Below are positions 1 to 34,992 of a stretch of DNA of 34,992 nucleotides, in pieces; the stretch's first letter is position 1, and each line of letters starts with the position of its first letter. The DNA is taken from the NCBI GenBank assembly GCA_030699545.1, contig JAUYMC010000156.1:1-34992 (forward strand). Reading direction: 5' to 3'. The translations under genes were made by a program, and so were the position numbers. Below the pieces are notes generated by a model, which was not told where the DNA came from, ran no database searches, and was given only the letters and a program-made list of their open reading frames with translations. The DNA is from Gemmatimonadales bacterium (GTDB lineage: Bacteria; Gemmatimonadota; Gemmatimonadetes; Gemmatimonadales; GWC2-71-9).

Positions 1-867
1 GGACCGGTAGCGCTCATCACGCTCGCCGGCGCCGCCGTGCTGTTGCCGCGTCCCGTCCCCCGGCTCGTCGCATCCGATACCGCCGCCACCATTCTCGATT
101 ACCACGCCCACACCATGGCGTCCCACGACGGGCGCTCGGGGTGGTCGCCCGCGCGCCTCGCCCGCTGGTACGCGCGCCAGGGATTCGAAGCGGCATACGT
201 GACCGATCACAACACCGTCTTCGAGGGATCGCGCAGTCACGACATCCCGTTGCTGCCCGGCGTCGAATGGAGCGTCCATCGCCAGCATGTGATCGCGCTC
301 GGCCCCGTCGAACCCGTCGTGCGCGATTCCTTCGGCGGGTCCACGCCGCGCATGCTGCGGTTGTTCGCGGAGATCGAGCGCCAGGGCGGATGGAGCGTCG
401 TGTCGCTTCCCGAATACTGGCGGAACCATCGCGACGACCTCGACGCCTTCGTCATCGCGGGCGCGAAAGGCTTCGAGATCGTCAACTGCTCGCCGAAAGG
501 ACTGGCGTTTTCCTCCGCGGCCCGCCGCCAGGTGCTCGGCCTCGCCGCGCGCGCCGATCTGTTGGTCGTGGGCGCGAGTGATAATCACGGCTGGGGCCAG
601 GTCACCTGCGTCTGGAATGTGTCGTTCCCGGGGGCTCAGGGGTTCCGCGGGAATCGCGTGTTCGCCCGCCCGCTCGCCCTGGTCCAGGGGGACTGGCTGG
701 GCTGGACCGCGCCCGTCACGCAACCGTGGTTCATGTTCCGGGGGTTGTCCTGGAGCGAGCGGGCCAGCTGGCTCACCTGGGTGCTCATCATCTTGCTGTA
801 TCGCCTCATGCCACGCCGCCAGGGCCAGGCGGCGGGGCTCGGGATCCTCGCCCGCTCGCTCGGGTGA
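1..867 (+). CDS. PHP-domain (metal-dependent phosphoesterase-like) protein with C-terminal TM segment; 5' end outside the window
   Basis: Frame is open from base 1 (GPVALITLAGAAVLLPRP...). Motifs LDYHAHTMASHDGRSGWSP and AAYVTDHNTVFEGS are PHP-like; hydrophobic WLTWVLIILLYRLM near the C-terminus. Confidence 0.8.
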   Translation, partial: GPVALITLAGAAVLLPRPVPRLVASDTAATILDYHAHTMASHDGRSGWSPARLARWYARQGFEAAYVTDHNTVFEGSRSHDIPLLPGVEWSVHRQHVIALGPVEPVVRDSFGGSTPRMLRLFAEIERQGGWSVVSLPEYWRNHRDDLDAFVIAGAKGFEIVNCSPKGLAFSSAARRQVLGLAARADLLVVGASDNHGWGQVTCVWNVSFPGAQGFRGNRVFARPLALVQGDWLGWTAPVTQPWFMFRGLSWSERASWLTWVLIILLYRLMPRRQGQAAGLGILARSLG

Positions 868-986
868 CGCGAATTGATGCATCTTTCCTGACGAGATTCC
901 GACAGGGCGGTGCAACGAAACGGCCGAACGCCGCGTCATATTCGACGTCGCTGGGTTCCCCCTTTCATCGTTCCGGAGGACGGTCC

Positions 987-2684
987 ATGCAGTCTGCGGT
1001 TCGTGCTGTAACGCTCGGCGCGCTGGTGGCTCTGGCGCAGCCGGCCACCGCGCAGATGGCGCTCCCGCTGAAGCGGGCGCCCGAAGCCACCACCCCGGCG
1101 ATCACGCCGGCCGACCTCATGTCCCGCATGTATCTCTACGCCGACGACTCGATGATGGGCCGCGCGGCGGGCAGTGCATACAACCTCAAGGCCACCGCAT
1201 ACATCGCGGCCGAGGCCCGGCGCCTGGGGCTGCAGCCGGCGGGTGACAGCGGCGGATTCTTCCAGAACGTGCCGCTGATCCAGCGCGCGCTCGATCCGAA
1301 CGCGCGCATCACGGTGGACGGCACCGAACTGCGCATGGGCGAGGAGTACATGCCGCGGGATCAAAGCGTGGTCACGCGGTCCATCGACGGCGTGCAGGTG
1401 GTGTATGGCGGCGCGTGGGGCGACATCGTGATGCTCCCCGCCGAGGAGGCGGCCGGCAAGCTGGTCGTGCTCGGACTCCCCAAGAATCCCGATCCGCGGG
1501 TTCCGTCGTGGTTCGTGCCCCGGGCGGGCGCGATCCAGCGGTTCCGCAGCGCGGCGGGGATCGCGATCGTGAGCCTCGATGCGATGCCGCCGCAGTTCAC
1601 GCAAAGCCTGGCCACGCCTCAGGTCACGCTGAAAGACGACGCGACCCCGGCGCCCGCGGCGGGCGCCGCTCCGCTGCCCTCCTACTTGTATCTGACGCGC
1701 GCCGCCGCGGAACGGCTGATCGGCGTGCGTCTGGACAGCGCGAAGACGGGCACGGTGGGCAAGACCATGCGGGGAGGATTCGCGTTCGTGGAGACGCCGG
1801 CCCCGGCCCGCAACGTGGTGGCGGTGTTGCGCGGCAGCGACCCGGCGCTGCGCGGCCAGTATGTCGCGATCGGCGCGCACAACGATCACGTGGGATTCGA
1901 CAACAATCCCGTGGACCACGACTCGCTGCGCGCCTACAACGACGCGGTGCGGAAGCTCGAGATGGCGTCGCCCACGCATCAGGTGACCGCCGAGCAGCGC
2001 GCGCAGATCCGCGTCAACGTCGACAGCCTGCGGCGTGTGCGGCCCGCCCGCCCCGATTCGATCTACAACGGCGCGGACGACGACGGCTCCGGGACCGTGT
2101 CGGTCCTGGAGATCGCCGAGGCGTTCGCGGGCGCGCGCGCCAAGCCGAAACGCTCGATCATCTTCGTGTGGCATACGGCGGAAGAGCTGGGACTGTTCGG
2201 CGCGCAGTACTTCACCGATCATCCCACGGTGCCGCGCGATTCCATCGTCGCGCAGCTCAACATGGATATGGTGGGTCGCGGCCGCGCGGACGACGAAGCG
2301 GGGGGCGGGCCGGGCTATCTGCAACTGATCGGATCGCGCCGGCTGTCGACGGAGCTCGGCAACCTGGTGGAGTCGGTGAACACGAGCCGGCGCCAGCCGT
2401 TCACGTTCGACTATCAGTACGATGCCGCGGGCCATCCCGAGCAATTCTACTGCCGCAGCGATCACTACATGTACGCACGCTACGGCATCCCGATCGTCTT
2501 CCTGTCCACGGGCGGTCACCGCGACTATCACCAGGTGACCGACGAGCCGCAGTATATCGATTACGAGAAGATGGCCAACGTCTCGCAGTTCGTGCACGAC
2601 CTCGCCACCGCGGTCGCGAATCTCGATCACCGCGTGGTCGTGGACAAGCCGAAGCCCGACCCGCGCGGCAACTGCGTGCAGTAG
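987..2684 (+). CDS. M28-family metallopeptidase (secreted)
   Basis: ATG at 987 preceded by GGAGGA; signal peptide MQSAVRAVTLGALVALAQPATAQ. M28 signatures IGAHNDHVGFD, NGADDDGSGT, HTAEELGLFGAQYF, NMDMVGRG, RSDHYMYARYGIPIVFLSTG. Confidence 0.9.
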   Translation: MQSAVRAVTLGALVALAQPATAQMALPLKRAPEATTPAITPADLMSRMYLYADDSMMGRAAGSAYNLKATAYIAAEARRLGLQPAGDSGGFFQNVPLIQRALDPNARITVDGTELRMGEEYMPRDQSVVTRSIDGVQVVYGGAWGDIVMLPAEEAAGKLVVLGLPKNPDPRVPSWFVPRAGAIQRFRSAAGIAIVSLDAMPPQFTQSLATPQVTLKDDATPAPAAGAAPLPSYLYLTRAAAERLIGVRLDSAKTGTVGKTMRGGFAFVETPAPARNVVAVLRGSDPALRGQYVAIGAHNDHVGFDNNPVDHDSLRAYNDAVRKLEMASPTHQVTAEQRAQIRVNVDSLRRVRPARPDSIYNGADDDGSGTVSVLEIAEAFAGARAKPKRSIIFVWHTAEELGLFGAQYFTDHPTVPRDSIVAQLNMDMVGRGRADDEAGGGPGYLQLIGSRRLSTELGNLVESVNTSRRQPFTFDYQYDAAGHPEQFYCRSDHYMYARYGIPIVFLSTGGHRDYHQVTDEPQYIDYEKMANVSQFVHDLATAVANLDHRVVVDKPKPDPRGNCVQ

Positions 2685-3515
2685 CTAGACGGCGCGCGAC
2701 AGGGTGAGCATGGCGCGCCAGGCGCGAAATACTTCGCGGTAGTCCTGGTGGCTATAGCGAACGGTTCGGCCGGCGACGCGCGACGCGCCGGGACACAGCT
2801 CGGCCATGTCGGCCTGAACCGTGAAGGCGAAGTCGATTTCGAGCGCCACCGGCGGGGGGACCGTGAAGGGCATGCGGTCCCCCCGCTGCCGTAAGGCGGC
2901 CGTGGTCGCTTCCTTGATCCGCTGCCGGGCGACGTCGGGCGACACGCTCCGCGCCGCATGCCGGCTCACCGCTTCCTTGACGACGACGGTCGCCACCTGC
3001 GCGCCGAGCAGATCCCTGGCTTCCGCTCCCAACGCGGCGTCGCCGGAGACGAGGACCACGGGGACGCCGTAGCTCCCGGCCAGCGCCGCGTTGAGCCCCA
3101 GCTCACCGACGGCCCGGCCATTCAGCCGTACGTCGTGGATCCGGTCGGCGTAGGTGTGATCGAGGATGGCGTTGGGCGTGCCCGCGCGGGCGTGATAGCC
3201 GATGAACAGCGCCGCATCGAATCCCAGCTCGATCCCTTCCATCATCGAGCGCGGCTTCGGATCACCCGACAGCAGCTCGGCCGCCGGATGCAGCTGCTCC
3301 GCGATCAGGTTGCGCATGAACCAATGGCTGTCGTTCACGAGCACCTGCGTCGCCCCGACGTCGAGCGCGCCCTCGACGGCGGCGTTCGCCTCGGCGGTCA
3401 TCAGGGCGCGGAACCGGGCGTACTCGCCGGCGCAGCGCGGGTCCACGGGATTGGTCTGATCCTCGTGCACCACGCCGGCGATGCCTTCCATGTCCACCGA
3501 GATATAGACTCGCAT
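2685..3515 (-). CDS. M55-family D-aminopeptidase (DppA-like)
   Basis: MRVYISVDMEGIAGVVHEDQ, VNDSHWFMRNL and GYHARAGTPNAILDHTY are typical M55/DppA motifs. Start placed at 3515 by homology-style reasoning; the longer ORF starts at 3614. Confidence 0.88.
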   Translation of the reverse strand: MRVYISVDMEGIAGVVHEDQTNPVDPRCAGEYARFRALMTAEANAAVEGALDVGATQVLVNDSHWFMRNLIAEQLHPAAELLSGDPKPRSMMEGIELGFDAALFIGYHARAGTPNAILDHTYADRIHDVRLNGRAVGELGLNAALAGSYGVPVVLVSGDAALGAEARDLLGAQVATVVVKEAVSRHAARSVSPDVARQRIKEATTAALRQRGDRMPFTVPPPVALEIDFAFTVQADMAELCPGASRVAGRTVRYSHQDYREVFRAWRAMLTLSRAV

Positions 3516-3540
3516 CGGCACAAAGGTAGATTGCGAAGCC

Positions 3541-3707
3541 ATGGCCGGATACTCGTCTCGTTCTCTCGTCGACAAACTTGGCATCAAGCCGGGGACTCGC
3601 ATCGCGATCCTCAACGCGCCGCGCGGCTACCGCGCGACGTTGCAGCCCCTCCCGCCGGGCGTGAGGATCACGGCCACGGCGCGCGGTTCGCTTCCGTTCA
3701 TTTATGA
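3541..3707 (+). pseudogene. Truncated DUF3052-like gene (N-terminal part only)
   Basis: MAGYSSRSLVDKLGIKPGTRIAILNAPRGYRATLQPLPPGVRITATARGSLPFI resembles the DUF3052 N-terminus. The remaining family domain is absent and the frame runs into uppS-derived DNA. Confidence 0.6.
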
Positions 3708-3941
3708 TGCAAAGTACTTCCTTTCACGTCGCCATCATCATGGACGGCCATGGCCGCTGGGGCTCGCGGCGGCGAGCAGCGGCTGTCCGACTTTCTCCTC
3801 TGGGAATGCGCGTACGCCGAGCTGTGGTTCACCGGCTGCTTGTGGCCGGATTTCGACGCCACCGTGTTCGCGACCGCCGTCCGTGAGTTCCGCGGCCGTG
3901 ACCGCCGCTTCGGCGCCATTCCCCAGGAGGTCGTCGTATGA
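3704..3941 (+). pseudogene. uppS: Internally deleted, frame-shifted undecaprenyl-diphosphate synthase remnant
   Basis: Frame from 3704: [14 protein letters not shown] (UppS N-terminal motif, consensus MDGNGRW). Frame from 3750: [49 protein letters not shown] (UppS C-terminus). The middle of the protein is missing and the two parts are in different frames. Confidence 0.82.
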
Positions 3942-5434
3942 TGCTCACCGCCGGAACCCGGCTCGCGCTCGAAATACTCGGCGCCGCCATCGTGCTCGGC
4001 TGTACCGGTGACCTCCTGCTCCGCGCCGTCCCCCGGGGTCTGAACGCCGCACTCGCCGTTCTCTTGTTGGTGGGAACGACCGCGCTCCTCGTGCGCCGCC
4101 ATGCGATTCCGACCAACGCGACGACCCGCTGGCTCGCGCTCGCCACGTTGAGCATCGGTCTGGCGTTCATGCAGCGCGATGCGGAGGCGCTCGTTCAGCT
4201 CGACCTGCTCGCCTTGTTCGTGACGCTGGGACTCGCCGCTGCGAGTCTGCACGGTTGGCGGCTGACTGCCCTGCTTCCGCTCGACGCCCTCAAGACGCTG
4301 ATCGTGGGCGGCGGCGCGACGATTGTCGGAAGCCTCCTCGTCATCGGTCAGGATGTGCGCTGGGAGGAGCTGCGCCAGGGCACGCGGTTTCGGCGCCTGC
4401 AACCGGTCGTGCTCGGGGTTCTGGTCGCGGCCCCGTTACTCCTCATCTTTGGCGGCCTGTTTGCGTCCGCCGATCGGGTCTTCGGCAGTGCGCTCGAGAA
4501 CGCCTTCGCGGTCGACCTGGAGCGCGTCGTCTCCCACGTCGCCCTCATCACCTTCTTGACCGCGCTCGCAGCCGGCTACTGGCGATGGAGTCTGATCGCC
4601 CGGGGACCGACCGGCACCACACTCGTGAGCAGTCGATCGCTTGGCATCGTGCCCGTCGCCACCGCGCTCGCGCTGCTGAACCTGTTGTTCCTGGTCTTCG
4701 TGCTCGTGCAGATCCGGTACTTCTTCGGTGGCGCCGCCCTCGTCGAGGGCACGACCGGCTTGACCTATGCCGAGTACGCTCGCCAAGGATTCTTTCAGCT
4801 CGTCACGGCCAGCGTGTTGACGTTGCCGGTCATTCTCGGCGCCAGTCACGCGGTGCGCCACGAAACGCCCCGCAATCTCGGCGTCTTCCGGACGCTCGCG
4901 GCCGTGCTGCTGCTCCTGCTCGCCGTCATCATGATCGCGGCGTTCGAGCGCGTCCGTCTCTACGTCGATGCGTATGGACTGTCGGAGACTCGCCTGTACG
5001 CCACCGCGTTCATGATCCTGTTGATCTGGGTGTTCGGGTGGCTGGCGTGGACCACGCTGCGCGGCCGCGGAGAGCGCTTCGCCTTCGGCGCGTTGCTGCA
5101 GGGTTTCGCCGCACTGGCGGCGCTGCATGCGCTGAACCCCGATGCATTCATCGTCCGCGCAAACTTGAGCCGTGTGCCGGAGGGACGCCCCTTCGACACA
5201 CAATACGCCCTCACGTTAGGCGCGGACGCCGTGCCCGGGCTGCTGCGCGCGCTGCCGGACCTCGACCCCGACGCTCGCTGCCTCGTCGCCGCGGAGCTCC
5301 TCGATCGGTGGTCCCCGGACCACGCGGGCGACTGGCGCACGTGGAACGCGGGCCGCGCGCGTGCGGCCGCACTCGTGAGCGCGCAGCGCCCACAACTCGA
5401 GCCCCTTTCCTGTCCGGTCAACGAGAAGCCCTGA
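3938..5434 (+). CDS. Multi-TM protein of the DUF4153/DUF4173 type
   Basis: Many TM segments; motif [43 protein letters not shown] characteristic of DUF4153/4173 proteins. Confidence 0.8.
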
Positions 5435-5502
5435 CATGAACCGGCGGGTGCCTTCACCGGATGCGTCGTGGCCGGCGTCCTGCTCCGTCATAGATTGGGG
5501 GC

Positions 5503-6321
5503 ATGAGCCTCCGGATCACTCAGGTCGACGCCTTCACCGATCGCCCGTTTGCCGGGAATCCCGCCGCCGTCTGTTTCCTCCCCGCCCCGGCGGATCCGGG
5601 ATGGATGCAGAACGTCGCGCGGGAGATGAACCTCGCCGAAACCGCCTTCCTGGTCGCGCGCCCTGACGGTTATGACCTCCGTTGGTTCACCCCCGCAGTA
5701 GAGGTCGACCTGTGCGGCCATGCGACGCTCGCGAGCGCGCACGTCCTGTGGGAGGACGGACACCTCCCCGCCACGGCGCAGGCCCGCTTTCACACCAAGA
5801 GCGGGCTGCTCACCGCCGACCGCCGCGGGGCATGGATCGAACTCGATTTTCCCGCCACTCCCGTACACGCCGCGTCGCCGCCTCCGGGGCTGACCGACGC
5901 GCTCCGCGCACGCCCGACGTTTGTCGGCCGCAGCCGGTTCGACGTGTTCGTGGAGCTGGATGACGAAACGACGGTTCGCGGCCTCGCGCCCGATCTCGGC
6001 GCGCTCAGCCGCATCGACGCACGGGGCGTGATTGTGACCAGCCGCGCCGCACCCGATCAGGAATACGACTTCGTCTCCCGCTTCTTCGCGCCCCAGTCGG
6101 GTGTCCCCGAAGATCCGGTCACCGGCTCCGCGCATTGTGCCCTCGCACCGTATTGGGCCGCGCAGCTCGGAAGGATGGAGCTGGCCGGCTATCAGACGTC
6201 CTCACGCGGCGGGCTCGTGCGCGTTCGCCTCCAGGGAGAGCGGGTCCGTCTGGGGGGACAAGCCGTCACGGTGTTGCGGGGCGAGCTGTGCGACGCCGGT
6301 GAGTCCCGTTCACCAGAATAG
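5503..6321 (+). CDS. PhzF-family isomerase/epimerase-like protein
   Basis: ITQVDAFTDRPFAGNPAAVCFLP, EMNLAETAFLV, LRWFTPAVEVDLCGHATLASAHVL and PEDPVTGSAHCALAPYW are classic PhzF motifs. Confidence 0.93.
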   Translation: MSLRITQVDAFTDRPFAGNPAAVCFLPAPADPGWMQNVAREMNLAETAFLVARPDGYDLRWFTPAVEVDLCGHATLASAHVLWEDGHLPATAQARFHTKSGLLTADRRGAWIELDFPATPVHAASPPPGLTDALRARPTFVGRSRFDVFVELDDETTVRGLAPDLGALSRIDARGVIVTSRAAPDQEYDFVSRFFAPQSGVPEDPVTGSAHCALAPYWAAQLGRMELAGYQTSSRGGLVRVRLQGERVRLGGQAVTVLRGELCDAGESRSPE

Positions 6322-6342
6322 GTGTCGGGTGTCTGGTGTCAG
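6321..6342 (+). repeat. Left terminal inverted repeat (three GGTGTCN heptads)
   Basis: GGTGTCg-GGTGTCt-GGTGTCa-g, matching the right repeat at 21/22 positions. Confidence 0.85.
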
Positions 6343-6719
6343 CCAAGCCGCGCTTTGAGGGCTCGGACCAATCCCGCCAGCAGCCTGCCGACGTCACCGC
6401 TCAAGTCAAGACATCGCTGTGCTTCGGCGGAATCCACATACCCCCGCCGCAGCGCGATTGCCACCTGCGTTTCGAGTTCCATCAAGGACCCATTCGCAAT
6501 GGACAGATGATGTAGGTACTCTCGAAGATGTTCTCGCCCGTGGCCTTCGGCGATGTTGCTGGGTATCGACACCGCCGCGCGCTGGACCTGACTTGTGAGA
6601 GCAAAACGCTCGTCTCTGGGAAACCGCTTGGCAAATTCGTAAGTCATATCAGCGAGGTCCATCGCGCGCTGCCACACAGTGAGATCGCGATACGAACGGA
6701 TCTTCGATGCGACTGTCAT
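6339..6719 (-). CDS. Four-helix-bundle protein (S23 / 23S rRNA intervening-sequence protein family)
   Basis: YRDLTVWQRAMDLADMTYEFAKRFPRDERFALTSQVQRAAVSIPSNIAEGHGREHLREYLHHLSIANGSLMELETQVAIALRRGYV matches the S23/IVP consensus. Confidence 0.93.
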   Translation of the reverse strand: MTVASKIRSYRDLTVWQRAMDLADMTYEFAKRFPRDERFALTSQVQRAAVSIPSNIAEGHGREHLREYLHHLSIANGSLMELETQVAIALRRGYVDSAEAQRCLDLSGDVGRLLAGLVRALKARLG

Positions 6720-6790
6720 GCGAGCATTTTGATCGATGGATTACGAGGGACCTAACCCTTAGCGCTTGTAGTGGTACCTTATAGCGCAAC

Positions 6791-6812
6791 CTGACACCAG
6801 ACACCTGACACC
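6791..6812 (-). repeat. Right terminal inverted repeat
   Basis: CTGACACCAGACACCTGACACC, reverse complement of the left repeat with one mismatch. Confidence 0.85.
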
Positions 6813-6816
6813 TATC

Positions 6817-7770
6817 ATGCGGGCCAGGACGCGAGTTATCGGCTACGCCTGTGCCCTCGGCGCCGGCGCCGTCTGGGGCACCACCGGCCCGCTCTCGACC
6901 GCGCTGTATGCGGAGGGCGCCGCGATCACCGGCATCGGATTCTGGCGGCTCCTGCTCGGGACCGCGGCCCTCGCGATCTGGGCCGCGCTCTTCCGCCGCG
7001 ACATCTTCCGCGTCGACCGCACCGGCCTCCTGCTCATGGGCGTCCTCGGCGGCGCGCTCGTCGCACTGTTCGAGGTCGCGTACCAGTTCGGGATTGCCGG
7101 CGCCGGCGTTGCGGGCGCGGCCGCGCTCCTCTACACCGCTCCCGTCATGGTCGCGATCATCGCGAAGCCGCTGCTCGGGGAACGGCTCACCCCGCTGCGG
7201 TTCGCCCTCGCCGCCGCGGTGATGATCGGCGCCGCCATGACCGTCATGGGCAAAGCCGAGGGCGGCGGCTCGGGCAACGTCGCCCTTCCCAGCGTCTTCG
7301 TCGGCGTGCTGGGTGGACTGTTGTCCGCGGTCAGCTATGCGAGCACCACCGTGCTGGCGCGGTGGACGGTGCCGCGCTACGGCGCCTACCGGATGCTGTT
7401 CTGGGAAGCGGTGGGCGGGATCGTCATGCTCGCCATCATTCTTCCCCTCGCCGGGCATACCCCCTATCCGCCACCGACGGCCGCGGGTTGGGTCTTCACC
7501 TTTGCACTCGCCGCCGGCGGCGTGGTGCTCGCGAACTTCCTGTTCTTCGCGGGCGTCCGCCGCATCGAAGCGACGCCGACGGCGGTTGCCGCCACGATCG
7601 AGCCCGTCGTCGGGGGACTGCTCGCGCTGCTGCTGCTCGGTCAGGCGCTGACGCCGGTTGGGTGGGTGGGTCTGGTGCTCGTCGTGGGCGGTGTGGCTGC
7701 CGGCTACCTCAGGGAAGGCTCAGAACAGCAGCTCGAACCCCAGCCGGAACATGCGGGGCGGCCCGAATGA
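6817..7770 (+). CDS. EamA/DMT-superfamily transporter
   Basis: About ten TM segments; GAVWGTTGPLSTALYAEG and the C-terminal EamA repeat FFAGVRRIEATPTAVAATIEPVVGGLLALLLLGQ. Confidence 0.9.
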   Translation: MRARTRVIGYACALGAGAVWGTTGPLSTALYAEGAAITGIGFWRLLLGTAALAIWAALFRRDIFRVDRTGLLLMGVLGGALVALFEVAYQFGIAGAGVAGAAALLYTAPVMVAIIAKPLLGERLTPLRFALAAAVMIGAAMTVMGKAEGGGSGNVALPSVFVGVLGGLLSAVSYASTTVLARWTVPRYGAYRMLFWEAVGGIVMLAIILPLAGHTPYPPPTAAGWVFTFALAAGGVVLANFLFFAGVRRIEATPTAVAATIEPVVGGLLALLLLGQALTPVGWVGLVLVVGGVAAGYLREGSEQQLEPQPEHAGRPE

Positions 7771-10464
7771 GAACAGCGGCTGCGCGTAATCCCGCGCGGC
7801 CGCTTCGAACAATGGCAGCAGCTCGGCCTGGCCCGAGATGAGCCCGTCCCCATTGAGGTCGGCAAAGGCGCGGTAGCGCGGCGACTCGTAGGGAATCGGC
7901 TCGGGGTGTGCCTGATACGCCGCATTCGCCAGCGCCGCAATCTCCTGGTCACCGAGGTCCGGCTCTCCCGTATCGCGCCGCACCGCATCGATATTCCGCC
8001 GGTTCACGAGATTTCGTACATCCAGATACACGCTGCCCTGACGCCCCGCGATCCGCAGCGGTCGCCGCAGCAAGAGATCGATCGTCATCGTCGGCGGCAG
8101 CCGGTAGCTGTTCGGCAGGCCGATCAGGGTGTCGCCGGTCGCGTTGGTGCGGGTGAATGGGAGTCCCGAGCTGGCGCGCACGATCGTCGCCGCTTCCAGT
8201 CCGGCGAACGGCTGCAGGCCGGCGATGCGGGGGCCCGCGCCATCAGGGATCACGGCCTGACCGACGACGGTGAGCCCGTGCCGGCGGTCATAGTCGAGCG
8301 GAAACTGGACGCGCGCGGGATCGATCGTGTCGCCGGAGGGGCTCACGCGGATCCGCCGCACGAGCTGAAAGGCGTCGGTCGCGGTCGCGTTGGCCTGCTG
8401 GAGCGTGTAGGCGACGCGCACGCCCCACCAGCCGGTGAGCAGCCGCTCGACGATCACTTCCGCGCCCTTCACGGCGCCGAAATCGAGATTGCCGAAAATC
8501 GTCGAATCGGGGTCGACCCCGAGCGGCACCGACGCGACCAATCCGTCGAGCTGCTTGTTGAAGACGTTGATCCGCAGCGTGGTGATCGGGGACGGCCGCG
8601 CGCGCAGCGAGAACTCGTACTGGGTGGCCTGTTCGAAACCGAGATTGGGGTTTCCGCGGCGGAACCGGCCGGTGCGCAGCGTGTCGTCGAAGGCGGCATC
8701 CACCAGGTACTGGAAATCCGGCGCCTGCGAGAACCGGCCCCAGCTCGCCACGAATGTCGCGCCCTTCAGCACCGTCGAGAACCCGAGGCGGGGGTTGATG
8801 GTGCGCCGGGCGCCCGTCACCGACCCGGGCACGCCCGTCCCCGGGTCGAACTGATCGTAGCGGACGCCCAGCGTGACGACGAAGTCTGCGCCGTGCAGCT
8901 GTCCCTCCACATATCCGGCGGCGGACGTCGGCGAGAACCGCGACGCCGTCGCGGGCGGGACGCTGTCGCCCGTCGCGAGGTAGCCGAGCACGCGCTGAAA
9001 GGTGCGGACCTGTTGGCGCGATACCTCCGCGCCGAAGTACAGATCGGCGCGCGGACCGCCCACACTGAGGTCGAGCTGGCCGCGCAGCTCGCGGTAGCGG
9101 TTCCACGCGATTCCGCCGTTGGACCCGCCGCCCAGAAAGAACGCCGGGACGCCCCAGGGGGATCGGTCGGTGAAGTCGGGCGCGTTGAACCCCGCGATCG
9201 CCGCGCCCGCGGCGACGGTATCCTGGCGGCGCGCCACGTCTTCACCCACGAACCGGAACGGGCGCCCGCTGACGGCGCCGAACGTGTACGCGGGCTCCTC
9301 CTCGAGCAGACCGCGGGTGAAGTCGCGCGTGAAGTAGCCGGCGCGCACGTCCGCCGTGAACGTATTCGTCGCGCGCTGGAAATGGACGCCGAGTAGATTA
9401 CCGCTGACGCGGCGCGCGGGAGCCCAGCGCGTCTCGTACTTGTAGGCGGGATCGTACAGCAGCCGCTGATCCGCCGACCGGAGGCCAAAGACGCGGAGCG
9501 TGTGCGGACCGCCGAGCCCGAGCCGGAGCTTCAGCGCGGCGTCGAACCGCTCGCCGCTGTTGTGCGGCAGCAGCGTGGGATTGTCGGAGCGCGGGTCCCG
9601 CGGATCGGCCGGCGGCGGCGCATGGACCGGATCGGCATCGAGGCGCCCCTCCCCGTCGAACACGGCGACCACGCCGCCGTTCGACCCGAGCGGCCCCTCG
9701 ACGGTGACGACGGCGCGGTCGAGTCCGAGGTCGGCCGATCCCCACAGCGGCCGGTCCGTCTCGAACGCCGCGCGGCCGCGCCATTCATCGGCGCCGTCCT
9801 TCGTGACGACGTTGATCAATCCGGAGATGGCCTGGCCGTAGCGCGCGGAGAAGCCGTTCGTCGCCAGCGCGGCCTCGGTGAGGAGATCGGGAGGAATGCG
9901 CACGCCGAGCGGCCCGGTGGAGGCGTCCAGCTGGTTCTTGACCCCCAGCCCGTCGAGCACGAACGCCTGTTGGCCGAGCCGGCCGCCGCGATAGCTCTCG
10001 CCCACGGCGCCGGCCGAGAGCGCGACCGCCTCGTCGAGCGTCGTGACCGGAAAGCGGCGCAGCTCCTCCGCGCCGATCCGCTGCACGGTGGCCACCACCG
10101 CGGGATCGAGAATCGTGTCGGCGTGCGCCTCGATCACGACGGGCCGGTCGATCGTATAGATGTCGACGACGAAGTTGACGACCGAGAGCTGCCCCGCCCG
10201 CACGAGCACGCTGTCGCGGCCCACCGTCTCATAGCCGATGGCGCGCACCGTGACGCGATGCCAGCCGCTGCGGACCTCGCGAATTCGGTAATAGCCGGCG
10301 CTGTCCGTCGTCGCGAGCCAGCGGCCGTCGAGCGCGACCTGCGCGCCGGCGATGGGGACGGCGCGTTCGCGCTGGCGCACGTGGCCGCTGATCCAGCCGT
10401 TGGTCTGCGCCCCGGCGAGCGCGGGCAGCAGCGCGAGCGCCGCCAGCAGAACGGCCGGCTTCAT
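7720..10464 (-). CDS. TonB-dependent receptor with N-terminal carboxypeptidase-regulatory-like domain
   Basis: Signal peptide; GWISGHVRQRERAVPIAGAQVALDGRWLATTDSAGYYRIREVRSGWHRVTVRAIGYE; plug motif VTTLDEAVALSAGAVGES...; long beta-barrel ending in RLGFELLF. Confidence 0.9.
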   Translation of the reverse strand: MKPAVLLAALALLPALAGAQTNGWISGHVRQRERAVPIAGAQVALDGRWLATTDSAGYYRIREVRSGWHRVTVRAIGYETVGRDSVLVRAGQLSVVNFVVDIYTIDRPVVIEAHADTILDPAVVATVQRIGAEELRRFPVTTLDEAVALSAGAVGESYRGGRLGQQAFVLDGLGVKNQLDASTGPLGVRIPPDLLTEAALATNGFSARYGQAISGLINVVTKDGADEWRGRAAFETDRPLWGSADLGLDRAVVTVEGPLGSNGGVVAVFDGEGRLDADPVHAPPPADPRDPRSDNPTLLPHNSGERFDAALKLRLGLGGPHTLRVFGLRSADQRLLYDPAYKYETRWAPARRVSGNLLGVHFQRATNTFTADVRAGYFTRDFTRGLLEEEPAYTFGAVSGRPFRFVGEDVARRQDTVAAGAAIAGFNAPDFTDRSPWGVPAFFLGGGSNGGIAWNRYRELRGQLDLSVGGPRADLYFGAEVSRQQVRTFQRVLGYLATGDSVPPATASRFSPTSAAGYVEGQLHGADFVVTLGVRYDQFDPGTGVPGSVTGARRTINPRLGFSTVLKGATFVASWGRFSQAPDFQYLVDAAFDDTLRTGRFRRGNPNLGFEQATQYEFSLRARPSPITTLRINVFNKQLDGLVASVPLGVDPDSTIFGNLDFGAVKGAEVIVERLLTGWWGVRVAYTLQQANATATDAFQLVRRIRVSPSGDTIDPARVQFPLDYDRRHGLTVVGQAVIPDGAGPRIAGLQPFAGLEAATIVRASSGLPFTRTNATGDTLIGLPNSYRLPPTMTIDLLLRRPLRIAGRQGSVYLDVRNLVNRRNIDAVRRDTGEPDLGDQEIAALANAAYQAHPEPIPYESPRYRAFADLNGDGLISGQAELLPLFEAAARDYAQPLFSFGPPRMFRLGFELLF

Positions 10465-11525
10465 GGGACGTCCGCCAGCCAGACGTCGGAACGGCCGGCC
10501 GTCCAGTCTTCGTACACGACGCGCGTGCCGTCCGGCGACAGTGCGGGCCTCCGAAACCGTGATGTATCGGCGCCCAGCACACTCTCGGCGCCGGTCGCCA
10601 GAATCACGAATCGCACCGGCCCGCCGTTATCGACCTGACTCGGTCCGAGAATCGAATCGGCCACAAAGAAAACGTCGCCGCCGACGACGGCGGCCAGACG
10701 TCCGGCCGCCACCGACACGTCCCGCGCGATGCCGGACGCGCCAAAGTCGTGCACGGTGGCGGTGTCGCCGCTCGAAAGCGCGTAGCGATACACGCGCGAG
10801 TCGCCGTTGCGTGTGACGTAAATGGTGTCGGGGGATGCACTGACGGCGGCGGACGAAACGGAATCCGTGCCCGCCAGCTCGGTCAGGACCGGCACGCTCC
10901 CGCTGAACTCGATCGTCACGAGTCGCAGGCCGGTGCGCACGGTGTCCGGTGCGCATGATGAGCACGGCTTCGGATACCTGACGCGTTGCGCCAGGAACAT
11001 CAGGCGTGTGCTGCCCAGCCAGGCGATACTCGCGACCGCCTCGTAGGGGCCGTCCGATACGCTATAGGGCAGCGGGCGCAGCACTCGGGCGCCGGACGGA
11101 TCCTCCAGCGTCCCGACGACGAGGGCCTGCGCATCAGGCCCGATCGGGACGGGGAATCGATGCGATGCGGCGCGGGCATACGCGACGCGGCCGTCCGGCC
11201 CGAACGCCGCCCCTTCGAACACGTCGAGTGAGTCGTTGGCGGCCGTCGTGCGGCACGAGTAGACCGCAACCGCGCCACCCCCTGCCGGCTGGACGGCCAG
11301 GCAACGGTCCCGATCCGCCCGATCCTGGCGTTCCGCGCTATACACGATGGCGCCATCGGGACGCCACGCTGGTCCGATATCCTCACCGACGTTGTACGTC
11401 AGCTGCACCAGCGGCCCCGAGGTACGCGGGCCGTCCGGGCCGTAGGCGCCCGGGCGAAACGGTTCGCTGTGGTCGCAAGCCGAAACGCCGGCGGCCACAA
11501 AGAGGAGACAGCGGACGTTCAGCAC
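10461..11525 (-). CDS. Lipoprotein with TolB/WD40-like (PD40) beta-propeller repeats
   Basis: Lipobox-like MLNVRCLLFVAAGVSAC; repeats such as IGPAWRPDGAIVYSAE and RRPALSPDGTRVVYEDW. Overlaps the TonB receptor start by 4 nt. Confidence 0.75.
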   Translation of the reverse strand: MLNVRCLLFVAAGVSACDHSEPFRPGAYGPDGPRTSGPLVQLTYNVGEDIGPAWRPDGAIVYSAERQDRADRDRCLAVQPAGGGAVAVYSCRTTAANDSLDVFEGAAFGPDGRVAYARAASHRFPVPIGPDAQALVVGTLEDPSGARVLRPLPYSVSDGPYEAVASIAWLGSTRLMFLAQRVRYPKPCSSCAPDTVRTGLRLVTIEFSGSVPVLTELAGTDSVSSAAVSASPDTIYVTRNGDSRVYRYALSSGDTATVHDFGASGIARDVSVAAGRLAAVVGGDVFFVADSILGPSQVDNGGPVRFVILATGAESVLGADTSRFRRPALSPDGTRVVYEDWTAGRSDVWLADVP

Positions 11526-11590
11526 TGGGGTCCGAATCTACCCGCGCCGCGTGTAGATTCCACCGTCGGCCCACACAACAGGAGACGGGA

Positions 11591-13540
11591 ATGATCGTGT
11601 CGCTCGTGCTCGCCCTGCAGCAGGCACCGCTGCCGCCGCTGCCCCCCGCGTGGACGGATACATCGCCGTTCCGCCGTCTCGACCTTCCCGCGCCGAATCT
11701 GATCCGCCAGGGATCGGGCGCGCCCGGTCCCGAGTACTGGCAGCAGCGGGCCGACTATACGATCGCCGTCACGCTCGACACCGCCCGCCACGCGATCAGC
11801 GGCCGGGAAACGATCCGCTACACCAACAACTCGCCCGACACCCTGCGACATCTCTGGCTGCAGCTCGATCAGAACGTGTTCCGCGACGACAGCCGGGGGG
11901 CGTTGCTCAATCCGCCCGACGCCCGCTTCGCGGCGCGGGGATTTCAAGGCGGTTTCGCGCTGGACGGGCTGAGCGCCGTCCGGCCGTCGGGCCGTCAGTC
12001 CGTCCGGCGCGTGCCGTTGCAGAGTATCGAGAACGGGACCCTCCTCAAGGTGCTGCTCGACCGGCCCCTCGCGCCCCGCGGCAACGTCTCGCTCGAGCTG
12101 GGCTTTTCGTTTCAGGTGCCGCAGCATGGCGCCGATCGCATGGGCCGCGAGCAATTCCCCGAAGGCTGGCTGTACGAAATCGCCCAATGGTACCCGCGCG
12201 TCGCGGTCTACGACGACGTGCGCGGCTGGAACACCGAGCAGTACCTCGGCCAGGGCGAGTTCTATCTCGAGTACGGTGACTTCGATTTCGCGATCACGGT
12301 GCCCCGCGGCTTCATCGTCGCCGGGACGGGCACGCTCGTGAATCCCACCGAGGTGCTCACGGCGGCGCAGCGGGCCCGGCTGGCGCGCGCGCTGCGCTCC
12401 GACACCACCATCGCGATCATCGCCAAGGACGAAGTCGGCCGGCCCGCGACGCGCCCGGTGGGAACCGCCCCCACGCTGACGTGGCGCTTCACGGCGAAGA
12501 ATGTGCGGGATGTGGCGTGGGCCACCGCGCCCAACTTCATTTGGGACGCGAGCGGCTGGAACGGCATCCTGATGCAGTCGTTCTATCCGCCCGTCGCCGA
12601 TTCGCTGTGGCGGGAATCCACGCGCATGGTCCGGCAATCGATCAAGCACTACGCGGAGAAGTGGTTCATGTATCCCTATCCCACCGCCATCAACGTGAAC
12701 GGACCGGTCGGCGGGATGGAGTATCCGATGATCGTGTTCTGCGCGAATCGCACGAGCCGCGAGGGGCTGTACGGTGTCACGTCGCACGAGCTCGGGCACG
12801 AGTGGTTCCCGATGGCGGTCGGCAACAACGAGCGGCTGCACGCCTGGATGGACGAAGGGTTCAACAGCTTCATCAACATCTACGCCGCCCGCGAGTACTT
12901 CCCCGACCGCGACTGGCTGCGGACGCGGGGTCAGGCTGCGGCGTGGGCCGAGTTTGCCGCCACCGGCCGCGACCAGCCGCCGATGCTGCCCCCCGACCGG
13001 ATCACGCCGCAGCTGCTGGGGCAGATCGCGTACACCAAGCCGGCGGTCGGGCTCTATCTCCTGCGCCATCAGATCGCCGACTCCGCGCGCTTCGATGCGG
13101 CGTTCCGCGAGTACATCCGCCGCTGGATCTTCAAGCATCCCACGCCGGCGGATTTCTTCCGGTCGATGGAGGACGGCCTGGGCGAGGATCTGTCGTGGTT
13201 CTGGCGCGGGTGGTTTTACCGGACGGACGTCGTCGACCTGGCGGTGGACTCCGTCCGCACCCGGCGCGACTCGACCGGGACTCTGACCGGCATCTTCCTC
13301 TCGAGCCCCGGCGGCCTGCCCATGCCCGTGCAGATGCGGCTCGGCTTTGCCGACGGCACGTCGGAGGACGTCCGGCTTCCCGTCGAAGCGTGGTACGAGG
13401 GGCGGCGCTTTCTCTACGTCCGGCGGTTCGCGAGCGAGCTGATCAGCGTGGACATCGATCCGGCGCGGGATTTTCCCGACGTGCGGCGCGGCAATAACGG
13501 ATGGAGCAAATCGCCGGCGCGCCCGCCGGCCCAGCCTTGA
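11591..13540 (+). CDS. M1-family (gluzincin) metallopeptidase
   Basis: GPVGGMEYPMIVF substrate motif; HELGHEWFPMAVGNNERLHAWMDEGFNSF (HExxH-x18-E). RBS-like GGAGAC before ATG 11591. Confidence 0.92.
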   Translation: MIVSLVLALQQAPLPPLPPAWTDTSPFRRLDLPAPNLIRQGSGAPGPEYWQQRADYTIAVTLDTARHAISGRETIRYTNNSPDTLRHLWLQLDQNVFRDDSRGALLNPPDARFAARGFQGGFALDGLSAVRPSGRQSVRRVPLQSIENGTLLKVLLDRPLAPRGNVSLELGFSFQVPQHGADRMGREQFPEGWLYEIAQWYPRVAVYDDVRGWNTEQYLGQGEFYLEYGDFDFAITVPRGFIVAGTGTLVNPTEVLTAAQRARLARALRSDTTIAIIAKDEVGRPATRPVGTAPTLTWRFTAKNVRDVAWATAPNFIWDASGWNGILMQSFYPPVADSLWRESTRMVRQSIKHYAEKWFMYPYPTAINVNGPVGGMEYPMIVFCANRTSREGLYGVTSHELGHEWFPMAVGNNERLHAWMDEGFNSFINIYAAREYFPDRDWLRTRGQAAAWAEFAATGRDQPPMLPPDRITPQLLGQIAYTKPAVGLYLLRHQIADSARFDAAFREYIRRWIFKHPTPADFFRSMEDGLGEDLSWFWRGWFYRTDVVDLAVDSVRTRRDSTGTLTGIFLSSPGGLPMPVQMRLGFADGTSEDVRLPVEAWYEGRRFLYVRRFASELISVDIDPARDFPDVRRGNNGWSKSPARPPAQP

Positions 13541-13553
13541 CGCGCGGGCCGAT

Positions 13554-13811
13554 CTAGAAGTCGGGGTGCATCAGGATCGCGCGGACCAGATCGTCGAACG
13601 GCCTGGACTCCGCCACGACGTTGCCGTCGGCATCGGTGCGCACGTTCCACGAGCACAGCTCGTTCAGCGCAGTCGCTTCTTCGTATGTAAGACGCAGGAC
13701 GTATCCGCCGTCCCGACGCTGCGCGGTGTCCAGTACGTTGCGGAGCACGTCGGGGAGGTGCTTCGCGGTGCGCACCACTTCGTACTGTTGGCTGGTCACG
13801 GGCAGATCCAT
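13554..13811 (-). CDS. Small hypothetical protein (85 aa)
   Basis: Fits between flanking genes: MDLPVTSQQYEVVRTAKHLPDVLRNVLDTAQRRDGGYVLRLTYEEATALNELCSWNV... Confidence 0.55.
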   Translation of the reverse strand: MDLPVTSQQYEVVRTAKHLPDVLRNVLDTAQRRDGGYVLRLTYEEATALNELCSWNVRTDADGNVVAESRPFDDLVRAILMHPDF

Positions 13812-13870
13812 GCGCTAATCTTGGTACCTTCGCACCGCCACCCGCAACCGCCGCCAACCCGGGATACCGC

Positions 13871-14872
13871 ATGCGCCGGACCGAGTTCCTCTCCACAGGC
13901 TTTCACGTGCCCGCGCGCGTCGTCACCAACGACGATCTCGCGAAGATCATGGACACCTCGGAGGAATGGATCGTGCAGCGCAGCGGGATCAAGACGCGGC
14001 GCTGGGTGAGCGAGGGAGACACCGGCGTCTCGCTCGCCCGGGAAGCGTCGCTCAAGGCCCTCGCCAAGGCCGGGCTCACGCCGCGGGACCTCGACTGCAT
14101 CATCTACTGCACCTGCACGCCCGATCACTTTGAGCCGGGCAACGGGGTCTTTTTGCAGCGCGAGCTGGGGATCACCGACATTCCCGCTTTGGATGTCCGC
14201 AATCAGTGCAGCGGGTTCATCTACGGGCTCTCCATCGCCGACGCCTGGATCCGCACCGGCCAGTACCGGCGGATTCTGCTGGTGGGGGCCGAGGTGCATT
14301 CGCGGGGGCTGGACAAGACCACGCGCGGCCGCGACACCGCGGTGCTGTTCGGCGATGGTGCCGGCGCGGTGGTGCTGGGCCCCCTCGACGGCAACGGCGC
14401 GGGACGCGGCGTGCTCTCCACGCACATCTTCGCCGACGGCCGCTACGCCGAGAAGTTGTGGGTCGATGGTCCGGGCCTGGCGCACGATCCCTACGTCAGC
14501 GTCGAAATGCTGGAGCAGGGCCTGCATCGCGCGGTGATGGAAGGGCGGGAGGTCTTCAAGTTCGCGTCGATCAAGATGCCGGAATCGGTCGGGATCGCGC
14601 TCGCCGCGAACCAGCTGAAGCCGGGCGACATCAAGCTGCTGGTGCCGCACCAGGCGAACCTGCGCATCATCGAGATGGTCCAGAAGGCCGCCGGGCTGCG
14701 CGACGATCAGGTCTACATCAACATCCAGCGCTACGGCAACACCACGGCGGCGTCCATCCCCATCGCGCTCGACGAAGCGCTCGCCGAACACCGCCTCGCC
14801 CGCGGCGACCTGCTGGTCCTCACCGCGTTCGGCTCCGGGTTCACCTGGGGCAGCGCCGCTATCCGTTGGTGA
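13871..14872 (+). CDS. fabH: Beta-ketoacyl-ACP synthase III-like protein
   Basis: Cys-His-Asn triad context: DVRNQCSGFIYGL, LLVPHQANLRIIE, INIQRYGNTTAASIPIAL; GDGAGAVVLG; C-terminal GSGFTWGSAAIRW. Confidence 0.93.
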   Translation: MRRTEFLSTGFHVPARVVTNDDLAKIMDTSEEWIVQRSGIKTRRWVSEGDTGVSLAREASLKALAKAGLTPRDLDCIIYCTCTPDHFEPGNGVFLQRELGITDIPALDVRNQCSGFIYGLSIADAWIRTGQYRRILLVGAEVHSRGLDKTTRGRDTAVLFGDGAGAVVLGPLDGNGAGRGVLSTHIFADGRYAEKLWVDGPGLAHDPYVSVEMLEQGLHRAVMEGREVFKFASIKMPESVGIALAANQLKPGDIKLLVPHQANLRIIEMVQKAAGLRDDQVYINIQRYGNTTAASIPIALDEALAEHRLARGDLLVLTAFGSGFTWGSAAIRW

Positions 14873-15017
14873 GGTCGGCCGCTTTCAATTCGCGCAGCGA
14901 GCAGGTACGCCAGCTGGAGTCGCGCATCGCTGTAGCGGGGCGGCATGGGCCAGATTTGCGGACGAAACGGCTCCCCCGCAAGTTGCGTACGGAGAAAGGT
15001 TCACTCGGAGACACCTT

Positions 15018-15281
15018 ATGATCGGATTGGCTCTCGCCGTGGCGGCACTCGCCGGCGGCTTTCTCGTGTCCCGCGACTTCGTCAGGCGGAAGCTCCGCTA
15101 CGTCGACGCCGTGCGCAAACCTTCCGCGCCGCTGATCGCGGGCGCCGCCGCGGCCGCCGTCGTCTTGCCGGTGGCGCTGCTGCCGATCGTGACCGTCGGT
15201 ACCGCGGTGGCCTTCGGGGTGGGCGTCGCCGGCGGCGTGGCGAGCGGGCGCTCGGCACCGCCCCCCGAGACACCGGTCTAG
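15018..15281 (+). CDS. Small membrane protein (87 aa), unknown function
   Basis: MIGLALAVAALAGGFLVSRDFVRRKLRYVDAVRKPSAP...; two hydrophobic segments. Confidence 0.6.
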   Translation: MIGLALAVAALAGGFLVSRDFVRRKLRYVDAVRKPSAPLIAGAAAAAVVLPVALLPIVTVGTAVAFGVGVAGGVASGRSAPPPETPV

Positions 15282-16240
15282 CCGGCGCTCACGGCCTTGG
15301 CGGGAGCGGCGAGCTCGGGGCGGCCCGCCACCACCCGCAGCGCGCGCACCGGCTCCCGCGCGAATGTCTTCCCCGCCCCCTTCTCCACTTCCTCGAGCGC
15401 GTTCCAGCGGGTGAACGCCTGACGCACCGGCGTCGCCATCTGCAGCGTTTCGAACGCATCGGCGACCGCCAGGATCTTGACGGTCAGGGGAATCGGCAGC
15501 GCCTCGATGTCCCAGTCGTCGCCGACGACTTCGTAGTAGTGCGTATACTCCGCGATGATCTCCGCCGCGCCGCGCAGCGCGCTCGCCACGGTGACCCGCG
15601 CGTCCGTCACCGACCGTGACAGGAGCCGCAGCACCCGCTGGTCGGCCGTGCCGACTTCGTGCAGCAGCGCCGCGATCCGCAGGTTTTCGAGCTCCCGTTC
15701 GGACAGCTTGAGCGCGGCGCCCATCGCGGCCGCCAGGTCCGCGACGCGGGTCGAGTGCCCTTGCTGGTTGTTCTCGGTGGACTCGATGTGGAAGGTGAGC
15801 ACCTCGAGCGTCGCGAGGTAGGCATTGCGCAGGTCCGCGAGCCGGGCGGCGCGCTGTTCGGCCAGCCCGCCCACGACGTACCCCGTGAGGATCAGGAATC
15901 CTCCCCAGGGGATGATCGTCAGCAGCGCGTCCTCGGTCAGCCCGGCCTCCATCCCCAGTCCCTCGAAGGCCTGGAAGAAGAACACCAGGGCCCCCACAAA
16001 CACCCCGGCGAACACCGCAAAGCGGCGCCCGCCGAAGAATCCGGCGAGGATGATCGGCAGATAATAGAAGCTGAGAAAGGCGAATTTCCGGTCGATCAGG
16101 TAATTGATCGCCAAGAGGGACGCGACCAGCAGCAGAACGAAGAGCCGCTCGAAGTTCCGAAAGAAGAACTGCTTGGCGCGCTCGAGCGTCCGGTCGGTGA
16201 CCATGGCGGCCAAAGTGGGGAATTCGGCTGCAATCTGCAA
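15278..16240 (-). CDS. Membrane protein with degenerate HD-GYP-like domain
   Basis: N-terminal TM bundle (YLPIILAGFFGGRRFAVFAGVFVGALVFFFQ), then GHSTRVADLAAAMGAALKLSERELENLRIAALLHEVGTAD and VKILAVADAFETLQMATPVRQAFT. Start may be 16204. Confidence 0.75.
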   Translation of the reverse strand: MQIAAEFPTLAAMVTDRTLERAKQFFFRNFERLFVLLLVASLLAINYLIDRKFAFLSFYYLPIILAGFFGGRRFAVFAGVFVGALVFFFQAFEGLGMEAGLTEDALLTIIPWGGFLILTGYVVGGLAEQRAARLADLRNAYLATLEVLTFHIESTENNQQGHSTRVADLAAAMGAALKLSERELENLRIAALLHEVGTADQRVLRLLSRSVTDARVTVASALRGAAEIIAEYTHYYEVVGDDWDIEALPIPLTVKILAVADAFETLQMATPVRQAFTRWNALEEVEKGAGKTFAREPVRALRVVAGRPELAAPAKAVSAG

Positions 16241-16268
16241 GCCGAACCCCTAATTGGCGGGGAACCGC

Positions 16269-16469
16269 TCACCGATCGCCGTCGGCGTCGCCCGGCGCAT
16301 CCGACCGGTCGAAACCGGCGCACCGGCGCACCGGTAACGCCGGGTAGCGCGGAAAGCTCGGGTCGGTATCCGCCCGGAGGCACCGGAGGAACACCGACCC
16401 GCGCCGGGTCGTCACCCGCCGCATCCAGCGGCAGTCCGCGCACAGGCCAGGCGGCGTGGGATCGATCAT
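16269..16469 (-). CDS. Small Cys-rich protein (66 aa), putative metal-binding/zinc-ribbon-like
   Basis: MIDPTPPGLCADCRWMRRVTTRRGSVFLRCLRADTDPSFPRYPALPVRRCAGFDRSDAPGDADGDR: CxxC plus two further Cys in a conserved-looking context. Hidden in the ORF track as the tail of a spurious 343-aa ORF. Confidence 0.7.
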   Translation of the reverse strand: MIDPTPPGLCADCRWMRRVTTRRGSVFLRCLRADTDPSFPRYPALPVRRCAGFDRSDAPGDADGDR

Positions 16470-16505
16470 TAGGCCAACGGACAAGCTAGTTATATCTTGG
16501 AGCCC

Positions 16506-17303
16506 GTGAGCCAGGTCGATGACTTCGGGCTCCCCCCCGGTGTGCGGAACGAATATCTGCAGGGAGTGCGCGACCAGCTGGGCGGGATCGCCTAGCTGGC
16601 CGAGCGCCTTGTCGCCGCGGGCGACGACCTCCCGGCGCTCGAAGAGCTGCGCCGGGAAGCGCACCGGATTCGCGGCTCCGCCGGCTCGTTCGGATTCGCG
16701 CAGGCGACGCTCGTGGCGGCGGAGCTGGAAGAGGCGGCCAAGCAGTGGGTGGCGCACCCGGCGGAGGGCGCCGCCGGCCGGGGCGCCGCGGCGCGAGGCT
16801 TCGTGCGGCGGCTCGCCGCCGCGCTGTTCACCAAACAGGCGCAGGCTCCCCCTGCGCAGACGCCCATCTCGGTCGCAGCCACTCCCCCACCGGAACCTCC
16901 CCCGGCGCCCACCGACGGAGCCGTCCTCCCGCCCGAGGTCATCGTCGTCGAGGACGATGCCGCGCTGGCCGATTTGATCACCTTCGGGCTCGACGCGCGT
17001 GGCTATCGCTACCTCCACTTTCGCAACGGCCGCGAGGCGCTCGACGTCCTCCGCGTTTTGGAGACGGGGGGCACGACGCCGCTGCTGTTGCTCGACGTCG
17101 ACCTGCCGGCGCTCGACGGCTACTCGATTTTCGAAGCGTTGCAGCAGGAAGCGCCCGGGAAGTTTCGCGTGGTCTTCACGACGGTTCACGGCAGCGAAGC
17201 GGAGCAGCTGCGCGGCCTCGAAGCCGGAGCGATCGATTACATGGTGAAGCCGATGAGTCTGCGCGTGGCGCTCGAGAAGATCCGCCGCTGGGTGGGCCAC
17301 TGA
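16506..17303 (+). pseudogene. Hpt-domain + receiver-domain response regulator interrupted by in-frame TAG (16593-16595)
   Basis: From GTG 16506: VSQVDDFGLPPGVRNEYLQGVRDQLGGIA*LAERLVAAGDDLPALEELRREAHRIRGSAGSFGFAQ...; receiver PEVIVVEDDAALADLITFG...LLLLDVDLPALDGYSIFEAL...VVFTTVHG...YMVKP. Confidence 0.75.
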
Positions 17304-18361
17304 ACAGCCGCCAGTTCCTGATCGTCGTGGCCGTCGTCCAGGGCGTGCTGCTGGGATCGCTCGTCGTGTTGGTCATCCTGAACCGCTGGTTCCGCCTGCG
17401 GCGCGCGGCGCGCGTGCACCCGCGCCGCCTCGCGGTGGATGCGTCGCTGCGCCGCTGGATCGCGGGCACGACGCCGCTGACCGGTGTGCTGGTGGGATTG
17501 GCCCGCCTCCCCGTGACGCTCGCGATCGACACGCTGGTCAGCTGGTCGGCTCGGGTGCCGGGCGAGCGGTGGCGCCGGCTGGCGGTCGCGCTGGAGCAAC
17601 AGTGGTGGGCACGCCTCGTCCGCACCAACAGCGGCTCGGCGCGCTGGTGGAAGCGCCTCGAGAGCGCCCGCTTTCTCAGCGTCGCCGCGGTGCCGAGCGA
17701 CGCGGCCCGTCTGGTGCGGCTCATCAACGATACGCATCCCGCGGTGCACATCGCCGCCGTCGCCGCCCTCGAGCGGATCGAGAACACCTCGCTCACGCTC
17801 GCCGCGCTGGAGCGGCTCCCCCGCCTGCCGCCCACGGTACAGGCCTACTACGCCGCCATGCTGCAGCGCTCGCGGCCGGCGGTGGTCCAGCATCTCGGCA
17901 AGCGGCTGCGCCGTGTGGATGACCCGGCGCTGCCGCGACTCACCGAGTTCGCCGGCCGGCTGGCGGAGCCGGCGTTGCGCGAGTGCATCACCGCGCTCGC
18001 GGAGCACTCCGATCGCGAGGTCCGGATCCAGGTGGCGCGGGCGATGGGCAGCTTTCCGCACCGCGAATCCGTCACCGCCCTCCGCGCCGCGGCGGCGGAC
18101 GCCTCGTGGGAGGTGCGGGCGCAGGCCGCACGCTCCCTCGGCATGATCACCGACGCCTCGACGCTGCCGCTGCTGCGCGCGGCCCTGCGCGACGAGATGT
18201 GGTGGGTGCGGTTGCGCGCGGCCCTGGCGCTCATGCGGTTCGGCGCCGCCGGACGCAACGCGCTGCTCGAGGCCGAAGTCGGCGCCGACCCGGCTACCCG
18301 GAACGTCGCGAAGCTGGTGCTCGGACTGCCGGCGCAGGCGCTGGCGGAGTTCGCGGCGTGA
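17300..18361 (+). CDS. Membrane-anchored HEAT-repeat protein
   Basis: N-terminal TM (FLIVVAVVQGVLLGSLVVLVILNRWF), then HEAT-like repeats (DREVRIQVARAMGSFPHRESVTALRAAAADASWEVRAQAARSLGMITDASTLPLLRAALRDEMWWVRLRAALALMRFG). Start is uncertain: CTG 17300 in a CTGA overlap, or GTG 17327. Confidence 0.8.
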   Translation: MNSRQFLIVVAVVQGVLLGSLVVLVILNRWFRLRRAARVHPRRLAVDASLRRWIAGTTPLTGVLVGLARLPVTLAIDTLVSWSARVPGERWRRLAVALEQQWWARLVRTNSGSARWWKRLESARFLSVAAVPSDAARLVRLINDTHPAVHIAAVAALERIENTSLTLAALERLPRLPPTVQAYYAAMLQRSRPAVVQHLGKRLRRVDDPALPRLTEFAGRLAEPALRECITALAEHSDREVRIQVARAMGSFPHRESVTALRAAAADASWEVRAQAARSLGMITDASTLPLLRAALRDEMWWVRLRAALALMRFGAAGRNALLEAEVGADPATRNVAKLVLGLPAQALAEFAA

Positions 18362-19767
18362 GTACCGTCGCCAGTATCGTCGCCACCACCGACCTCGCGA
18401 TCCTCGTCTATTTCCTGGCGCTGAACTCGTTTTATGCGGTGCTGTTGGTGCTTTCGATTCCGGAGATCTGGGAGCAGACGCGCGTCGCGGAGGACGACGA
18501 CTTCCAGCGGCTGATGCAGAGCGACGCTCTGCCCCCGATCACGATCCTCGTGCCCGCCTACAACGAGAGCGCCACGATCGAGGCGAGCGTGACGGCCATT
18601 CTGACCCTCGAGTACCGGAATTACGAGGTCGTGGTCGTCAACGACGGATCGCGCGACGACACCATGGAGAAGCTGCGCCACGCCTTCGATCTCTACGAGA
18701 TTCCCCGCATCTATCCGGAGACGATTCCCACCACGTCGCTGCGCGCGTTGTACCGCTCGCGCAGCCGCTCCCGGTTGACCGTGCTCGACAAGGAGAACGG
18801 CGGAAAGGCCGACTCGCTCAATGCGGCCATCAACGCCAGCCGCTTCCCGCTGGTCATCGCCGTCGATGCCGACACGCTGATCGAGCCGGACGCGCTGCTG
18901 CGCCTCACCCGTCCGTTCCTCCTCGGCCGGGAAATCGCCGCCGTCGGCGGCACGGTACGGGTGGCGAACAACTGCACCGTCCAGGACGGGCGCGTGACCG
19001 ACGCCCGCGTGCCCGGCCGCCTCCTGCCCGGCGTCCAGGTGGTCGAGTATCTGCGGGCGTTCTTGTTCGGGCGCCTCGGCTGGAACCGGCTCGGCGGGAA
19101 TCTCATCATCTCGGGGGCGTTCGGGCTGTTTCGCAAACAATACGTCGCCGCCATCGGCGGCTATCACACCAGCAGCATCGTGGAGGACCTCGACCTCGTC
19201 GTGCGGCTGCACCGGTACCTGCGACACAACAAGATCCGCTACGAAATGCCGTTCATTCCCGATCCCGTGGCGTGGACCGAGGTCCCCGAGAGCATGAAGG
19301 TCCTGTCACGCCAGCGCGAGCGCTGGCACCGCGGCCTCATCGCGGCGATGTGGACGTACAAGAGCATGCTCCTCAATCCGCGGTACGGGCGCGTCGGCAT
19401 GCTCGCGATGCCGTTCTACGCATTCGGCGAGATGCTCGCGCCACTCATCGAAGTCCTCGGCTATGTCATCACGATCGGGGGGTTCGCGTTCGGCATGGTG
19501 AACCTGTCGTTCGCACTGCTGTTCGTGCTCGTCGCCTGGGGCTACGGCATGCTCCTGTCGCTGTGGGCCGTCGTCCTGGAGGAAGTGAGCTTCCGGCGCT
19601 ACCGCCGGTTTGGGGACCTCGTCCGGCTGCTGCTGTTCGCCTCGCTCGAGAACTTCGGCTACCGGCAATGCACCGTGTGGTGGCGGCTGAAGGCGTTTGC
19701 CAGTGTCTGGAAGCGCACGCACGTCTGGGGCGAGATGACGCGTAAGGGGTTCGCCGCCACCCCGTGA
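18358..19767 (+). CDS. Membrane GT2-family processive glycosyltransferase (PgaC/BcsA-like)
   Basis: GTG 18358 overlaps upstream TGA. ITILVPAYNESATIEASV, VVVVNDGSRDD, VIAVDADTLI, SSIVEDLDLVVRL, SRQRERWHRGL (QxxRW); several TM helices. Confidence 0.93.
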   Translation: MSTVASIVATTDLAILVYFLALNSFYAVLLVLSIPEIWEQTRVAEDDDFQRLMQSDALPPITILVPAYNESATIEASVTAILTLEYRNYEVVVVNDGSRDDTMEKLRHAFDLYEIPRIYPETIPTTSLRALYRSRSRSRLTVLDKENGGKADSLNAAINASRFPLVIAVDADTLIEPDALLRLTRPFLLGREIAAVGGTVRVANNCTVQDGRVTDARVPGRLLPGVQVVEYLRAFLFGRLGWNRLGGNLIISGAFGLFRKQYVAAIGGYHTSSIVEDLDLVVRLHRYLRHNKIRYEMPFIPDPVAWTEVPESMKVLSRQRERWHRGLIAAMWTYKSMLLNPRYGRVGMLAMPFYAFGEMLAPLIEVLGYVITIGGFAFGMVNLSFALLFVLVAWGYGMLLSLWAVVLEEVSFRRYRRFGDLVRLLLFASLENFGYRQCTVWWRLKAFASVWKRTHVWGEMTRKGFAATP

Positions 19768-22313
19768 ATCCGCTGATCGCCGTCGCGCTCCTCCAGGCTG
19801 CCCGGCCGTGCGACCGCGCCGCGGCGGCCGCCGCCGCCGCCGCCGGGTGGGACGCGTATCGCGCCAACACCATGGCGGTCGCAACAATGCGCTTTGCGGC
19901 GGCCGACTCCGCCTGCCCGGCGTTCCCGGAAGCCCAGGCGGGGCTGGGCTTCGTCCGCCTGCGGGCGGGTGATCCCACGAGCGCGGAGCGCCATTTTCGC
20001 GCGGCGTTGCGCGGCGACTCGTCGAGCGGCGACGCGTGGTACGGGTGGGGTCTCGCCCAGGATCGTCGGGGTCGGCGGGCGCAGGCCGTCAAGGCCTGGC
20101 GTCGCGCGCTGGCGGTGTCTCCCGATTACGGCGACGCGCTGGACGCCTTGCTCGCCGCAGGCGTCGACAGCGGGTTGCCCGGGAGCGGCCCCGTCGCGCG
20201 CCCCGCCGGTGCCGCCGTCGCGGCGCGCATTGCCGGCGAGCGCTTCGAAGTGCTCACCGGAGCCGCCTGGCGGTCGCTCTACGTGAAGGGCGTGAATCTC
20301 GGTGTTGCCCTGCCGGGGCGCTTCCCGTCGGAGTTTCCGCTGGATGATTCGACATACGGGCGCTGGCTCCGGCTCATCGTCGAGGCGAACGCCAACGTGG
20401 TGCGGGTCTACACGATTCTCCCGCCGGCGTTCTACCGCGCCCTCCGGGCCTGGAACGACGGGCATCCCGAGCGGCCGCTGTGGCTGGTGCAGGGCGTGTG
20501 GACGGAGCTGCCGCCGCGCGGCGATTTCGACGACGCAAAATGGAAAGGCGCATTCCGCGCGGAGATGCGTCGCGTGGTGGACCTGATTCATGGCCGCGCC
20601 CGCATCGGCGCGCGACGGGGACATGCCTGGGGACGCTACGACACCGACGTGTCGGACCGCGTGCTGGCCTACGTGATCGGCCGCGAATGGGAGCCGTTTG
20701 CGATCGGCGCGTACAACCGGCTTCGCAGCCTCCGCCGCCCGGGGAGGCCCGACCCGACCCGCTATGCGGGCCGTTTTCTGGCCGTCGAGCGCGGCACTCC
20801 GGCGGACGTCTGGATGGCCGAGCAGTGCGACTACATGCTCGCCTACGAGTGGGACACCTGGCATGCGGCGCGGCCGATCGCCTATACAAACTGGCCGACA
20901 CTCGACCCGCTGCGGCATCCGACCGAGCCGACACTGGCCGAGGAACAGCAGCTGCGTCGCACGCTCCGTCTGGCGCCCAACGTTCGCCACAAAGAGTACG
21001 ACAATGACGGCGAGACGCTCGATCCGATGGTCGTGCGGGTCACGGCGGAGAATCGGGCAGGGTACTTCGCCGCCTACCACGCCTACCCCTACTATCCCGA
21101 CTTCATCGGGCTGGACTCCGCGTACGCGGGCGCGCGCTCGCCGCTCGGGCCGTCGCGCTATTACGGCTACCTCACCAGCCTGCGGCGCCATCACGCGGGC
21201 CGCGCGCTGCTCATCGCGGAGTACGGCGTCCCTTCGTCGCGGGGCGTGGCGCATCTCGATGCCGACGGGCGCCACCACGGCGGCCACGACGAGGCAGCCA
21301 TGGCCGCCCACGACGTGCGGCTCACGCGGGAGATCCGTGAGGCCGGACTCGCCGGGGGCATCCTCTTCGCGTGGCTCGACGAGTGGTTCAAACACAACTG
21401 GGTTGTGATCGACCTCGAGCTCCCCCCGGAGCGCAATCATCTCTGGCACAACGTGATGGATGCCGAGCAGAACTATGGGCTCCTGGGCATTTCCGCCGGC
21501 CCCGCGGACCGTCCCGAGCCGGGGGGCGCCGCCGCGGCGTGGGAGGCGCTCCCCGTCGTGGCGGAGAGCGGCGGCGTCCGACTCCACGCCGGAGCCGATC
21601 CCGCGTACCTCTACCTGGCCCTCGCCGGCGCGCCGGTCGACTCTCTGCGTTGGGTCCTCGGCATTGATACGCACCGGGCCGACCGCGGGCAGTTCCAGCT
21701 CGATGACGGGGACCGGTCGCCGTTCGGGGTGGAGTTCGCCGTGTTGCTTGGCGACAGCGGGAAGGGCGAGGTCGTGGTCACGCCCTCGTACAACCCCTAC
21801 CTCGGCCCCCGGCCCGGAATGCGGCCCACCGATCTCGATAAGTTCTATAACATGGACGCGACCATCGATGCCCGGCTGTTCGACGGTCAGTTCGACTCGC
21901 TCTTCGTCGCGACGAACCGGTTCCGCGTGTCGCGCAGTGGGCGCACGTTCCCCGCGCGCGGGGTCAACCGCGGCCGCCTGCGGTATGGCCCGGCAAGCGC
22001 CTCGTCCCTTGCCGACTGGTACGTCGACCGCGTCGCGGGGCTCGTCGAAGTCCGGTTGGCGTGGAGCCTGCTGAACGTGACGGACCCCTCGTCGCGAACG
22101 GTCTTGGCGCGCGTTCGCGATCCGGGGCCGTTTCGCACCGTGATCGCGGATGGACTGCGATTCCTCGTCCGCGGGGTGCGCCCCGACGGCGCCGTGGGTC
22201 CCCGGCTGACGTCCGCCAGCGCGTTCGCCTGGCCGACCTGGAATACGCCGGTCTGGCACGAGCGGCTGAAGCCGGCATACTACGCCATGCAAGCGCTCTG
22301 GGGGTCCTGGTGA
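19764..22313 (+). CDS. TPR + TIM-barrel glycoside-hydrolase-like protein
   Basis: N-terminal TPR-like repeats (DAWYGWGLAQDRRGRRAQAVKAWRRALAVSP); clan-A-like core KGVNLGVALPGRFPSEFPL...NVVRVYTILPP...VIGREWEPFA...LIAEYGVPSSRG...; C-terminal beta-rich region. GTGA overlap with the GT2 gene. Confidence 0.75.
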   Translation: MNPLIAVALLQAARPCDRAAAAAAAAAGWDAYRANTMAVATMRFAAADSACPAFPEAQAGLGFVRLRAGDPTSAERHFRAALRGDSSSGDAWYGWGLAQDRRGRRAQAVKAWRRALAVSPDYGDALDALLAAGVDSGLPGSGPVARPAGAAVAARIAGERFEVLTGAAWRSLYVKGVNLGVALPGRFPSEFPLDDSTYGRWLRLIVEANANVVRVYTILPPAFYRALRAWNDGHPERPLWLVQGVWTELPPRGDFDDAKWKGAFRAEMRRVVDLIHGRARIGARRGHAWGRYDTDVSDRVLAYVIGREWEPFAIGAYNRLRSLRRPGRPDPTRYAGRFLAVERGTPADVWMAEQCDYMLAYEWDTWHAARPIAYTNWPTLDPLRHPTEPTLAEEQQLRRTLRLAPNVRHKEYDNDGETLDPMVVRVTAENRAGYFAAYHAYPYYPDFIGLDSAYAGARSPLGPSRYYGYLTSLRRHHAGRALLIAEYGVPSSRGVAHLDADGRHHGGHDEAAMAAHDVRLTREIREAGLAGGILFAWLDEWFKHNWVVIDLELPPERNHLWHNVMDAEQNYGLLGISAGPADRPEPGGAAAAWEALPVVAESGGVRLHAGADPAYLYLALAGAPVDSLRWVLGIDTHRADRGQFQLDDGDRSPFGVEFAVLLGDSGKGEVVVTPSYNPYLGPRPGMRPTDLDKFYNMDATIDARLFDGQFDSLFVATNRFRVSRSGRTFPARGVNRGRLRYGPASASSLADWYVDRVAGLVEVRLAWSLLNVTDPSSRTVLARVRDPGPFRTVIADGLRFLVRGVRPDGAVGPRLTSASAFAWPTWNTPVWHERLKPAYYAMQALWGSW

Positions 22314-23791
22314 TGCGGCGCTGGCTGTTGCTCGCCACACTGACACTTGTGGGCCGGGCGTCCCCGGCGCAGCTGCCGCAAGCCGAAGCGGCGTTCGAGC
22401 GGGGCGACCACCGCGCCGCTCGTGCCGGCTACGAGGCGGTGTTGCGCCAGGACTCGAGCAATGTCCGCGCGCTCTACCGGCTCGCGGTGCTGGACAGCTG
22501 GGAGGGACATCTGGAGCGCTCGCTCGCGCGGTTCGTCCGGTTACGGCGCCAGGAGCCGCACGACCTGGACATCATGGTCGCGCACGCGCGCGTACTCGCG
22601 TGGGCGGGCGACAATCGCGCCTCCGAGCGCCTCCACGATTCCGTCCTGGCCCGGGAGCCTCGGCGCCGCGACGCCCTCGCCGGCAAGGCACGGGCGGTGG
22701 CGTGGGCGGGGGATCTGCATCGCGCCGAGCAGTTGTGGCGGGAGGCACTGGCGGCGCATCCGGACGACCCGGAGATCCTGACGGGGCTCGCGCAGACGCT
22801 GTTCTGGCAGGGACGCTCGGACCTGGCGGAGAGCTATGCGACACGCGCGCGGCAGCTCGCCCCTGGGGATCGGGCCGCGCGCGATGTGCTCGGATTGGTG
22901 CGCGCGGCGCTCCGTCCGGAGCTCGCGACGGCGAGCGCGTACGCCGACGATTCCGACCGCAACGCCTTCTTTGCCCAGGACGGCTGGTTCACCGGCTCGC
23001 TCGGGCGCGACACGCGCGCCACCCTCCACGGGACCTGGCGGCGCGCGACCGACCCCGCGCGCCGCGGGGCGAGCTTCGGCGCGGACGGGCACGTGATTAC
23101 CGCGCTCGGCCGCGGAGCGGTCCTGCGCGCCGGAGCCGGCGTCCGCCGACTCGAGCCCGACGGCGGCGTCTCACGCACGCTCGTCACCGGTCAGCTCGGG
23201 CTCGGCATTCGACCGGCACCGTTCGCATCCCTCGGCCTGGTCTACAGCCGCACCGCGTTCGATGAAACGGCCGTGCTCATCGAACGGGGGTACACGCTGG
23301 ACGGAGTGGACCTCAGTTTCGATGTCGCGTCACGGGGCGGGGTAGCGCTGTCGGGCGGCGGCGGCGCGGCGTGGCTCTCGGAAGGCAACCGGCGCCTCTC
23401 CGGCGTTATTGCGCTCACGACGCGGGTGCGCCGGGGTCTCGAGCTGGGCGCCTTCGCCCGCCTCATGGGGTTCCGCGAACCGAATCCGGGCCGGGGATAC
23501 TTCGCGCCCGACCGGTTTAGCCTTCTCGAAGCGCGCGCCGCCTACGATTGGCGGCGGGAGCGCTGGGGCGTCCGGGCGGACGGCGGGGTTGGCGTCCAGC
23601 AGGTCGGTGCGGGCGCGCCCGGTCAAACGGAATGGCACGCGGGGCTCGCGCTCACGCGGCGCTGGGGCGCGAACAACGAGCTGTCGCTCGGCGGCTCGTA
23701 CACCAACAGCGCGGCGAACCGGACTGGCACTGCGTCCGCCGCCGGATTCCGGTACTGGACCGCCGGCCTGCGGCTACGGCAGGGGCTCTAG
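22313..23791 (+). CDS. TPR protein with C-terminal outer-membrane beta-barrel (YaiO/BcsC/PgaA-like)
   Basis: TGATG overlap start; signal peptide MRRWLLLATLTLVGRASPAQ; TPRs AEAAFERGDHRAARAGYEAVLRQDSSNVRALYRLAVL...; C-terminal alternating strands ending WTAGLRLRQGL. Confidence 0.85.
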   Translation: MRRWLLLATLTLVGRASPAQLPQAEAAFERGDHRAARAGYEAVLRQDSSNVRALYRLAVLDSWEGHLERSLARFVRLRRQEPHDLDIMVAHARVLAWAGDNRASERLHDSVLAREPRRRDALAGKARAVAWAGDLHRAEQLWREALAAHPDDPEILTGLAQTLFWQGRSDLAESYATRARQLAPGDRAARDVLGLVRAALRPELATASAYADDSDRNAFFAQDGWFTGSLGRDTRATLHGTWRRATDPARRGASFGADGHVITALGRGAVLRAGAGVRRLEPDGGVSRTLVTGQLGLGIRPAPFASLGLVYSRTAFDETAVLIERGYTLDGVDLSFDVASRGGVALSGGGGAAWLSEGNRRLSGVIALTTRVRRGLELGAFARLMGFREPNPGRGYFAPDRFSLLEARAAYDWRRERWGVRADGGVGVQQVGAGAPGQTEWHAGLALTRRWGANNELSLGGSYTNSAANRTGTASAAGFRYWTAGLRLRQGL

Positions 23792-24999
23792 CGCACGCCA
23801 GCGCCTGCGCGCTCCCCGCTCACCCGCTCCGCCTCCCGCATCACCCGCAGCAGATTCAGTCCGGTCGCCTTCCGTACATCTTCCTCGCTCCAGCCGCGGC
23901 GCAACAGCTCGGCCAGGAGGTCGGGGAACTTCCCGACATCCTCGAGCCGCTGCGGCACGCCGGAAATCCCGTCGAAGTCCGAGCCCAGCCCCACATAGTC
24001 CACGCCGGCGATGCGGCGGATGTGGTCCATGTGATCCGCCACCTGCTGCAGCGTGACGACGGGCGCGCGCGCATTCCAGGCCCGCAGCGTGTCTCGCCGC
24101 GCGACGGAGTCCACGCCCGCCGCGCGCATCGCGGCCTGGACGCTGTCGCGCCGCAGCTCGTACACGCGCCGCGCTTCCGAGACGAACGGCGGGTTGAAGT
24201 TCACCATCACCACGCCCCGGTTGGCGGCCACACGGCGCAGGATCGAATCGGGGACGTTGCGCGTGTGGTTGGCGATCGCACGGGCCGAGGAGTGCGAGTA
24301 GATCACCGGCGCGCGCGTCACCCGCAGCGCGTCCATCATCGTCGCGTCGGACACGTGCGACAAATCGACGAGCATGCCGAGCCGGTTCATCTCGCGCACC
24401 ACGTCCTCGCCGAACGGCGTGAGCCCACCGTGCCGGGCGCTGTCGGTGGCGGCGTCGGCCCAATCGATCGTGCGCCAGTGGGTGAGCGTCATGTAGCGAA
24501 CGCCGAGATCGTAAAAGGCGCGCAGCGCGCCGAGCGAGTTCTCGATCGCGTGTCCGCCCTCGATCCCGATGAGACAGGAGATCCTGCCCGCCTGGAAATT
24601 CCGGTCGATGTCGGCGGCGGTGACGGCGTCGGCGAAGACGGCGGGGTAGCGCCGGCACAGCCGGTGCGCGAGATCGATCTGCTCCAGCGCATAGACCGCG
24701 GGACGGGTAGGCGAGTCGGGCTCCATCGTGCTGACGGGCACGTACGCCGCCCAGAACTGCGCGCCGACGCCGCCCGCGCGCAGCCGCGCGATATCGGTGT
24801 GCAGCCGGGGCTGGGTCTGCGCGAGGTCCACGGAATCGAGGCCGCCGCGCTCGCGAATCGCGTCGGGGATGTCGTTGTGCCCATCGATGAGCGGCGTGGT
24901 GCGCAGGATGCGCGCGGCCCGCGCCCGGTGATCCTGGGCGGCGGCGAGATCGGGGAGCGCGGCCACGAGGGCGAGCGCCAGCGGCAGGAATCGCGTCAT
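23788..24999 (-). CDS. M19-family membrane dipeptidase-like (renal dipeptidase family)
   Basis: LIDGHNDIPDAIRERG, CLIGIEGGHAIENSLGALRAFYDLGVRYMTLTHWRTIDWAD, LVDLSHVSDATMMDAL, VIYSHSSARAI, VGLGSDFDGI. Confidence 0.95.
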   Translation of the reverse strand: MTRFLPLALALVAALPDLAAAQDHRARAARILRTTPLIDGHNDIPDAIRERGGLDSVDLAQTQPRLHTDIARLRAGGVGAQFWAAYVPVSTMEPDSPTRPAVYALEQIDLAHRLCRRYPAVFADAVTAADIDRNFQAGRISCLIGIEGGHAIENSLGALRAFYDLGVRYMTLTHWRTIDWADAATDSARHGGLTPFGEDVVREMNRLGMLVDLSHVSDATMMDALRVTRAPVIYSHSSARAIANHTRNVPDSILRRVAANRGVVMVNFNPPFVSEARRVYELRRDSVQAAMRAAGVDSVARRDTLRAWNARAPVVTLQQVADHMDHIRRIAGVDYVGLGSDFDGISGVPQRLEDVGKFPDLLAELLRRGWSEEDVRKATGLNLLRVMREAERVSGERAGAGVR

Positions 25000-25023
25000 G
25001 CGCCAAAGCTATTACGTTTGGTC

Positions 25024-25533
25024 ATGCTCACAACTCCGTTCGTCGTGAACGGCGAGCGCGTCGAAGTGGCGTTTGCGCCGCACAAGACGCTGCTCGAGGT
25101 GCTGCGCGAAGACCTGGGTCTGACCGGCACCAAGCACGGCTGCGAGCTCGGCGAATGCGGAACGTGCACCGTGCTGCTCGACGGCCTCCCCGTGCTCTCC
25201 TGCCTGGTGCTCGGCGTCGCCTGCGCGAACCGCGCGATCCGCACCGTCGAGGGCATGGCGCAGCCCGGCCGGCTGCATCCGCTCCAGGAGACCTTTGCCG
25301 ATCTGGGCGCCGCGCAATGCGGTTACTGCACCCCCGCCTTTCTGCTCGCCGCGGAAGCCCTGATCGTCGCGAACCCCAAGCCCTCACGCGACGACATCAA
25401 GGACGCGCTGGCCGGCAACCTCTGCCGCTGCACCGGCTACATCAAGATTTACGAGGCGGTGGAGCTCGCGGCCGCGCGAATGCGCGGCGAAGCTGCGGAA
25501 CCGGCTCCGGAAACGTTGTATGGCCGGAAGTAA
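25024..25533 (+). CDS. hcrC: (2Fe-2S) subunit of a xanthine-oxidase-family enzyme, 4-hydroxybenzoyl-CoA reductase gamma-like
   Basis: GCELGECGTCTVLLDG and CGYCTPAFLLAAEAL...NLCRCTGYIKI give the two [2Fe-2S] motifs. Confidence 0.88.
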   Translation: MLTTPFVVNGERVEVAFAPHKTLLEVLREDLGLTGTKHGCELGECGTCTVLLDGLPVLSCLVLGVACANRAIRTVEGMAQPGRLHPLQETFADLGAAQCGYCTPAFLLAAEALIVANPKPSRDDIKDALAGNLCRCTGYIKIYEAVELAAARMRGEAAEPAPETLYGRK

Positions 25534-27898
25534 TCACCGCGTCATCGGGAAGGCGCTGCGGAAAGTCGATGCCGTGGCGAAAGTGACCGGCGCCACCCGC
25601 TTCGCCGACGACCTCGCCCTGCCCCGCATGCTGTACGCCAAGCTGCTCCGCAGCACCCAGCCCCACGCGCGCATCCTCGCGATCGACGTGACGGCGGCCG
25701 CGCGCCTCCCCGGTGTCCGGGCGGTGTTGACCGGCCGTGATCTCCCGATTCCCTTCGGGATTCTTCCCGTATCGCAGGATGAGCACGCCCTCTGCCTGGA
25801 CAAAGTCCGCTTCATCGGCGACCCCGTCGCGGCGGTGGCCGCGACGAGCGAGGAGATCGCCACCGCCGCAGCCGAATTGATCCGGGTCGACTACGAGCCG
25901 CTGCGGACGTTCGCGTCTGCCGAAGAGGCGGTCGCGAACGCCGAGCCCCGCATCCACGACTACGGCGACCGCGGCAACCTGCACAAGATCGTCGATCTCG
26001 AGTTCGGCGACGTCGCCGAGGCGTTCGAGCATGCCGATCTGGTGCGTGAGGATCTCTTTTTTTTCGAAGGCAACACGCACCTCCCGATGGAACAGCACGC
26101 CGCCCTCGCGACCTACGCCCCGGACGGCAAGCTGACGTTGTGGAGCTCCACCCAGACACCGCACTACGTCCACCGCGCGCTGGCGAACGTGCTGGAGCTC
26201 CCGCCCGCGCGCATTCGCGTCATCGCGACCCCCAACGGCGGTGGATTTGGCGGCAAGAGCGATCCATTCAGCCATGAGATCGCGGTCGCCAAACTCGCGA
26301 TGGTCACGGGGCGGCCCGTGAAGATCACGCTGACGCGGGAAGAGGTGTTCTACTGCCATCGCGGCCGGCATCCCACGCTCATGTCCATCAAGACCGGCGT
26401 GAAGCGCGACGGCTCCATCACGGGCATGCACTTCAAGTCGCTGCTCGACGGCGGGGCCTACGGGTCGTACGGCGTGGCGAGCACGTACTACACGGGTGCG
26501 CTGCAGACCGTCACCTATCAGGTTCCCCGTTATCGCTTTCAAGGCGCGCGCGCGTTCACCAACAAGGCGCCCTGCGGACCCAAGCGCGGCCACGGAACGC
26601 CGCAGCCGCGGTTCGCCCTCGAGGTGCACGTCGACAAGATCGCCGAGCAGCTCGGCATCGATCCCGCGGAGCTGCGTCTCAACACACTGGTGCCGCGCGA
26701 CTCGTTGACGGCCAACTACCTGCGCGTGGGGTCGATGGGCCTCGGCACGTGTATCGAGAAGGTCGTGCAGGGGTCGGAGTGGAAGAAGAAATTTCGGAAA
26801 CTGCCGCACGGCCGTGGCGTGGGGCTTGCCTGCTCCAGCTACATCTCGGGCGCCGGGCTGCCGATCTACTGGAACAACATGCCGCACTCCGGCGTGCAGC
26901 TGAAATGCGACCGCGGCGGCGGCGTCACCGTCTTCTGCGGCTCGACCGAGATCGGCCAGGGGTCGGATTCGATCCTGGCCTACATCGTGGCCGAAGTGCT
27001 CGGCATCGATCCCTTCCACATCGCGATCGTCACCGCCGACACCGAGCTCACGCCGGTGGATCTCGGCAGCTATTCCAGCCGGGTGACCTTGATGAGCGGC
27101 AACGCCGCGCTGCAGGCGGCCGAGCGCGCCCGCGAGCTGCTCGCCCTCCACGCCGCGCGCCGCCTCGAGATCCCCGGCGATCGCGTCGTGTTCGCCGATG
27201 GCCGCGTGTTCGACAGCCGGGATCCCGACACCGGGATGAGCTTCGCCGAGGCCGTCCAGCACGCCGAAGCCGCCGAGGGGACGGTGGGCACGGTGGGATC
27301 GTACACGCCGCCGATGAGCCCGGGGAAATACCGCGGCGCCGGCGTGGGGCCGTCGCCCGCCTACTCCTACAGCGCCTGCGTCGCGGAAGTCGACGTCGAT
27401 CCCGCGACCGGCATCGTGCGCGTCCCGACGATCTGGATCGCGCACGACCTCGGCCGGGCGATCAATGCGGCGGCCGCGATCGGCCAGGTCGAAGGCTCCG
27501 TCTACATGGGCCTGGGCGAGGCGTTGATGGAGGAGATGGCGTATCGCGGCAACCGCAACGTCGTGCACAAGATTCCGAGCCTGCTCGAGTACAAGAGCCC
27601 GACGACGCTGGAGATGTGCGACGTCGTCACGTACTTGATCGAGGATCCCGACCCCAACGGACCGTTCGGCGCCAAAGAAGTCGGCCAGGGTCCGCTCCTG
27701 CCGGTGATGCCGGCCGTGGCCAACGCGGTGTACGACGCCGTCGGGGTGCGCGTGGACGAGGTCCCGATCACGCCGGAGAAGGTGCTGAAAGCACTGCGGG
27801 GAAAGGGGAAGGGGGAAGCGGGACGGGTGGGCCCCACGCGCTTCCCGGATATCCCCTGGCCCGAACCAGTCCGCGTGCCGCCTCCCTGGGAGGCCTAG
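25520..27898 (+). CDS. hcrA: Molybdopterin-binding large subunit, 4-hydroxybenzoyl-CoA reductase alpha-like
   Basis: VTGATRFADDLALPRMLYAKLLRSTQPHARIL, GGGFGGKSDPFSHEIAVAKLA, GSTEIGQGSDSILAYIVAE, EVDVDPATGIVRV. Overlaps hcrC by 14 nt. Confidence 0.88.
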   Translation: MAGSNHRVIGKALRKVDAVAKVTGATRFADDLALPRMLYAKLLRSTQPHARILAIDVTAAARLPGVRAVLTGRDLPIPFGILPVSQDEHALCLDKVRFIGDPVAAVAATSEEIATAAAELIRVDYEPLRTFASAEEAVANAEPRIHDYGDRGNLHKIVDLEFGDVAEAFEHADLVREDLFFFEGNTHLPMEQHAALATYAPDGKLTLWSSTQTPHYVHRALANVLELPPARIRVIATPNGGGFGGKSDPFSHEIAVAKLAMVTGRPVKITLTREEVFYCHRGRHPTLMSIKTGVKRDGSITGMHFKSLLDGGAYGSYGVASTYYTGALQTVTYQVPRYRFQGARAFTNKAPCGPKRGHGTPQPRFALEVHVDKIAEQLGIDPAELRLNTLVPRDSLTANYLRVGSMGLGTCIEKVVQGSEWKKKFRKLPHGRGVGLACSSYISGAGLPIYWNNMPHSGVQLKCDRGGGVTVFCGSTEIGQGSDSILAYIVAEVLGIDPFHIAIVTADTELTPVDLGSYSSRVTLMSGNAALQAAERARELLALHAARRLEIPGDRVVFADGRVFDSRDPDTGMSFAEAVQHAEAAEGTVGTVGSYTPPMSPGKYRGAGVGPSPAYSYSACVAEVDVDPATGIVRVPTIWIAHDLGRAINAAAAIGQVEGSVYMGLGEALMEEMAYRGNRNVVHKIPSLLEYKSPTTLEMCDVVTYLIEDPDPNGPFGAKEVGQGPLLPVMPAVANAVYDAVGVRVDEVPITPEKVLKALRGKGKGEAGRVGPTRFPDIPWPEPVRVPPPWEA

Positions 27899-28866
27899 TG
27901 CTCCGCCTCCCCGCGTTCGCGTACTTGCAGCCCAAGACCCTGGCCGAGGCCATCGCGATGAAAGCCGACGCGGGGCCGTCGGGAATGTATGTCGCGGTCG
28001 GCACTGATCTCTACCCGTACATGAAGCGGCGGCACGAGGACCCGACGCTCGTGATCTCCCTGATGGGGATTCCCGATCTGCGACGTGCCGATGACCGGGT
28101 CGTGGGTGCCGGTCTCACGCTCACCGAGTTGGCCGTCGGGCCGTCAGCCCGTCCGGCCGTTGTTGCCGACGCTGCCCGCCTCGTCTCCACGCCCCTGCTC
28201 CGCAACATGGGCACCCTCGGCGGCAATCTCTGCCTCGACACGCGCTGCAACTACTACAACCAGTCGTATGAGTGGCGGAAGTCGATCGACTTCTGCATGA
28301 AGAAGGAAGGGCACATCTGCTGGGTGGCGCCCTCGTCGCCGCGCTGCTGGGCGGTCAGCTCGTCGGACATTGCCCCGGTGATGGTCGCGATCGGCGCCGA
28401 GTACCGTCTCGTGGGGCCGCAGGGCGAGCGGATCGTGCCGGCCGCGCGGTTCTATCACAACGACGGGATCAATTATCTCACCAAGCAGCCGGACGAGATC
28501 CTGGTGGACGTGCGCCTCCCCGCCCCGAACGGATGGGACGCCGCTTATCACAAGCTGCGGCGCCGCGGATCGTTCGACTTTCCGGTGCTGGGCGTGGCGG
28601 CGTGGATTCGCTGGGACGGCACGGAGGTCAGCGACGCGAAGATCGTGCTCGGCGGCGTCGCGAGCTATCCGCAGGAAGTGCCGGAAGCCGGGGCCGTACT
28701 CAGGGGTGTGACGCTTGGGACGGCATCCATTGCGGCCGCCGCGGAAGCCGCTTATCGTCCGTCAAAGCCGATGGACAACACGGATTTCGACTTGTCATGG
28801 CGCAAACAGATGACACGCGTGTACGTCGCGCGGGCGCTCGAGGAGTTGCGGCAGCGGCGGGTCTGA
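27898..28866 (+). CDS. hcrB: FAD-binding subunit with extra Cys loop, 4-hydroxybenzoyl-CoA reductase beta-like
   Basis: GTG 27898 in TAGTG overlap; STPLLRNMGTLGGNLCLDTRCNYYNQSYEWRKSIDFCMKKEGHICWVAPSSPRCWAVSSSDIAPVMVAIGA contains the HcrB-type insertion. Confidence 0.88.
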   Translation: MLRLPAFAYLQPKTLAEAIAMKADAGPSGMYVAVGTDLYPYMKRRHEDPTLVISLMGIPDLRRADDRVVGAGLTLTELAVGPSARPAVVADAARLVSTPLLRNMGTLGGNLCLDTRCNYYNQSYEWRKSIDFCMKKEGHICWVAPSSPRCWAVSSSDIAPVMVAIGAEYRLVGPQGERIVPAARFYHNDGINYLTKQPDEILVDVRLPAPNGWDAAYHKLRRRGSFDFPVLGVAAWIRWDGTEVSDAKIVLGGVASYPQEVPEAGAVLRGVTLGTASIAAAAEAAYRPSKPMDNTDFDLSWRKQMTRVYVARALEELRQRRV

Positions 28867-30227
28867 GCCTCGTGGTTGCTGCCTGTCAGGACCCCGCCCG
28901 CGCCCCGATTCCGCTGACCGTCACCGCCGAACCCGCCGCCCAGACGGCGGGGGGTGTCGTTACGCTCACGTCAGAGCAGTTCCCGGAACTCGCGCTCCTG
29001 CCCAGTCCGGATCCGCTGCGGCCGCTACGCTGGACCAATTTCGCGATCCTGGTGGGTGCAGACACGGCGGACAGCTGGCGCATCGGGCCGACGCAAATCG
29101 CGTTTCGCGTGCCCCCTCTGCTGACAGGCAATTATGACGTCGCGATTGGCGCGGAGGGCTACGATCAGGCTCGCGCGGCGCTGTTCGTCGTGGGACAGGC
29201 GTTCCCGGTGTATTGGGGCGGGCTGAACGCCTACACCAGCGTGCTGAGCGGAACCGTCTTTCCGTCTCGGGGCATACTGATAGCCGAAACTTATTCATGG
29301 CCGGGATTCACGACCGGCTACGGGCTGATCGACGTTCAGTCCCGCCGTCTCACGATGTACCCAGAGTTCCGGGAGGGGACTCGGCGGGTGAAAATGGAGG
29401 CTCCGGGGCCGAGCTATCGCCCCAATCATTTTGTGTTCGATCTGTCGCCGAGCGGGACCGCGGCCGCGACGGTGTGGCGCGCAGACCCCTGGACGGTCGT
29501 CGACACATTGCCGTGTGGAGAGCCACTGGGCGCGTATGCGGCGGCCGAGCTCTCCGCGACGACGTGCCTGTCGCTCCGCTTCGGCACGCTCGTGAGAAAT
29601 GGAGTGGATACGCTCGGTCTGTTCCCAAGCCTTTGGTGGGGCAACTTCCGCCTCGCGCGCAACGGGAAGTGGGCCGTCGTGACGACCAGCTCGCTGGGAG
29701 CCTTCGGAGGGCCACTGACGTGGCCGGTTCTCGACAAGAGTGGGACCGTCGTCTATACCATCGACACACTCCATCACGTCACGGGGGCTGCGTTCTCGAC
29801 CGCTGGGGACACCATGTATCTGACGGCGGGCGCGCCAGATCCCGCCGCCACGGATCCCAATGAGGTACGGTTTGCGCTGATGGCACTGGAGACCGCGACG
29901 GGGCGTACCATCGCGACTCGGGCGTTCGCGTCACATCGGGTGCTGCAGGACGTGGCCGTCGATCCCCTCCGACCCCTGCTGTATGTGGGCGGCTTCGAAA
30001 GGGAAATGACCGCCGACGGGTATCTCACGTTCCGGCAGTACCTGACGGTTCTGCACCGAGAGACCCTGGACGTCGTGGCCGACATGCCTGCCACCCTCAG
30101 TCCATCTCGCCGCTGGGTGAGCGACGCGACACTGCTTCATCAGGCCGGGGCCGGCCGAGTGAGCGTCGTGGGCTGGTGCGGCTTCGACTGCGGCGGCCTC
30201 TGGGTCTTTACGTTCGACCTGCCGTAG
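28797..30227 (+). CDS. Putative lipoprotein with beta-propeller-like repeats, unknown function
   Basis: ATG 28797 gives MAQTDDTRVRRAGARGVAAAAGLSLVVAAC (lipobox VVAAC). Repeated segments such as GAAFSTAGDTMYLTAG and QDVAVDPLRPLLYVGGFE. Confidence 0.72.
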   Translation: MAQTDDTRVRRAGARGVAAAAGLSLVVAACQDPARAPIPLTVTAEPAAQTAGGVVTLTSEQFPELALLPSPDPLRPLRWTNFAILVGADTADSWRIGPTQIAFRVPPLLTGNYDVAIGAEGYDQARAALFVVGQAFPVYWGGLNAYTSVLSGTVFPSRGILIAETYSWPGFTTGYGLIDVQSRRLTMYPEFREGTRRVKMEAPGPSYRPNHFVFDLSPSGTAAATVWRADPWTVVDTLPCGEPLGAYAAAELSATTCLSLRFGTLVRNGVDTLGLFPSLWWGNFRLARNGKWAVVTTSSLGAFGGPLTWPVLDKSGTVVYTIDTLHHVTGAAFSTAGDTMYLTAGAPDPAATDPNEVRFALMALETATGRTIATRAFASHRVLQDVAVDPLRPLLYVGGFEREMTADGYLTFRQYLTVLHRETLDVVADMPATLSPSRRWVSDATLLHQAGAGRVSVVGWCGFDCGGLWVFTFDLP

Positions 30228-30756
30228 CCAGCCCCTCGATCTCCACCGTCGCCTTCGTGAGCACTTCGGCGACGCGCTTGCGGGCATCGTCCGTTTCCGC
30301 CTTCCAGCCGGTGCGGTAGACCGCCTTCACGAGCTGGCCGAGCGCCCGGTTCACTTCGACCATCGAGCCGCCGACCGTCCGTTCGACGGTTTCGCTGACG
30401 CGCTCGAAGATCTCCTCGACGACGTCCTTGTGGGTTTCCAAGAAGGCCCTCCCGGTATCAGTGATCTCGTAGACCTTTTTGCCTTCGACCTCGCGACCTA
30501 CCACGAGGCCTTCATCTTCGAGCCATTGCAGAGTCGGATAGACGGTACCCGGCGAGGGGGAGTAACAGCCGTGCATCCGTTCTTCCAGCTCCTTCATGAC
30601 CTCGTAGCCGTGACGAGGTTTGTCGCGCAGAAGTTTGAGGATCACGTATTTCATGTCGCCCGCTTCGAACCACTGGCGCCGCCGGCCGCGGCCCGCGCGC
30701 CACCCGCGGGGCCCGAACCCGAATGCGAACCCCTCCCAGCTGAATTGCCGCGCCAT
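30208..30756 (-). CDS. PadR-family transcriptional regulator
   Basis: MKYVILKLLRDKPRHGYEVMKELEERMHGCYSPSPGTVYPTLQWLEDEGLVVGREVEGKKVYEITDTGRAFL. Confidence 0.95.
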   Translation of the reverse strand: MARQFSWEGFAFGFGPRGWRAGRGRRRQWFEAGDMKYVILKLLRDKPRHGYEVMKELEERMHGCYSPSPGTVYPTLQWLEDEGLVVGREVEGKKVYEITDTGRAFLETHKDVVEEIFERVSETVERTVGGSMVEVNRALGQLVKAVYRTGWKAETDDARKRVAEVLTKATVEIEGLATAGRT

Positions 30757-30781
30757 CCTGCCTCCCGGTCAGATGTTACGT

Positions 30782-30808
30782 GACGATATATGGTCAAGAT
30801 ATATCTTG
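30782..30808. promoter_or_regulatory. Putative PadR operator: two abutting palindromes
   Basis: Perfect 14-bp palindrome CAAGATATATCTTG (30795-30808) next to imperfect palindrome GACGATATATGGTC (30782-30795), in the divergent region between padR and the 30926 gene. Confidence 0.65.
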
Positions 30809-30925
30809 TCAACGCGTGTGTTCCAAGTCACCATCCGACTTGAGATTGCGGGCCCGCCGAGCACCCGTACATTCCACCCTCGCTCTTCGGTAGTCCCCCA
30901 CGCAGCGCCCTTGGAAGGAGCAGCG

Positions 30926-31603
30926 ATGTCCGTGCAAGTGACCCCCCACCCCGCCTGGGTGGCCGAGCTCGATTCGACGCTGGAGCCCCGACGCCAGGCT
31001 ATTCTCGACACGCCCGTGATCGTGGACGCGTCGGAGAATCAACTGGTGGATGGCCAAATTCAGAACTTTCTGGTGGGGTTCTATCCCATCATTCGCGATT
31101 TTCCGCAGTGGTTGCAGCTGCTGCTCGACCGCTCGCCCGAAATGGGCCGCGATTTCTTCACCGACAACATCCGCGTCGAGCGACGCCACGATGCCATGTG
31201 GCGGGCGATGGGCGACGGCTTTACGGTGCCCAAGAAGCGGTTTCAGGAGCCCGAGCCGATGCTGCCGCCGGTCAAGAAGTTCCACGCGTACCTCACCGAC
31301 ATGTGCCGCAATGCGGAGTTCGGCCAGGCCGTCTCCGCCACGAACTACGCGGTAGAGGGGGTCGCGCAGAAGATTTCGGAGAAGGCGCTGCGCGGTCTCG
31401 CGAAGAACGCAAAGATCGGCCCGCGCGGGCGCTGGTGGCTGGAGGAGCACGCCAAGTACGACGATGAGCATCCGATCCACGCCCTGGAGATCATCAAGGA
31501 CTGCGTGAAGCGTGGCGCCGACACTCCGGAAAAGGTGACCGTCTCCGCGTTGGAGAGTCTCGCGCTCATGAAGACCGCCATGGAGGCGTCCTACCACGGC
31601 TAA
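30926..31603 (+). CDS. TenA/PqqC-like (heme-oxygenase-like fold) protein, possible diiron enzyme
   Basis: RBS GGAAGGAG before ATG 30926; ...QNFLVGFYPIIRDFPQWLQLLL...IRVERRHDAMWRAMG...NYAVEGVAQKIS...EEHAKYDDEHPIHALEII (H-x3-D-x2-H). Confidence 0.78.
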   Translation: MSVQVTPHPAWVAELDSTLEPRRQAILDTPVIVDASENQLVDGQIQNFLVGFYPIIRDFPQWLQLLLDRSPEMGRDFFTDNIRVERRHDAMWRAMGDGFTVPKKRFQEPEPMLPPVKKFHAYLTDMCRNAEFGQAVSATNYAVEGVAQKISEKALRGLAKNAKIGPRGRWWLEEHAKYDDEHPIHALEIIKDCVKRGADTPEKVTVSALESLALMKTAMEASYHG

Positions 31604-31664
31604 CAAGGGCCGCCGGATTTCGCCGGGCCGCGGGACCCGGGCCAGCGTCGCGACCGCCAAGCGG

Positions 31665-33515
31665 TTGCGGCTCGACCTGGTGCAGGCGGCGGCGGACGTC
31701 GTCGTCGCGCTGCCCGACGCCGTCGTGATCACCGGCGTCGACCGCCGGGTGCTCGCGGTGAACGACGCCGCGGCGGAGCTGCTGGGGTGGCAGGCGGGCG
31801 AAGTGGCGGGCAAGGCGATCGCGGACGTCGTGGCGGCGTCCGAGCGCGCCCACGTCGCGTCGCGCGAGGACCGGGTGCTGGCCGGCGAGACGCAGCGCTA
31901 CGAAACCAGGATCGTGAACCACGCGACGGGGGAAGAGCGCGACGTCTCGGTGTCGAGCGGTCCCTTCCGTGTCGAAGGCGACCTCATCGGCACCGTGGCC
32001 ACGCTGCGCGACATCACCGAGCCCAAGCGGGCGCAGGACACGCTGGCGCGGTCCGAGGCGCGCTACCGCCACCTCGTCGAATCGGCCTCGGATGCGATCG
32101 TGACGTACGACGCGAACGGGCGGTTCACAACCGTGAACCACGCCGCCGAAAACATCTCCGGCTACCGGCGCGAGGAGCTGGTGGGGCAGTGGTTCGCGCC
32201 GATGATCCCCGACGACGACCTTCCCAGGGCGTTGGCGCACTTCCAGCAGGCGCTCGCGGGCGAGACGGGGCTGTTCGAGACACAGTTCTACCGCAAGGAC
32301 GGCGAAGTCCGCACCATCTCGGTCACCTACTCCACGCCGCAGAAGGACGAGGAAGTCCTCTGCCTCATCCGCGACGTGACCGACCAGAAGATGCTGCAGG
32401 AGCAGCTCATCCAGTCGGAGAAGATGTCGGCCATCGGGCAGCTGGTGTCCGGCGTCGCGCACGAGCTGAACAACCCGCTGGCCGGCATCTCCGCCTTCGC
32501 GCAGCTGCTCCTCGCCGAAAAGCGCTTCCCACCCGACCAGCGCACCGCGGCCGAAACGATCTACAGCGAGGCCCGGCGCGCCAGCCGGATCGTGCAAAAC
32601 CTCCTGACGTTTGCGCGGCAGCATAAAGCCGAGAAGGGGCCGACGTCGATCAACCAGGTGCTCGACGACACGCTCGAGCTGCGCGGCTACGAGCTGCGCG
32701 TCCGCGGCATCGACGTGCGCCGCGAGTACGACGAGTCGTTGCCGGACACAATGGCCGACGCGCACCAGCTGCAGCAGGTCTTCCTCAACCTCGTCACCAA
32801 CGCCGAGCAGGCGATGGAGCGCTCCCAGGGGCACCATCACCGGCTCACCGTGCGCACGCGCCGCGCCGACGGCGACATCCGGATCGAGATCGAGGACACG
32901 GGCGGCGGCATTCCCCAGAACCTCATCGAGCGGATCTTCAACCCGTTCTTCACCACCAAACCCACGGGCTCGGGCACGGGGCTCGGGCTCTCGATCTCGC
33001 TCGGCATCGTGCGGGAGCACGAGGGGCGGATTTGGGCCGAGAACGTGCCGCAAACCGGCGCGCGCTTTGTGGTCGAGCTGCCGGTCATCGAGCCTCGGGC
33101 CTCGGGCGAGTTCCAGGCGGTCAGCACCGTGCATCCGGTCGGCGATCGCCTGCGCATTCTCGTGGTGGACGACGAAGCGTCGGTGCGTGTCTCGCTCCAG
33201 CGCTATCTCGCGAGCCGCGGGCATGAGGTGGAGACGACCGCGAGCGGCCAGGACGCGCTCACGCGGATGGGCGCGGGGTCCTACGACGCCGTCATCGTCG
33301 ATATGCGGATGCCCGACCTGTCGGGCGAGCAGCTGTTCGAGCGGCTGCGCGGCGTCGACCCCGAGCACGCCGAGCGCGTCATCTTCACGACCGGCGACCT
33401 CGTCAGCGAGCAGATGCGCCGCTTTCTGGACGGCTCCGGCCGTCCCTGTGTTCCCAAACCGTTCGAGTTCTCCTCCTTCGACCAGGCGCTGCCGGCTGCC
33501 CGCCGGCGCGCGTAA
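31665..33515 (+). CDS. PAS-PAS hybrid sensor histidine kinase with C-terminal receiver domain
   Basis: Two PAS domains; H-box MSAIGQLVSGVAHELNNPLAGI; N/G boxes FLNLVTNAEQAM, IEDTGGGIPQ, GTGLGLSIS; receiver ILVVDDEASVRVS...VIVDMRMPDLSG...FTTGD...KPF. Start codon uncertain (TTG 31665). Confidence 0.93.
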   Translation: MRLDLVQAAADVVVALPDAVVITGVDRRVLAVNDAAAELLGWQAGEVAGKAIADVVAASERAHVASREDRVLAGETQRYETRIVNHATGEERDVSVSSGPFRVEGDLIGTVATLRDITEPKRAQDTLARSEARYRHLVESASDAIVTYDANGRFTTVNHAAENISGYRREELVGQWFAPMIPDDDLPRALAHFQQALAGETGLFETQFYRKDGEVRTISVTYSTPQKDEEVLCLIRDVTDQKMLQEQLIQSEKMSAIGQLVSGVAHELNNPLAGISAFAQLLLAEKRFPPDQRTAAETIYSEARRASRIVQNLLTFARQHKAEKGPTSINQVLDDTLELRGYELRVRGIDVRREYDESLPDTMADAHQLQQVFLNLVTNAEQAMERSQGHHHRLTVRTRRADGDIRIEIEDTGGGIPQNLIERIFNPFFTTKPTGSGTGLGLSISLGIVREHEGRIWAENVPQTGARFVVELPVIEPRASGEFQAVSTVHPVGDRLRILVVDDEASVRVSLQRYLASRGHEVETTASGQDALTRMGAGSYDAVIVDMRMPDLSGEQLFERLRGVDPEHAERVIFTTGDLVSEQMRRFLDGSGRPCVPKPFEFSSFDQALPAARRRA

Positions 33516-33595
33516 TCTCCCTATGGCTAGCGGGTGGGGCCGATCAGAATCGCGTTGGTGAGCAGCCGCGCCGTCCCGCGCTCCCGCCGAAAACA

Positions 33596-33625
33596 CGAGC
33601 GGCCGGAGTGATCTCCGGCCGCTCG
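33596..33625 (-). terminator. Rho-independent terminator for the minus-strand PDZ gene (possibly bidirectional)
   Basis: Perfect 13-bp stem CGAGCGGCCGGAG / CTCCGGCCGCTCG with TGAT loop; on the minus strand it is followed by TGTTTTC. Lies between convergent genes. Confidence 0.85.
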
Positions 33626-33652
33626 CGCTGTTCCAGAGCTCCGGTGGTCAGG

Positions 33653-34609
33653 TCAGATCACTCGGACACTCCGTCCGACATTTCTGAGCTCGCGCTGCAG
33701 TCGCTGCAGATCGGGCAGAACGTTGTACTGCATCGGCTCCTCCCGCTGGATGCGGGGCATCATGTTGCGGAACCGGGTGCGCGCTTGGGGGACGGTCCAG
33801 GAAACCGTCGAGCGCCGCTGCTTGCGCACGATTTCGAGCGAGACGCTTTCGCCGGCCTCGTAGGAGCTGAGGATGCGCATCGCGTGAGACGGCGACGACG
33901 GCTTGCGACCGCCGATGCTGACAATGACGTCCCCGCCGCGCAGCGGCAGGCTGGTATCGGCTGGAGCCTTCACCACGAGCACGCCTTCGCGCGTGCCGAA
34001 GTACTCCGCCAGGTCGGGGTTCAGCGTGACCATCTCGAGCCGTCCCCACGGGGCCCCGAACACATAGCCGAATCCGGGAACGCCGGTGTCGATCTGCACG
34101 CGAAAATCGGGCTCCATCAGAAACCCGCCCGCGCGGGGCGCGATGGTGGCCCACGAGGATCCGAGCTCTTCCGCGACGATCGTCGCCCGCCGGGTCTCGG
34201 TGCCGCGGCGATACTCGACCTGCACCGTGTCGCCGGGATCGAGGGCGCGGGCCAGCTCGATGAGCCTCATCCCGGGCCCCGATTCGTCGTCGTCGTCGGC
34301 CCGGACGCCGCTGAGCGCGGCGCCCTTGAAGCGCGTGATGATGTCACCCGCCTTGAGGCCCGCGTCGTCGGCCGGGCCGCCGGGCGTCACGGCCTCGATG
34401 TACGCGCCGATCCTGTCGTTCGCGGCGTTGGCATCGGTTTTGACCACGACGCCGATGCGGCCGCGGTTGGTCGAAAACGAAAACACTCCAGGGCGCGGCG
34501 TGCGCGCCTGCGCGCGTGGTCTGGGCGCCGGCGCCTCCTGCGATTGCACCGGGATCACCGGGGCCAGCAGGCAGGCGACCGCCGCCGCCAGGGTCCAATT
34601 GCGAATCAT
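33653..34609 (-). CDS. Secreted protein with two PDZ domains and no visible protease domain
   Basis: Signal peptide MIRNWTLAAAVACLLAPVIPVQSQ; PDZ-like IGAYIEAVTPGGPADDAGLKAGDIITRFKG and GVLVVKAPADTSLPLRGGDVIVSIGGRKP. Confidence 0.85.
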   Translation of the reverse strand: MIRNWTLAAAVACLLAPVIPVQSQEAPAPRPRAQARTPRPGVFSFSTNRGRIGVVVKTDANAANDRIGAYIEAVTPGGPADDAGLKAGDIITRFKGAALSGVRADDDDESGPGMRLIELARALDPGDTVQVEYRRGTETRRATIVAEELGSSWATIAPRAGGFLMEPDFRVQIDTGVPGFGYVFGAPWGRLEMVTLNPDLAEYFGTREGVLVVKAPADTSLPLRGGDVIVSIGGRKPSSPSHAMRILSSYEAGESVSLEIVRKQRRSTVSWTVPQARTRFRNMMPRIQREEPMQYNVLPDLQRLQRELRNVGRSVRVI

Positions 34610-34628
34610 GTGCCTTCCTCCAGACAGA

Positions 34629-34988
34629 TTACAGGCCAACGTAACGGGCGCGGGTGGCGCGGACGTTGACCAGCTCCCGCATGAGATCCACCCGCTCCTC
34701 CCAGAGCTCCACCAGCGCGGCATCGCGCGCGCCCCGGTTCCGGGGGGCACGCGCGAGGTCGCGATCGATGGCGGTGATGCGGTCTTCCAGCTCGGCGAGC
34801 ATGGCGGCCGCGCGGCCGCTCAGCACGAGGCTGTCGACGTTGAACCGTTCCAGCTGCTGCTCGAGCGTCGCCGACTGCCGTTTGGCTTGCGCCAGCTGGG
34901 CGTGCAGCCCGCTGCCGTCGCCCGCGGGCCGGAGCAGCAGGACGCCGGCCAGCGCGGCCGCCGCGGCGAGGCTCCAGCCGCTCCACAC
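34629..34988 (-). CDS. Small membrane-anchored coiled-coil protein; may continue beyond the window
   Basis: MWSGWSLAAAAALAGVLLLRP, then LHAQLAQAKRQSATLEQQLERF...LAELEDRITAIDRDLA. Immediately upstream of the PDZ gene on the same strand; ORF abuts the window end. Confidence 0.6.
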   Translation of the reverse strand: MWSGWSLAAAAALAGVLLLRPAGDGSGLHAQLAQAKRQSATLEQQLERFNVDSLVLSGRAAAMLAELEDRITAIDRDLARAPRNRGARDAALVELWEERVDLMRELVNVRATRARYVGL

Positions 34989-34992
34989 GCGG

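Follow-up and report, generated by a model that had tools for sequence, protein, structure and literature searches.

The window, the 34,992-nt stretch of Gemmatimonadales DNA analyzed here, carries a gene of the S23/IVP family, known so far mainly from inserts in rRNA genes, between two inverted arrays of a 7-nt repeat. From comparison with its counterparts in other genomes and plasmids, we conclude that this arm-S23-arm block is very probably a mobile cassette. The best explanation of the observed arrangement is a cassette of about 500 bp with S23 as its one gene and with two opposed repeat arrays as its ends; the repeat unit is short, in most cases 7 nt, and has a G-containing core (YAGG or YAGT). 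In the window, the cassette is located between phzF and eamA, not within a 23S rRNA gene (Table 1).

Table 1. Coordinates of the cassette in the window and of the features around it
Feature	Position	Strand	Remarks
Gap 5' of phzF, empty in the window	5435..5502	.	Five relatives have an orthologous cassette there
phzF	5503..6321	+	3' end unlike that of relatives; stop codon directly adjoins the cassette
Left heptad arm, ATA GGTGTCG GGTGTCT GGTGTCA G	6318..6342	+	Contains the last phzF stop bases and the S23 stop (minus strand)
S23/IVP four-helix-bundle gene, 126 aa	6339..6719	-	PF05635; closest solved structure 2GSC
Right heptad arm	6791..6815	-	Inverted copy of the left arm, one mismatch
eamA transporter gene	6817..7770	+	ATG comes after the cassette; in several relatives a GTG start overlaps the phzF TGA stop

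As described in the initial annotation, a 25-bp inverted repeat with one mismatch, each arm of which consists of three GGTGTCN heptads, encloses the single S23 gene. It was the only one of its kind in the real window (25 bp, no more than one mismatch, arms 1 kb apart or less), and 20 shuffles of the window contained none. The heptad pair GGTGTCNGGTGTC gave 5 matches against 0.30 expected, and the GGTGTCN triple had no second occurrence in the 3.16-Mb assembly. We also confirmed that a TA dinucleotide lies outside both ends of the 22-bp core and that the cassette interior is more AT-rich than its flanking genes (57% versus 69 to 71% GC). The phzF stop codon TAG (6319-6321) indeed shares a base with the element, its G being the first base of the first heptad, and between the core end at 6812 and the ATG of eamA there are four bases, TATC; absent from the earlier description was that the left arm also contains the stop codon of S23 (6339-6341). 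S23 is the sole gene inside the cassette, and no transposase was found there. A phage collection gave no match, and phage carriage is thus not supported; PADLOC returned no defense-system match, Rfam only a chance match far below the cutoff, and cmscan of four loci only tRNAs. Treated as single-stranded DNA, the cassette folds to a closed stem-loop (z = -3.2), and its ends can pair.

The arm-gene-arm block was found to be present or absent at about eleven sites in Gemmatimonadota and cyanobacterial plasmids, with the insert ending at the repeats or a few bases off. The earlier proposal of a free-standing mobile unit lacking a transposase is thus upheld. In five relatives of the window's genome, orthologous S23 genes (71 to 78% identical, with GGTGTC arms) lie upstream of phzF, whereas the window copy lies downstream of it, at a junction where all relatives that have this junction carry none. 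The refuting condition named in the initial annotation, synteny of the S23 gene between phzF and eamA conserved among relatives, is therefore not what was observed, and this outcome favors mobility. In several relatives the phzF stop overlaps the eamA start, and the window cassette splits this pair. Genome G001 has no copy at either place, its empty upstream site reading GGATA followed directly by GCTTAGATT. In the S23 tree, the window copy grouped with those linked to phzF in G008 and G009 (support 100/99), and the divergence of S23 did not match that of the flanks: G008 and G009 are near in S23 and distant in eamA, and G008 and G003 show the reverse. Short flanks beyond the heptads (CCAGRATA / TATCAWGCG) are common to the window and G009 cassettes, indicating that the moved segment may slightly exceed the arms. 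Filled and empty alleles were also observed at other sites of the genus, namely L104 versus L106, L108 versus L101, and L079 versus L082, L116 and L077, at the L132 site, and at the L107 site, where three genomes have the insert and six lack it. At another place (L275, L276 and L277), G009, G008 and G002 have an unrelated hairpin repeat (GTCATCCTGAGC...GCTCAGGATGAC) in the gap that is occupied in G004 and G006 by an S23 cassette.

The cleanest site was found in Nostocales conjugative plasmids that are about 97% identical to each other, with the arm-S23-arm block present in L222 and L226 and absent from L224, L225, L232 and L233. Here the empty allele reads AAAAAGTAAT joined to TAACAAATA, and the filled allele has the exact arm-S23-arm unit between two copies of GTAAT; L227 carries a decayed copy of the cassette at this site. 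Homologous cassettes lie alone at unrelated plasmid sites in L228, L229 and L230. Among laboratory strains, Nostoc PCC 7120 has the empty site on its plasmid pCC7120beta, and Trichormus variabilis ATCC 29413 carries a cassette. Three further plasmid sites (B to D) were compared at lower identity (about 83 to 91% in BLAST rows). Site D has a clean insert within a base or two. The empty alleles of sites B and C have diverged (about 90% identity) too far for an exact boundary, and their junction sequence is not that of a clean insertion. On two Nostoc plasmids (L231, 1995-2185; L235, 1500-1700), the arms of the S23 cassette surround structured noncoding DNA without S23, which indicates that S23 need not be inside; by eye, part of this noncoding cargo resembles IS605-type ends. 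Identical S23 proteins on two plasmids of PCC 7120 were rejected as evidence of transposition, since they are linked to an ISL3 transposase and have no clear arms. In the Nostocales plasmids L217 (1905-3435) and L273, an S23 cassette stands directly behind a tyrosine recombinase gene, L273 having several right-arm arrays.

Insertions were concentrated at gene ends, the distance from the outer boundary to a facing stop codon being at most 5 nt in 53% of insertions versus 10% of random intergenic positions (Fisher counts were rounded from these percentages). This preference may reflect target choice, selection, or both. The TA duplication suggested in the initial annotation did not prove general: no target duplication of constant length was found, the insert being flanked by GTAAT at one plasmid site and by TA at some further sites, with no duplication elsewhere.

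Three further S23 genes of the window's own genome also have inverted arms, with a different short repeat every time, and this served as the lead for a wider survey of 172 S23 genes from the window's family and many other phyla, 156 of them with sufficient flank. Strong flanking inverted repeats, defined by a score of 36 or more, were present at 64% of the 78 S23 genes from the family, compared to 1% of 203 neighboring control genes, and at 69% of the 78 from other phyla, compared to 0% of 323 controls. About a third of the S23 genes had no strong inverted repeat at this threshold; some of these may be decayed or domesticated. A motif scan near all 172 genes detected no conserved 23S rRNA motifs.

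Although the arm sequence differs at almost every locus, even inside one genome (51 distinct units in 82 period-7 arms), the arms follow a common grammar. In other phyla, arm self-identity was 0.68 at lag 7 and 0.67 at lag 14, and in the window's family, where longer units occur too, it was 0.44 and 0.43, respectively; values at the remaining lags were mostly between 0.24 and 0.36. The 82 period-7 arms have in common the consensus NNN[T/C][A/G]G[G/T] (score of 232 versus a null of 157 ± 4), one position of which is G in 96% of the arms. Unit sequence was correlated with S23 sequence (Mantel r of 0.39), and a unit is common to close S23 relatives but not to distant ones, from which it follows that the unit changes over time but remains matched between the two arms. 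The correlation itself could stem from shared descent. Considered as a device for placing stop codons in all frames, the 7-nt period gave a suggestive result that is insufficient for the pattern, with such stops in 28% of arms versus 16% in the null (standard deviation of 4%).

The S23 protein of the window matched PF05635 (4.8e-35, 120.4 bits; curated cutoff, 33.8) and TIGR02436 (113.4 bits; curated cutoff, 24), and its nearest solved structures are 2RLD and 2GSC, the latter an S23 protein of X. campestris. These solved relatives are pentamers. Seven polar residues (Q44, R47, S51, N55, E58, S78 and E81) are kept in 98 to 100% of 166 sequences and may make up an active site or a pocket for binding; no recognized catalytic motif was found in S23. 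The gene is under purifying selection, with a dN/dS of about 0.08 to 0.13 in the pairs whose synonymous changes are not saturated. A relative of S23 is Avd, from diversity-generating retroelements (PMC10053308), and we observed this likeness in matches to the bAvd profile (3.8e-8, below the cutoff of that profile) and to the PHROG Avd profile (1e-13).

Heptad tracts also occur without S23. Their density was 2.07 per kb near S23 genes versus 0.157 per kb more than 1 kb away, a contrast that is a lower bound because some of the distant tracts adjoin S23 genes dropped as duplicates. Away from S23, random stretches of family genomes contained 18 tracts in 258 kb where the genome bears S23 and 2 in 321 kb where it lacks S23 (P = 4e-5, by a statistic that ignores phylogeny). 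Many of these S23-less tracts are short hairpins with unrelated loops, which could have originated by slippage without S23. Around L118 (G003:C1), several GGGAAAC/GGGACAC hairpins lie within a few kilobases of an S23 gene, as if locally spread.

Taken as a whole, the explanation that we favor, with moderate confidence, is that of a mobile DNA cassette whose arms are bound by S23, which delivers it to new sites. That S23 recognizes the arms appears reasonably probable, given their association, the common grammar and the correlation between unit and protein. The S23 pentamer would bind the DNA of the repeat arms, with a hairpin or an exposed single strand as the probable form, and the exact unit is free to drift provided that both arms drift together. 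Delivery to new sites might then be carried out by host replication or repair enzymes or by an unrecognized catalytic site of S23 itself, although we consider it doubtful that S23 is the catalyst. Hairpins that have similar arms but no S23 would ride along as passengers mobilized in trans, by analogy with REPINs and their RAYTs. Since S23 is possibly the mobility protein, the term nonautonomous may not apply to the cassette.

A different, rather unlikely possibility is that the cassette is a passive MITE-like unit moved by a host transposase in trans, most plausibly a Y1/HUH enzyme of the IS200/IS605 or RAYT type that recognizes hairpin ends, with S23 as mere cargo. Single-strand transposition would fit the hairpin ends and the absence of a consistent target duplication, the two Nostoc plasmids with noncoding cargo between the same arms are in line with it, and Y1_Tnp is commoner in S23-bearing family genomes (58/87) than in S23-lacking ones (4/16; Fisher P = 0.004). 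However, in G025 and G027, which are incomplete genomes with 9 to 10 S23 copies, Y1_Tnp was not detected. Moreover, a sequence-specific transposase does not explain why the arms vary from locus to locus, and the purifying selection on S23 and the agreement of its sequence with the unit also speak against this possibility.

The initial annotation had also considered a structured-RNA route. By such a route, a transcribed stem-loop would be reverse transcribed, with S23 acting like Avd beside a reverse transcriptase. The relationship between S23 and Avd (PMC10053308) and the closed stem-loop fold speak for such a route, but selection on an RNA stem is expected to leave an excess of G.T among arm mismatches, and none was seen: the 278 transition-type mismatches on the sense strand at 120 loci comprised 144 G.T and 134 A.C. 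RNA-stem selection on the arms is accordingly not supported, and neither is a reverse transcriptase in trans, since most S23 carriers lack one: RVT_1 turned up in no more than 13 of the 103 family genomes, and not in G003 despite its 17 S23 matches. We thus regard this route as highly improbable and consider it likely that the arms act as DNA rather than RNA. Already strongly disfavored, finally, is the idea that nothing moves, that S23 genes merely lie in places that gather hairpins made by slippage (terminators or quadruplex repeats) and that the window case arose by duplication followed by loss. Heptameric repeats near stop codons have been reported without association with mobile elements (PMC4692102), and the short flanks common to the window and G009 are as in a duplicated segment. 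Nevertheless, the presence or absence of whole blocks at about eleven sites, the same cassette at unrelated sites, the control genes without such arms and the conflict between the phylogenies of cassette and flanks all argue against it.

Among known systems, the intervening sequences (IVSs) of 23S rRNA, such as that of Coxiella burnetii, are similar to the cassettes described here in having an S23-family open reading frame within terminal inverted repeats, a size of about 430 to 500 nt and a sporadic distribution (PMC4990558); Warrier et al. state that IVS mobility is hypothetical (PMC4990558). In contrast, none of our 172 S23 genes lies near conserved 23S motifs, and the cassette arms are heptad arrays at gene ends whose complementarity has no RNA signature. 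The ends of an IVS form an RNA stem that RNase III cleaves; those of the cassette can pair, but the arm mismatches at 120 loci carry no mark of selection at the RNA level. Rehm et al. (2015) described G-rich tandem 7-nt repeats in Xanthomonas and Nostoc that are intergenic, lie near stop codons and often form inverted pairs (70 cases in X. campestris), and interpreted them as quadruplex repeats with no mobile-element association (PMC4692102). In tandem 7-nt units, proximity to stops and inverted pairing these resemble the S23 cassette arms, but no link to S23 was made (PMC4692102). The REPIN/RAYT system, with dispersed hairpins that depend on one gene in trans, provides an analogy only, since the sequence of REPINs is constant within a family and their transposase is of the Y1 type, whereas S23 cassettes have locus-variable units and S23 as their only gene. 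Diversity-generating retroelements encode a four-helix-bundle relative of S23, Avd, but the S23 cassette has neither their reverse transcriptase nor their template or variable repeat. Like MITEs and insertion sequences, S23 cassettes are short, have inverted ends and are present or absent at orthologous sites, yet they lack a transposase gene, a fixed terminal sequence and a consistent target duplication. Our search of the open literature (subscription journals and preprints were outside its scope) brought up no account of S23 genes flanked by heptad arms. A 23S rRNA IVP domain is mentioned in a CRISPR discovery paper, in a figure legend of CRISPR-linked proteins (PMC10910872).

The favored explanation would join two orphans, the S23/IVP family, whose role has been unclear since the discovery of rRNA IVSs, and the frequent bacterial heptameric repeats, which have no accepted cause. 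A prediction that follows is a system of DNA mobility whose ends vary in sequence and which has no recognizable transposase, testable in laboratory cyanobacteria with filled and empty plasmids. The explanation would also account for many small insertions at gene ends, including the split of the overlapping gene pair in the window. Tentatively, and with slightly less than even confidence, we extend it to the view that a widespread, hitherto unrecognized class of transposons has S23 proteins as its mobility factors, recognizes a grammar (a YAGG-type core every 7 nt in inverted arrays) instead of a fixed sequence, moves as DNA to gene ends and mobilizes S23-less hairpins in trans, with the rRNA IVSs being members that landed in 23S.

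Elsewhere in the window, period-7 or period-8 tracts with no inverted partner nearby lie in coding sequence at 27797-27825, 11974-12004 and 28131-28155 and are perhaps solo arms. At L091 (G003:C39), possibly a nest of decaying copies, three matches to S23 are crowded into 3.7 kb, and the profile search showed an in-frame TGA in two of these.
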